A stretch of 64,000 bases of DNA from assembly GCF_003344865.1 (NCBI RefSeq), contig NZ_CP031165.1:1803910-1867909 (forward strand), given 5' to 3'. The notes beneath the pieces were generated by a model that was not told where the DNA came from, ran no database searches, and saw nothing but the letters and a program-made list of their open reading frames with translations. This document shows, one piece after another, positions 1 to 64,000 of this stretch (the stretch's first letter is position 1; every line of letters begins with the position of its first letter). The translations under genes were made by a program, and so were the position numbers. Origin of the DNA: Euzebya pacifica. Its GTDB lineage: Bacteria > Actinomycetota > Nitriliruptoria > Euzebyales > Euzebyaceae.

Positions 1-1042
1 CGGTGACGCCGTTGCCCCCGTGGGTCTGGATGGCCCGGTCGACCGCCTCGACGGCGACGTCGCAGCACGCGAGCTTGGCCATGTTGCAGGCCTCGCCGGC
101 CGCGCGGGCCCCTGCGTCGGTCAGCGCGCAGGCCTTCGCCAGCAGCAGGCTGGCCGCCTCGATGCGCACGGCGACCTCGGCCAGGGGGTGGGCAACGGCC
201 TGGTGGGCTCCGATCGGTTCGCCCCACACCTCCCGCACCCGGGCGTACGCCACGGCCTTGTCCAACGCCAGACGGGCCAGGCCCAGTGATCCGGCGGCCG
301 CCACGATGCGTTCGGGGTTCAGGCCGTCGAACAACGCGCCCAGCCCACCCTCGGGGCCGCCGACCAAGCGGTCGGCGCCGACGTGCACGTCGTCGAGGTA
401 CAGCGACCACTGCTTGTCGGGCCAGCCGACGTCGGTGTTGACCTCGGTGCGGGTGAGCCCCTCGGCGTCGGGGTCGATCAGGAACAGCAGCGGCAGGCCG
501 AGCGTGCCGTCGGGCAGCCGTCCACGGGCCACGAACAGGATGGCGTCGCACTCCTCCACGCCGGAGATGAACGTCTTGGTGCCGTTGACGACCCAGCCGT
601 CACCGGCGGGGGCGGCATGGGAGGCGATCCGGTGGGTGTTAGACCCGGCGTCGGCCTCGGTCACGGCGAAGGCGAGCACGGTGGACCCGTCGGCCAGCCC
701 GGGCAACCAGCGGTCCCGCTGCGCGTCGGTGCCGTGCCGGGCGAGGATCGTCCCGCCGATGGCCGGTGAGACCGCCAGCATCGGCAGGTTGCAGCCGGCG
801 GCCGCCATCTCCTCCACGACCGCAGCCAGGCCGGTCATGCCCATGCCGCCACCACCGTGGGACTCGGGGATGTTGACGCCGAGGAACCCGGGGTCGGCCA
901 GGGCGGCCCATGCCTCGGTGGCGTTGCGACCTTCGCGGCTGCACGTGCGGATGTAGTCGACGCCGAACGGTTCGGCGATGCGCCGGACCGTCTCGCGGAG
1001 CAGCTGCTCCTCCTCGTCGGGTACGAGCTGGATGGCGGTCAT
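1..1042 (-). CDS. acyl-CoA dehydrogenase, C-terminus beyond the window
   Basis: FAD-dependent acyl-CoA dehydrogenase, which oxidises an acyl-CoA to the trans-2-enoyl-CoA, the first step of beta-oxidation. About 347 codons are present; the rest lies off the left edge. The reading starts MTAIQLVPDEEEQLL. An N-terminal helical domain is followed by the beta-domain flavin/substrate stretch TEADAGSNT and NGTKTFISG, then the C-terminal helical bundle up to IQTHGGNGVT, which precedes the usual catalytic glutamate, so that residue cannot be checked. GAGGA lies 8 nt before the ATG. It is 36 nt downstream of the P450 gene on the same strand and probably shares its TetR-controlled transcript. The substrate (fatty acyl, terpenoid or steroid side chain) cannot be told. 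Confidence 0.9.
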   Translation of the reverse strand, partial: MTAIQLVPDEEEQLLRETVRRIAEPFGVDYIRTCSREGRNATEAWAALADPGFLGVNIPESHGGGGMGMTGLAAVVEEMAAAGCNLPMLAVSPAIGGTILARHGTDAQRDRWLPGLADGSTVLAFAVTEADAGSNTHRIASHAAPAGDGWVVNGTKTFISGVEECDAILFVARGRLPDGTLGLPLLFLIDPDAEGLTRTEVNTDVGWPDKQWSLYLDDVHVGADRLVGGPEGGLGALFDGLNPERIVAAAGSLGLARLALDKAVAYARVREVWGEPIGAHQAVAHPLAEVAVRIEAASLLLAKACALTDAGARAAGEACNMAKLACCDVAVEAVDRAIQTHGGNGVT

Positions 1043-1078
1043 GGGATGTGTCCTCGGGGTGGCCGGATGGGTCGGGGG

Positions 1079-2593
1079 TCAGCTGATGGGTTCGAGCACG
1101 ATGGGCAGGTCGTCCAGCGGCTTGGGCAACGACGTCCAGTCCCACGAGGTGGCGACCGAGGTCAGGTCCGCGGCGGGGGCGGTGATGCGGTGGCGCCGCA
1201 GGAGCTGGTGGACGATCGTCTTGACCTCCATCTGCCCGAAGTGCATGCCGATGCACTTGTGGGCGCCGCCGCCGAACGGGAAGTAGCCGTAGGGGTGGCG
1301 CTTGTCCTCCCGCCGGCCCTCGGCGAACCGCTCGGGGTCGAAGGTGTGGGGGTCGGTCCACAGCTCCGGGTCGTAGTGGACGGGCAGCGACGAGACCGAG
1401 GCCGGCGTTCCCGCGGGCACGAAGTAGCCGTCGAGCTCGGTGTCCTGCACCGCCATCCGTCCCATCGCGAAGACCGGCGGCACCATGCGTAGGGCCTCCT
1501 TCATCACCAGGTCCAGCGAGGTCAGCTGGCCGATGGCTCGCATGTCGAGGACGTCGCCGTCGGGTGCGGCGCCCATGGCGAGGGACTCCTCGCGGACCCG
1601 CTCCTGCCACTCCGGATGCTTGGCGAGGAACCACAGGATCGAGCTGGTGGTGATGGTGGAGGTGTCGTGGGCGGCCATCATCAGGAAGATGATGTGGTTG
1701 ACGACGTCGTCGTCGGAGAACCGCTCGCCGTCCTCGGACTCGGCATGGCAGAGGGCGGTGAGGAGGTCATCCCCGTCGGAGCGCCGGTGGGCCGGCAGCT
1801 TGTCGCGGAAGTAGTCCTCGAGCAGCGCGCGGCCCTGCAGCCCGCGGTGCCAGCGGGTCAGCGGCACGTCGGTGCGGATGACCCCGGTGCCGGCCCGGAC
1901 GCAGTCGATGAAGGCCTGGTTGACCCGGTTGATCGTCGGTCCCGACGGCCGCCCGGAACCGCCGTCGGGGCGTTCGTCGAGGAACACGTCGGTGGCGACG
2001 TCCAGCGTCAGCTGCTTCAGCCGCGGGTAGGCGTGCAGTCGACCGGACCCCCACGCGTCGATGCGGGATGCGGTGACCGGGGCGAGCCGGGCGAGGTAGG
2101 CCTCCAGCCGGCGGCGGGTGAACGCCTGCTGCATGATGCGGCGGTCGCGATGGTGGTCGGGGTCGTCGAGCAGCATGATGCCGCGGTGGAAGAACGGCCC
2201 GATGATCCACGACCACCCGTGTTCGCTGGACCAGTGGCCCTCACGGTTGATCAGCACCTGCTGCACCGTGTCGGCGGTGCCGACGTTGATGACCCGCTTG
2301 GTGAACATCCCCGACCAGGCCAGCGGCCCGTAGGTGTCGCGGACCGCGTCGCTCCACGGCAGGGGGCTGGCGTACATCCAGTTGGCGGCCCAGCCGATCA
2401 CGGGGTAGCCGTAGTCGCCCATCACCACCTTCAGGCCCGAACCCGGCGGGGGAGTGGCCAGCGGCCGTGATCGGCTGAGCGCTGGCGGTGGCCCGGGCAG
2501 GCGCTTGGCGACACGGTGCAGCGCGATCCGCGCCGACCGTTCCAGGCTGGTGCGGACGGCGGTGGCGGTCGAACCGCTTGCCTGCTCGGTCAC
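1079..2593 (-). CDS. cytochrome P450
   Basis: A 504-residue soluble P450 mono-oxygenase using a haem thiolate and external electrons. Motifs in order: I-helix AAHDTS (oxygen activation), ExxR-type EALR, and the haem loop FGGGAHKCIG with the ligand at about Cys447. The reading frame stays open far upstream, but the GTG at 2593 has AAGGAG just before it and gives the usual family length, so the upstream extension is rejected. No ferredoxin or reductase gene is adjacent. It sits between the TetR gene and an acyl-CoA dehydrogenase and faces aldehyde dehydrogenase, thiolase and FadB genes, which suggests hydroxylation of a hydrophobic chain that is then oxidised to an acid and shortened. The CYP family is not assigned. 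Confidence 0.93.
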   Translation of the reverse strand: MTEQASGSTATAVRTSLERSARIALHRVAKRLPGPPPALSRSRPLATPPPGSGLKVVMGDYGYPVIGWAANWMYASPLPWSDAVRDTYGPLAWSGMFTKRVINVGTADTVQQVLINREGHWSSEHGWSWIIGPFFHRGIMLLDDPDHHRDRRIMQQAFTRRRLEAYLARLAPVTASRIDAWGSGRLHAYPRLKQLTLDVATDVFLDERPDGGSGRPSGPTINRVNQAFIDCVRAGTGVIRTDVPLTRWHRGLQGRALLEDYFRDKLPAHRRSDGDDLLTALCHAESEDGERFSDDDVVNHIIFLMMAAHDTSTITTSSILWFLAKHPEWQERVREESLAMGAAPDGDVLDMRAIGQLTSLDLVMKEALRMVPPVFAMGRMAVQDTELDGYFVPAGTPASVSSLPVHYDPELWTDPHTFDPERFAEGRREDKRHPYGYFPFGGGAHKCIGMHFGQMEVKTIVHQLLRRHRITAPAADLTSVATSWDWTSLPKPLDDLPIVLEPIS

Positions 2594-2634
2594 GGGAACG
2601 CTCCTTGCTGCGGCGGGTTGGGGCGTGTGAGTCC

Positions 2635-3303
2635 TCAGGACCGGGCGGCTGGTCCGCCGGCGAGCGCGCTGAGGTGCAGGAGGGGATCCACGACGTGGGT
2701 TGCGGCGAAGCGACGCAACCCGGCGGGGTCCGTGGCGTCGATCGGTCCGCCGGGGGTCAGCACCAGGGAGTGGGCCAGCCGGATCATGACCTCTGCGGCG
2801 ATGTCGAGGTCGATGGGGCCGAGCTCCCCGGACACCCGACCCTGCTCCAGGAGCCCGCGCATCGGCTTGCGGGCAACCGACAGGGCGTCGGGGGCGCCGG
2901 TCGTCAGGTGGGGCAGCAGCAGGTCGGGCTCGATCTGCACCAGCCGCTGGAGCAGCGGGTGGGTGCGGACCTTCTCCACGGTGGCGGCGAAGGCCTCGAC
3001 CAGCTTGTCGCGGAACGTGGCGAGGTCGGCGATGGCCGCCTCGATCTCGTCCAGCGTCGCCCGCACGTCGCGGATGATGACCGCCCACACCAGCTCGTCA
3101 CGGGTGGCGAACCGCCGGTAGAGGGTCGCGCGCCCGTACCCCGCCTGCTTGGCGACGTCGTCCATGCGCAGTCGGCGGATGCCGAACGCCTCCATGAGCT
3201 CACGGGCGGCCAGCAGCAGCGCGTCGGCTACCTCGTCGTCCTGGCCGGGCTCCGCGTCGCTGTCCTCCAGCGCGGTGACCACGGTCAGTTCTGGGCTGGC
3301 CAT
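2635..3303 (-). CDS. TetR-family regulator of the P450/catabolic locus
   Basis: A 222-residue TetR-type repressor. The N-terminal helix-turn-helix is visible as MDDVAKQAGYGRATLYRRF followed by ATRDELVWA; the rest is an alpha-helical ligand-binding domain with no recognisable ligand. The ATG at 3303 is preceded by GGAGGA at good spacing; an in-frame ATG 30 nt further upstream lacks a Shine-Dalgarno sequence. The gene is first in a leftward unit (TetR, P450, acyl-CoA dehydrogenase) and diverges from the aldehyde dehydrogenase gene. A 27-bp inverted repeat lies in the shared promoter region, so it probably represses both directions and its own gene. An acyl-CoA or alcohol/aldehyde inducer is plausible but inferred. 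Confidence 0.92.
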   Translation of the reverse strand: MASPELTVVTALEDSDAEPGQDDEVADALLLAARELMEAFGIRRLRMDDVAKQAGYGRATLYRRFATRDELVWAVIIRDVRATLDEIEAAIADLATFRDKLVEAFAATVEKVRTHPLLQRLVQIEPDLLLPHLTTGAPDALSVARKPMRGLLEQGRVSGELGPIDLDIAAEVMIRLAHSLVLTPGGPIDATDPAGLRRFAATHVVDPLLHLSALAGGPAARS

Positions 3304-3336
3304 CGGGGTCCTCCGGGATGTAGTCTTCTCCATCGG

Positions 3337-3363
3337 TGAGACACGAATATGGATGATGTCTCA
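3337..3363. promoter_or_regulatory. probable TetR operator in the divergent promoter
   Basis: Perfect inverted repeat TGAGACA-N13-TGTCTCA between the divergent TetR gene (start 3303) and aldehyde dehydrogenase gene (start 3390). TetR dimers commonly bind such sites between their own gene and the regulated one. Binding is inferred. Confidence 0.65.
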
Positions 3364-3389
3364 TTGACTCGCAAGGGACTGACACGCGG

Positions 3390-4874
3390 ATGAGCGACCT
3401 CGACGTCATCGACCCGGCCACCGGCCGGGTCGTGGGTCGTGTCCCGTCCATGACCGCTGACGACGTCACCAAGGCCGTCGACCTGGCCCGCCGGGCACAG
3501 CCCGCCTGGGCGGCGCTCGGCGTCGACGGTCGCCACGAGGTCCTGCGCCGCGTCCGCCGCGAGATCGTGTCCCGCCGGGCCGAGCTGCGCGACGTCCTGG
3601 TCGCCGAGTCCGGCAAGCCGTGGGAGGACGCGCAGGCCGACCTGCTGCTGACCCTCTCGATGATGGCCCACTGGGAATCCAACGCCGCAGCTGCCTGCGC
3701 CGACGAGTCCTTGTCCACCCGCGGGGTCTGGGGTCTCGGCCGTCGTGCCGCCGCCACCTACCACCCCCATGGCGTGGTCGGTGCCATCGGCCCGTGGAAC
3801 TTCCCGGTCGCGCTGACGTTCGGTGACGCCGTTGCGGCGCTCCACGCCGGCAACACCGTCGTGCTCAAGCCCAGCGAGGTCACACCGCTGTCGACCCGCT
3901 GGGTGGCCGAGGTCTTCGCCGAGCAGGCCCGTGCCCTCGACGCCCCCGACCACGTCCTGTCCTGCGTCACCGGCGACGGGGCCACGGGCGCCGCGCTCGT
4001 CGCCGAGGTCGACATGGTGCAGTTCACCGGTTCGGTCAGGACGGGGCGCGTCATCGCCCACGCCTGCATCGACCGGTCGATCCCCTGCTCCCTGGAGCTG
4101 GGAGGCAAGGACCCCTGGATCGTCCTGGCCGACGCGGACCTCGACCGTGTCGCGGCTGCCGCGACCCACTACGGGCTGTTCAACGGCGGCCAGGTCTGCA
4201 TGTCGGCAGAACGCATCTACGTCGAGGACGCCGTGCACGACGCCTTCGTCGAGCGGCTCGCCGCCCGGGTGTCGACCCTGCGCACCGTCGCCGGGAGCGG
4301 GCCGGGCACCACCGACGTCGCACCGATGATCGCCCCCGGCCAGGTCGACGTCGTCACCGCCCACATCCGCGACGCGCTGGACAAGGGGGCCCGGGCCGTC
4401 ACCGGGGGCCTGCCGGCCGATGTCGTCCATCCCGCCCCGACCGTCCTCGTCGACGTCGACCACACGATGGCCTGCATGACCGAGGAGACCTTCGGTCCGA
4501 CCATCCCGGTCATGCGCGTGCACGACGTCGACCAGGCCGTCGCGCTGGCCAACGACTCGGCCTTCGGACTGACCGCGTCGGTGTGGACACGGGACCTCGC
4601 CCGTGGTCGGGCGATCGCCCGACGCATCAACGCCGGCACGGTGTCGGTCAACGACGCCCAGCTGCACGTCGGCATCGGCCACCTGCCCATGGGTGGGGTC
4701 GGCGCATCCGGCACCGGCGCACGCGGCGGCATGGACGGCATCCGGAAGTTCCAGCAGCGCCGCGTGGTCGTCACCAACCGCTCCCCCCTGGGTCGCGAGC
4801 TGTCCTGGCTGCCCTACGGCCGCACGGTCTCCGCGGCCCTCGACCGGGCCGTCGGCCTGCTCTACGGCCGCTGA
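3390..4874 (+). CDS. NAD(P)-dependent aldehyde dehydrogenase
   Basis: A 494-residue aldehyde dehydrogenase that oxidises an aldehyde to the acid through a cysteine thioester. The general-base motif LELGGKDP (about Glu236) and the nucleophile motif GGQVCMSAE (about Cys270) are 34 residues apart, as is typical of the superfamily; the cofactor region GAIGPWNFP is also clear. The last part carries the usual GVGASGTGARGG segment. The ATG at 3390 lies 26 nt after the operator, with a weak AAGGGA upstream. Placement opposite a P450 and ahead of a thiolase and a FadB enzyme suggests that it oxidises an aldehyde derived from a hydroxylated chain. The exact substrate is unknown. Confidence 0.93.
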   Translation: MSDLDVIDPATGRVVGRVPSMTADDVTKAVDLARRAQPAWAALGVDGRHEVLRRVRREIVSRRAELRDVLVAESGKPWEDAQADLLLTLSMMAHWESNAAAACADESLSTRGVWGLGRRAAATYHPHGVVGAIGPWNFPVALTFGDAVAALHAGNTVVLKPSEVTPLSTRWVAEVFAEQARALDAPDHVLSCVTGDGATGAALVAEVDMVQFTGSVRTGRVIAHACIDRSIPCSLELGGKDPWIVLADADLDRVAAAATHYGLFNGGQVCMSAERIYVEDAVHDAFVERLAARVSTLRTVAGSGPGTTDVAPMIAPGQVDVVTAHIRDALDKGARAVTGGLPADVVHPAPTVLVDVDHTMACMTEETFGPTIPVMRVHDVDQAVALANDSAFGLTASVWTRDLARGRAIARRINAGTVSVNDAQLHVGIGHLPMGGVGASGTGARGGMDGIRKFQQRRVVVTNRSPLGRELSWLPYGRTVSAALDRAVGLLYGR

Positions 4875-4894
4875 CGCCCCGACCATCCGAGACC

Positions 4895-4950
4895 GAGAAC
4901 CTGTCCCCAGAAAACCGCGTGTCCCAGAAGCAGCGTGTCCCAGAAACATG
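4895..4950 (+). repeat. short direct repeats upstream of the thiolase gene
   Basis: Three spaced copies of a GTCCC(C)AGAA core occur between the aldehyde dehydrogenase stop and the thiolase start (in GTCCCCAGAA, then GTCCCAGAAG, then GTCCCAGAAA). They are 16-19 bp apart. No hairpin or known regulatory element is evident. Confidence 0.5.
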
Positions 4951-4964
4951 GAAGGAACGACACC

Positions 4965-6176
<1,212 letters not shown>

Positions 6177-6210
6177 CCGCGGCCCCGGCACACCAGGAGC
6201 AACGAACCCA

Positions 6211-8382
6211 ATGACCAACACCATCAACTGGGACAAGGGCGACGACGGGATCGTCACCCTGACCATCGATGACCCCAACCAGCGCGTGAACACCATGAAC
6301 GCCGACTTCCAGTCGTCGTTGCAGGCCACGGTGCAGCGCCTCGAGGACGAGTCCGACGACATCACCGGTGTCATCCTCACCTCCGGCAAGGAGACCTTCT
6401 TCGCCGGCGGCGACCTTCGCCTGATGTACGCCGCCGGGCCCGACGACGCCCAGCAGGTGTACGAGGAGGTGGCGGCCCTCGGTCGCGCCATGCGTCGCAT
6501 GGAGACCCTCGGCAAGCCGGTCGTCGCCGCGCTCAACGGCACCGCCCTCGGCGGTGGCCTGGAGCTCGCGCTCGCCTGCCACCACCGCATCGCCGTCAAG
6601 GGCTCCAGGGCCAAGTTCGGCCAGCCCGAGGTGAAGCTCGGCCTGCTGCCCGGCGGCGGCGGGGTCGTGCGCATCACCCGCATGCTGGGTGTCGTCAGCG
6701 CCATCATGAACGTCCTGGCCCAGGGCCAGGAGTACCGGGCGGAGAAGGCCCACGAGCTGGGCCTGATCAGCGAGCTGGTGGACTCCACCGACGACTTGAT
6801 CCCTGCCGCCAAGGCGTTCATCGCGGCCAACCCCGAGTCCAGCCAGCCGTTCGACGACCCCAAGTACAAGGTCCCCGGCGGCGTGCCCACCAACCCGAAG
6901 CTGGCCCAGATGCTGCCGGGCATCCCCTCCAACCTGCGCAAGCAGCTCAAGGGCGCCCCGATGCCGGCCCCGCTCAACATCCTTTCGGCGGCCGTGGAGT
7001 CCCTGTCGGTCCCGATCGACCGCGCATGGGAGATCGAGCACCGCTACTTCGTCGACCTCGTCGTCGGCCAGGTCAGCCGCAACATGACCAAGGCGTTCTT
7101 CTTCGACCTGCAGGCCATCAACTCCGGGTCCCTTCGTCCCGAGGGCGTGCCGGCGTGGAAGGCGACGAAGGTCGCCGTCCTCGGCGCCGGGATGATGGGT
7201 GCGGGTATCGCCTACCAGTGCGCATCGGTCGGCATCGACGTCGTCCTCAAGGACATCAGCGTCGAGAACGCCGAGCGGGGCAAGAACTACTCCGTCAAGC
7301 TGGTGGAGAAGGCCAAGTCCCGCGGCAAGATGAGCGAGGAGAAGGCCCAGGCGCTGCTGGACCGGATCACCCCGACCGACAGCTACGACGACCTCGAGGG
7401 CTGCGACCTCATCATCGAGGCCGTGTTCGAGAAGACCGAGCTGAAGCACGCGGTGTTCGGCGACGCCGAGCCCAAGGTGCTGCCCGACGCGGTGCTGGGG
7501 TCCAACACCTCCACGATCCCGATCACGATCCTCGCCGAGGGCGTGACCCGGCCGGAGGACTTCATCGGCCTGCACTTCTTCTCGCCCGTCGACAAGATGC
7601 CGCTGGTGGAGATCATCGCCGGTGAGAAGACCAACGACGCGACGATCGCCAAGGCCATCGACCTGGTCCAGCAGATCCGCAAGACCCCGATCGTGGTCAA
7701 CGACTCGCGCGGGTTCTTCACTTCCCGCGTCATCGGCACCTTCACCGGTGAGGCCATGATGATGCTGGACGAGGGGGTCAACCTGACCCGCATCGACCGG
7801 GCGGCGACGATGGCCGGCTACCCCGTCGGGCCGCTGCAGATGGTCGACGAGCTGACCCTCACCCTGCCGCTGAAGATCATCGACGAGTACGAGAACGCGG
7901 CTCGCGCCGCCGGGGAGGAGGTCGTCTCCACCCCCGACGTCGAGGTCCTGCGCAGGATGGTCGCCGCGGGCCGCGAGGGCCGTTCGGCCGGGGCCGGCTT
8001 CTTCGAGTACGGCGAGGACGGCAAGCGCACGCAGGTGTGGCCCGGCCTCACCGAGATGTTCCCGCCCGCCGAGGAGCAGCTGGACGTCACCGAGATCCAG
8101 GAGCGGATGTTGTTCCGCGAGGCGATCGAGACGGTCAAGTGCTTCGACGAGGGTGTGCTGCGCAGCGTGCCCGAGGCCAACATCGGCTCGATCTTCGGCA
8201 TCGGCTTCCCGGCGTGGACCGGCGGCGTCATCCAGTACATCGACGGCTACGAGGGCGGCGTGACCGGCTTCGTGGGCCGCTGCAAGGAGCTGGCCGACAC
8301 CTACGGCGAGCGGTTCACCCCGCCCGCCAGCCTGGTCGCGAAGGCCGAGTCCGGCGAGCCGCTCTCGCCGGCCCCCTTCTAG
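6211..8382 (+). CDS. fadB: multifunctional enoyl-CoA hydratase/3-hydroxyacyl-CoA dehydrogenase
   Basis: A 723-residue two-domain beta-oxidation enzyme: hydration of enoyl-CoA, then NAD-dependent oxidation of the 3-hydroxyacyl-CoA. The N-terminal crotonase domain has the oxyanion-hole stretch [16 protein letters not shown] and the glutamate segment [15 protein letters not shown]. The dehydrogenase domain starts near residue 320 with the Rossmann motif [13 protein letters not shown], then [16 protein letters not shown]. The length matches FadB/FadJ. CAGGAG lies before the ATG at 6211; the longer open frame upstream overlaps the thiolase and is rejected. A strong hairpin terminator follows the stop, closing the aldehyde dehydrogenase-thiolase-fadB unit. 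Confidence 0.95.
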
Positions 8383-8414
8383 GGCGTCCCACCTCCGCGA
8401 CATCCCAGCCACTC

Positions 8415-8443
8415 GACGCCCCCGCCTGCACGGCGGGGGCGTC
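8415..8443 (+). terminator. intrinsic terminator-like hairpin after fadB
   Basis: Perfect 12-bp stem, GACGCCCCCGCC paired with GGCGGGGGCGTC around a TGCAC loop, 32 nt after the fadB stop. As is common in high-GC actinobacteria, no T-run follows. Confidence 0.8.
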
Positions 8444-8480
8444 GTGCGTTGCCGTGTGGCTGCGATCCCGTCCCGGCCGA

Positions 8481-8493
8481 TAGGGTGCGGCGG
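8481..8493 (+). promoter_or_regulatory. -10 element of a likely leaderless promoter (NUDIX gene)
   Basis: TAGGGT at 8481-8486 is followed by 7 nt and then the ATG at 8494, with no Shine-Dalgarno sequence. This spacing would place the transcription start at the start codon. Confidence 0.6.
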
Positions 8494-9105
8494 ATGGACC
8501 TGACCGCCAACGCCGACCTGCGGGACCACGTGGTCCGACGGTTGGCTGCCTTCGACGTGATCGCCTCGCCGGTCGAGGCGCATCGGCAGGCAGCCGTGGC
8601 CCTCGCGCTGGTCGCGGCCGAGGACGGTTCGGCAGGCACGGTCATCTGCCGCCGGGGACGGGTGGGCAGCCATCGGGGCCAGCTGGGCCTGCCCGGCGGC
8701 GCGGTGGACCACGGGGAGTCCCCCGAGGCGGCCGCGCTGCGCGAGCTGGAGGAGGAGGTGGGGTTGCAGGGCGAGGTGCTCGGCCGGCTGGACGACTACG
8801 TCACCCGCTCGGGCTTCCACATCTCCCCGTTCGTGGTGTGGTGCGTCGGCCGGGTCCCGCGGGTGACCAGCCCGACGGAGATCGTCGGCTTCACCGTCGT
8901 CCCGCTGGGGGAGCTGCTGCGGGAGGACTCACCCCGATGGCTGGACATCCCCGAGTCCGACCGGCCGGTCCTGCAGCTGCCCCTCCTGCACTCCAGCATC
9001 CACGCCCCGACCGCCGCGTACCTCTACCAGTTCGCCGAGGTCGTCCTCCGCGGGCGCCCCACCCGCGTGGACACCGTCGAGGAACCCGTCTTCGCCTGGC
9101 GCTGA
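8494..9105 (+). CDS. NUDIX hydrolase, probable CoA pyrophosphatase type
   Basis: A 203-residue NUDIX-fold pyrophosphohydrolase. The NUDIX box runs GGAVDHGESPEAAALRELEE then EVGL, with all the metal-binding glutamates. Upstream GRVGSHRGQLGLPGG resembles the NudL/CoA-diphosphatase signature (…HxGQ…PGG), so hydrolysis of CoA or an acyl-CoA is the best guess; other nucleoside diphosphate substrates are possible. The ATG at 8494 follows a TAGGGT element, suggesting a leaderless mRNA; an open extension upstream runs into the promoter. It stands alone between the fadB terminator and a membrane protein gene. Confidence 0.88.
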   Translation: MDLTANADLRDHVVRRLAAFDVIASPVEAHRQAAVALALVAAEDGSAGTVICRRGRVGSHRGQLGLPGGAVDHGESPEAAALRELEEEVGLQGEVLGRLDDYVTRSGFHISPFVVWCVGRVPRVTSPTEIVGFTVVPLGELLREDSPRWLDIPESDRPVLQLPLLHSSIHAPTAAYLYQFAEVVLRGRPTRVDTVEEPVFAWR

Positions 9106-9134
9106 TCGGGCGGGAACGGCGTGGGGGAGGGGTG

Positions 9135-9147
9135 TAGCGTCCCCGGG
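9135..9147 (+). promoter_or_regulatory. -10 element of a likely leaderless promoter (membrane protein)
   Basis: TAGCGT at 9135-9140, then 7 nt to the GTG at 9148. It has the same layout as the promoter at 8481. Confidence 0.55.
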
Positions 9148-10260
9148 GTGGCAACGGTGAGGTATGAGTGGGCGCATCCGGTGGCGACCGAGGGACCGCA
9201 GGCGCGGTGGATCCCCGGGGTGCTGGGCGGGATCGGGACCGCGGTCGGCCTGGCCACGGCGATCACGGGTGACATCGTGTACGGCGTGGTGATCCTCCTC
9301 CTCGTGGTGGGGTTCGTCCTGCTGGCGGAGCGTCGGCTGGCCCGGGCGGTCCGGTTCCGCATCCGGGTGTGGGACAACGGGTCGCTGGAGGTCCACGACG
9401 GCGAACCGGCCTGGTACCCGGTCGCCGAGCTCACCGACGTCATGGTCGGCGTGTCGGCCACCAGCGACACCAACGACCGGACCCTGCGGCTGCAGCATCG
9501 TGGGGGCGAGGTCACCGTCGCCCTTCCCGGCGGCATCGGGTACCTGTTCAACGGGCCGTCGTTGACGCAGGTCCACACCGGCCAGCTGGTCGACGCGCTG
9601 CGCCACTTCGCCGGCCTGCCCGCCCGATCGGCCGTCGGGCCGCCGGTGGCCGGTCCGCCGGTGGCCAGTCCGCAAGTAGCCGGGCAGCCCTTCGCCGGAC
9701 AGCCCAGCGTGGGGGTGCCCGCCGTCGGGGCACAGCCGGCCGGCGGTGCATGGTCCTGGCGCCATCCCGAGGCCGAGGTGCTCGCCCGTCGCCGGAACCG
9801 GTTCGTCGCGATCTCCGCGGTGGTCGTCGTCACGTTGATGGTCGTGGCCGGGGCCAGCCAGCGGGAGGAGGGCCTCGGCGCGGTGCTGCTGTCGGCCGCG
9901 GTTGCGCCGGGGTTGCTCGGCCTGCTGTTGTTCGGCGTCGCGTGGTTCGGGTACGTCAGGCCCAGCCGGTTCACCCTGACCACGGCTGGTGACGGTGTCC
10001 TCCATCGTGGCGGGTCGTCGGTCTCCCTGGTCGGTGCCCGCGAGGTGGCCGTCGAGCTGCTGTCGTCGTCCACCCACACCGGCACGACGACGGTCCGCAG
10101 CCGCAGCTGGGTCCTGCGGATCCAGCCAGCCAACGGCAAGCCCTGGAGTGCGGCGCTCCCCGGGGGGTCGCTCGGGGCACGGTTGTTGACCGAGCAGGAG
10201 GCCGAGCACCTCGCGCAGCAGCTGCGATGGTTCGCCGGCCTGCCGTCATGGTGGAGCTGA
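9148..10260 (+). CDS. uncharacterised membrane protein with two PH-like halves
   Basis: A 370-residue protein that I do not recognise as a named family. It has two hydrophobic segments near the N-terminus (about residues 20-60), a soluble beta-rich part, a Pro/Ala/Val/Gln-rich linker with PVAG/QPFAG-like repeats, then a second pair of membrane segments (about residues 215-275) and another soluble beta-rich part. The two membrane-plus-soluble halves look like an internal duplication, similar to bacterial PH-domain membrane proteins; this is inference. I chose the GTG at 9148 because TAGCGT sits 7 nt upstream. An earlier GTG at 9121 is possible. No functional link to its neighbours is evident. 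Confidence 0.65.
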   Translation: MATVRYEWAHPVATEGPQARWIPGVLGGIGTAVGLATAITGDIVYGVVILLLVVGFVLLAERRLARAVRFRIRVWDNGSLEVHDGEPAWYPVAELTDVMVGVSATSDTNDRTLRLQHRGGEVTVALPGGIGYLFNGPSLTQVHTGQLVDALRHFAGLPARSAVGPPVAGPPVASPQVAGQPFAGQPSVGVPAVGAQPAGGAWSWRHPEAEVLARRRNRFVAISAVVVVTLMVVAGASQREEGLGAVLLSAAVAPGLLGLLLFGVAWFGYVRPSRFTLTTAGDGVLHRGGSSVSLVGAREVAVELLSSSTHTGTTTVRSRSWVLRIQPANGKPWSAALPGGSLGARLLTEQEAEHLAQQLRWFAGLPSWWS

Positions 10261-10393
10261 GCCCGTGGAGCCGAACGCGACCCTTCGGTGACGGTCCGGT
10301 CACGAGTGGAGCCGAGATGGTGTTCACTTGCCCAACCGGGGTCGCGTCGAGCCAGCGACGCCCGGGACAGTCGAGCAGAAGGGCGGACAGACG

Positions 10394-11791
10394 ATGGTGC
10401 TCCCGATCACCGACGGGGCGTGGTTGATGATCGAGAGCGGGGAGGCACCGCAGCACGTCGGCGGCCTCATGGTCTTCGACTACCCGCCCGACGCATCACC
10501 GACGTGGCTGCACGACACCTGGCAGCGCCTGCGCACCGCCACGGACTTCGCGCCGCCGTTCTCCTACCGGTTGCGTCGCCCGTACGGACTGGCGGGCCTG
10601 TTCGACTGGGAACCCGACCCCGACATCGACCTGGACTACCACCTGCGGTTCTCGGCGCTGCCACGGCCCGGTCGGGTCCGCGAGCTGCTCGTGCTGGTCT
10701 CCCGCCTGCACTCCACGCTGCTGGATCGCCATCGCCCGCTGTGGGAGGTGCACCTGATCGAGGGACTGCAGCCCGAGCACGAGGGCGAACCGCCCCGCTT
10801 CGCGATGTACGCCAAGTTCCACCACTCCATGTTCGACGGTGTGGGCGCCATGCGGGTCATGCGCCGGATGTTCAGCGCCGACCCCGACCTGCGCGGCATG
10901 GCGGCCCCATGGGAGATCGCCTCGACCGCGGCGACCACCCCCTCGCCAGTGCCGGAGCCGCTGCGGTCGAGCCCCCTGGAGAAGCCCGGCCTGCTGGATC
11001 CGGTTCGGTCGCTCGGCACCATCGCCGGGACGCTGCGGGACCAGGCGAGGGCCACCCGACAGGGGGTGGAGGGTGAGGTCATGCCCTTCTCCGCACCCCG
11101 CAGCCTGCTCAACGGTCGGATCACCGGCTCGCGACGGTTCGCCGCCGACGGCTTCTCCTTCGAGCGGATGAGCGGCGTTGCCAAGGCGCTGGGCGTGTCC
11201 ATCAACGACGTTGCGCTCGCGATGTCGAGCCATGCGATGCGCACCTACCTGCTGGACCACATGGCCCTGCCCGACAAGCCCCTGACCGGGATGATCCCCG
11301 TCTCGGTTCGCACCGAGGACGACGGCCCGCAGGGCAACGCCCTGTCGTTCCTGGTGGTCGACCTCGGGACCGACATCGACGACCCGATCGACCGGCTCGA
11401 GCGCATCCGCACCTCGATGCAGCGTGGCAAGGACCGACTGGCGTCGATGAGCCGGTCCGAACGGGTCGGCTATGCCGTGGCGATCACCAGCCCCTATGTC
11501 ATCGGCCCGCTGCTCGGCATCGCCGGCCGCGGGCGTCCGCTGGCCAACGTCGTCATCTCCAACGTGCCCGGCCCGCGGGAGCCGCGCTACTTCGACGGGG
11601 CCCGCCTCCAGGGCATGTACCCGGCGTCGCTGCTGCAGCAGGGACAAGCGCTCAACATCACGCTGACGTCCTACGACACCGAGATGCAGTTCGGCCTGAC
11701 CGCCTGCCGCAAGACCCTGCCGCAGATGCAGCGCATGCTCGACCACCTGGACTCGGGCCTGCAGGAGCTGGAGAAGCTCACCGCGGCCTGA
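10394..11791 (+). CDS. wax ester synthase/diacylglycerol acyltransferase (WS/DGAT)
   Basis: A 465-residue WS/DGAT acyltransferase, which transfers acyl groups from acyl-CoA to long-chain alcohols or diacylglycerol to make storage lipids. The active-site motif is KFHHSMFDGVG (HHxxxDG, His143-His144 to Gly149). The N-terminal stretch and the C-terminal NVVISNVPGPREPRYF segment also match the family. The ATG at 10394 has AAGGGCGG upstream. Such genes occur in several copies in lipid-storing actinobacteria. Here it lies a few kilobases from beta-oxidation genes but not in their operon. It converges with the DUF4870 gene, with a shared hairpin between them. Confidence 0.9.
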   Translation: MVLPITDGAWLMIESGEAPQHVGGLMVFDYPPDASPTWLHDTWQRLRTATDFAPPFSYRLRRPYGLAGLFDWEPDPDIDLDYHLRFSALPRPGRVRELLVLVSRLHSTLLDRHRPLWEVHLIEGLQPEHEGEPPRFAMYAKFHHSMFDGVGAMRVMRRMFSADPDLRGMAAPWEIASTAATTPSPVPEPLRSSPLEKPGLLDPVRSLGTIAGTLRDQARATRQGVEGEVMPFSAPRSLLNGRITGSRRFAADGFSFERMSGVAKALGVSINDVALAMSSHAMRTYLLDHMALPDKPLTGMIPVSVRTEDDGPQGNALSFLVVDLGTDIDDPIDRLERIRTSMQRGKDRLASMSRSERVGYAVAITSPYVIGPLLGIAGRGRPLANVVISNVPGPREPRYFDGARLQGMYPASLLQQGQALNITLTSYDTEMQFGLTACRKTLPQMQRMLDHLDSGLQELEKLTAA

Positions 11792-11830
11792 ACACACCAT
11801 CGCCTGAACACACCGCCGCCCGAACGCGAA

Positions 11831-11858
11831 CACGGCGCCCCGTGGCCGGGGCGCCGTG
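11831..11858. terminator. bidirectional terminator-like hairpin
   Basis: An 11-bp perfect stem, CACGGCGCCCC paired with GGGGCGCCGTG around a GTGGCC loop, between the convergent WS/DGAT and DUF4870 genes. Confidence 0.75.
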
Positions 11859-11878
11859 GTCACACGAAGGGGTGAGTC

Positions 11879-12475
11879 CTAGGTGGGCTTGGAGGCCCAC
11901 TGCTCGGCGATGTCACCGATGATGGGCAGCTTGGTGTGCTTTATCTGGTAGCCCTGGACGCACATGAAGATGAACACGCCGAACGCGGCCAGCCAGAGCA
12001 GCAGCAGGAAGATGCCGAAGAGGTTGCTCACGAAGGTCAGCACGAAGAGGACCACGTAGACCGCGAACACGGCGATGGACAGCAGGACCGACTGGGCGCC
12101 GTGGAAGCGTGCTTCGGGGTTCTTCTGGGTGAGGTAGACGATCAGGCCACCGATCCACCCGAACAGGTAGGCGAGCAGCGAGGCCACGTTCGGTTCGAGA
12201 CCGCCACCACCGCTGCCGGACGGCTGCGCTCCCCATCCCGGCTGCTGGCCGGGTCCCTGGCCCGGCTGTGCACCCCACCCGGGCTGCTGGGCCGGGGGTG
12301 GCGGCTGGGCACCCCACCCCGGCTGCTGGCCGGCCGGAGGCTGCGGGGGTGCCGGTTGCTGTGGAGGCGGTGCCTGTCCCCAGCCCGGTTGCTGCTGCTG
12401 CGGAGGCGGCGGCTGCTGTCCCCACTGCTGACCTGGCTGGTTGCCTGGAGGCGGCGGTTGGTTCGGGTCGCTCAT
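11879..12475 (-). CDS. DUF4870-type membrane protein with Pro/Gln-rich repeat tail
   Basis: A 198-residue protein. The first ~110 residues are low-complexity and rich in Pro, Gln, Gly and Trp, with repeated QQPGWGAQP-like units; the last ~85 form a compact membrane domain with three hydrophobic segments (ASLLAYLFGWIGGLIVYLT, LLSIAVFAVYVVLFVLTFV, LLLLWLAAFGVFIFMCVQG), the pattern of DUF4870/Tic20-like proteins. The function is unknown; such N-terminal tails are common in actinobacterial membrane proteins. The ATG at 12475 has AAAGG upstream. It diverges from the radical SAM gene. Confidence 0.82.
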   Translation of the reverse strand: MSDPNQPPPPGNQPGQQWGQQPPPPQQQQPGWGQAPPPQQPAPPQPPAGQQPGWGAQPPPPAQQPGWGAQPGQGPGQQPGWGAQPSGSGGGGLEPNVASLLAYLFGWIGGLIVYLTQKNPEARFHGAQSVLLSIAVFAVYVVLFVLTFVSNLFGIFLLLLWLAAFGVFIFMCVQGYQIKHTKLPIIGDIAEQWASKPT

Positions 12476-12739
12476 CGCAGGATTGCCTTTCGGATGCAGA
12501 ACGCTGGAAAGTGCCGTTCTGGGGGCGTCGGTGACTGCAACCTAGACCACTCCCGGGTGGCACCCAACAGGTTTCACGAGGCTGTTCGATCTCCCGACGG
12601 GCGTTCATCGGGACGTGCAACGGTCACCTCGGTGCACCGTGGATACCCATCGGGTGGCGAGTACACTGCCCAGCAGACGTTCCCACGAGCGCCCCGGCGA
12701 TCCGCCGGTCGAGCGCCACCCCCATTCCTCGTCGAACAG

Positions 12740-14689
12740 ATGTCCCTGACCCAACAGTCCCAACGCTCGGTGTGGCCCGACCTGGAGCCGCACCTCCTGC
12801 GTGTCCGAAAGCCCGCCCGCTACGTCGGCGGCGAGGACAACATCGTGGTCAAGCAGCCACGGGACGGCGACACGTCGTGGCTCGTCTGCTACCCCGACAC
12901 CTACGAGGTCGGGCAGCCCAACCAGGGCGTGCAGATCCTCTACGAAGTCCTCAACGAGGTCGACGGGACCCGGGCCGAGCGCGGGTTCGCGCCGTGGCCC
13001 GACATGGACGAGATCATGCGGGAGGAAGGCATTCCCTTCTTCTCCCTCGAGAACCACCTCCCGGCCGGATCCTTCGACGTGGTGGCCTTCTCGCTGTCCG
13101 CGGAGGTCGGCTACACCAACCTCCTCAACTGCCTGGACCTGGCCGGCATCCCCCTGCGGGCGGCCGACCGTGGGCCCGACGATCCGATCGTGATGATCGG
13201 CGGGCACGCCTCGTTCAACCCCGAACCGCTGGCGCCCTTCGTCGACGTGGCCTGCGCGGGTGACGGCGAGGAGTTCGTGCTGGAGGTCGACAACGTCCTC
13301 AAGCAGGTAAGCAACCGCGCCGAGCGGCTGGACCACATCGCCGACATCTCCGGCGCCTACCTGCCCGACCGCTACCGGCCCGACTACCTCGAGCCCCGCG
13401 ACGGCGAGCCGCACGGCCGCCTGCGCGGCATCTTCCCGGTCGAGAAGGGCACCGCCAACCGCGTGCCCAAGCGCACGGTCACCGACCTCGACGAGTGGCC
13501 GTACCCCAAGAAGCAGATCGTGCCGCTGACCGAGACGGTCCACGAGCGCTACGCCGTGGAGATCTTCCGCGGCTGCACCCGTGGCTGCCGCTTCTGCCAG
13601 GCCGGCATGATCACGCGCCCCGTGCGCGAGCGGTCGTCGGCCACCGTCCAGAAGATGGTCGCCGAGGGCCTGAAGAACTCCGGGTTCGAGGAGGTCGGCC
13701 TGCTGTCGCTGTCCTCTGCCGACCACGCGGAGATCCGCGGGATGTGCGGGGACCTCGCCGACACCTACGAGGGCACCGCCACCTCGCTGGCGCTGCCGTC
13801 CACTCGTGTCGACGCCTTCAACGTCGAGCTGGCCGACGAGCTGGTTCGCAACGGTCGCCGGACCGGCCTGACGTTCGCCCCCGAAGCGGGCAGCGAACGC
13901 ATGCGCAAGGTCATCAACAAGATGGTCAGCGAGGACGACATGCTCCGCACCGCGGAGACGGCGTTCGGCAACGGCTGGCGCCACATCAAGCTCTACTTCA
14001 TGATCGGCCTCCCCACGGAGACCGACGACGACGTCATCGCAATCGCCGACCTGGGCCTGAAGGTCCTGGAGCTCGGCAAGTCCTACGGTCGCAAGAACAA
14101 GGTCACCGTCTCCGTCGGTGGGTTCGTGCCCAAGCCCCACACACCGTTCCAGTGGGCCGCACAGGACTCCCCGGAGGAAACCGACCGCAAGCTGGGTCTG
14201 ATCAAGACCCGGGTTGCCCGCGACCGCAACCTCAACCTCCGCTACCACGATCCCTACCCGGGACAGATCGAGGGGCTGCTCGCCCGTGGTGACCGCAGGG
14301 TCGCCGACGTGGTCGAGCGAGCCTGGAAGCTCGGCGCCCGGTTCGATGGCTGGGACGAGCTGTTCGACTACAACACCTGGATGCAGGCCGCCGACGAGGT
14401 CGGCGTGGACGTCGGCTGGTACTGCCAGCGCGAACGTGCATCCAACGAGGTGTTCCCGTGGGACCAGCTCGACTCGGGCCTCGAGAAGGACTGGTTGTGG
14501 CAGGACTATCGCGACGCCGTCGATCCCCAGGGCTCCTCGGGCCCATCCGAAATCGACGACTGCCGCTGGACTCCCTGCTACGACTGCGGCGTGTGCCCCT
14601 CCCTGGATCTCGCGAACCAGACCGCACATGCCCAGCCGTCGCAGCAGCACAGCAGGCGCCTCCCCATCCTCAGTGCGCGCCCGGGTTAG
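12740..14689 (+). CDS. B12-binding radical SAM protein (TIGR03960 type)
   Basis: A 649-residue radical SAM protein. The N-terminal ~200 residues form a cobalamin-binding-like domain (YPDTYEVGQPNQGVQIL; VMIGGHASFNPEPLAPF). The 4Fe-4S/SAM motif is RGCTRGCRFCQAG, with Cys279, Cys283 and Cys286. The substrate is unknown. In many actinobacteria and firmicutes this family sits directly before a DUF2344 gene and near rne/rng, as here. The ATG at 12740 is the first that gives the family N-terminus; the frame is open further upstream but repetitive there. TACACT at 12668-12673 may be its -10 box. Its last 17 nt overlap the next gene. Confidence 0.9.
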   Translation: MSLTQQSQRSVWPDLEPHLLRVRKPARYVGGEDNIVVKQPRDGDTSWLVCYPDTYEVGQPNQGVQILYEVLNEVDGTRAERGFAPWPDMDEIMREEGIPFFSLENHLPAGSFDVVAFSLSAEVGYTNLLNCLDLAGIPLRAADRGPDDPIVMIGGHASFNPEPLAPFVDVACAGDGEEFVLEVDNVLKQVSNRAERLDHIADISGAYLPDRYRPDYLEPRDGEPHGRLRGIFPVEKGTANRVPKRTVTDLDEWPYPKKQIVPLTETVHERYAVEIFRGCTRGCRFCQAGMITRPVRERSSATVQKMVAEGLKNSGFEEVGLLSLSSADHAEIRGMCGDLADTYEGTATSLALPSTRVDAFNVELADELVRNGRRTGLTFAPEAGSERMRKVINKMVSEDDMLRTAETAFGNGWRHIKLYFMIGLPTETDDDVIAIADLGLKVLELGKSYGRKNKVTVSVGGFVPKPHTPFQWAAQDSPEETDRKLGLIKTRVARDRNLNLRYHDPYPGQIEGLLARGDRRVADVVERAWKLGARFDGWDELFDYNTWMQAADEVGVDVGWYCQRERASNEVFPWDQLDSGLEKDWLWQDYRDAVDPQGSSGPSEIDDCRWTPCYDCGVCPSLDLANQTAHAQPSQQHSRRLPILSARPG

Positions 14690-15436
14690 GTTCTCCAAGG
14701 CCGGGAAGCTCCGGTACATCAGCGCGATCGACCTCGGCAGGGTCTGGGAACGAGCCCTGCGGAAGGCCGATCTGCCGATCGCGTACTCGGAGGGGTTCAG
14801 CCCCCACCCGAAGGTCAGCTTCGGCGACGCCCTTCCGCTGGGCTTCGGTTCGACCGCCGAGTTCGCCGAGCTGACGTTCGCCGGGCCGATCGACCTCGCC
14901 GACATGACCACGCGGATCAACGCCGCGTTCCCCGACGGCATCGACGTGCTCGATGCCGCTGAGGTCGAGGACGGGGCACCGCGGCTGGGCAAGCGCCTGC
15001 AGGCCTCCATGTGGGTGCTGGAGTACACGACGGCCGCCGGTGTTGCCGAGGCCGTGGCAGCCATGCCCGCCGAGGGCCCCCTCGAGGTCGAGCGCGAGCG
15101 CAAGGGCCGCATGGTCACCGCTGACCTCCGCCCCCCGCTCGTCGGCATCGTGGCCGACGGCGCCACCGTGCGCGCCATCGTGCGCCACCCAGGTTTCATC
15201 CCCGACGACGCCGGATCCGGACCCGCAGTCCGTGCCGACGACGTCCACAGCGTGCTCGGCATCGAGCACCGCCCGACCTTGATCACGCGCGCCGCACAGG
15301 GGCTCGTGAGCGACGATCAATCCGGCATCGACGACGCCCTGCGAGGGACCACCACACCGTTGGTCCCCGCCGATGGCTCCCCCTCGGGGACAGCCACCGG
15401 GCCGTCCGTGCCGTCACCAGCACCAGAGGAGCCCGC

Positions 15437-15440
<4 letters not shown>
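14673..15440 (+). CDS. TIGR03936/DUF2344 radical-SAM-linked protein
   Basis: A 255-residue partner of the preceding radical SAM protein. It begins VRARVRFSKAGKLRYIS at a GTG overlapping the previous gene by 17 nt and carries the family hallmark EGFSPHPKVSFGDALPLGFG. Some genomes fuse the two proteins, which supports a physical partnership; the reaction is not known. The C-terminal ~40 residues are a Thr/Pro/Ser-rich tail. The next gene (rne) starts within its last codons, so translation is probably coupled across all three genes. Confidence 0.88.
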
Positions 15441-17901
<2,461 letters not shown>

Positions 17902-17926
<25 letters not shown>

Positions 17927-18014
17927 CCTGCGGAGCGAAGGTCCTCCACTGGGTTGGAGGCCGCGCGAAGGCGCCTGGCCGGGCTGACATCGTGGAGGAC
18001 CTGCTCGCGTAGCC
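17902..18014 (+). repeat. 27-bp direct repeat spanning the rne stop codon, with an inverted part
   Basis: The 27 nt at 17902-17928 recur exactly at 17988-18014 (core GGAGGACCTGCTCGCGTAGC). Between them, GCGAAGGTCCTCC at 17937-17946 and flanking bases is nearly the inverted complement of GGAGGACCTGCTCGC, so the first copy can fold into a hairpin across the rne stop. A shorter GCTCGCGTAG piece follows at about 18025. This looks like a repeat element or a local duplication at the end of rne. Confidence 0.7.
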
Positions 18015-18043
18015 GCGTGGTGACGCTCGCGTAGAAATCTCGG

Positions 18044-18067
18044 GCGGGTGGGTGTGAACCCACCCGC
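18044..18067. terminator. terminator-like hairpin with GTGA tetraloop
   Basis: Perfect 10-bp stem GCGGGTGGGT/ACCCACCCGC closed by GTGA, a GNRA-type tetraloop, between rne and coxB. It probably separates the rne unit from the oxidase operon. Confidence 0.75.
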
Positions 18068-18086
18068 GCTCGGGTAGTGACGTCGC

Positions 18087-19030
18087 GTGCGTCGCGTCCC
18101 GGGAACCGAGGTGGCTGCTGTGTGGGGCAGCCTCGATCCGCGTGGACCCGCGGCGAGGAGCATCGACGACCTCTGGGTCCTCATGCTGGTCCTCGGCATC
18201 GTGGCGTTCGCGATCTTCGCCGTCCTGCTGGTCGTGGGCATCCGCCGACGCGCCACCCTGGACGAGGAACGGCCCAGCAACCGGCTGATCGTCTGGGGCG
18301 GGATCGTCCTGCCGGTCGTCGTCGTCGGGGCGGTCCTCGTCGCGACGCTCGACACCATGGCCACCACCGCGGCCGAGGCCCCCGAGGACGCCCTGACCGT
18401 GGAGGTGACCGGGCACCAGTTCTGGTGGGAGGTCCGCTACCCCGACGCCGACGTGGTCACCGCCAACGAGGTCCACATCCCGGCCGGTGAACAGGTCGCC
18501 ATCGAGCTGACCTCCAGCGACGTGGTGCACTCGTTCTGGATTCCGCAGCTGACCGGAAAGCTCGACGCGCTCCCGGACGGGACCCACACGCTGGTCATCG
18601 AGGCCGACGAACCCGGCGAGTACCGCGGTACGTGCGCGGAGTTCTGCGGGATCCAGCACGCCAACATGGGCGTGCTCGTGATCGCCCACGATCCAGCGGA
18701 CTTCGACGCCTGGCTGGCCGCGCAGGCCGAACCGGCGGTCGAACCCGAGGACGAGCTGGCGATGCAGGGCCGGGACCTCGTCGCCGGGGCCAGCACCTGC
18801 ATGGAGTGCCACACCATGAACGGGTCGACCAACGACGGCCCCCCGGCGCCCGACCTGACGCACTTCGCCAGCCGCCGGACCATCGCCGCCCGGACGCTGC
18901 CGAACACCCCCGAGGCCCTCGCCCGCTGGCTGGACGACCCCCAGCACGTCAAGCCCGGCGCCCTGATGGAGGCGCCCAACATGACCGACGCCGAGCTCGA
19001 GGCGGTCCACGCCTACCTGGAGTCCCTGGA

Positions 19031-19034
<4 letters not shown>
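18087..19034 (+). CDS. coxB: cytochrome c oxidase subunit II fused to cytochrome c (caa3 type)
   Basis: A 315-residue subunit that takes electrons and passes them to subunit I. Two N-terminal membrane helices (about residues 27-51 and 67-87) anchor a cupredoxin domain whose CuA ligands are all present: His148, then CAEFCGIQHANM (Cys183, Glu185, Cys187, His191, Met194). It is followed by a class I cytochrome c domain with CMECH (Cys238-His242) and a likely Met ligand near 294-299, as in caa3 oxidases. No lipobox was seen. The GTG at 18087 was taken; the next GTG inside is possible. Its stop overlaps the coxA start (ATGA). Confidence 0.93.
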
Positions 19035-21600
<2,566 letters not shown>

Positions 21601-21604
<4 letters not shown>

Positions 21605-22095
21605 CCGACGGCCGTCCCGACCCCCGCACCGAATCCGCGGTCGAACCCGTCCCCCGACACGACGGCACCCCACCCGTTCGCTGGCTGCTGTTCATCGGCG
21701 GCCCGATCCTGTTCGGGGTGCACTTCCTGGTCGTCTACCTCACCACCGAGGCCGCGTGCGCGGTGGCCCCACCTGCTGATCGGTTGGCCACGTCCGTGAC
21801 GGTGGTCGCCACCGGCGTGGCCGTCCTCGTGGGCGCCGCCATCACCTGGGCCAGCTACCGCTGGTGGCGAGAGATGGAGCCGCAGCGCGACGAAGGCGGA
21901 CGCATCCGTGCCGCGAGGCGGAGGGGCGTGGGCCCCAGCGCCGAGACAGAAGTGCCCGAGGGCCCCGACGGCAGCGCCGACCCGGGCCCGCTGCGCGACT
22001 CCTCCCTCGCCCTGACCAGCACCATGCTCTGCGCGCTGTTCACGGTGTCGGTCCTGGTCGTCGGGTTGCCCGCCCTGGTCCTGCCCGCCTGCTGA
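21601..22095 (+). CDS. small membrane protein of the oxidase cluster
   Basis: A 164-residue protein with two membrane helices near the N-terminus (WLLFIGGPILFGVHFLVVYL and a second around residues 65-80), a charged hydrophilic loop, and a third hydrophobic segment at the C-terminus. I do not recognise the family. The overlapping start with coxA (ATGA) and the overlapping end with ctaG show that it belongs to the oxidase operon, so it may be a subunit IV-like or assembly protein. This is inferred from position only. Confidence 0.78.
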
Positions 22096-22922
22096 TGACC
22101 GGCACGACGACCGGCGTCTCGTGGACCCAGTGGACCCTGGAACCCATCGCGCTGCTCGCCATCGTGGTCGTCGGCGGGCTGTACCTGCGGGGTGGGGCAC
22201 AGGGGTCGGCGGCTCCGGACCAGCGGCGTCGTGGCGCGGCCCTCGGCGCGGCGCTCGTGCTGCTCGGCATCGCCGTGATGTCGCCGCTCGACGTGGCCGC
22301 CGGACGGTTGGCGTCGGCGCACATGGTCCAGCACCTGCTGCTCGGGTTGGTCGTGGCACCCCTGCTGGTCCTCGCCGCACCGGGCCCGCGGGTGCTTCGC
22401 GCCGTCCCCCGCGACGTCGTGGCGCGAGGGATGCGGATCGGCCGGGTGCTGCGCATCGTGCCGGGGCCGGCATGGTGGCGGCGCATGGACGTGGCCTGGC
22501 TGGCCAACATCGCGGTGCTGTGGGGGTGGCATGCGGCGGTGCCCTACGACGCCGCCCTGCGCAACGAGCTGGTCCACGTGCTGCAGCACGGCAGCTGGCT
22601 GCTGGCGGGCTGGCTGTGGTGGCGGGTCGTGCTGCGCCATCGGACGGCCCAACCCGGCATCCGGCTGCTGTTCGTCTTCACCACCGCCATGGCGACGGTC
22701 TTCCTGGCGGCCCTGATGACCTTCGCCGGGACCGCCTGGTACGACGGCTACCGCGGCATCGCCGACACGACGGGGCTGACCCCGCTGGCCGACCAGCAGC
22801 TCGCCGGGGCCCTAATGTGGGTCCCCGGCGGGCTGGTGTACCCAGCGACGGCCCTGTGGCTGCTGGTCGGTTGGTTGCGGGCGATCGACCTGGAGTCTCA
22901 GCAGCCCAGGGCGGCGGCGTAG
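22095..22922 (+). CDS. ctaG: CtaG-type cytochrome c oxidase assembly factor
   Basis: A 275-residue polytopic membrane protein of the caa3_CtaG family, implicated in maturation of caa3 oxidases. About seven hydrophobic segments are present, with the family histidines in SAHMVQHLLLG and in NELVHVLQHGSWL. It starts in the stop codon of the previous gene (TGATG) and ends overlapping by 25 nt the oppositely oriented gene at 22898. It is the last gene of the four-gene oxidase operon. Confidence 0.88.
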   Translation: MTGTTTGVSWTQWTLEPIALLAIVVVGGLYLRGGAQGSAAPDQRRRGAALGAALVLLGIAVMSPLDVAAGRLASAHMVQHLLLGLVVAPLLVLAAPGPRVLRAVPRDVVARGMRIGRVLRIVPGPAWWRRMDVAWLANIAVLWGWHAAVPYDAALRNELVHVLQHGSWLLAGWLWWRVVLRHRTAQPGIRLLFVFTTAMATVFLAALMTFAGTAWYDGYRGIADTTGLTPLADQQLAGALMWVPGGLVYPATALWLLVGWLRAIDLESQQPRAAA

Positions 22923-23938
22923 CTCTCCTCGACCGTCAGGGTCGTGCCGCCCTCAATGGTGCCGTCGGCGTTGACCGCGTCGGCGTACTGGCGCAGGACC
23001 TGCGGGTAGGCCCCCTCCGCGGACATCTCGTCCAGGATCGGCCAGCCGTGGGCCGAGGCGAGGGCATCGCGGGCCGTCGTGGCTCGGGTGTCGTCGCCAA
23101 CACCGCGGGCAGCGATCCACTCCTCGATCCAGCCACAGGCAACAGCACCGGTGACCGCTGCGCCGAGCTGATAGCGGTCGTTGGTGGATTCCGCGCCCTC
23201 CAGGGCTGCCTGGTCGAAGCCGGGCGGCAGGGGCAGGCCGTCGAGCATCTGGCTGACCACGGTGCCTCGTTGGGAGGGCGAGATCGCGGAGTCGGGCAGC
23301 GCGGCGCTCCACTCCTCCGGTGTGGCCGGCGCCAGCGACGCCGCGAGTGCGGTGAACGCCTCGGCATCCATGCCACCTCCGCGGAGCTCCAGCGAGCGCA
23401 CGTCATCGGTCCAGAGGGCCGTGTGGTCGGTCGCGGCGTACGCCATCAGGTCGGCCTGCCGGCCGTCGACCACGATCTGGTCGAGCGGGGTGGTGGAGGT
23501 TCGTCGGTCGGCGAGCCATCCGCTGTGCTCCTCCGCAGGCCGCCAGTGCAGGTCCATCGACCCCTCGGGACCGCTGAACGTCGCCTCGCCGAAGCTGTCG
23601 GACTGCACGTCCACGCGGTCCAGGTTCCAGCCCTCGGCTGTCAGCAACAGGTGGGGGCCGACGTCACCGAAGACCTGGGTGCCCCCGTCGCCGACGGCGT
23701 TGGGAGCCGGCGCCACACGGACGACCACCACGACCAGCAGGGCAACCAGGCCAGCGGCCACGGCGCCGAAGGCCCACGGGGCGCGATCTCCCCTCGAGAG
23801 GGCGCGGGCAGGCCGTGCGGCGGGGCGGGGCGTGTCGGCGATCCGGCTGACCACGTCGGAGGTGGCCGACCTGACCGCGGCGGTGCGGGGACGGGCGGGG
23901 TCGTGGGCACGGAGCGTGTCGAGCAGGTCGTTGGTCAT
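22898..23938 (-). CDS. single-pass membrane protein, partner of the ECF sigma factor
   Basis: A 346-residue protein with an N-terminal cytoplasmic region (about 1-52), one membrane helix (about 53-73, WAFGAVAAGLVALLVVVVV) and an outer domain of ~270 residues. The start overlaps the end of the ECF sigma gene (ATGA), so the two are translationally coupled. That position and topology fit a regulator of the sigma factor, but no HxxxCxxC zinc anti-sigma motif is visible. It could also be an effector co-expressed with the sigma factor. Its end overlaps ctaG tail-to-tail. Confidence 0.75.
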   Translation of the reverse strand: MTNDLLDTLRAHDPARPRTAAVRSATSDVVSRIADTPRPAARPARALSRGDRAPWAFGAVAAGLVALLVVVVVRVAPAPNAVGDGGTQVFGDVGPHLLLTAEGWNLDRVDVQSDSFGEATFSGPEGSMDLHWRPAEEHSGWLADRRTSTTPLDQIVVDGRQADLMAYAATDHTALWTDDVRSLELRGGGMDAEAFTALAASLAPATPEEWSAALPDSAISPSQRGTVVSQMLDGLPLPPGFDQAALEGAESTNDRYQLGAAVTGAVACGWIEEWIAARGVGDDTRATTARDALASAHGWPILDEMSAEGAYPQVLRQYADAVNADGTIEGGTTLTVEESYAAALGC

Positions 23939-24456
23939 CGGGTTCCCTCCAGGGCAGGGGTGGACGCGGGGATGTCGAGCTCGGCCTCGAGCCGTTTCCT
24001 GGCCCGGTGGAGGCGGGTGCGGGCAGCGTCCGGTGACACGCCGAGCACCACCGCGGCCTCTGCGGGGGACAGCTGCTCCCACGCGACGAGGTAGAGGACC
24101 TCGCGGTCGCGTTCGGGCAGCCGCGAGATGGCCTCCATGACCGGGCTGTCGGGTGGTGACCCCGGCGGCGCGGCGGCCAGCGCAGGGCCGAGCTGGTCGG
24201 TCAGCCGACCGAGCAGGCGGGTGCGTCGGCGCGTGCTCCGCCGGCTGTTGGCAAGCTGTCGTCGGGCAACCCCGAACAGCCACAGGCGGGCCTCGTGCCC
24301 CGGGGGTACGTCGTCGAGCCGTCGCCAGGCGACCAGGAAGGTCTCGGCGATGACGTCGGCGGCGTCGTCTGGCGACGCCGTGCGCCGGGTGACGTAGGCC
24401 ACCAGGTCGTCGGCGTGCGCGTCGTGCAGGGCGCGGAGTCGGTCGTTGTCGTCCAT
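23935..24456 (-). CDS. ECF-family RNA polymerase sigma factor
   Basis: A 173-residue two-domain sigma factor. Region 2 (about residues 8-65) includes DDAADVIAETFLVAWRRLDD and LWLFGVARRQLANSRR; region 4 (about 110-160) is the helix-turn-helix RLPERDREVLYLVAWEQLSP then AEAAVVLGVSPDAARTRLHRA. GAGAGGG precedes the ATG at 24456. It forms an overlapping two-gene unit with the membrane protein downstream. The stimulus and target promoters are unknown. Confidence 0.92.
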   Translation of the reverse strand: MDDNDRLRALHDAHADDLVAYVTRRTASPDDAADVIAETFLVAWRRLDDVPPGHEARLWLFGVARRQLANSRRSTRRRTRLLGRLTDQLGPALAAAPPGSPPDSPVMEAISRLPERDREVLYLVAWEQLSPAEAAVVLGVSPDAARTRLHRARKRLEAELDIPASTPALEGTR

Positions 24457-24494
24457 TCACCCTCTCATGTCCGGGAGTGACGACAACGTGACAC

Positions 24495-24527
24495 GTCCGA
24501 CCGACAGGTCGAACGTGTCGGCCGGAC
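24495..24527 (-). terminator. terminator-like hairpin after the PNPOx-fold gene
   Basis: The stem GTCCGaCCGACA/TGTCGGcCGGAC (one mismatch) around GGTCGAACG lies just downstream of the leftward PNPOx gene and before the sigma gene. Confidence 0.6.
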
Positions 24528-24547
24528 AGGGTGCCCGGTAGGGCGGT

Positions 24548-24955
24548 TCAGACGATCCGACGGCCGGTGATGCGGTGGTGCAGGATCTCCAGCGTGTGCA
24601 TGTTGGCGCCGGCCCACGCGTTCAGGCCGATGCCGTCGATCAGCTTCAGCTGATGCGGATCGGTGATCTCGTGGCACATGCCCTGGATGAGGACCGACCA
24701 GCCCTCCTGCCAGGCCTCGTCGACGTCGTCGACCTCGAAGGCGACCTTCTGGCCCATGGCCGCGGCCATGTACTTGGAGCCCGTGTCGGAGCGGAAGACC
24801 ACCGAACCACGGTGGACCCGGAAGTTGACGGGCAGGACGATCGGGTAGTCCTGGTCGACGAAGGCCAGGCGGCCGACCTTGGTGGGATGACCGGCCAGGA
24901 GCGTCATGCACTCGTCCTGGTCGAGTCGTTGCAGATGATCCTTGGTGCGTGTCAT
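24548..24955 (-). CDS. pyridoxamine 5'-phosphate oxidase-like (split-barrel flavin) protein
   Basis: A 135-residue protein of the PNPOx-like split-barrel fold. The stretch LAGHPTKVGRLAFVDQDYPI then VLPVNFRVHRGSVVFRSDTG is typical of the pyridox_ox_2 group, which binds FMN, F420 or haem and acts on varied substrates. The ATG at 24955 gives the normal small size; the frame is open upstream but without family similarity. It is encoded alone, followed by a hairpin and preceded by a group of hairpins. The role is unknown. Confidence 0.85.
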   Translation of the reverse strand: MTRTKDHLQRLDQDECMTLLAGHPTKVGRLAFVDQDYPIVLPVNFRVHRGSVVFRSDTGSKYMAAAMGQKVAFEVDDVDEAWQEGWSVLIQGMCHEITDPHQLKLIDGIGLNAWAGANMHTLEILHHRITGRRIV

Positions 24956-24996
24956 GCGTCGACGATGCGGCACGGGGTGGTCCACCGGCCAGCGTC

Positions 24997-25116
24997 GAAG
25001 GTCCCGGACGACCCGGGACCTTCTGCCCGTTGTGCCGGTTGGCCGGTCACCCGGCCGTGCTGCACACGAGCCGAGCGGACTCGTGCAGGTTGGCCGAGGA
25101 TCCGGCCAACCTGCAC
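24997..25116. terminator. cluster of strong hairpins after the cyclase gene
   Basis: Stems GAAGGTCCCGG/CCGGGACCTTC (24997-25023) and GTGCAGGTTGGCCG/CGGCCAACCTGCAC (25083-25116, 14 bp, loop AGGATC) flank a smaller GGCCGG/CCGGCC stem. They lie between the leftward cyclase gene and the PNPOx gene. Termination is likely; the number of stems is unusual. Confidence 0.65.
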
Positions 25117-25164
25117 ATTCACCGCGGGCGGGCGCAGACCACAGGCCGCTTGACCGCAGGCGGG

Positions 25165-26256
25165 TCAGACGGGTCGGTCGCGCTTGGGGGGCAGCTGCCG
25201 CAGCACCGACAGGGGAGTGGCGACCGTGCCGGTGCCGACCAGCCGGTCGCTGTTGTCGCGGATGCCGTCCAGCCGGTAGGACAGGACGGGTTCGGCCTTG
25301 CCCTTCAGCCTGATCGGGTCCAGCCGCTCGGTGTGGGTGAACGTCCGGACGACCGCGTAGGTCTCGGCGCTGATCGACACCGTGCCGGGGGCAGCGGAGG
25401 ACTCCAGCCGTGACGCCAGGTTGACGGTGTCCCCGATCGCGGTGAACACCCGACGGCGGGGACTGCCGATGCTGCCGACGGTCGCTGGCCCCGTGGCCAC
25501 CCCGACCCGCAGCTTCGGCATCTGCGGCTCGGCGGCGATCATCCCGTTGACGGCGTCCTGCAGGGCGATGGCCGCACGGGCTGCCAGCAGGGGGTGTTCG
25601 GGGTGGGGGATCGGCGCGCCGAACAGCGCCATGATCGCGTCCCCGATGAACGCCGACACGGCCCCGCCGTTCTCGGTGATGGCCGGCACGACCAGGGCGA
25701 AGTACCGGTTCAGCAGGTCGACCACGTCCGCCGGTGGGATCTGCTCCGACAGCGACGTGAAGCCCTGGAGGTCGGCGAACAGGACGCTGACGTCCATCGT
25801 CCGCCCACCGAGCGCCCCTCCCTCCGGATCCTCCAGCAGCTGCACGGCCACGTCGCGGCTGAGGTAGTCCGAGAACAGGTCGGTCAGCTCGTGCTCGGCC
25901 CGGCCCCGCACGCCGGCCTCGGCAGCGGCGTCGGCCATCAGCCGCAGCAGAGCTGCCTCGGCGCTGCTGAAGGCGCCGTCGTGCCGGCGGGCGACGACGA
26001 ACCCGACCGTTTCCTCGTCGGCCACGAGCGGCACCACCATCTCCGCACCCGCGCCGGTGTCCTGACGTGCGGTCGCGCCCGACCGCAACGCCGAGGACAG
26101 CAACGTCCACGTGACGTCGGTCAGCGGCACCTCGTCGGACACGAAGTGCACCACGCCGTCGATCAGCAGGGCACAGCCGACGGCGATCTCGGCCAGGGCG
26201 CCGATGGACCGCACCACGCTGGCGTCGAACGCGGCGGCCTCGGGTGAACTGGCCAC
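25165..26256 (-). CDS. class III adenylate/guanylate cyclase with GAF-like sensor
   Basis: A 363-residue cytosolic nucleotide cyclase. Residues 1-115 look like a GAF-type sensor domain; residues ~150-330 are the class III catalytic domain, with metal aspartates in LFADLQGFT (Asp162) and FIGDAIMALFG (Asp206) and the transition-state segment GDTVNLASRLE. A lone domain implies homodimers. The GTG at 26256 has GGAGGG upstream and was preferred over the long open extension. It diverges from the zinc-ribbon/FHA gene over 84 bp. Adenine versus guanine specificity cannot be settled by eye. Confidence 0.9.
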   Translation of the reverse strand: MASSPEAAAFDASVVRSIGALAEIAVGCALLIDGVVHFVSDEVPLTDVTWTLLSSALRSGATARQDTGAGAEMVVPLVADEETVGFVVARRHDGAFSSAEAALLRLMADAAAEAGVRGRAEHELTDLFSDYLSRDVAVQLLEDPEGGALGGRTMDVSVLFADLQGFTSLSEQIPPADVVDLLNRYFALVVPAITENGGAVSAFIGDAIMALFGAPIPHPEHPLLAARAAIALQDAVNGMIAAEPQMPKLRVGVATGPATVGSIGSPRRRVFTAIGDTVNLASRLESSAAPGTVSISAETYAVVRTFTHTERLDPIRLKGKAEPVLSYRLDGIRDNSDRLVGTGTVATPLSVLRQLPPKRDRPV

Positions 26257-26340
26257 TGTGCTCCCTCCGGTACCGGCCCGACCCCTCGCGTCGTAGGCTC
26301 TGCTGACGATCGTAGAGGGTTCGAGGTCGGAGGGAGCAGC

Positions 26341-27237
26341 ATGGACGGGCGCATCCTGCCCGGCCCGGGACGGGTCGTGCATCACGGCGACGTCGTCGTG
26401 GTGCTCGGAGACCGCGCCCCGACCGACCTGGTCGAGCTGCTCTTCGACGCGGCGTCCGTGGCTGACGGCGACGGGCTGCTCGATCGCCTCCGCCAGCATC
26501 CCCACGGCGACGAGCCGAGCCTGGGCGTGCTCGTCTGCCACGGTGACGGCTTCACCGTCCGCATCGGGGCCGACCTGCTGTACCGCAGCGACCACGTGGG
26601 ATATCGCAGCACCGTCTCCGGCCCCGTCGACCTTGCGACCGCCGACCCGATCAGGGTGGCCATCGGCCCTGCCGACATGCCGATCGGCCCCGCGGCGGAC
26701 CACCCCGGCCTGCGCGAGGGCGCGTGGCTCGGCACCGGTGCCTGGGTCGACACCGGCCCCACCGTCGGCGCCTCCCCGCAGCAGCTCGAGGGCGTCGTCT
26801 GCGGTACCTGCGCGGCGTTCGTCCACCCGCGGACCCTGCGATGCCGCCGCTGCGACACCGTCCTCGAACCACCCCGGCAGGCCTGGACCCAGCCGGCCGT
26901 GCCGGTGGCCAGCCTCCGGATGGACGACGGCACCCGACACGTGCTGAACGGGGACGTCGTCGTGGGCCGCAACCCCTCCGGCCACGAGCGCGTCCAGTCC
27001 GGAGCCGCTGCACCGCTCGTGGTGACCGACTCCGAACGGTCGGTGTCCCGCAGCCACGCCGAGCTGCTGGTGCAGGGATGGTCGGTGCATCTGCGCGACC
27101 TCGGCAGCCCCAACGGCACGTCGGTGCGCCTCCCCTCCTCCCCACGGCACGAGCCGGTCCCCACCGGCGAGGTCATCGCCCTCCTCCCGGGCACGGAGAT
27201 CACCATGGGCCGACGCGCGATGACGCTCCTGACCTGA
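26341..27237 (+). CDS. zinc-ribbon and FHA-domain protein
   Basis: A 298-residue protein. The N-terminal ~150 residues look like a serpin-free, PP2C-adjacent type of sensor region that I cannot name. A zinc ribbon follows, with CGTCAAFVHPRTLRCRRC (two CxxC knuckles near 155-175), then a C-terminal FHA domain (about 195-298) with GRNP, SVSRSHAEL and DLGSPNGTSVR, the phosphothreonine-binding signature. It therefore probably reads a Ser/Thr kinase signal; no kinase gene is in the window. GGAGGG precedes the ATG at 26341. Divergence from the cyclase gene suggests a shared promoter region. Confidence 0.85.
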   Translation: MDGRILPGPGRVVHHGDVVVVLGDRAPTDLVELLFDAASVADGDGLLDRLRQHPHGDEPSLGVLVCHGDGFTVRIGADLLYRSDHVGYRSTVSGPVDLATADPIRVAIGPADMPIGPAADHPGLREGAWLGTGAWVDTGPTVGASPQQLEGVVCGTCAAFVHPRTLRCRRCDTVLEPPRQAWTQPAVPVASLRMDDGTRHVLNGDVVVGRNPSGHERVQSGAAAPLVVTDSERSVSRSHAELLVQGWSVHLRDLGSPNGTSVRLPSSPRHEPVPTGEVIALLPGTEITMGRRAMTLLT

Positions 27238-27298
27238 CCCGCCGGAACCGGGACGCCCGACCCGGCATGCCCCCGCTCGGGCGGTGGGCGCCGGGTGG

Positions 27299-28837
27299 TC
27301 AGCCCGGCAGCGCCGCCTCGCGGAGCGCGTCGCGGAGGATCTTGCCGGAGGCGTTGCGCGGGATCGACTCGACCACGTGCACGCGGGTCGGGACCTGCTC
27401 GGGGGTCATCGTCTCCGCAGCCCAGCCACGCACGGCGTCCTCCAGGGTCGCCGGGTCCACACCCTCGGCCGGGACCACGGAGACGTGCACCTCCTCCGGA
27501 CCGCCCTCGGGGCCGCCCTCGAACACGCCGACGTCGTTGACCTGCTCGAACGCCGCGATCCCCTGCTCGACGTGGTTGGGGTGCACCCACACGCCGTTGA
27601 CGGTGATCACGTGCGACCGGCGGCCGCTGATGAACAGGTAGCCGTCCTCGTCGATCCGGCCGATGTCGCCGAGGGTGAACTGACCGGGTTCGCGGTACGC
27701 CTCGGCCGTCTTCTCCGGCGCCTTGTGGTAGCTGAAGGTGTTGCCGTTGCGGTAGCGCAGGAAGATCTCGCCCTCCTCACCGGGGGCGACCGGCGTGTCG
27801 TCGGGCCCGATCACCGTCGCCTCGATGAACGGCAGGATCCGGCCCACGCTGCCGGGCTTGTCCAGGAAGTCCTGGCTGGAGCCCATGGCGAACATCCCGC
27901 CCTCGCTGGCGCCGTAGATCTCCACGACCTTCGGGCCGAGCCAGTCGATCATGCCCTGCTTGACGTGCGGCGGGCACGGGGCCCCGGTGTGCATCAGCAG
28001 CTGCAGCGTCGTGCCCTTGAAGCGGTCGCGGACGTCCTCGGGCAGGCGCAGCATCTCCCCGAGGACCGACGGCAGCAGCAGCGTGTTGCCCACGTGGTAG
28101 CGGTCGATCGCCTCGAGGACGCCCGCCGGATCGGTGGTCCGGCGGATCACGATCCGTTGCCCGGCCAGCATCGGGAAGGTCGACAGGACGAACTGGCCGG
28201 AGTGGTACAGCGGTCCGGCGATCAACGCAACGCCCTTGGTGTCGATGCCCAGCCCCTGCGCCACCCCGGCCGCGGTGTCCAGCACGTCGCTGATCGGGCC
28301 GCCGGCCGCGTTGATGCCTGCCCCGATGACGCCCTTGGGCGCCCCCGTCGTGCCCGAGGTGTAGAACATCGGGCCGCCGGCCATCTGCCCGTCGGGTTCG
28401 ATGGGCGGGGAGTGGTACAGCAGGTCGGCGGCCGCGTGCACGCCGTCACCGGTGGCCCCGTCGAGGGTCAGGCGGGCGACGAGCGGCAGGTCCGCGGTGG
28501 CCTCGACGGCCACAGGCCGGCAGGCATCCTCCATGATCAGCAGCCGCGCATCGGAGTGCTCCATGATGTAGCGGGTCCGCTCGACGTCGGCGTCCCACGG
28601 CACGATCACGAGGACGAACCCGGCGTGCAGGGCTGCCACGAAGACCTCCCAGGCCTCGCGCCGGTTGCCGGTCATCACCGCGATGCGGTCACCGGGCTGG
28701 ATCCCGAGGCCACGAAGCCCGAGGATCCACCGGTTGGCCTGGTCGTTGAGGTGCACCCACGTCGTGGTGCCGGTCTCGTCGGTCAGCGCGACCTCGTTGG
28801 GCCGCTCGGCAACCTGGGACTTCAGTCCGATGACCAT
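27299..28837 (-). CDS. AMP-forming acyl-CoA synthetase/ligase
   Basis: A 512-residue ANL-superfamily enzyme that activates a carboxylic acid to the acyl-adenylate and then usually the CoA thioester. Motifs: the phosphate loop TSGTTGAPKG (about residues 160-169), the hinge region YLFISGRRSHVITVNGVWVH, and the C-terminal lysine in NASGKILRDAL. It starts 3 nt after the stop of the IDO-reductase-b5 fusion gene, so the two are one transcript. That suggests the fusion enzyme makes, or acts on, a carboxylic acid handled as a CoA ester. Specificity cannot be read from sequence. Confidence 0.92.
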   Translation of the reverse strand: MVIGLKSQVAERPNEVALTDETGTTTWVHLNDQANRWILGLRGLGIQPGDRIAVMTGNRREAWEVFVAALHAGFVLVIVPWDADVERTRYIMEHSDARLLIMEDACRPVAVEATADLPLVARLTLDGATGDGVHAAADLLYHSPPIEPDGQMAGGPMFYTSGTTGAPKGVIGAGINAAGGPISDVLDTAAGVAQGLGIDTKGVALIAGPLYHSGQFVLSTFPMLAGQRIVIRRTTDPAGVLEAIDRYHVGNTLLLPSVLGEMLRLPEDVRDRFKGTTLQLLMHTGAPCPPHVKQGMIDWLGPKVVEIYGASEGGMFAMGSSQDFLDKPGSVGRILPFIEATVIGPDDTPVAPGEEGEIFLRYRNGNTFSYHKAPEKTAEAYREPGQFTLGDIGRIDEDGYLFISGRRSHVITVNGVWVHPNHVEQGIAAFEQVNDVGVFEGGPEGGPEEVHVSVVPAEGVDPATLEDAVRGWAAETMTPEQVPTRVHVVESIPRNASGKILRDALREAALPG

Positions 28838-28840
28838 CCC

Positions 28841-31800
28841 TCACCCCTCCAGGGCAGTGGCGAGCGCCCGGGCTGCCGTGGCCAGCTCGGCGCGACGTGC
28901 GCGGAGGCGGTCGGGCAGCACGGCCAGGGCACCGAGCAGGTCGGGACCCGCGACCACGGCGACGGCGGCCTCGTGTCGCTCGAAGGCCTGCAGCCCGACA
29001 CCGAGGGCATCCACGATGTCGGTCAGCGTCCCCTCGATGGTGGCTGCGGCATCGGCGATGGCCGCGTGCGCGGCGGGTCCGGCGTCGGCTGCCCGGTCGC
29101 GGGCGTCGTGGGCGGCCGCGAGGGCGTCGGCCACGTCGGGCCACAGGCCGCCGTCCTCACCGAGCGTCCCGCTGCCGGCGGTGTGGCCGAGCCCCTGCTG
29201 CAGCCGGCGGCCCAGCTCCTGGGCGTCGGCGGCCGGTGCGGCCAGTCCACACGTCATCGCCCACAGGTCGGCGATCTCGGTCCCGAGCGCGATGGCCAGC
29301 AGCTGGACGCAGAACCGTTGCATCGTGTCGACCACGATGCCCACCTTCAGGGGCGTCAGGTCACCGACGGCCTCCCGGTCGGTCAGGGGCAGGGCGATCA
29401 CGCTCAGCTCGTTGCGCAGGGAGTTGCGCAGCTCCACCACGGTGTAGGCCTCGGCGACCCACGCGGCGTACAGCTGCTGCAGGGTGATCGCGTCCACCCG
29501 ACCGTCACGGATCGCGATGCCCCATGGGCCCTCGAGCGACAGCTGCCGGACAACACCGATGCGGTACATCTCCAGCATCGCCACGATCTCGGGATCCAGG
29601 TGGTGTCGGACCTCGTCGAACTCCGTGGTGCAGTCCACCCCACAGTTGTCGTCGACGATGTGGCGACCGCCGGGGTGCAGGTGGCGGAACTCCGTCATGT
29701 CGTGCACGACGCCGTTGATGGCCATCCAGTACCCGTTGTCGGGGCCGGTGTGGGCGATCAGCTCCGACACCTCGAGGGGCCGCTCGCCCGGGCGGAGGTC
29801 GGCGGCCGGCGTGAACGTGGTGAACACGTCGAACATGACCTGGCGGTCCGCGACCAGCTGGCGCATCGCCACGTCGGGGTCCAGGCCCTCCGGGCCGTGG
29901 GCAGCCAGCGCCTCGCGGACTGCCGTCATGACCGTGGACGCGAACCCGCCCTGCCCGCACACGTACAGGTTGGCGTCGGTCTCCAGCAGCCAGCGCACGA
30001 GCTCCGGGCCGACCTCCGGTGAGGTGATGAGCCGGTCGATCCGTCCCGGCGGGCCGCCCTCCGGGGCCTCACGGGAGTAGGCGATGTCCAGCCGAACGTG
30101 GTCGGTGTCGCGCCAGCGGTACAGCCGCTCCTGATCGGGGACCTGCTCGGGAGTGCGCACCGCCAGCATCAGCCAGTTGTCGCCGTCCCCGGCCTCGCGG
30201 TGCTCGAGGAACCCCATGAACGGGGCGACCCCGGTCCCGGCAGCGCACATGATCACGCCGCGGTCGTCGGTGGGCAGGGTGAACCGCTGCGGACGGACGA
30301 CGGTCAGGTCGACCTCGCCGCCGATGTCCAGCCGCTCGGTCATCATCGTCGATGCGGTCCCGCGCTGGCGGCGGACCTCGCCGTCGGCGCCCTCCGCCTC
30401 GAACGACAGGTGCCCGATGACCAGGCTTGCCGTCGTCGGCAGGCCGTCGTCGTCGACCTCGGTGCCCGCCACGGAGTACAGGCGGGCGGGCAGCGGCGGG
30501 AGGATGCGGCTGATGGCCTCGCGGTCCATCAGCTCGGCCTTCCACATGCGGGAGGGGTTGAAGCCGGTGCGACGCAGCTCGTGGAGCGCGTCGGGCACCT
30601 CCCACCCCTCCTCCCGGCGTTCGCGCAGCAACGCGAGCAGGCTCGGGGCCGGCGCCAGCGCCACCAGCTGCTCGGCCACCTCCGGGGTCAGGGGACGCAG
30701 CCACGCATGGGTCAGGAAGTCGCGCAGGTTGGCGTCCCCACGGTTGAGCTGGTCGTGGCGGGCTGCCAGCGATGCCTGCCACGACGTCGTCAGGGGGACC
30801 CGCTCCTCACCCGTGGCGCCGAGGGCCTGCAGCGTCCACTCCACGAGCTCGGGGTCGTTCTTGGGGTGCACCGCCAGACGGTCCCCGGGACGCACGATCA
30901 GGCCGGTCCCGCGCAGGTCCAGGCGGATGTCGTTGATCGGTCCGGTCGAGCCCTGGGCAACCACCGTGCGGCCGGCCAGACGCGCGGGGACCGGCTGCAT
31001 CGACATGTCCAGCACCCGCTCGACGCGGGCCGCCTCCAGCGCGTGGTGGGCGTGCCGCCACGCCCGTGCCCGGTACTGCCCGGAGATGCCGCTGGCGGTG
31101 GAGGGCCGGCCGACCTTGAACGCGGTCTGGATGAATCCGTAGACCTTGCGGCGATGCACGCCCAGGTAGCCACGGTCACCGGTGTAGGCGTCGACGACGT
31201 TCTGGAACAGTCCACGCAGGCCGATGTCGCCGGACTCCAGCACGAAGTCGCGGACCGGCGCCTGGCCCATGGCGGCGACGAACCGGCGGACGTTCGGGGC
31301 GTAGTTGTCGGCGACGTGCAGGGCCTCCTGGCCCAGGGGGCTGGCGTGGGTGACCCGACCGAGGAAGTTGTCGAGGGCCTGGATACCGGCCGCGGCCGCA
31401 CCGGAGACACCCGGCACGTTGCTCACGACCGGGATGCCCGTGGGGGCGACCAGCTTGGCCCAGATGACGGGGTCGGCGTGCGGGGAGGCCAGCGGGACCG
31501 GGTCGATCTTCATCAACGCGGTCTCGGTCAGGTGGTGCACGGCGTCCAGCACGTCCAGCAGCGACTGCACCACGGCGTCGACGTCCTTGGCCGCCGCGGC
31601 GTCCTGCCCGCGGACCATGGCCTGCACCAGCGGCGTGCAGGCCGCGCTGACCTCGTTGAACCCCAGGCAGAAGGCAGCTTCGGTGGAGGAGCCGGTCTGG
31701 GGGACCAACAGCCTGGTGTTCTCCACGGTGATCGGGCCGGTGGGGTCGATGCGTGCCCAGTTGTGCAGCATCAGGTCGTCGAGGGAGAAGTGGGCACGGT

Positions 31801-32224
31801 GGCGGCCCATCCGGCGGGCGACCTCCTCCCACGGCAGCCGCAGGACGCTGGGCACCGCGACCGGGGCCGGCAGGTGCAGGTCGTGCATGTCGCACCGCAC
31901 GTAGGCGTACACCAGCGCACCGAGCACCACCGAGGCACGCCACAGGTGCTCGTCGGCAAGGTCCTCGGGGGCAGCGGACAGCAGCGGCAGCTCGGGCAGC
32001 TCCCGTCGGGCCGACAGGTCGCGCCACATCCGGGGCAGCTCCGCCGCCGCTTGGTCCCAGGCCTCGTGGCTGGGCGGAAGCGCCGTCGGGGGGTCGCCGA
32101 CCGGCATGAGCCCGTCGTCGTAGGACAACGAGCCGAGGTGGGGCGATGCCTCCTCGGCGAGGGCCTCCAGCAGCCGTCGGCTGGGCCCGGGGGTGGTCGA
32201 GGGCGGCAGGGTCGTCGCGGTCAT
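28841..32224 (-). CDS. four-part fusion: IDO/PrnB-like haem domain, FAD/NADPH reductase, cytochrome b5, helical tail
   Basis: An 1127-residue protein. Residues 1-400 resemble the indoleamine-dioxygenase/PrnB superfamily: HFSLDDLMLHNWARIDPTGP, SGAAAAGIQALDNFLGR, and APVRDFVLESGDIGLRGLF followed by RGYLGVHRRKVYGF, whose His357 may be the haem ligand. Residues 410-800 are a CPR/sulfite-reductase-type FAD/NADPH module without an FMN domain: RLYS (581-584), GTAS (622-625), AAGTGVAPF (661-669), YSRE (716-719), YVCG (754-757). Residues 815-895 are a cytochrome b5 domain with HPGG (His850) and His874 at the right 24-residue spacing. Residues 900-1127 are helical and unrecognised. It probably carries electrons NADPH-FAD-b5-haem; the substrate is unknown. 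It is the second gene of a CBS/fusion/ligase operon. Confidence 0.78.
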   Translation of the reverse strand: MTATTLPPSTTPGPSRRLLEALAEEASPHLGSLSYDDGLMPVGDPPTALPPSHEAWDQAAAELPRMWRDLSARRELPELPLLSAAPEDLADEHLWRASVVLGALVYAYVRCDMHDLHLPAPVAVPSVLRLPWEEVARRMGRHRAHFSLDDLMLHNWARIDPTGPITVENTRLLVPQTGSSTEAAFCLGFNEVSAACTPLVQAMVRGQDAAAAKDVDAVVQSLLDVLDAVHHLTETALMKIDPVPLASPHADPVIWAKLVAPTGIPVVSNVPGVSGAAAAGIQALDNFLGRVTHASPLGQEALHVADNYAPNVRRFVAAMGQAPVRDFVLESGDIGLRGLFQNVVDAYTGDRGYLGVHRRKVYGFIQTAFKVGRPSTASGISGQYRARAWRHAHHALEAARVERVLDMSMQPVPARLAGRTVVAQGSTGPINDIRLDLRGTGLIVRPGDRLAVHPKNDPELVEWTLQALGATGEERVPLTTSWQASLAARHDQLNRGDANLRDFLTHAWLRPLTPEVAEQLVALAPAPSLLALLRERREEGWEVPDALHELRRTGFNPSRMWKAELMDREAISRILPPLPARLYSVAGTEVDDDGLPTTASLVIGHLSFEAEGADGEVRRQRGTASTMMTERLDIGGEVDLTVVRPQRFTLPTDDRGVIMCAAGTGVAPFMGFLEHREAGDGDNWLMLAVRTPEQVPDQERLYRWRDTDHVRLDIAYSREAPEGGPPGRIDRLITSPEVGPELVRWLLETDANLYVCGQGGFASTVMTAVREALAAHGPEGLDPDVAMRQLVADRQVMFDVFTTFTPAADLRPGERPLEVSELIAHTGPDNGYWMAINGVVHDMTEFRHLHPGGRHIVDDNCGVDCTTEFDEVRHHLDPEIVAMLEMYRIGVVRQLSLEGPWGIAIRDGRVDAITLQQLYAAWVAEAYTVVELRNSLRNELSVIALPLTDREAVGDLTPLKVGIVVDTMQRFCVQLLAIALGTEIADLWAMTCGLAAPAADAQELGRRLQQGLGHTAGSGTLGEDGGLWPDVADALAAAHDARDRAADAGPAAHAAIADAAATIEGTLTDIVDALGVGLQAFERHEAAVAVVAGPDLLGALAVLPDRLRARRAELATAARALATALEG

Positions 32225-32231
32225 CGTGGGG

Positions 32232-32708
32232 TCACGCAGCCGGAGCCGGCGCCCCGGCGTCGTCGGCGACGTCGCACAGCAGCGCCCAGCAGATGTCGGC
32301 CCGCGACACCGTGCCGAGGAACCGGCCGTCGGCGACGACCGGCAGCCGCCGGATCTGCTTGGACACCATCAGGGCCGCGGGTTGCAGCAGCTGGTCGTCG
32401 GGCCCGACCGTGAACGGGTTGTGGATGACGTGGTTGATCACCGGGTCGTCCACCCGGCTCTCGCCGGCGTTGACGAAGAACGCGTAGGCCTTCTCCAGCG
32501 TGGCCTGCCCCGGGTCGATGTCGTCGAAGTCGGGCATCAGCGCGCGCAGGAGGTCACCCTCCGACAGCACCCCCATGAACGCCCCGCTGTCGGCGACGAC
32601 CGCAAGGTCGCTTGCCCCGGTCAACGCCAGCAGCTCTGCGGCGACCCGCAACGGATCGTCGGGGGACACCCGAGCTGCCTTGCGGTCCATAACGTCTCTG
32701 ACCCTCAT
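32232..32708 (-). CDS. tandem CBS-domain protein
   Basis: A 158-residue protein made only of two CBS domains (about residues 1-60 and 85-150; VRDVMDRKAARVSPDDPL, FMGVLSEGDLLRAL, IRRLPVVADGRFLGTVSRAD). Stand-alone pairs bind adenine nucleotides or other small ligands and act as sensors. GGAGGG lies upstream of the ATG. It ends 7 nt before the fusion gene and is the first gene of the three-gene operon, so it may sense energy or redox state for the enzyme behind it. No enzyme domain is present. Confidence 0.9.
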   Translation of the reverse strand: MRVRDVMDRKAARVSPDDPLRVAAELLALTGASDLAVVADSGAFMGVLSEGDLLRALMPDFDDIDPGQATLEKAYAFFVNAGESRVDDPVINHVIHNPFTVGPDDQLLQPAALMVSKQIRRLPVVADGRFLGTVSRADICWALLCDVADDAGAPAPAA

Positions 32709-32743
32709 CGCGCCAAATCCCTCCAGCCGGCGGTGTGGTCGTC

Positions 32744-32749
32744 AGCCTA
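32744..32749 (-). promoter_or_regulatory. -10 element for the CBS/fusion/ligase operon
   Basis: TAGGCT on the minus strand, 35 nt before the CBS-protein start codon, with a normal Shine-Dalgarno leader. No convincing -35 box was seen. Confidence 0.45.
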
Positions 32750-32812
32750 GAACCATCCCCCGCGTCGGGGTACGCCTCGTGAGGGACTCGTTCGCGGTTC
32801 GACGACGGCGTG

Positions 32813-32884
32813 TCGTCGGGTGTCCCGCAGCGGTCGGGTGTCCTGGAACGGTCGGGGGTCCCGGAACGGTCGGGTGTCCTGGAA
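32813..32884. repeat. 18-bp tandem repeat, four copies
   Basis: Units at 32813, 32831, 32849 and 32867, consensus CGGTCGGGTGTCCTGGAA; copies 2 and 4 are identical. They lie just past the stop of the Clp-N gene, upstream of the CBS operon. The period is a multiple of three, but no gene reads through it. Confidence 0.8.
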
Positions 32885-32892
32885 GAGGAGAG

Positions 32893-33600
32893 TCAGCGGT
32901 TGGGGAGGTCGAGCGCTTCCAGCGCCACGCTGACCATGCAGGTCGCGAGGTCTCGCAACGAGACGTGGTCGCCGCGGGTGTCCAGGGCTCGCTGCACGAC
33001 CAGGTCGATCGACACCTCGGGCAGGTTGGCCAGGGCAGACCGCTCGACCTCGTCGAGCATCAACCGGGGGACGAGCGCCCGGCTGGAGGTGCTGTGGGCC
33101 AGCGCCCGCGAGACCGCCTCGTCGGCGGCCCGGTCCAACCCACGGGCGGTGAAGGACCCGCGTCCGAACGTCTCGCCCGCGTCCTCCTCGTCCTCGGCCG
33201 GGGGCGGTGGCTCCTCGAGCGCGGCGGCGACCGTGGTGTCCAGACCCGTGGCCGAGAGCAGGTCGTCGAGGTCGTCCCCGCCGACCCGGATCGCCGCGCG
33301 CAGCAGGTCGGTGGTCCACGCCGGCACGTCGGTGACGGGCAGCGCGACCAGGGCATGGGACAGGCGGGGCAGGCCGGGGGCGTGCAGGCCGGGGTGTTCG
33401 GTCAGCCGGACCGCAGGTTCGCCCCCGGTCAGGCGCCGGACCCGACGACCCGCAACCCCCTCCGGTTCGCCGAGCAGGCCGGCCACCAGGTGGGCTGCGC
33501 CGGCGGATTCCCCGTCGGCCAGCGAGCGGGCCAGATGCACCGCGACCAGCGCCTGATCGGTCAGGGTCACGGTCGACCGGGATGCTGCAGGGACGGACAC
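32893..33600 (-). CDS. stand-alone Clp N-terminal-domain-like protein
   Basis: A 235-residue protein resembling two Clp N repeats without any AAA+ ATPase. The first half has LTDQALVAVHLARSLADGES then GAAHLVAGLLGEP; the second has RALVPRLMLDEVERSALANL followed by LVVQRALDTRG. The middle is an acidic, Pro-rich linker. Such proteins may be adaptors or decoys for Clp proteases or may bind ligands on their own. The GTG at 33600 follows TACAGT by 6 nt, so the mRNA is probably leaderless. It diverges from rplU. Confidence 0.65.
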   Translation of the reverse strand: MSVPAASRSTVTLTDQALVAVHLARSLADGESAGAAHLVAGLLGEPEGVAGRRVRRLTGGEPAVRLTEHPGLHAPGLPRLSHALVALPVTDVPAWTTDLLRAAIRVGGDDLDDLLSATGLDTTVAAALEEPPPPAEDEEDAGETFGRGSFTARGLDRAADEAVSRALAHSTSSRALVPRLMLDEVERSALANLPEVSIDLVVQRALDTRGDHVSLRDLATCMVSVALEALDLPNR

Positions 33601-33612
33601 GGACGCACTGTA
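33601..33612 (-). promoter_or_regulatory. -10 element of a likely leaderless promoter (Clp-N gene)
   Basis: TACAGT (minus strand, 33607-33612), then 6 nt to the GTG at 33600. No Shine-Dalgarno sequence. Confidence 0.55.
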
Positions 33613-33634
33613 CCGTCGGGGTCGTGCATCGACG

Positions 33635-33664
33635 TTGACGGATCCGGGGGGCCGTGGGTATCCT
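33635..33664 (+). promoter_or_regulatory. rplU-rpmA promoter
   Basis: TTGACG (33635-33640), an 18-nt spacer and TATCCT (33659-33664): the best sigma-70-type promoter in the window. It gives a leader of about 110 nt before rplU. Confidence 0.75.
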
Positions 33665-33673
33665 TGTCGATCC

Positions 33674-33690
33674 GCGCCCTTCCCGGGCGC
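33674..33690 (+). promoter_or_regulatory. hairpin at the 5' end of the rplU leader
   Basis: The stem GCGCCC/GGGCGC with a TTCCC loop lies at the expected 5' end of the rplU mRNA. It may stabilise the leader or take part in L21-type autogenous control; the latter is speculative. Confidence 0.4.
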
Positions 33691-33779
33691 CCTTTGTCTG
33701 CCGTCAGCGCAGCTCAGGTTTTCCCAAGCGGAGCCCGCCAGCGCGCTCGCACCCGGCCATCAGCCTCGAGGAGTTCATC

Positions 33780-34091
33780 ATGTTCGCCGTCATCGCCACA
33801 GGCGGTAAGCAGTACAAGGTCGCCGTCGGCGACGAGATCGACGTGGAGAAGCTCGACACTGCTGTCGAGGGCTCCGTCGACCTTCGCCCGATCATGCTGG
33901 TCGACGATGACGACAACGTCACCGTCGGCGCCGACAACCTGTCCGGTGCAACCGTCACCGCCACCGTTGTCGACCAGTACCTCGGGGAGAAGGTCCGGAT
34001 CTTCAAGTACAAGAACAAGACCGGATACCGTCGCAAGACCGGTCACCGCCAGCCGCTGACCCGCGTGCGGGTCGAGACGATCTCCAAGTAG
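33780..34091 (+). CDS. rplU: 50S ribosomal protein L21
   Basis: A 103-residue ribosomal protein of the large subunit that binds 23S rRNA. It starts [20 protein letters not shown] and ends in the conserved [20 protein letters not shown] then RVRVETI. CGAGGAG precedes the ATG at 33780; the open frame upstream lies in the leader and is rejected. rpmA follows after 34 nt, the usual pair. Unlike most actinobacteria, rne lies about 16 kb upstream rather than next door. Confidence 0.98.
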
Positions 34092-34125
34092 TCGTTCTCC
34101 AACCAGTCCTCCCGAAGGAGTAGGC

Positions 34126-34383
34126 ATGTCAACCAAGAAGGGCGGCGGTTCCAGCGCGAACGGCCGCGACTCCAACCCGAAGTACCTGGGCACCAAGCGC
34201 TTCGGCGGCGAGGTCGTGACCACTGGTTCGATCATCGTTCGCCAGCGCGGCACCCGCATCCACCCCGGCGAGAACGTCGGCCGTGGCAAGGACGACACCC
34301 TGTTCGCCCTCGCCGACGGCATGGTCAGCTTCCGCCGGTCCGGCAAGCGGACCTTCGCCGAGGTCATGCCGGGCGACGCCTAG
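34126..34383 (+). CDS. rpmA: 50S ribosomal protein L27
   Basis: An 85-residue ribosomal protein whose N-terminal tail reaches the peptidyl transferase centre. It starts [20 protein letters not shown], followed by [20 protein letters not shown] and the typical [27 protein letters not shown] precedes the ATG. It is followed by a terminator, not by obg, which is about 21 kb downstream. Confidence 0.98.
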
Positions 34384-34403
34384 CCAGGCGCCCCCGCAAG
34401 GAC

Positions 34404-34435
34404 TGACACGCCGCCCCCTCGGGGGCGGCGTTGTC
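34404..34435 (+). terminator. terminator after rpmA
   Basis: Perfect 10-bp stem CGCCGCCCCC/GGGGGCGGCG (34409-34430) with outer GACA/TGTC pairing, 25 nt past the rpmA stop. Confidence 0.8.
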
Positions 34436-34444
34436 GTGTGTCAG

Positions 34445-34456
34445 TACCCTTTCGGC
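34445..34456 (+). promoter_or_regulatory. -10 element of a likely leaderless promoter (RDD gene)
   Basis: TACCCT (34445-34450), then 6 nt to the ATG at 34457. No Shine-Dalgarno sequence, and it lies immediately after the rpmA terminator. Confidence 0.6.
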
Positions 34457-34984
34457 ATGAGGACGGAAGCCACGCAGACGTGGCGCGCCAGGCTCGGTGC
34501 CGGGTTGGTCGACCTGGTGGGTCCGTGGGTGCTGACGCTGCCGATCACGGCGCTCGGGCTGGTCTCCGGCAACGGGACGGGCGAGTGGCTCGTGATCGGG
34601 CTCGCGGCGCTGGTGAACCTGCCGCTGGAGCTGCGCACGGGGCAGAGCGCGGGCAAGTGGCTTGCCGGCCTTCGCCTTGCTGGTGCCGATGGCCAGCCGT
34701 TGACCGCAGGGGCGGTCCTTCGTCGCTTCGGGGTGCGCTGGGCCCCGTTGATGGTCAACGCGCTGCTGCTCGGGCCGCTCTGGGTTCCCATGGCGGCGTG
34801 GGCGGCCATGGCGCTGCCCAGCGTCGTGGACCGAGAGGGTCGGGCGGTGCACGACCTGCTGGCGGGCACGATCGTGACCGGCGCGCCCAGCTCGGCGCTG
34901 ATCCGCGCGGAGACGCCTGTCCGCGGGGTGGCGGTCATGCCGGGCTGGGGCGCCGCGTCGATCCTCGGGCGGCGCCGGCCCTGA
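34457..34984 (+). CDS. RDD-family membrane protein
   Basis: A 175-residue membrane protein with about three hydrophobic segments. RDD-family features are RLGAGLVDLVGPW near the N-terminus, GQSAGKWLAGLRL after the second helix and the DREGRAVHDLLAGT segment near the end. The substrate or function is unknown; some RDD proteins have been linked to ion exchange. The start at 34457 fits a leaderless TACCCT promoter. It converges with the Eis-like gene 6 nt away. Confidence 0.88.
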   Translation: MRTEATQTWRARLGAGLVDLVGPWVLTLPITALGLVSGNGTGEWLVIGLAALVNLPLELRTGQSAGKWLAGLRLAGADGQPLTAGAVLRRFGVRWAPLMVNALLLGPLWVPMAAWAAMALPSVVDREGRAVHDLLAGTIVTGAPSSALIRAETPVRGVAVMPGWGAASILGRRRP

Positions 34985-34990
34985 CGCGAG

Positions 34991-36229
34991 CTACCAGACC
35001 TCGGGGGCCCAGGGCGCCTCGGCGGGTCGCAGGGCCGAGTCGAACGGGGCGATCACCGACGGCTCGAGCACCTCGATGCGGCCGGACTGCACCAGCCGGC
35101 TGACCGACACGCCGCCCAGGTACAGCGCGCCGAGCTCGCGGATGTCCATGCGCAGGTCCGGGGCGTCGGTGGTGTGCTGCACCGACGCGCCCTCGGGGGC
35201 GACCTCGATGCGCCAGGTGCCGTCGATGTCGTCGAAGCGGCTGTCGTGCACCTCGATGGTGACCGCCGCGGAGTCCGACCATGCCCGTGCGGTCAGCGCC
35301 GCCTCGACGTCGAGGATCCGCACGTACAGGGCGTCGGAGACGTGGCGACGGACCCGGCGGGACTCCTCCACCAGCAGCGGCAGGGCATCGTCGACGGGAC
35401 GGCGCTTGGCCTTGACCCGGCCGACGAGGTCGTGGCTGCACAGGAACGGCCAGAGCGCGGCTTCGGCAGCAGCGTCGACGCCGGCCAGCTCGATGACGTG
35501 GAGGGTGTTGTCGGGCAGCCCGTCGAGCTGTCCCTCGCTGGTGCCGTAGACGGCGTAGGCCACGTCGCGACCGTCGATCTCGGCCACGGCGACGCGCTTC
35601 CAGGCCGCGCCGCCCATGGCCCCCTTGCGGGTGCTGAGCACCTGGAACTTCCACCAGCCGCGGTCGCGGGCGGCCATCCCGCCACGGCGGGCCCGGGCCG
35701 CCTCGTAGATCGGGGCGATGACGTCGGCAGCCTGATCGACCTCCAGCAGCCGGATGCGGTCCGCCTGGGGAGGGGCCGTGGCGGCCCACCGCAGACCCGG
35801 TCCGGCGATGATGTCGATGCCGTGCTGCTCCACCGCCATGCCGTAGCCGAACCGGCCGTAGATGGCGGCCTCGCTGGCCCACAGCGCCGCGATGGCCCGA
35901 CCCTTCTCCCGGGCCTCGTCGAGGTGGGCACCCATCATCCGCGACAGGATCCCCCGCCGACGGTGCGTGGGGGCGACGGCAACCCAGGTGGTGCCGGCGG
36001 TGGCGACCTCGCCACCGGGCACGCTGATGTCGTGGCCGTAGGCCGCGAGGCTGCCGACCATCTGGTCGCCGTCGAAGGCCGCGTGGCTGCTGCGGTGGTC
36101 CAGCACCAGCATCTCGTCCTCGCGGTCGGCGTCGGACACGGAGTCACCGAAGGCGCGGTACAGCAGGTCCAGCGCCTTCGGCTGCTCCTCACGGGTGAAC
36201 GGGCGGAAGGTGAGCTCGTCGATAGTCAC
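34991..36229 (-). CDS. Eis-like GNAT N-acetyltransferase
   Basis: A 412-residue acetyltransferase with the three-part layout of Eis proteins: an N-terminal GNAT domain with the acetyl-CoA loop VAPTHRRRGILSRMM, a second GNAT-like region, and a C-terminal sterol-carrier-like domain (VSVSRLVQSGRIEV). Mycobacterial Eis acetylates aminoglycosides and host proteins; the natural substrate here is unknown. The GTG at 36229 lies 6 nt after TATGGT, so a leaderless mRNA is likely; a longer start at 36253 would overlap the -10 box. Confidence 0.87.
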   Translation of the reverse strand: MTIDELTFRPFTREEQPKALDLLYRAFGDSVSDADREDEMLVLDHRSSHAAFDGDQMVGSLAAYGHDISVPGGEVATAGTTWVAVAPTHRRRGILSRMMGAHLDEAREKGRAIAALWASEAAIYGRFGYGMAVEQHGIDIIAGPGLRWAATAPPQADRIRLLEVDQAADVIAPIYEAARARRGGMAARDRGWWKFQVLSTRKGAMGGAAWKRVAVAEIDGRDVAYAVYGTSEGQLDGLPDNTLHVIELAGVDAAAEAALWPFLCSHDLVGRVKAKRRPVDDALPLLVEESRRVRRHVSDALYVRILDVEAALTARAWSDSAAVTIEVHDSRFDDIDGTWRIEVAPEGASVQHTTDAPDLRMDIRELGALYLGGVSVSRLVQSGRIEVLEPSVIAPFDSALRPAEAPWAPEVW

Positions 36230-36241
36230 GGAGGCACCATA
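36230..36241 (-). promoter_or_regulatory. -10 element of a likely leaderless promoter (Eis-like gene)
   Basis: TATGGT (minus strand, 36236-36241), then 6 nt to the GTG at 36229. Confidence 0.55.
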
Positions 36242-36342
36242 GGTCGTCGGCACGACGCGCGCTCCGGGGTGGACGACTACCCTGCACTGCAGCTGACACG
36301 ACCGGGCAACGTGGCTGGGTCGTGGCCTGACTCGAGGAACAC

Positions 36343-37749
36343 ATGGACACTGTCGATTCGTTGCTGGACGTCGTGGGCAACACCCCGCTCGTCAAGCTCT
36401 CCCGCTTCTCCGCCGACGTGGCGCCGACCATCCTTGCGAAGGTCGAGTACCTGAACCCCGGGGGGAGCGTGAAGGACCGGATCGGCCTGGCCATGATCGA
36501 GGCCGCCGAAAAGTCCGGTGACCTGCAGCCCGGCGGCACCATCGTCGAGCCGACGTCCGGCAACACCGGTGCGGGCCTGGCCATCGCCGCTGCCCAGCGC
36601 GGCTACCGCTGCATCTTCGTGATGCCCGACAAGATGAGCGCGGAGAAGATCAACCTGCTGCGTGCCTACGGCGCCGAGGTCGTGGTCTGCCCCACCGACG
36701 TCGACCCCGAGGACCCGCGGTCGTACTACAAGACCTCCGACCGGCTGGTGGAGGAGACCCCCGGCGCCTTCAAGCCCGGGCAGTACTTCAACCAGGCCAA
36801 CCCCCAGGCCCACTACGTGTCCACTGGGCCGGAGATCTGGGAGCAGACCGAGGGGAAGATCGACGTCTTCGTCGCTGGCGTCGGCACGGGCGGCACCATC
36901 ACGGGGACCGGCCGGTACCTGAAGGAGCAGAACCCCGACATCGTCATCGTCGGTGCGGACCCCGAGGGCTCGATCTACACCCAGCCCGACAACATGCACT
37001 CCTACCTGACCGAGGGTGTCGGCGAGGACTTCTGGCCGGGCACCTTCGACCCCGACATCGTCGACCGGTGGGTCAAGGTCACCGACCGGGACGCGTTCCT
37101 GACCGCACGCCGCCTGACCCGGGAGGAAGGCATCCTCGTCGGCGGGTCCTGCGGGACCGCGGCTGCGGCCGCGCTCGAGGTCGCCAAGGACTATCCCGCG
37201 GACGCCGTCATCGTCACGCTCCTGCCCGACAGCGGCCGCAACTACCTGTCGAAGATCTACAACGACGACTGGATGCACGACCACGGGTTCCTGCGGTCCG
37301 GCGTGGCCGCCAAGCTGTCGCAGGTCCTGGAGTTCAAGGCCGGCGCCACGACGTTGCCGACGATCGTGCACGTCCACCCCCACGAGTCGGTCCGCGACGC
37401 CATCGCCACGCTGTCCTCCTTCGGGGTCAGCCAGATGCCGGTCGTGACCATGCCCGACCACGAGCAAGGCGCGGCGGACTTCTCCGACCGTGCCGACCTC
37501 GTCGGGTCCATCCGCGAACGCGGTCTGCTCGACCGGGCGTTCCGTGACGCGGAGATCCTCGACAAGACCGTCGCCGACGTCATGGACGAACCGTTGCCGG
37601 TCGTCGATGCCCGTGACACCGTCGACACCGCGATGGCCGCGCTGACCAAGCGGGCCTCTGCGGTGCTCGTCTGCGAGGGCACCACTCCCACCGGCGTGCT
37701 GACCCGCGCCGACATCCTCGACTTCATGACCTCCTCGAAGGGCAAGTAG
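36343..37749 (+). CDS. cbs: cystathionine beta-synthase with CBS domains
   Basis: A 468-residue PLP enzyme of reverse transsulfuration, condensing serine (or O-acetylserine) with homocysteine. The PLP lysine is in NPGGSVKDRIGLAMIE, the substrate loop in TSGNTGAGLA and the phosphate loop in GVGTGGTITG. Two CBS domains follow from about residue 340 (THESVRDAIATL-like HPHESVRDAIATLSSFGV; VADVMDEPLPVVDARDTV), which may bind S-adenosylmethionine or AMP as in related enzymes. CGAGGA precedes the ATG. It is the first gene of a three-gene unit with the next PLP enzyme 4 nt away. Confidence 0.94.
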   Translation: MDTVDSLLDVVGNTPLVKLSRFSADVAPTILAKVEYLNPGGSVKDRIGLAMIEAAEKSGDLQPGGTIVEPTSGNTGAGLAIAAAQRGYRCIFVMPDKMSAEKINLLRAYGAEVVVCPTDVDPEDPRSYYKTSDRLVEETPGAFKPGQYFNQANPQAHYVSTGPEIWEQTEGKIDVFVAGVGTGGTITGTGRYLKEQNPDIVIVGADPEGSIYTQPDNMHSYLTEGVGEDFWPGTFDPDIVDRWVKVTDRDAFLTARRLTREEGILVGGSCGTAAAAALEVAKDYPADAVIVTLLPDSGRNYLSKIYNDDWMHDHGFLRSGVAAKLSQVLEFKAGATTLPTIVHVHPHESVRDAIATLSSFGVSQMPVVTMPDHEQGAADFSDRADLVGSIRERGLLDRAFRDAEILDKTVADVMDEPLPVVDARDTVDTAMAALTKRASAVLVCEGTTPTGVLTRADILDFMTSSKGK

Positions 37750-37753
37750 CCAC

Positions 37754-38917
37754 ATGAGTGACAGCTCGCTGGAACGCTGGCAGGACGCCGGCTTCGCCAC
37801 CCGCGCCATCCACGCCGGACAGGACCCCGAACCTCGCACCGGTGCGGTGGCCGTCCCCGTCTTCCAGACCTCCACCTTCGCCCAGCCGGCCGTCGGGGAA
37901 CACCTGGGCTGGGACTACGCCCGGTCCGGCAACCCGACCCGTGACGCGCTGGAGGAGTCCTTGGCGTCCCTGGAGGTCGGCCGCTACGGCTCGGCGTTCG
38001 CCAGCGGGTCGGCTGCCCAGGACGCGGTCCTGCGGACGCTGCGCCCGGGCGACCACGTCATCATCGCCCCCGATGTCTACGGCGGGACCTACCGGCAGTT
38101 CAAGCGGGTCCACGAGCCGTGGGGCATGGCCTTCACGCCCGTCGACCTGTCCGACCTCGACGCGGTCGCCGCGGCCTGGCGGCCCGAGACCCGGATGATC
38201 TGGGTCGAGACCCCCACCAACCCGCTGCTCAACGTCTTCGACATCGAGGCGCTCTCGGCGTTCGCCCACGAGCGGGGCGCCAGGGTCGTGGTCGACAACA
38301 CCTTCGCCACGCCCTACCTGCAGCAGCCGCTGGAGCTCGGTGCCGACGCGGTCGTGCACTCTGCGACCAAGTACCTCGGCGGGCACTCCGACGTGGTGTC
38401 GGGGGGCTTCGTCACCCGCGACGAGGAGCTGGCCGAGCAGGTCGCGTTCAACCAGAACTCCATGGGTGCGGTACCCGGCCCGTGGGACGTCTTCCTCGTC
38501 CTGCGCGGCATCAAGACCCTCGGCCTGCGCATGGACCGCGCCTGCGACAACGCCCAGCAGTGCGTGGAGGTGCTGCGGTCCAGCGACGTCGTCACCGAAG
38601 TGCTCTACCCGGGGCTGGCCAGCCACCCCGGCCACGAGGTCGCGACCAAGCAGATGCGCGACTACGGCGCCATGATCAGCTTCCGCGTCGGCGACGAGGG
38701 CCTGGCCCGCCGCATCTGCGCGTCCTTCGAGGTGTTCACCCTCGGGGAGTCCCTGGGGGCCGTCGAGTCGTTGGTCGAGCATCCCGGTGCGATGACCCAC
38801 ATGTCGGTGGCGGGCTCGCCGCTGGAGGTGCCTGCGGACCTGATCCGGCTCAGCGTCGGGATCGAGGACGCCGCGGACCTGACGGCCGACCTGCAGCAGG
38901 CGCTCGGCACCACGTGA
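37754..38917 (+). CDS. cystathionine gamma-synthase/gamma-lyase
   Basis: A 387-residue PLP enzyme of the Cys/Met metabolism family. The PLP lysine is in HSATKYLGGHSDVVSGG, and PVFQTSTF and DYARSGNPTRDALE match the family N-terminus. Being co-transcribed with cystathionine beta-synthase (4-nt gap) favours a gamma-lyase completing homocysteine-to-cysteine conversion, but gamma-synthase cannot be excluded from sequence alone. The following SGNH hydrolase gene starts within its stop codon. Confidence 0.92.
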   Translation: MSDSSLERWQDAGFATRAIHAGQDPEPRTGAVAVPVFQTSTFAQPAVGEHLGWDYARSGNPTRDALEESLASLEVGRYGSAFASGSAAQDAVLRTLRPGDHVIIAPDVYGGTYRQFKRVHEPWGMAFTPVDLSDLDAVAAAWRPETRMIWVETPTNPLLNVFDIEALSAFAHERGARVVVDNTFATPYLQQPLELGADAVVHSATKYLGGHSDVVSGGFVTRDEELAEQVAFNQNSMGAVPGPWDVFLVLRGIKTLGLRMDRACDNAQQCVEVLRSSDVVTEVLYPGLASHPGHEVATKQMRDYGAMISFRVGDEGLARRICASFEVFTLGESLGAVESLVEHPGAMTHMSVAGSPLEVPADLIRLSVGIEDAADLTADLQQALGTT

Positions 38918-39612
38918 CCCCGTGGGAGGGGATGCGGCTGACCAGCGCCCAGGTCGACCCCTACCGCCGCGAGTGGGAGGCGGCGAACCGCCGTGCGCTG
39001 GACGGGGAGGGGCCGCTGCTCGGCGTGCTGGGCGACTCCGCCGCGCAGGGCATCGGCGCACCCACCCCCTTCGAGGGGTGGGTCGGGCAGCTGCAGCGGC
39101 GACTCGAGGGGATCGACGGGCACCGCTGGCGGGTCCTCAACCTGTCGGTCAGCGGCGCCCGGGCCCACACGGTGATGGACGAGCAGCTGCCGCGGCTCTG
39201 GCGGGTCGGCCAGCCCGTCGACCTCGTGGTGTGCGCCGTCGGCGGCAACGACATGTACCGGTCGACCCGTCGGCAGGTGCACGACCGGTTCACCCGGTTG
39301 CTCCGTGCCCTGCCGGCACCCGGGACCTGGCACGGTGACCAACGGACGATCGTGACGACCCTGCCGCAGGGCCTCGGCCGTCGGCGTGCCGGGATCGCCA
39401 ACGACCTGGTCAGGACCCTCGGACCGCAGCGTGGCCTGGAGGTCGCAGACCTGTGGGCCACGACGGGACCGCCGTGGCGGGGCAAGTACGCCGAGGACAT
39501 GTTCCATCCCAACGCCCTCGGCTACGGCCACTGGGTCGACGCCATCCTGGGGACGATCCGCCCCGACCGTCGATCACTCGGCGGCGACCTGCCCGTCGTG
39601 GGCACCCGCTGA
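38914..39612 (+). CDS. SGNH/GDSL-family hydrolase
   Basis: A 232-residue esterase/lipase-fold protein. Family blocks are in order: GVLGDSAAQGIG (nucleophile Ser), NLSVSGA, GGND, and DMFHPNALGYGHW (catalytic Asp-His). No signal peptide was seen, so it is probably cytoplasmic. The GTG at 38914 overlaps the stop of the preceding gene; the ATG at 38932 is an alternative. It ends overlapping the oppositely oriented GAF-ANTAR gene by 39 nt. The link to transsulfuration is positional only. Confidence 0.87.
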   Translation: MTPWEGMRLTSAQVDPYRREWEAANRRALDGEGPLLGVLGDSAAQGIGAPTPFEGWVGQLQRRLEGIDGHRWRVLNLSVSGARAHTVMDEQLPRLWRVGQPVDLVVCAVGGNDMYRSTRRQVHDRFTRLLRALPAPGTWHGDQRTIVTTLPQGLGRRRAGIANDLVRTLGPQRGLEVADLWATTGPPWRGKYAEDMFHPNALGYGHWVDAILGTIRPDRRSLGGDLPVVGTR

Positions 39613-40407
39613 CGTCCAGCCCAGGTCCCCGGTCGTCAGCTCGCCCACGAGGAAGGCCCGGACGACCTCCAGCAGCGGCTGGCGGCTTCGTCGGGCGTGC
39701 TGGCGCAGCAGGTCGAAGGCCTGCCGGTCGCTCAACCCGACGGCGTGCATGATCGCGCCCTTCGCCTGCTCGATGGGCCCGTGGGTGCGCATCGCGCGCC
39801 GGATGCCCAGCAGCTGCTCGGTCGCTGCCGCCGTCCGAGCGGCCGACCGCAGGTGGGTGCTCGTCGTGTCGGCGAACAACCGTCCGACCTGGACCATGTC
39901 GTCGTCGAACGGTCCGGTGGCGGCGCGATAGAGGTTCATCGCCCCCAGGACCTCGCCGTCGGCGCGCATGGGGATGCTCAGCACGCCCCTGACCCCCTGT
40001 CCTTCCGCCAGCGACGCCAGCTGTGGATAGCGTTCGTCGTCGGCCAGGTCGTCCACGGTGACCGTTGCGTCGGTGCGGAACGCGTCGACGCAGGGTCCCT
40101 GGTCGAAGCCGAGCTGGGCGTGCTCGATCCGGTCGATCGCGGCGTCGGATGCCGCCCCGACGGCCAGATGGTCGCGGCCGTCGAGCAGCATGACCCCGAT
40201 GCCCTCGATGTCGAGGACCGCCGTGGACCGGGTGATCAGCGTGGCGAGGGCGCTGCGACGGCCGTTGTCGTGATCGACCACCTCGTGGTCGTCGGGACCG
40301 TCCCGCCCTGCGGCGTTGGTCCGGGCGTCGGTCTGGCTCGCAAGGGTGGTGGCGAAGTCGAGGAGGAGCTGGAAGAGGCGACGGTCGGCGTCGGCGGTTC
40401 TGCCCAT
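39574..40407 (-). CDS. GAF-ANTAR regulator (copy 1)
   Basis: A 277-residue cytosolic regulator with an N-terminal GAF sensor domain (about residues 40-185) and a C-terminal ANTAR domain (about 200-255; GPIEQAKGAIMHAVGLSDRQ then AFDLLRQHARRSRQPLLEVV). ANTAR domains bind paired RNA hairpins and act as antiterminators. AAAGGA precedes the ATG at 40407. It is the last gene of the leftward glycosyltransferase island and is clearly paralogous to the gene at 44579. The GAF ligand is unknown. Confidence 0.9.
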   Translation of the reverse strand: MGRTADADRRLFQLLLDFATTLASQTDARTNAAGRDGPDDHEVVDHDNGRRSALATLITRSTAVLDIEGIGVMLLDGRDHLAVGAASDAAIDRIEHAQLGFDQGPCVDAFRTDATVTVDDLADDERYPQLASLAEGQGVRGVLSIPMRADGEVLGAMNLYRAATGPFDDDMVQVGRLFADTTSTHLRSAARTAAATEQLLGIRRAMRTHGPIEQAKGAIMHAVGLSDRQAFDLLRQHARRSRQPLLEVVRAFLVGELTTGDLGWTSAGAHDGQVAAE

Positions 40408-40430
40408 GGTCGGTGCGTCCTTTCGCGTTC

Positions 40431-40483
40431 CGGAGCCATGTCTCCGTTGGTCTCGCTGCTTGCGCCGCCGGGCCCTCGCCCGG
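40431..40483 (-). promoter_or_regulatory. two hairpins before GAF-ANTAR copy 1
   Basis: In the RNA of the minus strand, a CCGGGC/GCCCGG stem with a GAGG loop (40468-40483) is followed by CGGAG/CTCCG with a six-base loop ACATGG (40431-40446). They could terminate the glycosyltransferase transcript or be an ANTAR target; the loops only partly match the A1/G4 rule. Confidence 0.4.
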
Positions 40484-40484
40484 T

Positions 40485-41294
40485 TCAGCGCGCCTCGAGA
40501 ATGCCATCCTCGGGACGAAACAAAACGCGTTCCTGGTCGTGGAAGGCCTCGAGCCACCCGCGCATCGGCCACTCGCCCCACCGCCGGTGGAAGGTGTGGG
40601 CGTTGCCGACGATGTCGTGGACGTGCTGGACGGGTGGCGACGTCGATTCGTGGTGCTGGTGCCACCCCCGCGCGGCGGGGGTGCGCCACAGGGTCAAGCC
40701 GGCGGCGTCAGCCCGTCGTCCGAAGTCGGTGTCCTCTCCGCCGTACCCCACGAACGTCTCGTCGAAGCCGCCGAGGCAGTCGTAGTCGACGGCCCGCATG
40801 GCGAACGACAACGACCAGAACAGGTCGGGGTCCCCCAGACGGGTGTCGGCCGGCGGTGGCGTCCGGGCCGGGTGGGGGGCGGCTGCCACGTCGAGCTGGG
40901 CCTCGGTCCAGGCGTCGTCGGCAGGCACCCCCTCGGGCAGGTAGTCGACCTGGCCCGACCACAACCCGCCGGTGGTGCGGCACCGTCGGGCGTAGTCCGC
41001 GACGAGCGTGGAGGACGGGATGACGTCGACGTCGAGGAAGACCAGGACGTCGGCGTCGGCGGCGCCACGGCGGGCCGCGTTGCGGGCGGCCGCCAGCGGC
41101 AGCGGGGTGCGGGGGTCCGCCGCGTCGACGACGTCGACGGGCATGCCCGTGGGGACGGCCGGGCGGGGGTCCGGACCGCCCATCCACGCGACCACGACGT
41201 GATCGGGGGGCGACGTCTGTCGGCGGAGCCCCTCCAGCAGCCGTCGCAGGTGGGTCTGGCGTCCCCGGACGATCGTGCACACCGCGACGGTCAC
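40485..41294 (-). CDS. family 2-type glycosyltransferase
   Basis: A 269-residue GT-A-fold glycosyltransferase: MTVAVCTIVRGRQTHLRRLL at the N-terminus, the DxD metal motif in VFLDVDVIPSS, and the acceptor-side GGFDETFVGYGGEDTDFGRR, as in galactosyltransferase-like GT2 enzymes. It has no membrane helix, so it works in the cytoplasm on a nucleotide sugar. It overlaps the upstream glycosyltransferase by 4 nt. Donor and acceptor are unknown. Confidence 0.88.
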   Translation of the reverse strand: MTVAVCTIVRGRQTHLRRLLEGLRRQTSPPDHVVVAWMGGPDPRPAVPTGMPVDVVDAADPRTPLPLAAARNAARRGAADADVLVFLDVDVIPSSTLVADYARRCRTTGGLWSGQVDYLPEGVPADDAWTEAQLDVAAAPHPARTPPPADTRLGDPDLFWSLSFAMRAVDYDCLGGFDETFVGYGGEDTDFGRRADAAGLTLWRTPAARGWHQHHESTSPPVQHVHDIVGNAHTFHRRWGEWPMRGWLEAFHDQERVLFRPEDGILEAR

Positions 41295-42349
41295 ACCCCA
41301 CCGCCGGGTGACGCGGTCGCCAGGCGGTCAACAGCCCTCGGCGCCGTCTGGACGGTGCCGAGCGCGGCCCGGTACACCCGTTCGTGGGCGGCCAGCACCT
41401 GGTAGCCGAGCCGTTCGCGGTCCTCCGCCCGGCTGACCAGATCGGCATCCCGCAGGCTGATCATCTGGTCGGCCATCTCGATGGGGTCGACGTGGTCCCG
41501 ACGAAGCGGGGCGACGGCCATGGGGTGCTGCTCGGCGACGAACCCGGCGTCGGTGCCGATCACGGCGGTCCCGACGTCGGCAGCCAGCTCGAGCATGCCG
41601 CTGTGGGTGCCCCACCGATACGGCAGCACCAGCCCCCGCGACAGGGCGATCTGCCTGACGAGCTCCCGATGCTCCAGTCCGTCGTGGACGACCAGGTCGA
41701 CCAGCTCGAGGGCTCGGTGGCCACGCAGCAGGTCGACGTCGTCGCGGTCCACGAGCACACGCATGGGGACACCTCCGTCGAGGAGGGCGACGGCGTCCAG
41801 CACGCCCCTGACGTCGTGACTGGGTCGGCGAGGCTTGGCGTGCAGCAGCAGGGGACCCCACGGGCCTGCGCTGGCGGACCGCAGCCGCCGTGCGCGCCAC
41901 ATCCGGTCCGCCGGCAGGATCGGCCCGTGGGGGATGATCCTGGGGTGCACGCCGGTGTGCGCCGCGACGGCGTTGGCGCAGCCGACCGTCAACGTCGTCA
42001 CAACGCGGGCACGCTCGACCATCGGGCCGAGCAGCTCCAGGCTTGGGTCGTCCTGCGGGCGCAGGTGCGGGTTCGCCAGGTCGTGCACGGTGACCACGAT
42101 CGGGGTGCCCGCCGACCGGTGGGCGTCGAGGACGTCCACCATCCGTTCGACGGGGTGGTGCTCGTGGCCGAAGTGGAGGTGCACGAGATCCCAGTCCCCG
42201 CTGTGCCGCCGGACCCAGTCGGGGTCGTGGTAGGCGTCGAGGCGGGGCATCGGTTCGTCGCGGTGGACGACCCGCGAGACGGTGTCGTCGAACCGGTCGA
42301 CGTAGGGGTGTCGCGGTGGGTGGGAGAGGACCCGGGGTCGACGGTTCAT
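41291..42349 (-). CDS. GT-B-fold glycosyltransferase-like protein (paralogue A)
   Basis: A 352-residue protein resembling family 4 glycosyltransferases: DWDLVHLHFGHEHHPVERMV, VVTTLTVGCANAV, HPRIIPHGPILP, and the C-terminal LELAADVGTAVIGTDAGFV. The usual EX7E nucleotide-sugar motif is not clear, so activity is uncertain. It shares order, length and motifs with the gene at 45447 (HPR.IPHGP; ELAAD.GT). GGAGCAACGCC precedes the ATG at 42349. It overlaps both neighbours by 4 nt. Confidence 0.72.
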   Translation of the reverse strand: MNRRPRVLSHPPRHPYVDRFDDTVSRVVHRDEPMPRLDAYHDPDWVRRHSGDWDLVHLHFGHEHHPVERMVDVLDAHRSAGTPIVVTVHDLANPHLRPQDDPSLELLGPMVERARVVTTLTVGCANAVAAHTGVHPRIIPHGPILPADRMWRARRLRSASAGPWGPLLLHAKPRRPSHDVRGVLDAVALLDGGVPMRVLVDRDDVDLLRGHRALELVDLVVHDGLEHRELVRQIALSRGLVLPYRWGTHSGMLELAADVGTAVIGTDAGFVAEQHPMAVAPLRRDHVDPIEMADQMISLRDADLVSRAEDRERLGYQVLAAHERVYRAALGTVQTAPRAVDRLATASPGGGV

Positions 42350-43392
42350 GGCGTTGCTCCTCGGCTGGTCCTGATGAACGACTGGATGGCGTCGGCGGCG
42401 CGATGGACGCCCTTGCCGTCGACGAGGTCGGCGGCTCGTGGGGCGCCGTGGTCGAATGCGTGGTCCAGCAGCGCCGGCCATGCTGCGGCCCGGGGCCACC
42501 TCTCCCGTACGAGACAGACCTCGTGGGCGGCGAGCAGGTGTGCCTTGTGCCGCTGTTCGTCGAAGGGTCGGTCCTGCGGGACGACGATGACCGGCCGGCC
42601 GGAGCCGACGGACTCCATGACCGCGTTGTGGCCGCCGTGGCTGACGATGACGTCGGCGGCGGCCAACCAGGGCCACGGGTCCTCGACCCAGCCTGGCGTG
42701 GTCACATGCGGTCCCGCCGGCACGTCGCCCAGGACGACCCACTGCCACGAGCCCGTGGCCGCGGCTGCCTCGTGCACCGGCCAGCCGACCCGACCGCCCT
42801 GGCCGGGGAGGACCACGACCATCTGTACGTCCGCGTCCAGCCCCAGGGCCGAGCGGGCATCGTCACGGTCGGCGTCGCGGTGGTCGAAACGAGAGAACCC
42901 GCCGGTGTAGACCGTGCGATCCCGCATGGCGTCGGGGACCCAGGGCTCCTCCAGCCACTCCGGGTACGGGGCGAGCAGCAGGCTGGCTGCGTCGACGGCC
43001 GTCCGGTGGGGTGGGTCGGTGCGACGGCCGTGCTGGCGGACCACGATCGAGGGAACGCTCAGGAGGCGGGCGAGGAGGGTCACCTCCACCGACACGTCGA
43101 CCACCATCGCGGCGGGCTCGGACTCGGCCATCCACGCCGCCATCGCGCCCATGCGTCGGCGCAGGCCCGCCACCCCCAGCGGCGCGTAGTGCAACGCCGT
43201 CGGGGTCGGCTGGGCGGCGTGCCACGCGGTGGCCGGCGGTTCGACGTCCAGGGGCAGCCGGCGTACCGAGGCCGTCGGGATGTCGAGCGGGCGCGAGGAG
43301 AAGCACACGACCTCGTCCGCCAGCAGCGGTACCACGTTGCGGGCACGCACCTCGTGACCGGACCCGTGGTGGTGGACGTACCAACCGATCAC
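42346..43392 (-). CDS. GT1/MurG-like glycosyltransferase
   Basis: A 348-residue GT-B glycosyltransferase. The N-terminus IGWYVHHHGSGHEVRARNVV contains the glycine-rich acceptor loop, and the C-terminal donor-binding block SHGGHNAVMESVGSGRPVIV then VPQDRPFDEQRHKA is typical of GT1/GT28 enzymes. It is soluble and overlaps its neighbours by 4 nt on both sides, in a coupled chain of four glycosyltransferases. The acceptor is unknown; a glycolipid or secondary metabolite is possible. Confidence 0.85.
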   Translation of the reverse strand: MIGWYVHHHGSGHEVRARNVVPLLADEVVCFSSRPLDIPTASVRRLPLDVEPPATAWHAAQPTPTALHYAPLGVAGLRRRMGAMAAWMAESEPAAMVVDVSVEVTLLARLLSVPSIVVRQHGRRTDPPHRTAVDAASLLLAPYPEWLEEPWVPDAMRDRTVYTGGFSRFDHRDADRDDARSALGLDADVQMVVVLPGQGGRVGWPVHEAAAATGSWQWVVLGDVPAGPHVTTPGWVEDPWPWLAAADVIVSHGGHNAVMESVGSGRPVIVVPQDRPFDEQRHKAHLLAAHEVCLVRERWPRAAAWPALLDHAFDHGAPRAADLVDGKGVHRAADAIQSFIRTSRGATP

Positions 43393-44507
43393 GAGACCAG
43401 CTCCCGGTACAGGGCCAGGTAGTCCCCGGTCATCCGTTCGACGCTGCCGTGGGCGACGGCATGGGCGCGACAGCGGCCACGGTCCAGCGTCGAGGCCTGC
43501 AGCACGGCCTCGGCAAGGCCGTCCTCGTCATCGGGATCGACGAGGACGGCGACGTCGTCGTTGACGAGCTCGGGCAGGGCGCCGTGCCGGTATCCGGCGA
43601 CGGGCGTCCCGCACGCCAGGGCCTCCATGACCACCAAGCCGAAGGGTTCGGGCCAGCACGGCGTCACCAGCGCAACGGACGCCCGGGCGATTCGTGCGGC
43701 CACGTCGGCGGAGTCGAGGTGGCCGACCCACCGCCGGTGGTCGTCGAGCTCGGGGCGCAGGACCTCCTCGGCGTAGGTGGGGTCGCTGGCCGGACCGATC
43801 ACGTCGAGGGAGAACCCCGCCCGACGTGCCGCTCGAACCGCATGGTGGGGCCCCTTCTCGGGGCAGACCCGGCCGACCCAGACCGCCGAGCGCGGGACCG
43901 GAGCGCCGGTCGGCTCGAACCGGTCGAGGTCGATGGCGTTGTGGATGACCGCCCGAGGGGTGATCGGCCAGCGCCTGGCGTTGTCGTGGCTGACGCTGAC
44001 GACGTGGAGGTTCTCGGGCCGACGTCGCAGGGCCGCTTCGATCCATGGCGTCGGTGGCGTGTGCAGCACCTTGACCACCGGCATGGGCAACAGGTCAGCC
44101 GTGGCGGGCGGGATGTAGTGCAGGGAGTTGTCGTGCACCACGTCGAAGTCGGCGTCGCGCAGGCGGAGCATCAGGTCCAGGTACGCGTCGTGTTCGACCA
44201 TGAAGCCCTCGGCCAGCATCGACACGTCCTCCCGGGCGGCGGGGGAGAGGTCCAGGAGGGTCTCGCGGGGCACGATGGGCTCCACGCCCAGGTCGGGGTC
44301 GGCGTCGGCGCTGGCGAAGACCGTCACGCCGTTTCCGGCTGCCCGCAGCCCGTGCGCCAGGTCGGCCGTCTGTCGCTCCAGGCCACCGGCGTGTGGCTCC
44401 CGCAGGCCGTGCCGGAGCGCCGCGATGATGGCGATCCGCAGCGGCCGGGCCGCGTCGGCGGGCGAACCCGCGGCACGGGGCTGGTGAACAGGGGCGGCGC
44501 TGACCAT
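43389..44507 (-). CDS. family 4 glycosyltransferase
   Basis: A 372-residue GT-B enzyme with a clear GT4 pattern: GGLERQTADLAHGLRAAGNG, AVWVGRVCPEKGPHHAV, and the donor motif VTPCWPEPFGLVVMEALACG (EX7E). The ATG at 44507 has GAGGAGC upstream; a GTG at 44546 lacks one. It is the first of the four overlapping glycosyltransferase genes that follow GAF-ANTAR copy 2. Confidence 0.9.
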   Translation of the reverse strand: MVSAAPVHQPRAAGSPADAARPLRIAIIAALRHGLREPHAGGLERQTADLAHGLRAAGNGVTVFASADADPDLGVEPIVPRETLLDLSPAAREDVSMLAEGFMVEHDAYLDLMLRLRDADFDVVHDNSLHYIPPATADLLPMPVVKVLHTPPTPWIEAALRRRPENLHVVSVSHDNARRWPITPRAVIHNAIDLDRFEPTGAPVPRSAVWVGRVCPEKGPHHAVRAARRAGFSLDVIGPASDPTYAEEVLRPELDDHRRWVGHLDSADVAARIARASVALVTPCWPEPFGLVVMEALACGTPVAGYRHGALPELVNDDVAVLVDPDDEDGLAEAVLQASTLDRGRCRAHAVAHGSVERMTGDYLALYRELVS

Positions 44508-44578
44508 GTACGTGGCGCTCCTCGATTGAGAGGGAGGGGACGGCACGCGGGGGTCAGGCGGGCGGGGTGGTCGGGTTC

Positions 44579-45349
44579 TTACCCGTGGTGATCGATCTCA
44601 ATCACCTGGTGGCTGTCGAGGCCGAGGTCGGCCGCGGTCAGCTGGCCGTCCATGAACGATTCGGCGACCTCGAGGACCTTGCGACGGTTGCTGCGGGCGA
44701 AATGGCGCAGCAGGTCGAACGCCGCGTCGGCGGTCAGCCCGTGCCCGTGCATGAGCACGCCCTTGGCCTGCTCGATGACCCCGTTGCGCTCCAGCGCCTG
44801 CCGGATCCCGATGACCTGCCGCGACACGTCGTCGACCTGCCGGGCGCTGACCAGGTAGGAGCTGGCCATGTCGGCGAACAACCCGCCGAGCTGCTTGGAG
44901 GACTCGTCCAGGGGGCCGGGCGTGGTGCGGTACAGGTTCAGGGCCCCCAGCCGGGTGTCGCCGACCCGCATCGGGAAGCTGTGGACCGCGACCAGGCCCG
45001 ACTCCACGGCGACCGGTCCGAAGGTCGGGAAACGCGTGTCCTGGCACAGGTCATCGGCGTAGATCGGCGTGCCCGTGATGTAGGCCAGCAGGCAGGGTCC
45101 CTCGTCGTAGTCCAGCTGCAGCTGCTCGATCAGGCGCACCCGGTCGTCGGACGCCGAGACGAACCTGAGGTCGTCGTTGTCATCGAGCAACATCACCCCG
45201 AGTCCGTCGACACCCAGCAGCGACGGCGCCTGCCGCAGCAGGTCGTCCAGGGCGTCCTGGGCGGAGTAGTCCGACGCCATGGTGTGGGCGAAGCCCAGCA
45301 GGACCTGCATGAGCTTGCGATCGCGTATCTGACCCTCGGTGGGCGGCAC
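44579..45349 (-). CDS. GAF-ANTAR regulator (copy 2)
   Basis: A 256-residue GAF-ANTAR protein paralogous to copy 1. The GAF domain spans about residues 20-165 (DGLGVMLLDDNDDLRFVSAS; GALNLYRTTPGPLDE). The ANTAR domain spans about 180-235 (GVIEQAKGVLMHGHGLTADA then AFDLLRHFARSNRRKVLEVA). The GTG at 45349, after GGGGAGGGAACC, matches the start of copy 1; upstream ATG codons exist but would overlap structured leader RNA. It lies between a glycosyltransferase and the four-gene chain, so it may control read-through into them. Confidence 0.88.
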   Translation of the reverse strand: MPPTEGQIRDRKLMQVLLGFAHTMASDYSAQDALDDLLRQAPSLLGVDGLGVMLLDDNDDLRFVSASDDRVRLIEQLQLDYDEGPCLLAYITGTPIYADDLCQDTRFPTFGPVAVESGLVAVHSFPMRVGDTRLGALNLYRTTPGPLDESSKQLGGLFADMASSYLVSARQVDDVSRQVIGIRQALERNGVIEQAKGVLMHGHGLTADAAFDLLRHFARSNRRKVLEVAESFMDGQLTAADLGLDSHQVIEIDHHG

Positions 45350-45357
45350 GATGGTTC

Positions 45358-45424
45358 CCTCCCCTGGGAGGTGGACGATGGGGGTTCGACGTGGGATGTT
45401 CCCCGGCGGGGTGGTCGTCGAACC
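45358..45424 (-). promoter_or_regulatory. structured leader before GAF-ANTAR copy 2
   Basis: A 9-bp stem GGTTCGACG/CGTCGAACC (arms 45383-45391 and 45416-45424) encloses a CCCC/GGGG stem. A second hairpin, CCTCCC/GGGAGG (45358-45371), would pair the Shine-Dalgarno sequence of the gene. This is a good candidate for translation control or an ANTAR RNA target. Confidence 0.55.
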
Positions 45425-45446
45425 TGTATCAGGCGCCGTACCGGTA

Positions 45447-46553
45447 TCAGGGGGTCGAGGCGGAGTGGTCGGGGACATGGGCCCCGTGCGATCGTGCGGT
45501 GGAGTACAGGCGCTCGTGGGCCATGCAGACCTCGGCCCATGCACGTTCGCGATCCTCCACGCGGCTGGTGACCGAGTGCTCCGCTGGGGTGAGCATCGCC
45601 TCGGCCAGGGCAGCGACGTCGATCCGGCCGTCGTGGACAGGCACGCCGACCACGGGGTGCTGCTCGGCGAGGTGGCCGACGCGACCGCTGATCACCGGGG
45701 TGCCGATGTCGGCCGCGAGCTCGAGCCGCTGGCTGTGCAGTCCCGCAGTGCGAGGAAGGACCAGGGCGCGGGCCGCCGCGATGTGATCCACCACCTGGTC
45801 GAAGGCCATTCCGTGGTGCACGACCAGGTCCGCCGCCTGGATACCCGGGTGTCCGGCGACGGCGTGCTCGTGCACGGCGTGGACGAGCAGGCGAACGGGC
45901 ATGGACCCGGCGAGGAGCGCGCAGGCGTCGAGCGCGCCGTCCACGTCGTTGGCCGGGTGGTGCGGCTCGAGCTCGACGAGGATCGGTCCCCATTCACCAC
46001 CGCAGGCCGTCCGGTATCGCCGGGCGCGGAGCAGGTCGGCACCCGACAGCATCGGGCCGTGGGGGATGACCCTCGGTCGGATGCCGGTTCGTTCCAGGAT
46101 CGTGCGGGCCGCACCCGTGGTGAACGTGGTCACCAGCCAGGCATCGGCCAGCACCCGCTGCACCGACGGCATGTCGAGCGCGTCGCCGGCGATGGTTCCC
46201 GATCCGGGCAGGTCGTGGACGGTGACCAGCACCGGGGTGCCCTGGCGTCGGTGGGTGTCGAGCGCGATGGGCAGCCGAGGGTCCGTGCCCGGCGGCAGGC
46301 CGACGTGCACGTGCACGATGTCCCAGTCCTGGCTGTGCTCCCGCAGCCACATCGGGTCGTACGGATCCGCGGGTGGGTCGGCGTGATCGTCGTGCTGGCC
46401 GGCGACGTCGTCGCCCATCGACGCCGGGGCCCGTGTCAGGTGCCCTTCCATCCTGGCGGCGTAGCGGGTGGCATCCGGGTAGTGCAGGACGCGCGGCAGG
46501 TCGATCGGCTCGAACCCCGCCTGCCATGGCCCCTGTGGCCGTGCTGTGGTCAC
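45447..46553 (-). CDS. GT-B-fold glycosyltransferase-like protein (paralogue B)
   Basis: A 368-residue paralogue of the gene at 41291: DWDIVHVHVGLPPGTDPRLP, LVTTFTTGAARTILERTGIR, RPRVIPHGPMLSGADLLRAR and LELAADIGTPVISGRVGHLA occur in the same order. CGAGGAG precedes the GTG at 46553; the open frame further upstream is not supported. It is the first gene of the leftward island, 97 nt before GAF-ANTAR copy 2. As with paralogue A, catalytic residues are not obvious. Confidence 0.72.
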   Translation of the reverse strand: MTTARPQGPWQAGFEPIDLPRVLHYPDATRYAARMEGHLTRAPASMGDDVAGQHDDHADPPADPYDPMWLREHSQDWDIVHVHVGLPPGTDPRLPIALDTHRRQGTPVLVTVHDLPGSGTIAGDALDMPSVQRVLADAWLVTTFTTGAARTILERTGIRPRVIPHGPMLSGADLLRARRYRTACGGEWGPILVELEPHHPANDVDGALDACALLAGSMPVRLLVHAVHEHAVAGHPGIQAADLVVHHGMAFDQVVDHIAAARALVLPRTAGLHSQRLELAADIGTPVISGRVGHLAEQHPVVGVPVHDGRIDVAALAEAMLTPAEHSVTSRVEDRERAWAEVCMAHERLYSTARSHGAHVPDHSASTP

Positions 46554-46750
46554 GTGTACTCCTCGTGGTGTTGCTTCACGGGTCGTGCACGCGGGGAGAG
46601 GGCGAGCGACTGCTAGTCGTATCAGGGGCGACAGTTCGAGTCCTTCGGACGGCCATGCAGGTTGCAGTCGATGTTGCGGGGCTGTAACCGGTTGAAGTGG
46701 TGTCGCTGTGGAGTTCGCGTCGGCGCCCGTGGTCTGGTGAGACTGCACAC

Positions 46751-47722
46751 ATGCGCGCAGTACAGATCACCAGCCTCGACGGCCCGTCCGCCGTCACCGT
46801 CGCCGACGTGCCCGACCCCGTGCGGGGGGACGATCAGGTCCTCGTGGAGGTCAGGGCCGCGGGCGTGTCCTTCCCCGACCTCCTCCAGACCCGCGGGCAG
46901 TACCAGATCCAGCCGCCCATGCCGTTCGTCCCGGGGGTGGAGGCGGCAGGGATCGTCCGCGAGTCGCCGGAGGGGTCTGCCCACCAGCCCGGTGACCGGG
47001 TGATGGCCTTCGGGATGCTCGGGGGAATGGCCGAGCTGTTGGCGGTGCCGGACGCGACGACGTTCGCGCTGCCCGAGTCGCTGTCGTTCGAGCAGGGCGC
47101 GGCCTTCCCGATGAACTACCACACGGCCCACTTCTCGTTGGTCCGTCGCGGGCGCCTCGAGGCCGGTGAATCGGTCCTGGTGCACGGCGCAGCCGGTGGC
47201 GTCGGCACCGCCTCGATCCAGGTTGCCAAGGGCCTCGGGGCGCGAGTGCTGGCCGTGGTCAGCAGCGACGACAAGGCCGCGGTCGCCCGCGACGCAGGAG
47301 CCGACGTGGTCCTGCGCAGCGACCGGCCGTGGAAGGACGAGGCCCGCGAGGCCACCGACGGTCGTGGCGTGGACATCGTCATGGACCCGGTCGGTGGGGA
47401 CCGCTTCACCGACTCGATCCGGGCCCTGGCGCCGGAGGGACGTGTCCTGGTCGTGGGGTTCGCCGGCGGGTCGATCCCCGAGGTCCGGGTCAACCGCCTG
47501 CTGCTGTCCAACACCGCCGTCGTCGGCTGTGCCTGGGGTGGGTTCCTGTTCCACGACCAGACCCTCGTCCCCGACACCGCTGCCGCGCTTGGCCCGCTGA
47601 TCCGCGACGGTTCGCTGGCCCCGCCCATCGGCGCCGCCCTACCGCTGGACGAGGTCGCCGAGGCGCTGCGCCTGATCGACGAGCGAGAGGCGACCGGCAA
47701 GGTCGTGCTGACCGTGCCGTAG
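46751..47722 (+). CDS. NADPH:quinone oxidoreductase-like MDR protein
   Basis: A 323-residue medium-chain dehydrogenase/reductase of the zinc-free quinone oxidoreductase type. It has the GroES-like N-terminus (VEVRAAGVSFPDLLQTRGQY), the Rossmann motif VLVHGAAGGVGTASIQVAKG and no zinc-binding cysteine cluster. The ATG at 46751 gives the family start MRAVQITSLDGP. It is monocistronic; the 197-bp region shared with the leftward glycosyltransferase holds both promoters. The substrate (quinone or enone) is unknown. Confidence 0.92.
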   Translation: MRAVQITSLDGPSAVTVADVPDPVRGDDQVLVEVRAAGVSFPDLLQTRGQYQIQPPMPFVPGVEAAGIVRESPEGSAHQPGDRVMAFGMLGGMAELLAVPDATTFALPESLSFEQGAAFPMNYHTAHFSLVRRGRLEAGESVLVHGAAGGVGTASIQVAKGLGARVLAVVSSDDKAAVARDAGADVVLRSDRPWKDEAREATDGRGVDIVMDPVGGDRFTDSIRALAPEGRVLVVGFAGGSIPEVRVNRLLLSNTAVVGCAWGGFLFHDQTLVPDTAAALGPLIRDGSLAPPIGAALPLDEVAEALRLIDEREATGKVVLTVP

Positions 47723-47726
47723 CCAA

Positions 47727-47742
47727 CCGCCGGCGTCGGCGG
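47727..47742. terminator. short hairpin between convergent genes
   Basis: CCGCCG/CGGCGG stem with a GCGT loop, between the oxidoreductase and lipoprotein stop codons. Confidence 0.45.
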
Positions 47743-47753
47743 CACGCGAAGTC

Positions 47754-49061
47754 CTAACTGTCGAACTGCACCGCCACCCGGACCGCCTCGCCCGTGGAGG
47801 TGTCGACCAGGGCAGGGTCGCCCAGTGGTCGGTCGAGCTCGATCGTGACGCCGTCCGTTGGTTCCGCTGGGGGTGGGGCGGTGAGGTCTTCGAAGTCCGT
47901 CACGCCGTAGCAGACCTCGGAGTCGGTTGAGATGGTCGGGTCGACATCCCAGAGGATGGCCGTCGGGTGACCGGCGTCCGGGTCGTGCTCGACCGTGACG
48001 ACGTCGGCGCCGTCCGCGCGGATCGTCTCGGCGTCAGCGAGCAGCGTGGGGAGGAACGCCGCCTCATCAGAGGGGACCCCGCCCTGGACGATCACCTCCC
48101 GGTCGCCGAAGAACCGGGCGTCAGGGCCACATGACCCCCAGATGGTGTAGCGGTAGTCCGCCGGCGGGACCCAGGTCGACAGCGGCGCGTCAGGATCCGT
48201 CGGGGTCGGCGTCGGTTCGACGTACCGCTCGAAGACGACCGTGTCGCTGCCAGCGCTCAACCTCAGATCCTCGTCATCGAGCTCGATGGTGGGGGCGCCC
48301 AGCAGCAGCCCCGTCACCCATTCGTCCCAGCTGCCCTCAGGGTGTGGGCAGCCGATCAGCGTGCTCGTGACCTCATCCGCGTCCACCGCCAGGTGTCCGT
48401 CGATGAGGTCGTAGGGGCCGTCGACGTCGTTGCAGGCCACGCGTGCACCGACCCGTCCGTGGCTGAAGGTGAGCTGGATCTGCTGGCCTGCGGGGAGATC
48501 GAGGCCCTCCACGACCACGCTGCGCCACTCCGATCCGTCGAGCTGCGTCAGCGCAGGTGCGTCGTCCTGGGTTCCGGGGCGGACGTCCAGGCGCGCGTAG
48601 ACGTCGAGACGGACGTCCGGGTCGTCGCCGGCCCGCATCTCGAGTCCAACCCGGTGCACGCCGGTGTCGAGGTCGTCGAGCGGCAGCTGCTCGACCAACG
48701 CCTCCCCGGGCTCGATGTCGTAGCCGTCGTCGTTGACGCCCTCCAGGTCAGCCGGCTGGACCTCGCCGTGCCACACGTGGTGTTGCAGCGCCCACCGCTC
48801 GCCGTCCCACCGCTCGATGCGGAAGTACGTTCCTGACCCGAGCGGCGCGTCGTCGGCGGTGATCGTGATCTCCGTTGACGCATCCCCCGGCGCCACCACG
48901 TCCGGGGAGAGGCTGGCCAGCTGTGAGAAGGAGTCAGCAGGCGGCTGCGTCGGGACGCCGGCAGGCTCGAGCGCTGTTTGCTGCACCCCCTGCGGGACCG
49001 CGCAGGCAGTGAGCACCAGCGCGGTGACCAGGAACAGGACGAGGCGGGACAGGTGCATCAT
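47754..49061 (-). CDS. lipoprotein with META (HslJ-like) domain
   Basis: A 435-residue exported lipoprotein. The signal sequence MMHLSRLVLFLVTALVLTAC ends in a lipobox with Cys20. A beta-rich domain follows, then a META-type domain (about residues 190-300): DGSEWRSVVVEGLDL, LTFSHGRVGARVACNDVDGP then YDLIDGHL, and STLIGCPHPEG. The C-terminal part, with a Thr/Pro linker, is unassigned. META domains occur in HslJ, linked to heat and antibiotic stress. GGAG precedes the double ATG. It is monocistronic. Confidence 0.8.
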   Translation of the reverse strand: MMHLSRLVLFLVTALVLTACAVPQGVQQTALEPAGVPTQPPADSFSQLASLSPDVVAPGDASTEITITADDAPLGSGTYFRIERWDGERWALQHHVWHGEVQPADLEGVNDDGYDIEPGEALVEQLPLDDLDTGVHRVGLEMRAGDDPDVRLDVYARLDVRPGTQDDAPALTQLDGSEWRSVVVEGLDLPAGQQIQLTFSHGRVGARVACNDVDGPYDLIDGHLAVDADEVTSTLIGCPHPEGSWDEWVTGLLLGAPTIELDDEDLRLSAGSDTVVFERYVEPTPTPTDPDAPLSTWVPPADYRYTIWGSCGPDARFFGDREVIVQGGVPSDEAAFLPTLLADAETIRADGADVVTVEHDPDAGHPTAILWDVDPTISTDSEVCYGVTDFEDLTAPPPAEPTDGVTIELDRPLGDPALVDTSTGEAVRVAVQFDS

Positions 49062-49157
49062 CGTCTCCGACGCCGCGGCCACACCAACGGTTCCCGGTGA
49101 CAGGGACACCAACAACGTTCGGCTGGAGGAGCACCCGGACGCCGACCTGCGCGCCCC

Positions 49158-49267
49158 CTCGGTCGCACCTTGCGGCGACAACGACGGGTTCGAGGCCCGA
49201 GTGGCGGGGCAGGGCCGATCGATCGGCCGGTCGAGCGGTGTCTCGGTCGCACCTTGCAGCGACAACG
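49158..49267. repeat. 26-bp direct repeat flanking a 16-bp palindrome
   Basis: Copies at 49158-49183 and 49242-49267 differ by one base (core GGTCGCACCTTGC, then G or A, then GCGACAACG). Exactly between them is the perfect palindrome GGCCGATCGATCGGCC (49213-49228). The stretch lies upstream of the lipoprotein gene and has no gene of its own. Confidence 0.75.
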
Positions 49268-49348
49268 GGTGAGTCGGGGTCGTGCACCCGCGCGAGTCCG
49301 CGCAGGCAGGGCGGACTCGACGGTGGATCGCCCTCCGGAACCCGGCAG

Positions 49349-50614
49349 TCATGCAGCTTCCGCCGGTGGGTCTCGGCTGATCTCGACGCCGGTCTGGGTG
49401 GTCCAGGTGCGTTGTCCGGGTGGCCCGAGCAACCGGTAGTGACGTCTGGATTTCTGTCGGTGGTGGGTGGTGCAGAGCCAGGCGAGATCGGAGAGGCGGG
49501 TGTCCTTGGTGATGGCCCAGCCGGTGACGTGGTCGATCTCCAGGAGGTGGTCGGCGGTGCAGCCGGGGACTTCGCATTGGTAGCCGCGTGCTTCGAGGGC
49601 GGTGCGTTGGTGGGCGGTGACCTGTCGTCCGAGGTGGGCGACGGTCACATCATGTCCGTTGGTGATGACGTAGGTGATGTGGGCGTCGGGGATCTGCTCG
49701 CGCACTGCGGACAGGGCGACCGGTCCGATGCCGGCGATCTCGCAGGTCTCGCCGTCTTCCACCTCTCCGCGGACCAGTGCGGAGCCGTCGACGCGGATGA
49801 TGACCTTGGTCTGCCGACCCGTCCGTGGTCCCTTCGTCGCAGGGGTGGGGACGGGGGCATCGTCGTTGCTGGCCTGTTCACCGCCGGTGGTGGCGTGGCC
49901 CTCGAGGAGGTTGAGGAGGGCGTCGAACCGGTAGCAGGCATCGTCCTCGCGTTGACCGGCGGCGTGGGCGGCACGGAACACCGCGTCATGCTTACCACGC
50001 AGCGCCGCCTCGATCCGGGCACCCAGATCACCGGGGCCCTGGATGAACGCCTTCCATTCGCCGTCGGATTCGGTCCACGACCGGAACGCCCGCCGGGTCA
50101 GGTGCCGCCGTCGGGTTGTTTCGCGGTCGGGGTCGGCTGCGGTGCGGATGTCGCGGGCCTTCTTCCGCAGCTCCGGCAACGTCTGGCTGGTGGCGTCCCC
50201 GATCAGCTCGTCCGCCTTCTCCGGCGCATCGGCCACGGTTTCGGAGACCACGACGGCCTGGTGTGTCGACAGGGTCCCGTCGGTGACGGCCTTCTCGACG
50301 TCGGGCTGGTCCACGAGCTGCTCGGAGGTCTTCAACATCTTCTTGGCTGCCGCGGTGGAGGTGCCGGTGGCGGTAGCGATCAACGTCGCCGCATCCTTCG
50401 CGCCAGCGGTCTCGTGGGCGGACGTCTCGGCAGCGCGTCGGGCGGCCCGGGTCAACATGCCGTCGACCAGCCGGCCCGCACGACCCAGATCCACCACCAA
50501 CCCCGCCACATCACCATCGGGGATGGCGTCGGGGTCGAACCGGCTGGCGAGGGTGTGGAGGTGGGTGACCAGCTCGGTCACCTCACCTGCCTCCACCACC
50601 CCTGGTCCACCCAT
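49349..50614 (-). CDS. 13E12-type DUF222/HNH endonuclease-like protein
   Basis: A 421-residue protein with an N-terminal helical DUF222 domain (about residues 10-290) and a C-terminal HNH domain: CEVPGCTADHLLEIDHVTGW then the WLCTTHHRQKSRR segment with the metal-binding cysteines and histidines. This is the 13E12 repeat family, multi-copy in mycobacteria and other actinobacteria; the function is unresolved. A LexA-type SOS box lies 25 nt before the start. Alternative downstream GTG starts exist. It is flanked by repeat-rich DNA, so it may be mobile. Confidence 0.9.
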   Translation of the reverse strand: MGGPGVVEAGEVTELVTHLHTLASRFDPDAIPDGDVAGLVVDLGRAGRLVDGMLTRAARRAAETSAHETAGAKDAATLIATATGTSTAAAKKMLKTSEQLVDQPDVEKAVTDGTLSTHQAVVVSETVADAPEKADELIGDATSQTLPELRKKARDIRTAADPDRETTRRRHLTRRAFRSWTESDGEWKAFIQGPGDLGARIEAALRGKHDAVFRAAHAAGQREDDACYRFDALLNLLEGHATTGGEQASNDDAPVPTPATKGPRTGRQTKVIIRVDGSALVRGEVEDGETCEIAGIGPVALSAVREQIPDAHITYVITNGHDVTVAHLGRQVTAHQRTALEARGYQCEVPGCTADHLLEIDHVTGWAITKDTRLSDLAWLCTTHHRQKSRRHYRLLGPPGQRTWTTQTGVEISRDPPAEAA

Positions 50615-50638
50615 GTCCCGACCCCACTACTCGCTGTC

Positions 50639-50654
50639 TCGATCGTGTGTTCGA
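50639..50654. promoter_or_regulatory. probable LexA (SOS) box
   Basis: TCGATCGTGTGTTCGA matches the actinobacterial SOS box TCGAAC-N4-GTTCGA with one mismatch. It sits 25 nt upstream of the DUF222/HNH start. 13E12-family genes are among the known LexA targets in mycobacteria. Confidence 0.6.
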
Positions 50655-50898
50655 GTCTACCGCATCGAGGGTCTCGGATCGCGTGTTTCCCCAGCTCAGA
50701 TGCCATTTCGGACGAAATATCAGTGGTGATCATCTCCGCTTCGTGGCTGGTGTTGGACCGTGCCATCCACTGAGGGAGATGTATGAACCAAGGACCTTGT
50801 TGACCCTCTGCTCCGGGGAGGTCGTTGACACCTGCACACGGTGCGTGGACGCGGACGGCGGCGGAGGCCGGGTGTGCTGCGTCGAACCTGGCATCGGG

Positions 50899-50948
50899 CG
50901 ACGATTGTGGCGATGGGAGCACCAGTGCACCCATCGCCACAATCGTCG
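50899..50948. repeat. 50-bp long inverted repeat
   Basis: A perfect 19-bp stem, CGACGATTGTGGCGATGGG paired with CCCATCGCCACAATCGTCG, around a 12-nt loop that itself contains GCAC/GTGC. It is longer and less GC-pure than the terminators in this window and stands about 285 bp from the nearest gene start. Confidence 0.85.
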
Positions 50949-50970
50949 AGAAACGCCAATCGTGTCGAGC

Positions 50971-51102
50971 GGCACCCGGCCGGCACCCCCGCGGCACCCG
51001 GCCGGCACCCCCGCGGCACCCGGCCGGCACCCGGGCGGCGCGTGGCCGGCACCCCCGCCGCACCCGGCCGGCACCCGAGCGACACCCGGGCGGCGCGTGC
51101 CT
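50971..51102. repeat. 11-bp tandem repeat, about 12 units
   Basis: Units alternate between GGCACCCGGCC and GGCACCCCCGC, decaying toward the right end. The array stops 11 nt before the stop codon of the leftward dehydrogenase gene. The unit is close to one DNA helical turn. Confidence 0.8.
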
Positions 51103-51113
51103 CGCTGCCTGGG

Positions 51114-52076
51114 TCAGTAGCCGAGCGCCGGGTCGACGGGGCCGATCAGGGGGCGGTCCTCGCCCAGTCGCCGCACGTTGGCGGTCACCCGGGCGCTGAC
51201 CAGCGGCACCGCCATCGCCTCGGTGTTGGCGGTGTGCGGCGTGATGATCGCGTTGTCCAGCGTCCACAGGGGATGGTCGTCGGGCAACGGCTCGGGATCG
51301 GTCACGTCCAGGCCTGCCCCAGCGATCGTGCCCTCGCGCAACGCCGTGACCAGGTCGTCGGTGACGACGTGCTGGCCACGCGCGACGTTGACCAGCCAGG
51401 AATGGTCGGGCATCGCCGCCAGCGCTTCCTCGTCGATCACGCCCCTTGAATCCTCGGTCAGCGCCAACGCCAGCACCACCAGGTCAGCGCCGTCGAGCGC
51501 CTCGAGGGTCCGGTCGGGGGTCACGACGCGGGCGGCGCCGTCCAACGGCTCCCCGGACCGGCGCACGACGGTGACATCGGACTCGAACGGGCCGAGCAGC
51601 CGCAGGAAGGACTCGGTGATCCCGCCGCCCCCGAGGACCGTCACCCGCCGGCCGATCAGCGAGGTGCCCCACTGCGGACCCCACCCGCGGGCGGTGACCC
51701 GTCCGGGCAGGCCGCGCAGACCCGCCAGCGACAACGCCAGCGCGTGCTCGGCGACGGGGTCGGCGTAGACCCCCTTGCCGCACAGCCACGTCCGCCCGTC
51801 GTCGAACAGCCCGAGGGCGGCGAACTCCTCCACCCCGGCCCACAGCAGCTGCACGACCTCGATGTCGGGGTTGGCCGCGAGCACGTCGCTGACGCCAGCC
51901 GCGTCGTTGGGGTCGGTCCAGACGAGCATGCGTGCTTCCTCCGGCGCCACGACCTCACCACCCCCGGCGACGACGGCATCGAGGAGGTGCGGTCGCAGTC
52001 CCTCTGGCAGGACCGCAACCGGCACGGGGTTGGACGGCATGTCGGGCACGAGGTGCAGATCGGGCATGGCGACCAT
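51114..52076 (-). CDS. D-isomer-specific 2-hydroxyacid dehydrogenase
   Basis: A 320-residue NAD-dependent dehydrogenase of the D-2-hydroxyacid family, interconverting a 2-keto acid and a D-2-hydroxyacid. The Rossmann glycine motif is VLGGGGITESF. Catalytic residues are in LVNVARGQHVV (Arg), GAGLDVTDPEPLPDDHPLW (Glu region) and IITPHTAN (His). The catalytic lobe is short. The start is 52076, or the second ATG at 52067. It follows the CocE-like gene on the same strand by 25 nt and may be co-transcribed. The substrate is unknown. Confidence 0.9.
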   Translation of the reverse strand: MVAMPDLHLVPDMPSNPVPVAVLPEGLRPHLLDAVVAGGGEVVAPEEARMLVWTDPNDAAGVSDVLAANPDIEVVQLLWAGVEEFAALGLFDDGRTWLCGKGVYADPVAEHALALSLAGLRGLPGRVTARGWGPQWGTSLIGRRVTVLGGGGITESFLRLLGPFESDVTVVRRSGEPLDGAARVVTPDRTLEALDGADLVVLALALTEDSRGVIDEEALAAMPDHSWLVNVARGQHVVTDDLVTALREGTIAGAGLDVTDPEPLPDDHPLWTLDNAIITPHTANTEAMAVPLVSARVTANVRRLGEDRPLIGPVDPALGY

Positions 52077-52101
52077 CCTGCCCCGGCCCGAGGCAGAACC
52101 G

Positions 52102-55100
52102 TCAGGCCAACGGGTCGGTACGGCAGTGGTTGCGCTGCGACACGCCGCACGCCGGCTGGCCGGCCTGCCCGGCGTACACCTGGGGGACCGGGGCCGACAC
52201 CGCGACCGGCAGGACCAGCGCGGAGGGGAAGTCGGCGCCGGAGTGGATCGTGACCCGGGCCGGGGTCGGGTCCAGCTGGAAGCCCTCCAGCTGGGGAACG
52301 GCCGTGGGCGCCTCGACCCACATGCGCAGTCGCGAGCCCTCGCGGACGACGTGGCCGAACGGCAGGACCTCGACCCGGACCAGTGACGGTTCGGTCATCG
52401 ACAGCGGGGCCACGTCGGCCTCGCGGTGGGTGTGGACCGGCAGGAGCGCCGTCGACCGGGCACGGTCCAGCTGGCGCTGCGACGCTCGCAGCCAGCCCTG
52501 GTTGACGAAGACCTCGGTCCCGTCGGCCCTGACCTCGGTCAGGGTCACCTGCAGGTCCACGTTGGGGGCCGTCGCGGTCAGCCACAGGTCCGCGGACGCC
52601 GAGCCGAGCAACGCCACGTCCTCGGTGTAGGGCAGCGACGTGAAGGCCGCGAACGTCCCCGGGGGAGGGGAGTAGCGGTCCCACGTGGTCACGGTCTGGT
52701 AGTCGCTGCCCAGCGTGGTGCCGTCGGCGATGCCCTGGGTACCTGCAGCGTTGTGCAGCCAGCTCGTGCTGCCCGCGACCGTGGTGCCGCCGAGGCCACC
52801 ATCGGCTGAGAGCGGCTCGACGTGCGCGACGGCCTGATCGCCCCAGCCGTCGAGCTCGGTGACCCAGCGCGGCGCGGTGGTCTCGCCCTGCTCCCAGAAC
52901 ACGCTGACGGAGGGTTCGGCCAGGTAGTCCTCGAGGAGCGTGCCGTCGGCCAACACCTCGGGGGCGACCAGGTGGGCCTCGAGGAACCGGTCGAGCTCGG
53001 CCATCTGCGGCCCCTCCCGGTACGTGCCGTGGTCCCCGTTGGACAGCACCGCCCGGTACGGCACCCCCAGCTCGTCCAGGGTGGCCAGGAAGTGGGTGTT
53101 GCGGCTCATCAGCTGCTCGTCCTGCCACGACAGCGCCTGGTAGACGGGGACGTCGATGCGGTCGGCATGGGTGAGCGGCGAGCGCTCGGCGTGCAGCATG
53201 ACCTCGTGGGGGTGGGTCTCGGCCTGCAGCAGCGGGTTGTCCGGCGCGTTGGTGGCGTGGTGGCGCTGGTTGGCCAGGCACGTCGCGTCGCCGGCCAGCG
53301 ACTCGCCGGGGGCGGCCAGCACACCCGGGCCGGGCTGGGAGATGAAGGACCACAGCGCGGCGAAGGCGTAGTTGGTGATGCCGCCGGGGTTGGCGATGTC
53401 TCGGTACACGTCGGCGTAGTAGTGGCCGGGAGAGATGGCGGCCAGGTGCGGGGGCTGCGTCTCGGCAACGAACAGCTGCGTGATGCCGGGGTAGGACTTG
53501 CCGATCATGCCGACGCGGCCGGTCGACCACGGCTGCGCGGCGGCCCACTCCACGACCTCGTAGCCGTCGTGGGCCTCCGCGGGCTGGAAGAAGTCGAACG
53601 TGCCGCCCGAGCAGGAGGTCCCGCGGAGGTTCACCCCGAGCAGCGCGTAGCCGTCGGGCAGGTACCGCTCGGCATAGCCGGCGTCGGGGTCGGCCCCGGC
53701 GGCGTAGCCGTCGTAGGTGAACAACGTCGGATGCGGCTGGTCGTCGTCGGGCCGGACGACCTCGAACGCCAGCTCCACGCCATCGCGCATGGTCAGGTAG
53801 CCCCATTCGCGGACCGCGTCGACGCCACCGATCGTTTCAACGGATGTGCCGATGACCCGAGCGGTCGTGTCGTGGCCGAACGAGCGGGGCACGTCCGTCC
53901 ACGCCGTCGAGACCGGAACCCCATCGGGGCAGCCAGCGGTCGGACCCGCCGCCTCGCGGGTGGCCACGGCCAGGCCGCAGCGGTCGTCGGCGACCGGCAC
54001 GCGCAGGACCGAACGGGACAGGTCGACGGTGGCGGTGTAGCCCGTCCCGGCCGGCAGGGTCGCGCTGTCCGAACCGGACACGGTCAGCCGAAGGGTCGAC
54101 CCCTCGTCGAGCGTGACGTCGAAGGGGTAGGTGCGGATGCGGTACGGGGTCGGGTGCCCCGGCGTGACGGGGATCGGGTTGAGCAGGGACTCGCGGTGGA
54201 CCGCCGACAGGTAGCCGCGAACCAGCTGGCGGGTCTGCCCGGAGCTGCGGACCTCATCGAGGCGGACGGCGAAGTGCCCGTCGGGCCGGTCGAGGGCGAT
54301 CACCGCGTCCAGGTAGGCCTGGCCCGACAGGTGGCGCGACGGGGTGGGCAGGTCGACGCTCCACTCGCCGTCCTCGCCGAACGTCACCGTGCCCTCGCCC
54401 AGCGGCAGCTCGACCTCCGAGCCCATCCCGCGGAAGGAGTCCACGGCCCGCCAGGCGTTGTCCTCGTCCTGGACCTGCACCTCGGGCCACTCGGTGATAC
54501 CGGTGTCGAGGCCCATCAGCTCGTGGTCGAACCAGGCGTGGACCGTGTCGTACCAGTCATCGCGCGCGATCGGGTCGGCCGCGTCGTAGGGGTACTTGTG
54601 CGGCCACTGGCCGATGATCGCCCGACGGAAGGTGGGGATCTCGTCGAACCACCCGTCGAGGTTGATCGGGGAGACGGTGAAGTCCTGCAGGCCGGTGACC
54701 ATCAGCATCGACGCGGTGATGTCGTCGACACCGGCGCGGAACTCGCGCTCGGCCCAGTAGTCGGTCATGTCGCCGCGCGGGTCGGCGCCGTTGGCGAAGT
54801 TCTCGGGCTGGCAGGTGTGTCGCTCGAACCGGCGGGGCATGGCGCCGACGTCGCCGGGCACGTCCAGGTCGTACAGCTCGTAGGCGGTCGCCGACAGCAC
54901 TCCGTTGAGCGCCAGCGGCACCCCGTCGAAGTAGGCCACGTCGTACAGCCCGGCGATGCCGGCGACGCTGACCATGGTCTCGAGGCCACGCGGGTCCAGG
55001 ACGGCACCGGCGTGTTGGGTCTCGGCGTCGTAGGACTTGCCGTAGGACCCGACCTTCCCCGACGACCACGGCTGGTCGGCGAAGTGCTCGACGAGGGTGG

Positions 55101-55527
55101 CGAAGTCCTTGGCCTGATTGGGGCCGTCCTGCTCGCCGCAGCCCCCGGAGTTGCCGGTGCCGCGGAGGTCCGACAGCACGACGGTGTAGCCCTTGGGGGT
55201 GAAGAACTCCACGAGGTCCAGCGAGCGGGTGTCGTCGCCCAGCAGCAGGCCGTTGTAGTACGGCGAGTGCACGAGGATGACCGGCGTGGCGACCCCGCCG
55301 GTGTCGGGCCGGTACACGCGGGTGTGGAGCACGACGCCGTCGTGCGCCTCGACCTCCACGACCTCTGGCGTGGTGACGACGTCGTACTGGTCGACCGACA
55401 GGCCCGCGGGGGCGAACACCAGGGCACCGTCCCCCGACGGCTGCGCGGCGGCAGGCAGCACCGACAGGAGGAGGACGAGACAGGAGAGGAGGACGGTCGA
55501 TCGACGCATGTCGTGGGTGTTCGACAC
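52102..55527 (-). CDS. secreted tandem CocE/Xaa-Pro dipeptidyl-peptidase (S15) hydrolase
   Basis: A 1141-residue exported protein with two complete alpha/beta-hydrolase halves. A signal peptide follows the GTG start (MRRSTVLLSCLVLLLSVLPA, cut near AAAQ). Half 1 has the nucleophile block GKSYDAE (Ser165) and a jelly-roll-like part to about 530; half 2 has GMIGKSYPGITQ (Ser678), DRGDHG-like NGDHGTYREG and a C-terminal PepX_C beta-sandwich (about 900-1110). S15/CocE enzymes cleave Xaa-Pro dipeptides or esters. Half 1 lacks the usual Gly after Ser-Tyr-x, so one site may be weak. AAGGAG lies 12 nt upstream. It diverges from obg. Confidence 0.88.
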   Translation of the reverse strand: MSNTHDMRRSTVLLSCLVLLLSVLPAAAQPSGDGALVFAPAGLSVDQYDVVTTPEVVEVEAHDGVVLHTRVYRPDTGGVATPVILVHSPYYNGLLLGDDTRSLDLVEFFTPKGYTVVLSDLRGTGNSGGCGEQDGPNQAKDFATLVEHFADQPWSSGKVGSYGKSYDAETQHAGAVLDPRGLETMVSVAGIAGLYDVAYFDGVPLALNGVLSATAYELYDLDVPGDVGAMPRRFERHTCQPENFANGADPRGDMTDYWAEREFRAGVDDITASMLMVTGLQDFTVSPINLDGWFDEIPTFRRAIIGQWPHKYPYDAADPIARDDWYDTVHAWFDHELMGLDTGITEWPEVQVQDEDNAWRAVDSFRGMGSEVELPLGEGTVTFGEDGEWSVDLPTPSRHLSGQAYLDAVIALDRPDGHFAVRLDEVRSSGQTRQLVRGYLSAVHRESLLNPIPVTPGHPTPYRIRTYPFDVTLDEGSTLRLTVSGSDSATLPAGTGYTATVDLSRSVLRVPVADDRCGLAVATREAAGPTAGCPDGVPVSTAWTDVPRSFGHDTTARVIGTSVETIGGVDAVREWGYLTMRDGVELAFEVVRPDDDQPHPTLFTYDGYAAGADPDAGYAERYLPDGYALLGVNLRGTSCSGGTFDFFQPAEAHDGYEVVEWAAAQPWSTGRVGMIGKSYPGITQLFVAETQPPHLAAISPGHYYADVYRDIANPGGITNYAFAALWSFISQPGPGVLAAPGESLAGDATCLANQRHHATNAPDNPLLQAETHPHEVMLHAERSPLTHADRIDVPVYQALSWQDEQLMSRNTHFLATLDELGVPYRAVLSNGDHGTYREGPQMAELDRFLEAHLVAPEVLADGTLLEDYLAEPSVSVFWEQGETTAPRWVTELDGWGDQAVAHVEPLSADGGLGGTTVAGSTSWLHNAAGTQGIADGTTLGSDYQTVTTWDRYSPPPGTFAAFTSLPYTEDVALLGSASADLWLTATAPNVDLQVTLTEVRADGTEVFVNQGWLRASQRQLDRARSTALLPVHTHREADVAPLSMTEPSLVRVEVLPFGHVVREGSRLRMWVEAPTAVPQLEGFQLDPTPARVTIHSGADFPSALVLPVAVSAPVPQVYAGQAGQPACGVSQRNHCRTDPLA

Positions 55528-55606
55528 GCGGGCCCCGAACTCCTTGCCGCCGCGGCCGTGGCGATCGATACCGTGCCGGCCGAGGGGTGCGCACCGTCAC
55601 CCCGGC

Positions 55607-55622
55607 TACGCTCGGCAGTGCC
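55607..55622 (+). promoter_or_regulatory. -10 element upstream of obg
   Basis: TACGCT (55607-55612) lies 10 nt before the ATG at 55623 with no Shine-Dalgarno sequence. A GGGGTG/CACCCC inverted repeat (55584-55603) lies just upstream. The leader is very short or absent. Confidence 0.45.
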
Positions 55623-57143
55623 ATGTTCACCGACCTCGTCAAGATCAACGTTCGCGGCGGCAAGGGTGGTGACGGTGTCACCTCCTTCCGACGCCAGCCC
55701 TACGAGCCCAAGGGGCCGCCCGAAGGCGGCGACGGCGGCGACGGGGGTGACGTCGTGCTGGTCGCCGACGAGGGCCTGTCGACCCTGATCGACTTCCACT
55801 TCCGTCCGCACCGCAAGGCCGGCAACGGCGTCAACGGGTCCGGTGACCTGCGGCACGGCGCTCGCGGCGACGACGAGGTGCTCGCGGTCCCCGTCGGCAC
55901 CGTCGTCAGCGACGCCGAGACCGGTGAGGTCATCGGCGACATGGTCCACGACGGCCAGCGCCTGCTGATCGCCGAGGGCGGACGCGGCGGCCGGGGCAAC
56001 GCGGCCTTCCGGACCCGCCAGCGGCGCGCACCGCGGTTCCACGAGTTCGGTGCCGAGGGCGACGAGCAGTGGGTGCAGCTGGAGCTGAAGCTGATCGCCG
56101 ACGTGGCGCTGGTGGGCTTCCCCAACGGCGGCAAGTCCTCCCTGATCTCTCGCCTGTCGGCCGCCAAGCCGAAGATCGCGGACTACCCCTTCACGACCCT
56201 CCAGCCCAACCTGGGTGTGGTCACCGTCAACGACGAGTCGTTCGTCATCGCCGACGTCCCCGGCCTGATCGAGGGTGCCGCCGACGGCAAGGGCCTGGGC
56301 CACGAGTTCCTCCGCCACGTCGAACGGGCCGGTGCGCTGGTCCACGTGCTCGACTGCGCCTCGGGGTACGCCGCCGAGGTCGTCCGGCCGGGCACCGACG
56401 ACATCCCGGCGCGCCGCTACGAGCAGCGCAACCCCATCGACGACCTCCACCAAGTCCTCGACGAGCTCCGCTCCTACATGCCCGAGATGCTCGACCGCCC
56501 GGCGATCGTCTGGCTCAACAAGGTCGACGTCGACCCGGACATGGCCGAGCTGGTCAAGCCGGAGCTGGAGAAGGAGGGCTGGGAGGTCCTCATGGGCAGC
56601 CCGGTGACCGGGCAGGGCCTGGACCCGCTGCGTTACCGGCTGGCCGACCTCGTCCGCCAGGCTCGCGCCGAACGTGCCGACCCCGACCACCCCGACCCGG
56701 TCGAACGACCCGTCCTGCGCCCCCGCCAGGTCCGCAACGAGAAGGACTTCACGATCGAGCGGGTCGCCCTCGGCGGCGACGAGTACGGCTGGCGCGTCCA
56801 CTCCGACCGCCTCGAGCGCTGGGTCGCCCAGCTCGACCTCGGCAACGAGGACGCCGTGGACTACCTGCAGGGTCGCCTCAAGCGGGCGGGCCTGGAGACG
56901 GCGCTGGCCGAGGCGGGTGCCCACCCCGGCGACGACGTCGAGCTCGGCGGGGCGGTCTTCGTCTTCCAGCCCGAGGACTGGGCCGGCGACGATGACGACT
57001 GGGACGACTGGGACGGCAACGACGACCGAGGACAGGACTGGGAGGTCGACGAGACCCCGATCGAGATCGACCTCGCCGACGAACCCGACGACGACCCCTA
57101 CGAGGACGACGAGGACGACAAGGACGACGAGGGCGATGGCTGA
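55623..57143 (+). CDS. obg: Obg-family GTPase
   Basis: A 506-residue essential GTPase acting in 50S assembly and stress control. In order: the glycine-rich Obg fold (residues 1-~158; VRGGKGGDGVTSF, PEGGDGGDGGDVVLVADEGL), the G domain with GFPNGGKSS (P-loop), DVPGLIEGA and WLNKVD, then the OCT domain (about 370-450; FTIERVALGGDEYGWRVH). It ends in a long Asp/Glu tail of ~50 residues. proB begins inside its last codons. In most actinobacteria it follows rpmA; here rpmA is about 21 kb away. Confidence 0.97.
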   Translation: MFTDLVKINVRGGKGGDGVTSFRRQPYEPKGPPEGGDGGDGGDVVLVADEGLSTLIDFHFRPHRKAGNGVNGSGDLRHGARGDDEVLAVPVGTVVSDAETGEVIGDMVHDGQRLLIAEGGRGGRGNAAFRTRQRRAPRFHEFGAEGDEQWVQLELKLIADVALVGFPNGGKSSLISRLSAAKPKIADYPFTTLQPNLGVVTVNDESFVIADVPGLIEGAADGKGLGHEFLRHVERAGALVHVLDCASGYAAEVVRPGTDDIPARRYEQRNPIDDLHQVLDELRSYMPEMLDRPAIVWLNKVDVDPDMAELVKPELEKEGWEVLMGSPVTGQGLDPLRYRLADLVRQARAERADPDHPDPVERPVLRPRQVRNEKDFTIERVALGGDEYGWRVHSDRLERWVAQLDLGNEDAVDYLQGRLKRAGLETALAEAGAHPGDDVELGGAVFVFQPEDWAGDDDDWDDWDGNDDRGQDWEVDETPIEIDLADEPDDDPYEDDEDDKDDEGDG

Positions 57144-58254
57144 CCGGCGCTACGACCCTGCCCGACGGGTCGTGGTGAAGGTGGGTTCGTCCACCCTCAC
57201 CGCCGAGGACGGCGGGCTGGACCGCCAGTGGGTGGACGACCTGTGCACCCAGCTCGCCGCACTGCGGGCCGACGGGGTCGAGGTCGTGCTGGTCTCCTCC
57301 GGGGCCGTGGCCGCCGGCCTCCGTCCGCTGGGACTGACGCAGCGGCCGACCGACCTCGGCCGGCTCCAGGCCGCCGCAAGCGTGGGGCAGGGCGAGCTCG
57401 TGCACGCCTACGCCGCCGCGCTCCGCCGGCACGGGTTCGTCGCCGGTCAGGTGCTGCTCGTCCCCGACGACCTCGTCACCCGTGACCGCTACCTCAACGC
57501 CCGGACGACCTTCAGCGAGCTGCTGGCGATGGGTGCGCTGCCGATCGTCAACGAGAACGACACCGTCGCCACCGAGGAGCTGCGGTTCGGTGACAACGAC
57601 CGCCTCGCCGCGCTCGTCGCCTCCATGCTCGGCGTGGACCTGCTGATGCTCCTCTCCGACGTCGAGGGACTGCACGACGGCCAGCCCAGCGCCGGTGCAC
57701 CGGTCATCAACGAGGTCCACGACCTGTCGACCCTCGACGACCGCCATCGCGGTGGAACGGGCTCGGCGGTCGGTTCCGGCGGCATGGCCAGCAAGCTCGA
57801 CGCTGCCCGGGTCGCCACCTTCAGCGGGGTGTCGTGCGTGATCGCCCGGGGCCGACGGCCCGACGTGGTCCTCGACGTGGCCCGCGGCGAGCAGGTCGGG
57901 ACGTGGTTCCCGCCGGCCCGCAAGCGCCCGGACTCCCGTCGGCTGTGGCTGGCCTTCGCCCATCAGCCCGCCGGCAGGTTGCACGTCGATGCCGGTGCGG
58001 TGCGGGCCCTCGCCCAGCGCGGCTCGTCGTTGCTGGCGATCGGTGTGACCGCCGTCGACGGCACGTTCGAGCGAGGTGACGCCATCGACGTGGTCGGCCC
58101 CGACGGCCACCCGGTCGCCCGTGGCATCGTCGCCTACGACGCCGCGGAGGTCACCGCCATGCGCGGGCGCTCGACCGAGCAGCTGACCGACGAGCAGGGG
58201 GACGCGTTCGCCGCCCCGATCGTGCACCGCGACGCCATGGTCGTCACCGCGTGA
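57136..58254 (+). CDS. proB: glutamate 5-kinase
   Basis: A 372-residue enzyme of proline synthesis, phosphorylating glutamate. The amino-acid kinase domain shows VVVKVGSSTLT, LVSSGAVAAGLRPLGL and PIVNENDTVATEELRFGDND. A C-terminal PUA domain (about residues 280-365) contains AGRLHVDAGAVRAL and SSLLAIGVTAVDG. The ATG at 57136 overlaps the end of obg by 8 nt, the usual obg-proB coupling. proA, the normal next gene, is not downstream; a subtilase gene is. Confidence 0.96.
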   Translation: MADRRYDPARRVVVKVGSSTLTAEDGGLDRQWVDDLCTQLAALRADGVEVVLVSSGAVAAGLRPLGLTQRPTDLGRLQAAASVGQGELVHAYAAALRRHGFVAGQVLLVPDDLVTRDRYLNARTTFSELLAMGALPIVNENDTVATEELRFGDNDRLAALVASMLGVDLLMLLSDVEGLHDGQPSAGAPVINEVHDLSTLDDRHRGGTGSAVGSGGMASKLDAARVATFSGVSCVIARGRRPDVVLDVARGEQVGTWFPPARKRPDSRRLWLAFAHQPAGRLHVDAGAVRALAQRGSSLLAIGVTAVDGTFERGDAIDVVGPDGHPVARGIVAYDAAEVTAMRGRSTEQLTDEQGDAFAAPIVHRDAMVVTA

Positions 58255-58316
58255 CCCGAGCGGGGGTGGACGGGACGCGGCGAACCCGACGTGAACCTGC
58301 GACGCTGGAGTCCACG

Positions 58317-59720
58317 ATGGATCGTGGTCACCGCAGCCCCCGAGTCCTCACCGCGGTCGCGGTGCTGGCTGCGTTCCTGCTGGTCGCCGCGGCCCCGCCC
58401 AACGATCCGCTCGTCTCCCAGCAGGCCCATCTGACCATCGTCGGGGCGTTCGACGCCTGGGACACGAGGCGCGGCGAGGGGGCGGTCGTTGCGGTGCTCG
58501 ACACCGGCGTCGACCTGGACCACCCCGACCTGGCCGGCCGCCTGGTGGAGGGCATCGACCTGGTCGAACCCGACACCCCGCCCGACGACCCCCAGGGCCA
58601 CGGCACCATCGTGGCCGGCGTGATCGCCGCGGTCGCCGACAACGGTCGTGGGGTGAGCGGGGTTGCGCCGCAGGCCATGGTCATGCCGATCCGTGTGCTC
58701 GACGCCGGAGGGCGGGGCACCTCCGACATCGTCGCCGACGGCATCCGACATGCCATCGAGCAGCAGGTGCAGGTCATCAACCTGTCCCTGGCCGAGGTCC
58801 AGTCCGAGGACGACGACGAGGACGAGGGAACCACCGGACCCCCGTTGTTGCCCGGGGTGTCGCTCGTGCAGGACCGCGAGGTCATCCGGGCGATCGAGGA
58901 GGCCGACGAGGCCGGCATCCTCGTGGTGGCCGCCGCCGGCAACGACGGCCGCGCCTCCACGCCCTACGACGCCGACGTCCCCGTCCTGGTCGTGGGCGCC
59001 ACCGACAGCGACGACGTGCGGTGGGAGGAGTCCAACCACGACGACCGCACGCTGTTCGCCCCGGGCGTGGCGATCCTGTCCACGTGGAGCGAGGGCCGCT
59101 ATGCCCGGTCCGACGGCACCTCCTTCGCCACCCCGATCGTGGCGGCCGGCGCGGCGATGCTGATGGGTGCCGGCGTGTCGGCGGAGGACACCGTCACCCG
59201 CCTGGTCGACACCGCGGTCCGGTTGGAGGACGATCAGGAAGCGGAGGTGGGGTTGGGTCGCGTCGACCTGGCCGCCGCCGTGCAGGGCGTCGATCCCGCT
59301 CCGCCGACGACCCCTCCGGCGGTGACGACGCCGACCCCTGCGCCGGCCACCACGGCGCCGGCCGCCTCCACCCCGGCCCCGACGGACGGCGTCGAGGTGG
59401 TGGAGCCCGTGCAGGAGGTGACCGAGCCCCCACCGGCGCCGGCCCAGGTGACCGAGCCGCCGCCCGACATCACCCAGGCCGCTCCCGTGGCGACCACCCC
59501 GCCGCCGACGGCGGTGGCGCTCGAACCCGTCGAGGTGGTGACGGTCCCGACCACGATGCCCACGACCCCCTCGGCCACGCCGGCCACGTCGGCGGAGGAC
59601 ACAGCGCCGGGCCTGGCCGTCGACGAGCAGGACCGTGGTCCCCTCATCACCGTGGCCACGATGTTGCTGGGCGTGGACGTGCTGCTGGCCGGCTGGGTCC
59701 TCGCCGGCCGTCGCACCTGA
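58317..59720 (+). CDS. membrane-anchored subtilisin-like (S8, mycosin-like) protease
   Basis: A 467-residue exported serine protease. A signal peptide (about residues 9-27) precedes the S8 domain with the triad Asp62 (VLDTGVDLDHP), His95 (GHGTIVAGVI) and Ser269 (GTSFATPIVAAGAAM), plus the oxyanion Asn in AAAGNDG. A Pro/Thr-rich stalk follows, then a C-terminal membrane helix (VATMLLGVDVLLAGWVLAG) with an Arg-rich end. This is the topology of mycosins, but no ESX genes are in the window. GGAG precedes the ATG; a GTG at 58251 overlapping proB is possible. Confidence 0.9.
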   Translation: MDRGHRSPRVLTAVAVLAAFLLVAAAPPNDPLVSQQAHLTIVGAFDAWDTRRGEGAVVAVLDTGVDLDHPDLAGRLVEGIDLVEPDTPPDDPQGHGTIVAGVIAAVADNGRGVSGVAPQAMVMPIRVLDAGGRGTSDIVADGIRHAIEQQVQVINLSLAEVQSEDDDEDEGTTGPPLLPGVSLVQDREVIRAIEEADEAGILVVAAAGNDGRASTPYDADVPVLVVGATDSDDVRWEESNHDDRTLFAPGVAILSTWSEGRYARSDGTSFATPIVAAGAAMLMGAGVSAEDTVTRLVDTAVRLEDDQEAEVGLGRVDLAAAVQGVDPAPPTTPPAVTTPTPAPATTAPAASTPAPTDGVEVVEPVQEVTEPPPAPAQVTEPPPDITQAAPVATTPPPTAVALEPVEVVTVPTTMPTTPSATPATSAEDTAPGLAVDEQDRGPLITVATMLLGVDVLLAGWVLAGRRT

Positions 59721-59739
59721 GCGGCGCTGCCGGCCCGCC

Positions 59740-60963
59740 TCAGTCGGTGGGCGTCGGCTCGGCGGCTCCGCCTCCGCGCGACGGGGACGCCTCGGCGATC
59801 AGCAACGCCAGCCGGCAGCGCATCAGCCCATCGCTGGTGCGCGGGTCCAGCCCGGCGCGTTCGACGAACCGGTCCAGCCGGTAGGCGACGGTGTTGGCGT
59901 GCACGTCGATCGCCTCGCCAGCAGCGACGAGCTTGCCGTCGGCACGGATGTAGGCGTCGACGGTGTGGGCCATCTGCGGGTCGGCGCGCAGGGCGGCGAC
60001 GGCGTCGCGGACGAGCGGCTCGACGCGCGACAGCTCACCGCTGGAGACACACGCGAACCAGTCGTCGGCATACGCCAGCCGCGACCGGCCGAGCGCCGAG
60101 GCAGCCGCGTGGGCGAGCTCGGCATCCCGCACGGTCTCCTTGGCGCCCGACAAGCCCGGACGTGCCATGCCGATGCCGACGGGGTCGTCGACCAGGTCCA
60201 GGGGGAACGCGCCGTCAGCGGTGGCCACGGTCAGGAGGAGGACGCGGTCGGGCCGTTCGACCATCACGACCCCGTCTCGGCACGAACGGAGCGGATCGTC
60301 GCCCTCACGCGGGGGACGGACCGCCGCGACGAACGTGGCGTCCGGGTCCAACCCAAGGGCGGCTGCCTCGTGACGGGCCTGCGTCTCGGTGGCCGGCAGG
60401 CCGGCGAGGATGTCGAGGAACCCGGCGGATCGTCGTCGGGTCCGCGCGACCTGCTCGCGGGCCACGTCGTGGTGGGCCTCGGTGACCACCGAGGACACGG
60501 TGTGCATCATCGTCCAGAAGTGGCGCGACAGGCTGAGCAGGTCGGTCACGGTCTCGTGCCCCTGCTGCATGGCACGGTCGCTCAGGGCGGACCAGACCTC
60601 TCCGAAGGCGACCTGCATGGCCTCGACCAGCTGGTCGACCGGCAGGGCCTGCATGGCCCGGCGTTCGCCCAGGGCCCGTCGCGTCTGGATCTCCTGCTGG
60701 GTCGGCTCGCGATCCTCCGCCAGGACGCGGACGAGCATGCCGGTCGTGGCGCGCACCGACCACCACAGGTCGTCGCGGGGGACGGCTCGGCCGGTGTAGG
60801 AACCCAGGCGCGTCTGGATCGTCCGCACGACGGACTCCGTCAGCTCGTCGACGTCGTGCAGCAGCTCCGCGGCAACCCGTGATGCGGGGCGGGTGGCCAC
60901 GGCGACCGGTTCCGCAGAAAGCGCCGTGTCGTCGAAGCGCAGCGGGTCGAAGGTTCGGCTCAC
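59740..60963 (-). CDS. PucR-family transcriptional regulator
   Basis: A 407-residue regulator. The N-terminal helical region (about residues 30-190) and a middle GGDEF-like region lead to the C-terminal PucR helix-turn-helix: VDAYIRADGKLVAAGEAIDV then HANTVAYRLDRFVERAGLD. Such proteins control purine, amino-acid or other catabolic genes. The GTG at 60963 has a weak GAAGG upstream. It is monocistronic, convergent with the subtilase gene and next to the TetR/MMPL pair; its targets are unknown. Confidence 0.88.
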   Translation of the reverse strand: MSRTFDPLRFDDTALSAEPVAVATRPASRVAAELLHDVDELTESVVRTIQTRLGSYTGRAVPRDDLWWSVRATTGMLVRVLAEDREPTQQEIQTRRALGERRAMQALPVDQLVEAMQVAFGEVWSALSDRAMQQGHETVTDLLSLSRHFWTMMHTVSSVVTEAHHDVAREQVARTRRRSAGFLDILAGLPATETQARHEAAALGLDPDATFVAAVRPPREGDDPLRSCRDGVVMVERPDRVLLLTVATADGAFPLDLVDDPVGIGMARPGLSGAKETVRDAELAHAAASALGRSRLAYADDWFACVSSGELSRVEPLVRDAVAALRADPQMAHTVDAYIRADGKLVAAGEAIDVHANTVAYRLDRFVERAGLDPRTSDGLMRCRLALLIAEASPSRGGGAAEPTPTD

Positions 60964-61009
60964 GCGCCTTCATGCTGCCACACCGCCGGGAGCCGTGGCG
61001 GCGGGCCGG

Positions 61010-61669
61010 TCACCCCTCTGCGGCGAGGGCAGCGATGCCGTCGAGGACACGGTCGATGGCGAAGGCGAACACCTGGTCGCCGTCGACATCCGGCCAGACA
61101 CCGGCCACGGCCCTGAGGTTGGGGAAGCGCTCGTCGGCAGCCGACGTCAGCTGGTCCATGAACGTGCGCTGGGCCTCCGGCGTCGCGCCGAGCACCTCGT
61201 CGGCGCTCCGCTGCATGAGCGTGTCACCGAGGATCGTCGAGAACAGCACGCGATGGGCCTGGACCGCCTGTTCGGGGGTGAGGCCGGCCGTCAGGAACGC
61301 GCCCATGATGGTGTTCAGGACCTGCAGCATGGTGTCGGTCCGGATGCCCGAGGCCATGGCGACCTCGACGATTCCGGGGTAGCGCACGAAGACCCTTCGC
61401 ACCTGCACCGCGGCGTCGCGCAGCGTGCGGCGCCAGTCCTCGGCGTGGTCGATGGGGTTCACATCGGCGATCAGCCGGGCCATGACCAGCTCGGTGAGCT
61501 CGTCGATGTCGCCGACGTGGCGGTACAGCGACATGGGTGCGCGACCGAGTTCGCGCGCCACCCGCCGCATGGACAGGGCTTCCATGGTCTCCCGCTCCAC
61601 GATCACGAGCGCCGCGTCGACGATCGTGTCCTTGGTCAGGGGAGCAGCGGTCCTGGTCGACTCGGTCAT
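61010..61669 (-). CDS. TetR-family repressor of the MMPL transporter
   Basis: A 219-residue TetR-type regulator. The helix-turn-helix is LSMRRVARELGRAPMSLYRH then VGDIDEL; the C-terminal domain resembles TetR_C groups that bind drugs or lipids. The ATG at 61669 lies 6 nt after TACGGT (a leaderless promoter), itself inside a perfect 13-bp inverted repeat shared with the divergent MMPL gene. Autorepression and repression of the transporter are the likely roles. Confidence 0.9.
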   Translation of the reverse strand: MTESTRTAAPLTKDTIVDAALVIVERETMEALSMRRVARELGRAPMSLYRHVGDIDELTELVMARLIADVNPIDHAEDWRRTLRDAAVQVRRVFVRYPGIVEVAMASGIRTDTMLQVLNTIMGAFLTAGLTPEQAVQAHRVLFSTILGDTLMQRSADEVLGATPEAQRTFMDQLTSAADERFPNLRAVAGVWPDVDGDQVFAFAIDRVLDGIAALAAEG

Positions 61670-61707
61670 GCGTACACCGTACACATTCTCGCGCGTACGG
61701 TGTACGC
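61670..61707. promoter_or_regulatory. TetR operator and divergent promoters
   Basis: A perfect 13-bp inverted repeat GCGTACACCGTAC-N12-GTACGGTGTACGC; each arm contains its own smaller palindrome GTAC-N3-GTAC. TACGGT (minus strand, 61676-61681) and TACGCT (plus strand, 61703-61708) overlap the arms, so a bound repressor would block both directions. Confidence 0.75.
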
Positions 61708-61815
61708 TATTCGCGTCGCACCGTCACGATCGGTGCGCTGCCCGCTCCGGCGCCATTCCTCCTGCGACCCCTGTGCTCGCGTCCGGACCGGTACCCCCAG
61801 AAAGGTCTCCTGCCT

Positions 61816-64000
61816 GTGAACGCCCTCGTCATCGCCCTGTCCCGAGCCGTCAGGCGCGCACCGGCCGTCGTGCTGGTCGTCGCCCTGGTGCTGACCGCCG
61901 CCATCGGTGCCGTCGGCTTCCCCAGGATCGAGCAGGGGGGTGGCAACGAGGGCTTCAGCCCCGACAACCCCGAGCTGCTCGCCCAGCAACGTGTCCAGGA
62001 GGTCTTCGGTTCCTCCGGTGACGTGGTCCTGCAGGTGCTGCTCCGCGCCGAGGAGGGCGGCGACGTCCTGTCCGCAGCCGGGGTGCAGGCCACCCTGGGC
62101 ATCCAGCAGGCCGTCCAGGCCAGCGAGGCCGGTCAGTACCTGGTGCAGCGGCCCGACCAGCCGCCGCTGATCTCCCCGCTGCTCGGCGTGCTCCAGGCCG
62201 CGGGCGCGCAGGGCATCGACCCGACCGCGCTGGACGACGCCACCGTCGACCAGCTGTTCGCGGCCTCGTTGGCGCAGATGCCCAGCGAACAGGCGGGCTT
62301 CGTCACCGGCTTGTTGCCGGCGTCCGCGGGCATCGACGCGGCCACCCCGGTCGAGCAGCCCGAGTCACCCCTGGCGCTGGCCATCCTCTTCCTCGACAGC
62401 GAGGCCCTTCCTGCCGACGACGTCGAATCGGCCGAGGTCGTGCAGGACATCGCCGCGATCATCGAGGGCGTCGAGGTCGACGGCGTCACCCTCGAGCCGT
62501 TCGCCTTCGAGCTGCTGTTCGCCAACCAGGACAGCTTCACCGACGAGATCGGCCGGCTGTTCGCGATGGCCATCGGGATCATCCTGCTGATCCTCGGGTT
62601 CGTCTACTTCTCCAAGCCGCAGGCGGACGGCAGCTGGTTCACCTCGATCCGCCGCACGGTCGCCGACGTCGCCACGACCATCGCCGTGATCATGATGGCC
62701 ATCATCTGGGTGCAGGGCTTCGCCGGCATCCTCGGCCCGCAGGGGCTGGGGTGGATCGACGCGCTGGCCGAGCCGGCGCAGCTGCTGCCCGTCCTGCTGG
62801 TCGGCCTGGGCGTCGACTACGGCATCCACATGACGTCGCGCTATCGCTCCGAGGTCGCCGAGGGGTCGGTGCCCGACGCGATCGGCACGGCCACGAAGAC
62901 CGTCGGTGTGGCCCTGGTCCTGGCGACCGTGACCACCGCCGTCGGCTTCCTCACCAACCTGACCGCCCCCGTTCCGGCGCTGGCGGACTTCGGCGTCCTG
63001 GCCGCGGTCGGCATCGTGGCCGCCTTCGTCCTGATGCTGACGGTCTTTCCGTCGCTGCGCCTGCTGCTGGACCGTCGTGCCGAGGCCAAGGGCACGCTGC
63101 CCCGCCAGACCCTCTCCTCCAACAGCGAGGGCCTGCTGCCACGGATGATGGCCGGTGTCTCGGTCTTCGCCGAGCGGCTGGCCGTGCCCACCCTGATCGT
63201 CACCGCTGGCATCGGCGGCGTGCTGGGCGTCATCGGCCTGATGAACGTGTCCACGGAGTTCTCCTTCACCGACTTCCTGCCCGAGGACGACCCGCTGATC
63301 GTCACCTTCGACACGCTCACCGAGGAGTTCGGTGGCGGCGCGGGCGAGACGACGACGGTGGTGATCGACGGGACCATGACCCCCGAGGCCCACAACGCCC
63401 TCGTCGCCGCCCAGCAGGAGCTGGCCGGGGTGGCCGACGTGCAGGTGTTCGGCGAGAACGCCCAGGCGACCTCGCCCGTGACCGTCCTCGCCCAGGTCCT
63501 TGCCAGCCTGCAGCCGGCGGACCAGGCCGCGCCGAGCGCAGGCCTTGCCACACCGGTGGACCCGGCCCTGGCCCAGCAGATCGCCGGCATGCTCGAGCCC
63601 GGCGGCCTGACCGTCCCGGCCGACACCGACGTCGAGGCCCTCTACGACCTGCTGCTGCAGGCCGCCCCGGACGTCGCCGGCCAGGTCATCGCTGCCCAGG
63701 ACGACGTGGTCCGCGTCAGCGTCTCCACGGCCGCCGGCGAGGAGCGGGCGGTCGCGCTCGGCGAGAACCTCGACGCGGTGTTCGCGCCGGTCGAGGCCGA
63801 GCTCGGCGGGGACAGCGTCGTCGTCACCTCCGACGGGATCATCTCCAGCCGCATCGTGACCAGCCTGCGCGACAGCCAGCTCCGCTCGCTGTTCATCGCC
63901 GTCCTCGCCGCCATGGTGCTGCTGGTCCTGAACTTCTGGGTCACCGAGCGTCGTCCCATGCTCGGTGTCGTCACCATCGCCCCGGTGGCGCTGGTGGTCC
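61816..64000 (+). CDS. MMPL/RND-superfamily transporter, C-terminus beyond the window
   Basis: About 728 codons of a polytopic exporter. It starts MNALVIALSRAVRRAPAVVL (GTG at 61816, GAAAGG about 10 nt upstream), has a large outer loop, then a first membrane bundle with VGLGVDYGIHMTSRYR, the proton-relay/sterol-sensing motif of MMPL/RND proteins. A second periplasmic loop begins after VSTEFSFTDFLPEDDPL, and the start of a second bundle follows (VLAAMVLLVLNFWVTERRP). MMPL proteins export lipids or drugs. The divergent TetR gene is its likely local regulator. Confidence 0.92.
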   Translation, partial: MNALVIALSRAVRRAPAVVLVVALVLTAAIGAVGFPRIEQGGGNEGFSPDNPELLAQQRVQEVFGSSGDVVLQVLLRAEEGGDVLSAAGVQATLGIQQAVQASEAGQYLVQRPDQPPLISPLLGVLQAAGAQGIDPTALDDATVDQLFAASLAQMPSEQAGFVTGLLPASAGIDAATPVEQPESPLALAILFLDSEALPADDVESAEVVQDIAAIIEGVEVDGVTLEPFAFELLFANQDSFTDEIGRLFAMAIGIILLILGFVYFSKPQADGSWFTSIRRTVADVATTIAVIMMAIIWVQGFAGILGPQGLGWIDALAEPAQLLPVLLVGLGVDYGIHMTSRYRSEVAEGSVPDAIGTATKTVGVALVLATVTTAVGFLTNLTAPVPALADFGVLAAVGIVAAFVLMLTVFPSLRLLLDRRAEAKGTLPRQTLSSNSEGLLPRMMAGVSVFAERLAVPTLIVTAGIGGVLGVIGLMNVSTEFSFTDFLPEDDPLIVTFDTLTEEFGGGAGETTTVVIDGTMTPEAHNALVAAQQELAGVADVQVFGENAQATSPVTVLAQVLASLQPADQAAPSAGLATPVDPALAQQIAGMLEPGGLTVPADTDVEALYDLLLQAAPDVAGQVIAAQDDVVRVSVSTAAGEERAVALGENLDAVFAPVEAELGGDSVVVTSDGIISSRIVTSLRDSQLRSLFIAVLAAMVLLVLNFWVTERRPMLGVVTIAPVALVV

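Follow-up and report, generated by a model that had tools for sequence, protein, structure and literature searches.

A putative self-sufficient haem enzyme of the IDO family with a built-in NADPH reductase and cytochrome b5, encoded next to a CBS-pair protein in Euzebya pacifica

Within a 64,000-nucleotide stretch of the Euzebya pacifica genome (hereafter the window), we identified one uninterrupted open reading frame of 1127 codons, with an ATG start, whose product is predicted from sequence to unite, within a single polypeptide, an oxygenase-type domain with the whole of an NAD(P)H redox chain (Table 1). On the best reading of these sequences, the protein would be the IDO-family counterpart of a self-sufficient oxygenase. 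The preliminary description of this DNA had proposed an IDO-type haem domain, an FAD/NADPH reductase and a cytochrome b5 in one chain, and this was borne out by Pfam, NCBIfam and PDB matches and by haem ligands that proved invariant among the relatives.

We consider the fusion gene to be real because its product is 93% identical over the full length to a protein in a second genome of the same genus, and because full-length orthologues outside the genus, with approximately 34% identity to the window protein, are free of internal stops. The predicted structure of the full-length chain had a pTM of 0.86; Foldseek matches for this model were filled by reductases and are therefore neutral as to the IDO fold. 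PADLOC profiles of known anti-phage systems gave zero matches for the fusion, the CBS protein or the neighbouring ligase, and a defence-system reading of the locus was rejected on this ground; an origin of the full fusion on plasmids was likewise rejected, as no plasmid record covered 80% of it in a single place.

Table 1. Features of the fusion locus, in window coordinates
Feature	Position	Strand	Evidence
CBS-pair protein gene, ending 7 nt upstream of the fusion	32232..32708	-	PF00571 4e-21; conserved partner
Fusion gene: IDO-like haem domain, FAD/NADPH reductase, cytochrome b5, orphan helical tail	28841..32224	-	ORF, Pfam, full-length model, full-length relatives
IDO-family haem domain, residues 1-402	31019..32224	-	PF01231 7.5e-23; PDB IDO2/IDO1; hhalign to canonical bacterial IDO
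H357, equivalent of the proximal haem-ligand His (hIDO1 H346), predicted helix 353-370	31154..31156	-	53/53; MAFFT alignment to canonical IDO His; helix in model
CysJ/CPR-type FAD-NADPH reductase with connecting domain, without FMN domain, residues 411-801	29822..30994	-	NCBIfam, PDB, Foldseek, conservation
Cytochrome b5 domain, residues 815-893	29546..29782	-	PF00173 2.8e-15, Pfam match 820-892
b5 axial haem ligand H850 (HPGG, 850-853)	29675..29677	-	53/53
b5 axial haem ligand H874	29603..29605	-	53/53
Orphan C-terminal helical-bundle domain, residues 894-1127	28844..29545	-	Model pLDDT 91
AMP-forming acyl-CoA ligase gene, 3 nt downstream of the fusion	27299..28837	-	PF00501 1e-54

With a single genome taken for each species, an alignment-based scan that rested on two short peptides returned 56 fusion loci, a number that is therefore a lower bound; 54 of these are long, full or near-full matches, and two (L061 and L062) are weak and partial. 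An earlier query with a single protein had given zero loci. The same fusion, which the preliminary description had suggested looking for elsewhere, was thereby found in more than 50 relatives from five phyla, i.e., Actinomycetota (Herbidospora, Microtetraspora, Dactylosporangium, Catellatospora, Pseudonocardia and others), Chloroflexota, Armatimonadota, Myxococcota and Pseudomonadota. It is rare within the class to which the window belongs (4/66 genomes), and IDO-family proteins as a whole were detected in four of the 296 genomes of the phylum sample, whereas all 14 control genomes were negative.

The N-terminal part of the fusion was assigned to the IDO family by several comparisons. The Pfam IDO profile (PF01231) matched residues 34-235 with an E-value of 7.5e-23 and a score of 81.4 bits, above the curated cut-off of 26; sequence searches of the PDB returned human IDO2 (8.8e-16) and IDO1 (1.5e-11) over approximately residues 41-356; and hhalign against a profile of canonical bacterial IDOs aligned residues 32-346 with a probability of 99.8 (E 7e-30). 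The IDO-superfamily assignment of the preliminary description was thus upheld, but its additional label of PrnB-like was not: in the HMM search that it proposed, the IDO family was matched and PrnB was not, with PF08933 (DUF1864) absent from the Pfam results even at E<=1, and PrnB membership of the haem domain was rejected.

The haem domain has nonetheless diverged to approximately 23% identity with canonical IDO, as compared with a mean identity of 51% among the fusions in an alignment that included canonical IDOs. Residue conservation was counted over 53 full-length fusion sequences, and positions are related to human IDO by the numbering (F163, F226, R231, H346) that we take to be the standard one. 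The putative proximal ligand H357, together with D150, W255 and K257, is present in all 53, as are both b5 ligands. When compared with canonical IDOs, the fusions retain the NW motif, the proximal His and an equivalent of F163 (F185, in 50/53). In contrast, the position of F226 is occupied by an invariant Trp (W255), K257 is an extra invariant Lys, and the GTGG loop is replaced by a loop of the type T-x-x-(G/A)-x-x-G. The Arg that binds the carboxylate of tryptophan in IDO (R231 in hIDO1) is not conserved; in an ungapped alignment its position holds Ala or Gly (A/G260) in every one of the 53 sequences, so that catalysis may differ from that of IDO. Taken together with the low identity, the changes at the F226, R231 and GTGG positions and the added Lys argue for a substrate, or a mode of binding, unlike that of IDO, and on the best reading of the aligned residues the substrate would be something other than plain L-tryptophan.

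Only about eight residues separate the IDO part from the reductase, the connecting, FAD and NADPH modules of which correspond to those of a diflavin reductase of the CysJ/CPR kind and are all present. NCBIfam and PDB comparisons grouped residues 398-800 with the FAD/NADPH half of CysJ/sulfite reductase flavoprotein (SiR-FP), and Foldseek with the predicted structure matched this part to SiR-FP60 (1ddg, TMt 0.77); by Pfam, NAD_binding_1 covered residues 659-765 and FAD_binding_1 covered residues 432-482, the latter under its own cut-off. The FAD motif R581-x-Y583-S584, the motif S717-R718 for the 2'-phosphate of NADPH (S717 in 52/53, R718 in 45/53) and the terminal DVF (799-801) are conserved. 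F801 is aromatic in 52/53, and we take this end to be the counterpart of the aromatic residue that shields FAD at the C-terminus of CysJ/CPR. The reductase claimed in the preliminary description is accordingly of CysJ type by NCBIfam, PDB and Foldseek. No flavodoxin/FMN domain was matched anywhere in the fusion by Pfam or NCBIfam, and the cytochrome b5 domain follows directly on the DVF end, so that b5 stands at the place of the FMN domain. This domain has the HPGG motif and the second His 24 residues later, just as first described, and both ligands (H850 and H874) are invariant.

The last 234 residues form a well-defined helical bundle in the model and are kept in the full-length relatives aligned. 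The tail had been called unknown, and in line with this no Pfam family had consistent support, the PDB gave no significant match by sequence, and Foldseek gave none at E<=0.001. Among the 296 genomes of the phylum sample, it occurs only inside the fusion.

The two flanking genes differed markedly in their conservation. Their distances of 7 nt (CBS gene) and 3 nt (AMP ligase) agree with those first given. The fusion is closely preceded, on its own strand, by a homologue of the CBS protein in 52/52 loci that have upstream DNA, which supports this protein as a partner; the gaps mostly range from a short overlap to 49 nt, with a few loci at up to ~310 nt. The acyl-CoA ligase, on the other hand, adjoins the fusion only in the genus of the window, i.e., in the window itself and in a congener (L002, ligases 95% identical), and beyond the genus the only matches are 26-27% identical and lie 1-2.5 kb off in two loci. 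On account of this genus-only adjacency, the ligase was rejected as a functional partner and the CoA activation once proposed is not supported; the stable pair is therefore fusion and CBS protein rather than fusion and ligase.

Further signalling modules are found in many lineages; the preliminary description had overlooked them, along with the presence of the tail in the relatives and the distribution across phyla. The fusion carries an N-terminal FHA domain in 33 loci, one of them L038 of Streptosporangium subroseum, and two additional cNMP-binding domains in L027, as well as an additional saccharopine-dehydrogenase-like domain in L033. The CBS protein has a receiver-like N-terminal region in some lineages; a Response_reg match was under the cut-off in L003 (0.0037) and absent in L006. 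In L016 and L018, Pfam identified a RidA/L-PSP gene (PF01042) ahead of the CBS gene, and frames homologous to RidA occupy the same place in six further loci; such a neighbour fits an imine or enamine by-product. A nearby cluster encoding PIG-L, NPCBM and cNMP proteins is common to four loci.

The reading that we consider the most probable, and hold with reasonable though not high confidence, is that of a regulated, self-sufficient, His-ligated haem oxygenase belonging to the IDO branch. We infer that NADPH would reduce FAD in the CysJ/CPR-type module lacking an FMN domain, that FAD would hand single electrons to the fused b5 as a substitute for that domain, and that b5 would in turn reduce the IDO-fold haem held by H357. 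Once reduced, the haem would bind O2 for the oxygenation of a small substrate other than plain L-tryptophan, probably one that is aromatic or contains an amino group. Control by the adenine-nucleotide level may come from the CBS-pair partner, which would gate the enzyme, with FHA, cNMP-binding or receiver-like modules giving extra control in many lineages.

The electrons could serve only to prime the ferrous state, or NADPH could be used stoichiometrically. Both are possible, since human IDO1 is supported in vitro by NADPH-CPR, whether b5 is added or not, the donor in vivo being still unclear (PMC13142367); since PrnB supplied with similar redox donors gave no product (PMC11791213), a result that counts against a self-sufficient oxygenase; and since the heme-dependent aromatic oxygenase superfamily carries out mono- as well as dioxygenation, with monooxygenation even for IDO (PMC11904535, PMC12921851). 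We tentatively entertain, as a possibility with the balance somewhat against it, a more specific version in which the protein would be an NADPH-consuming monooxygenase whose His-ligated IDO-fold haem receives b5 electrons at every turnover, with adenine-nucleotide switching through the obligate CBS partner and phospho-signalling through FHA.

Three other explanations were weighed against the oxygenase reading. The fusion might be a canonical L-tryptophan 2,3-dioxygenase of the kynurenine pathway, the reductase and b5 of which merely keep the haem ferrous, as its family profile and the reduction of IDO1 by b5/CPR in vitro (PMC13142367) would allow. This seems quite unlikely given the replacement of R231 and GTGG in the fusions, and given that the genome of the window already has a canonical IDO (382 aa, with FYHRLR and GTGG). 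A stand-alone canonical IDO accompanies the fusion in just 2/27 fusion genomes, the other being a Chloroflexota MAG. Kynureninase above the curated cut-off in 14/27 fusion genomes speaks for this explanation but does not support a general kynurenine role, and it was not found above that cut-off in the other 13, which include the isolate Pseudonocardia oroxyli as well as MAGs that are incomplete. No kynurenine genes were seen in the neighbourhoods scanned, and the link of the fusion to this pathway is weak.

A haemoprotein that detoxifies or senses NO or O2, analogous to flavohaemoglobin on an IDO fold and with NADPH recycling the ferric haem, is also unlikely, but it has points in its favour: the cofactor logic of flavohaemoglobin (haem, FAD and NAD(P)H) is identical, O2 is carried on an IDO fold by the mollusc IDO-like myoglobins cited in PMC1821046, and the FHA, CBS and cNMP domains, together with the receiver-like N-terminus on the partner, are compatible with a sensor too. 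The strong conservation of F185, W255, K257 and the Gly-rich loop suggests a bound substrate instead, and no NO or respiration genes were seen among the neighbours scanned. Finally, reductase-b5 pairs are general electron donors, and the divergence of the IDO domain could be taken to mean that it is a structural or sensory relic, with the NADPH-b5 reductase and the tail working on an external acceptor; the invariance of the proximal His and of several pocket residues across several phyla makes this highly improbable.

The cellular reduction of IDO-type enzymes has been described as unclear (PMC13142367), and PrnB was inactive with the donors supplied (PMC11791213). With a donor chain built in, the physiological partner set (NADPH, FAD, b5) is unambiguous and could be obtained pure, and assayed, in the form of one protein, so that the long-standing problem of the electron source of IDO-type enzymes becomes directly testable. 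The heme-dependent aromatic oxygenase superfamily gains a further architecture, together with an orphan domain and a regulatory partner that is conserved, and the fusion may serve as a one-component NADPH-driven biocatalyst. If true, the every-turnover monooxygenase reading would mean that the P450 fusions are not the only kind of self-sufficient haem monooxygenase.

The preliminary description knew of no described example, and we found no description of the architecture in the open-access literature searched; domain databases probably list it without comment. What is new is apparently the arrangement, the accessory domain and the conserved partner, the parts themselves being known. With human IDO1/IDO2 and bacterial IDO (PF01231) the fusion has in common the profile, an alignable fold region, the proximal His, the NW motif and the F163 equivalent, and it differs by its low identity, the altered F226, R231 and GTGG positions, and the fused reductase, b5, tail and CBS partner. 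PrnB and MarE, of the heme-dependent aromatic oxygenase superfamily, likewise have a His-ligated haem, but no fused redox partner has been described for them in the literature examined, and the PF08933 match of PrnB is lacking here. The FAD, connecting and NADPH domains, the RxYS and SR motifs and the aromatic FAD-shielding end are common to CysJ and cytochrome P450 reductase, whereas the fusion has b5 next instead of an FMN/flavodoxin domain. Flavohaemoglobin, Ncb5or and eukaryotic nitrate reductase also chain haem or b5 to FAD/NAD(P)H modules, but with another catalytic domain, reductase type and order. Like P450-BM3 (CYP102A1), the fusion joins a haem oxygenase-type domain to a CPR-type reductase in a single chain; unlike it, the fusion has a His-ligated IDO fold and not a Cys-ligated P450, b5 in place of the FMN domain, an orphan tail and a proposed control by CBS and FHA.

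Among the relatives of the IDO-family haem–reductase–cytochrome b5 fusion, genes near the CBS-pair gene or the fusion recurred at several loci. A RidA/L-PSP gene was found upstream of the CBS gene at L012, L013, L015, L016, L018, L019, L045 and L057, its identity being confirmed by Pfam at L016 and L018 and assigned at the other six loci as homologous frames; its presence there hints at imine/enamine by-products. A separate gene cluster, lying downstream of the fusion or nearby, was common to L008, L009, L010 and L037. It includes a PIG-L, NPCBM and cNMP-binding protein of 1015–1018 aa, a second PIG-L protein, a glycosyltransferase and a protein of 390–410 aa without a Pfam match.

In the window, and likewise at one Armatimonadota and one Myxococcota locus, the fusion and a gene for a class III adenylate/guanylate cyclase are a few kb apart at most, a proximity that possibly reflects a link to cyclic nucleotides, or else chance. 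Extended versions of the fusion itself were also seen (see table). The window genome additionally carries a stand-alone canonical IDO of 382 aa with FYHRLR and GTGG motifs, which belongs to a family that is rare in its phylum (4 of the 296 genomes in the phylum sample).

Coordinates of features in the window, its genome and the loci of fusion relatives
Feature	Location	Remarks
Canonical IDO	L004, G000:C1:471932-473020	own genome
Class III adenylate/guanylate cyclase	window 25165-27150	(-)
Class III adenylate/guanylate cyclase	L007 10360-10938	Armatimonadota locus
Class III adenylate/guanylate cyclase	L054 11651-12142	Myxococcota locus
Fusion version, 1461 aa	L027 1761-6146	two cyclic-nucleotide-binding domains at C-terminus
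Fusion version, 1572 aa	L033 1330-6048	frame continues, with no intervening stop, into saccharopine-dehydrogenase-like domain
FHA-domain protein	window 26341-27237	(+); zinc-ribbon-like motif; adjoins operon

Besides the separate FHA-domain protein of the window, an FHA domain formed part of the enzyme chain itself in 33 relatives of the fusion.
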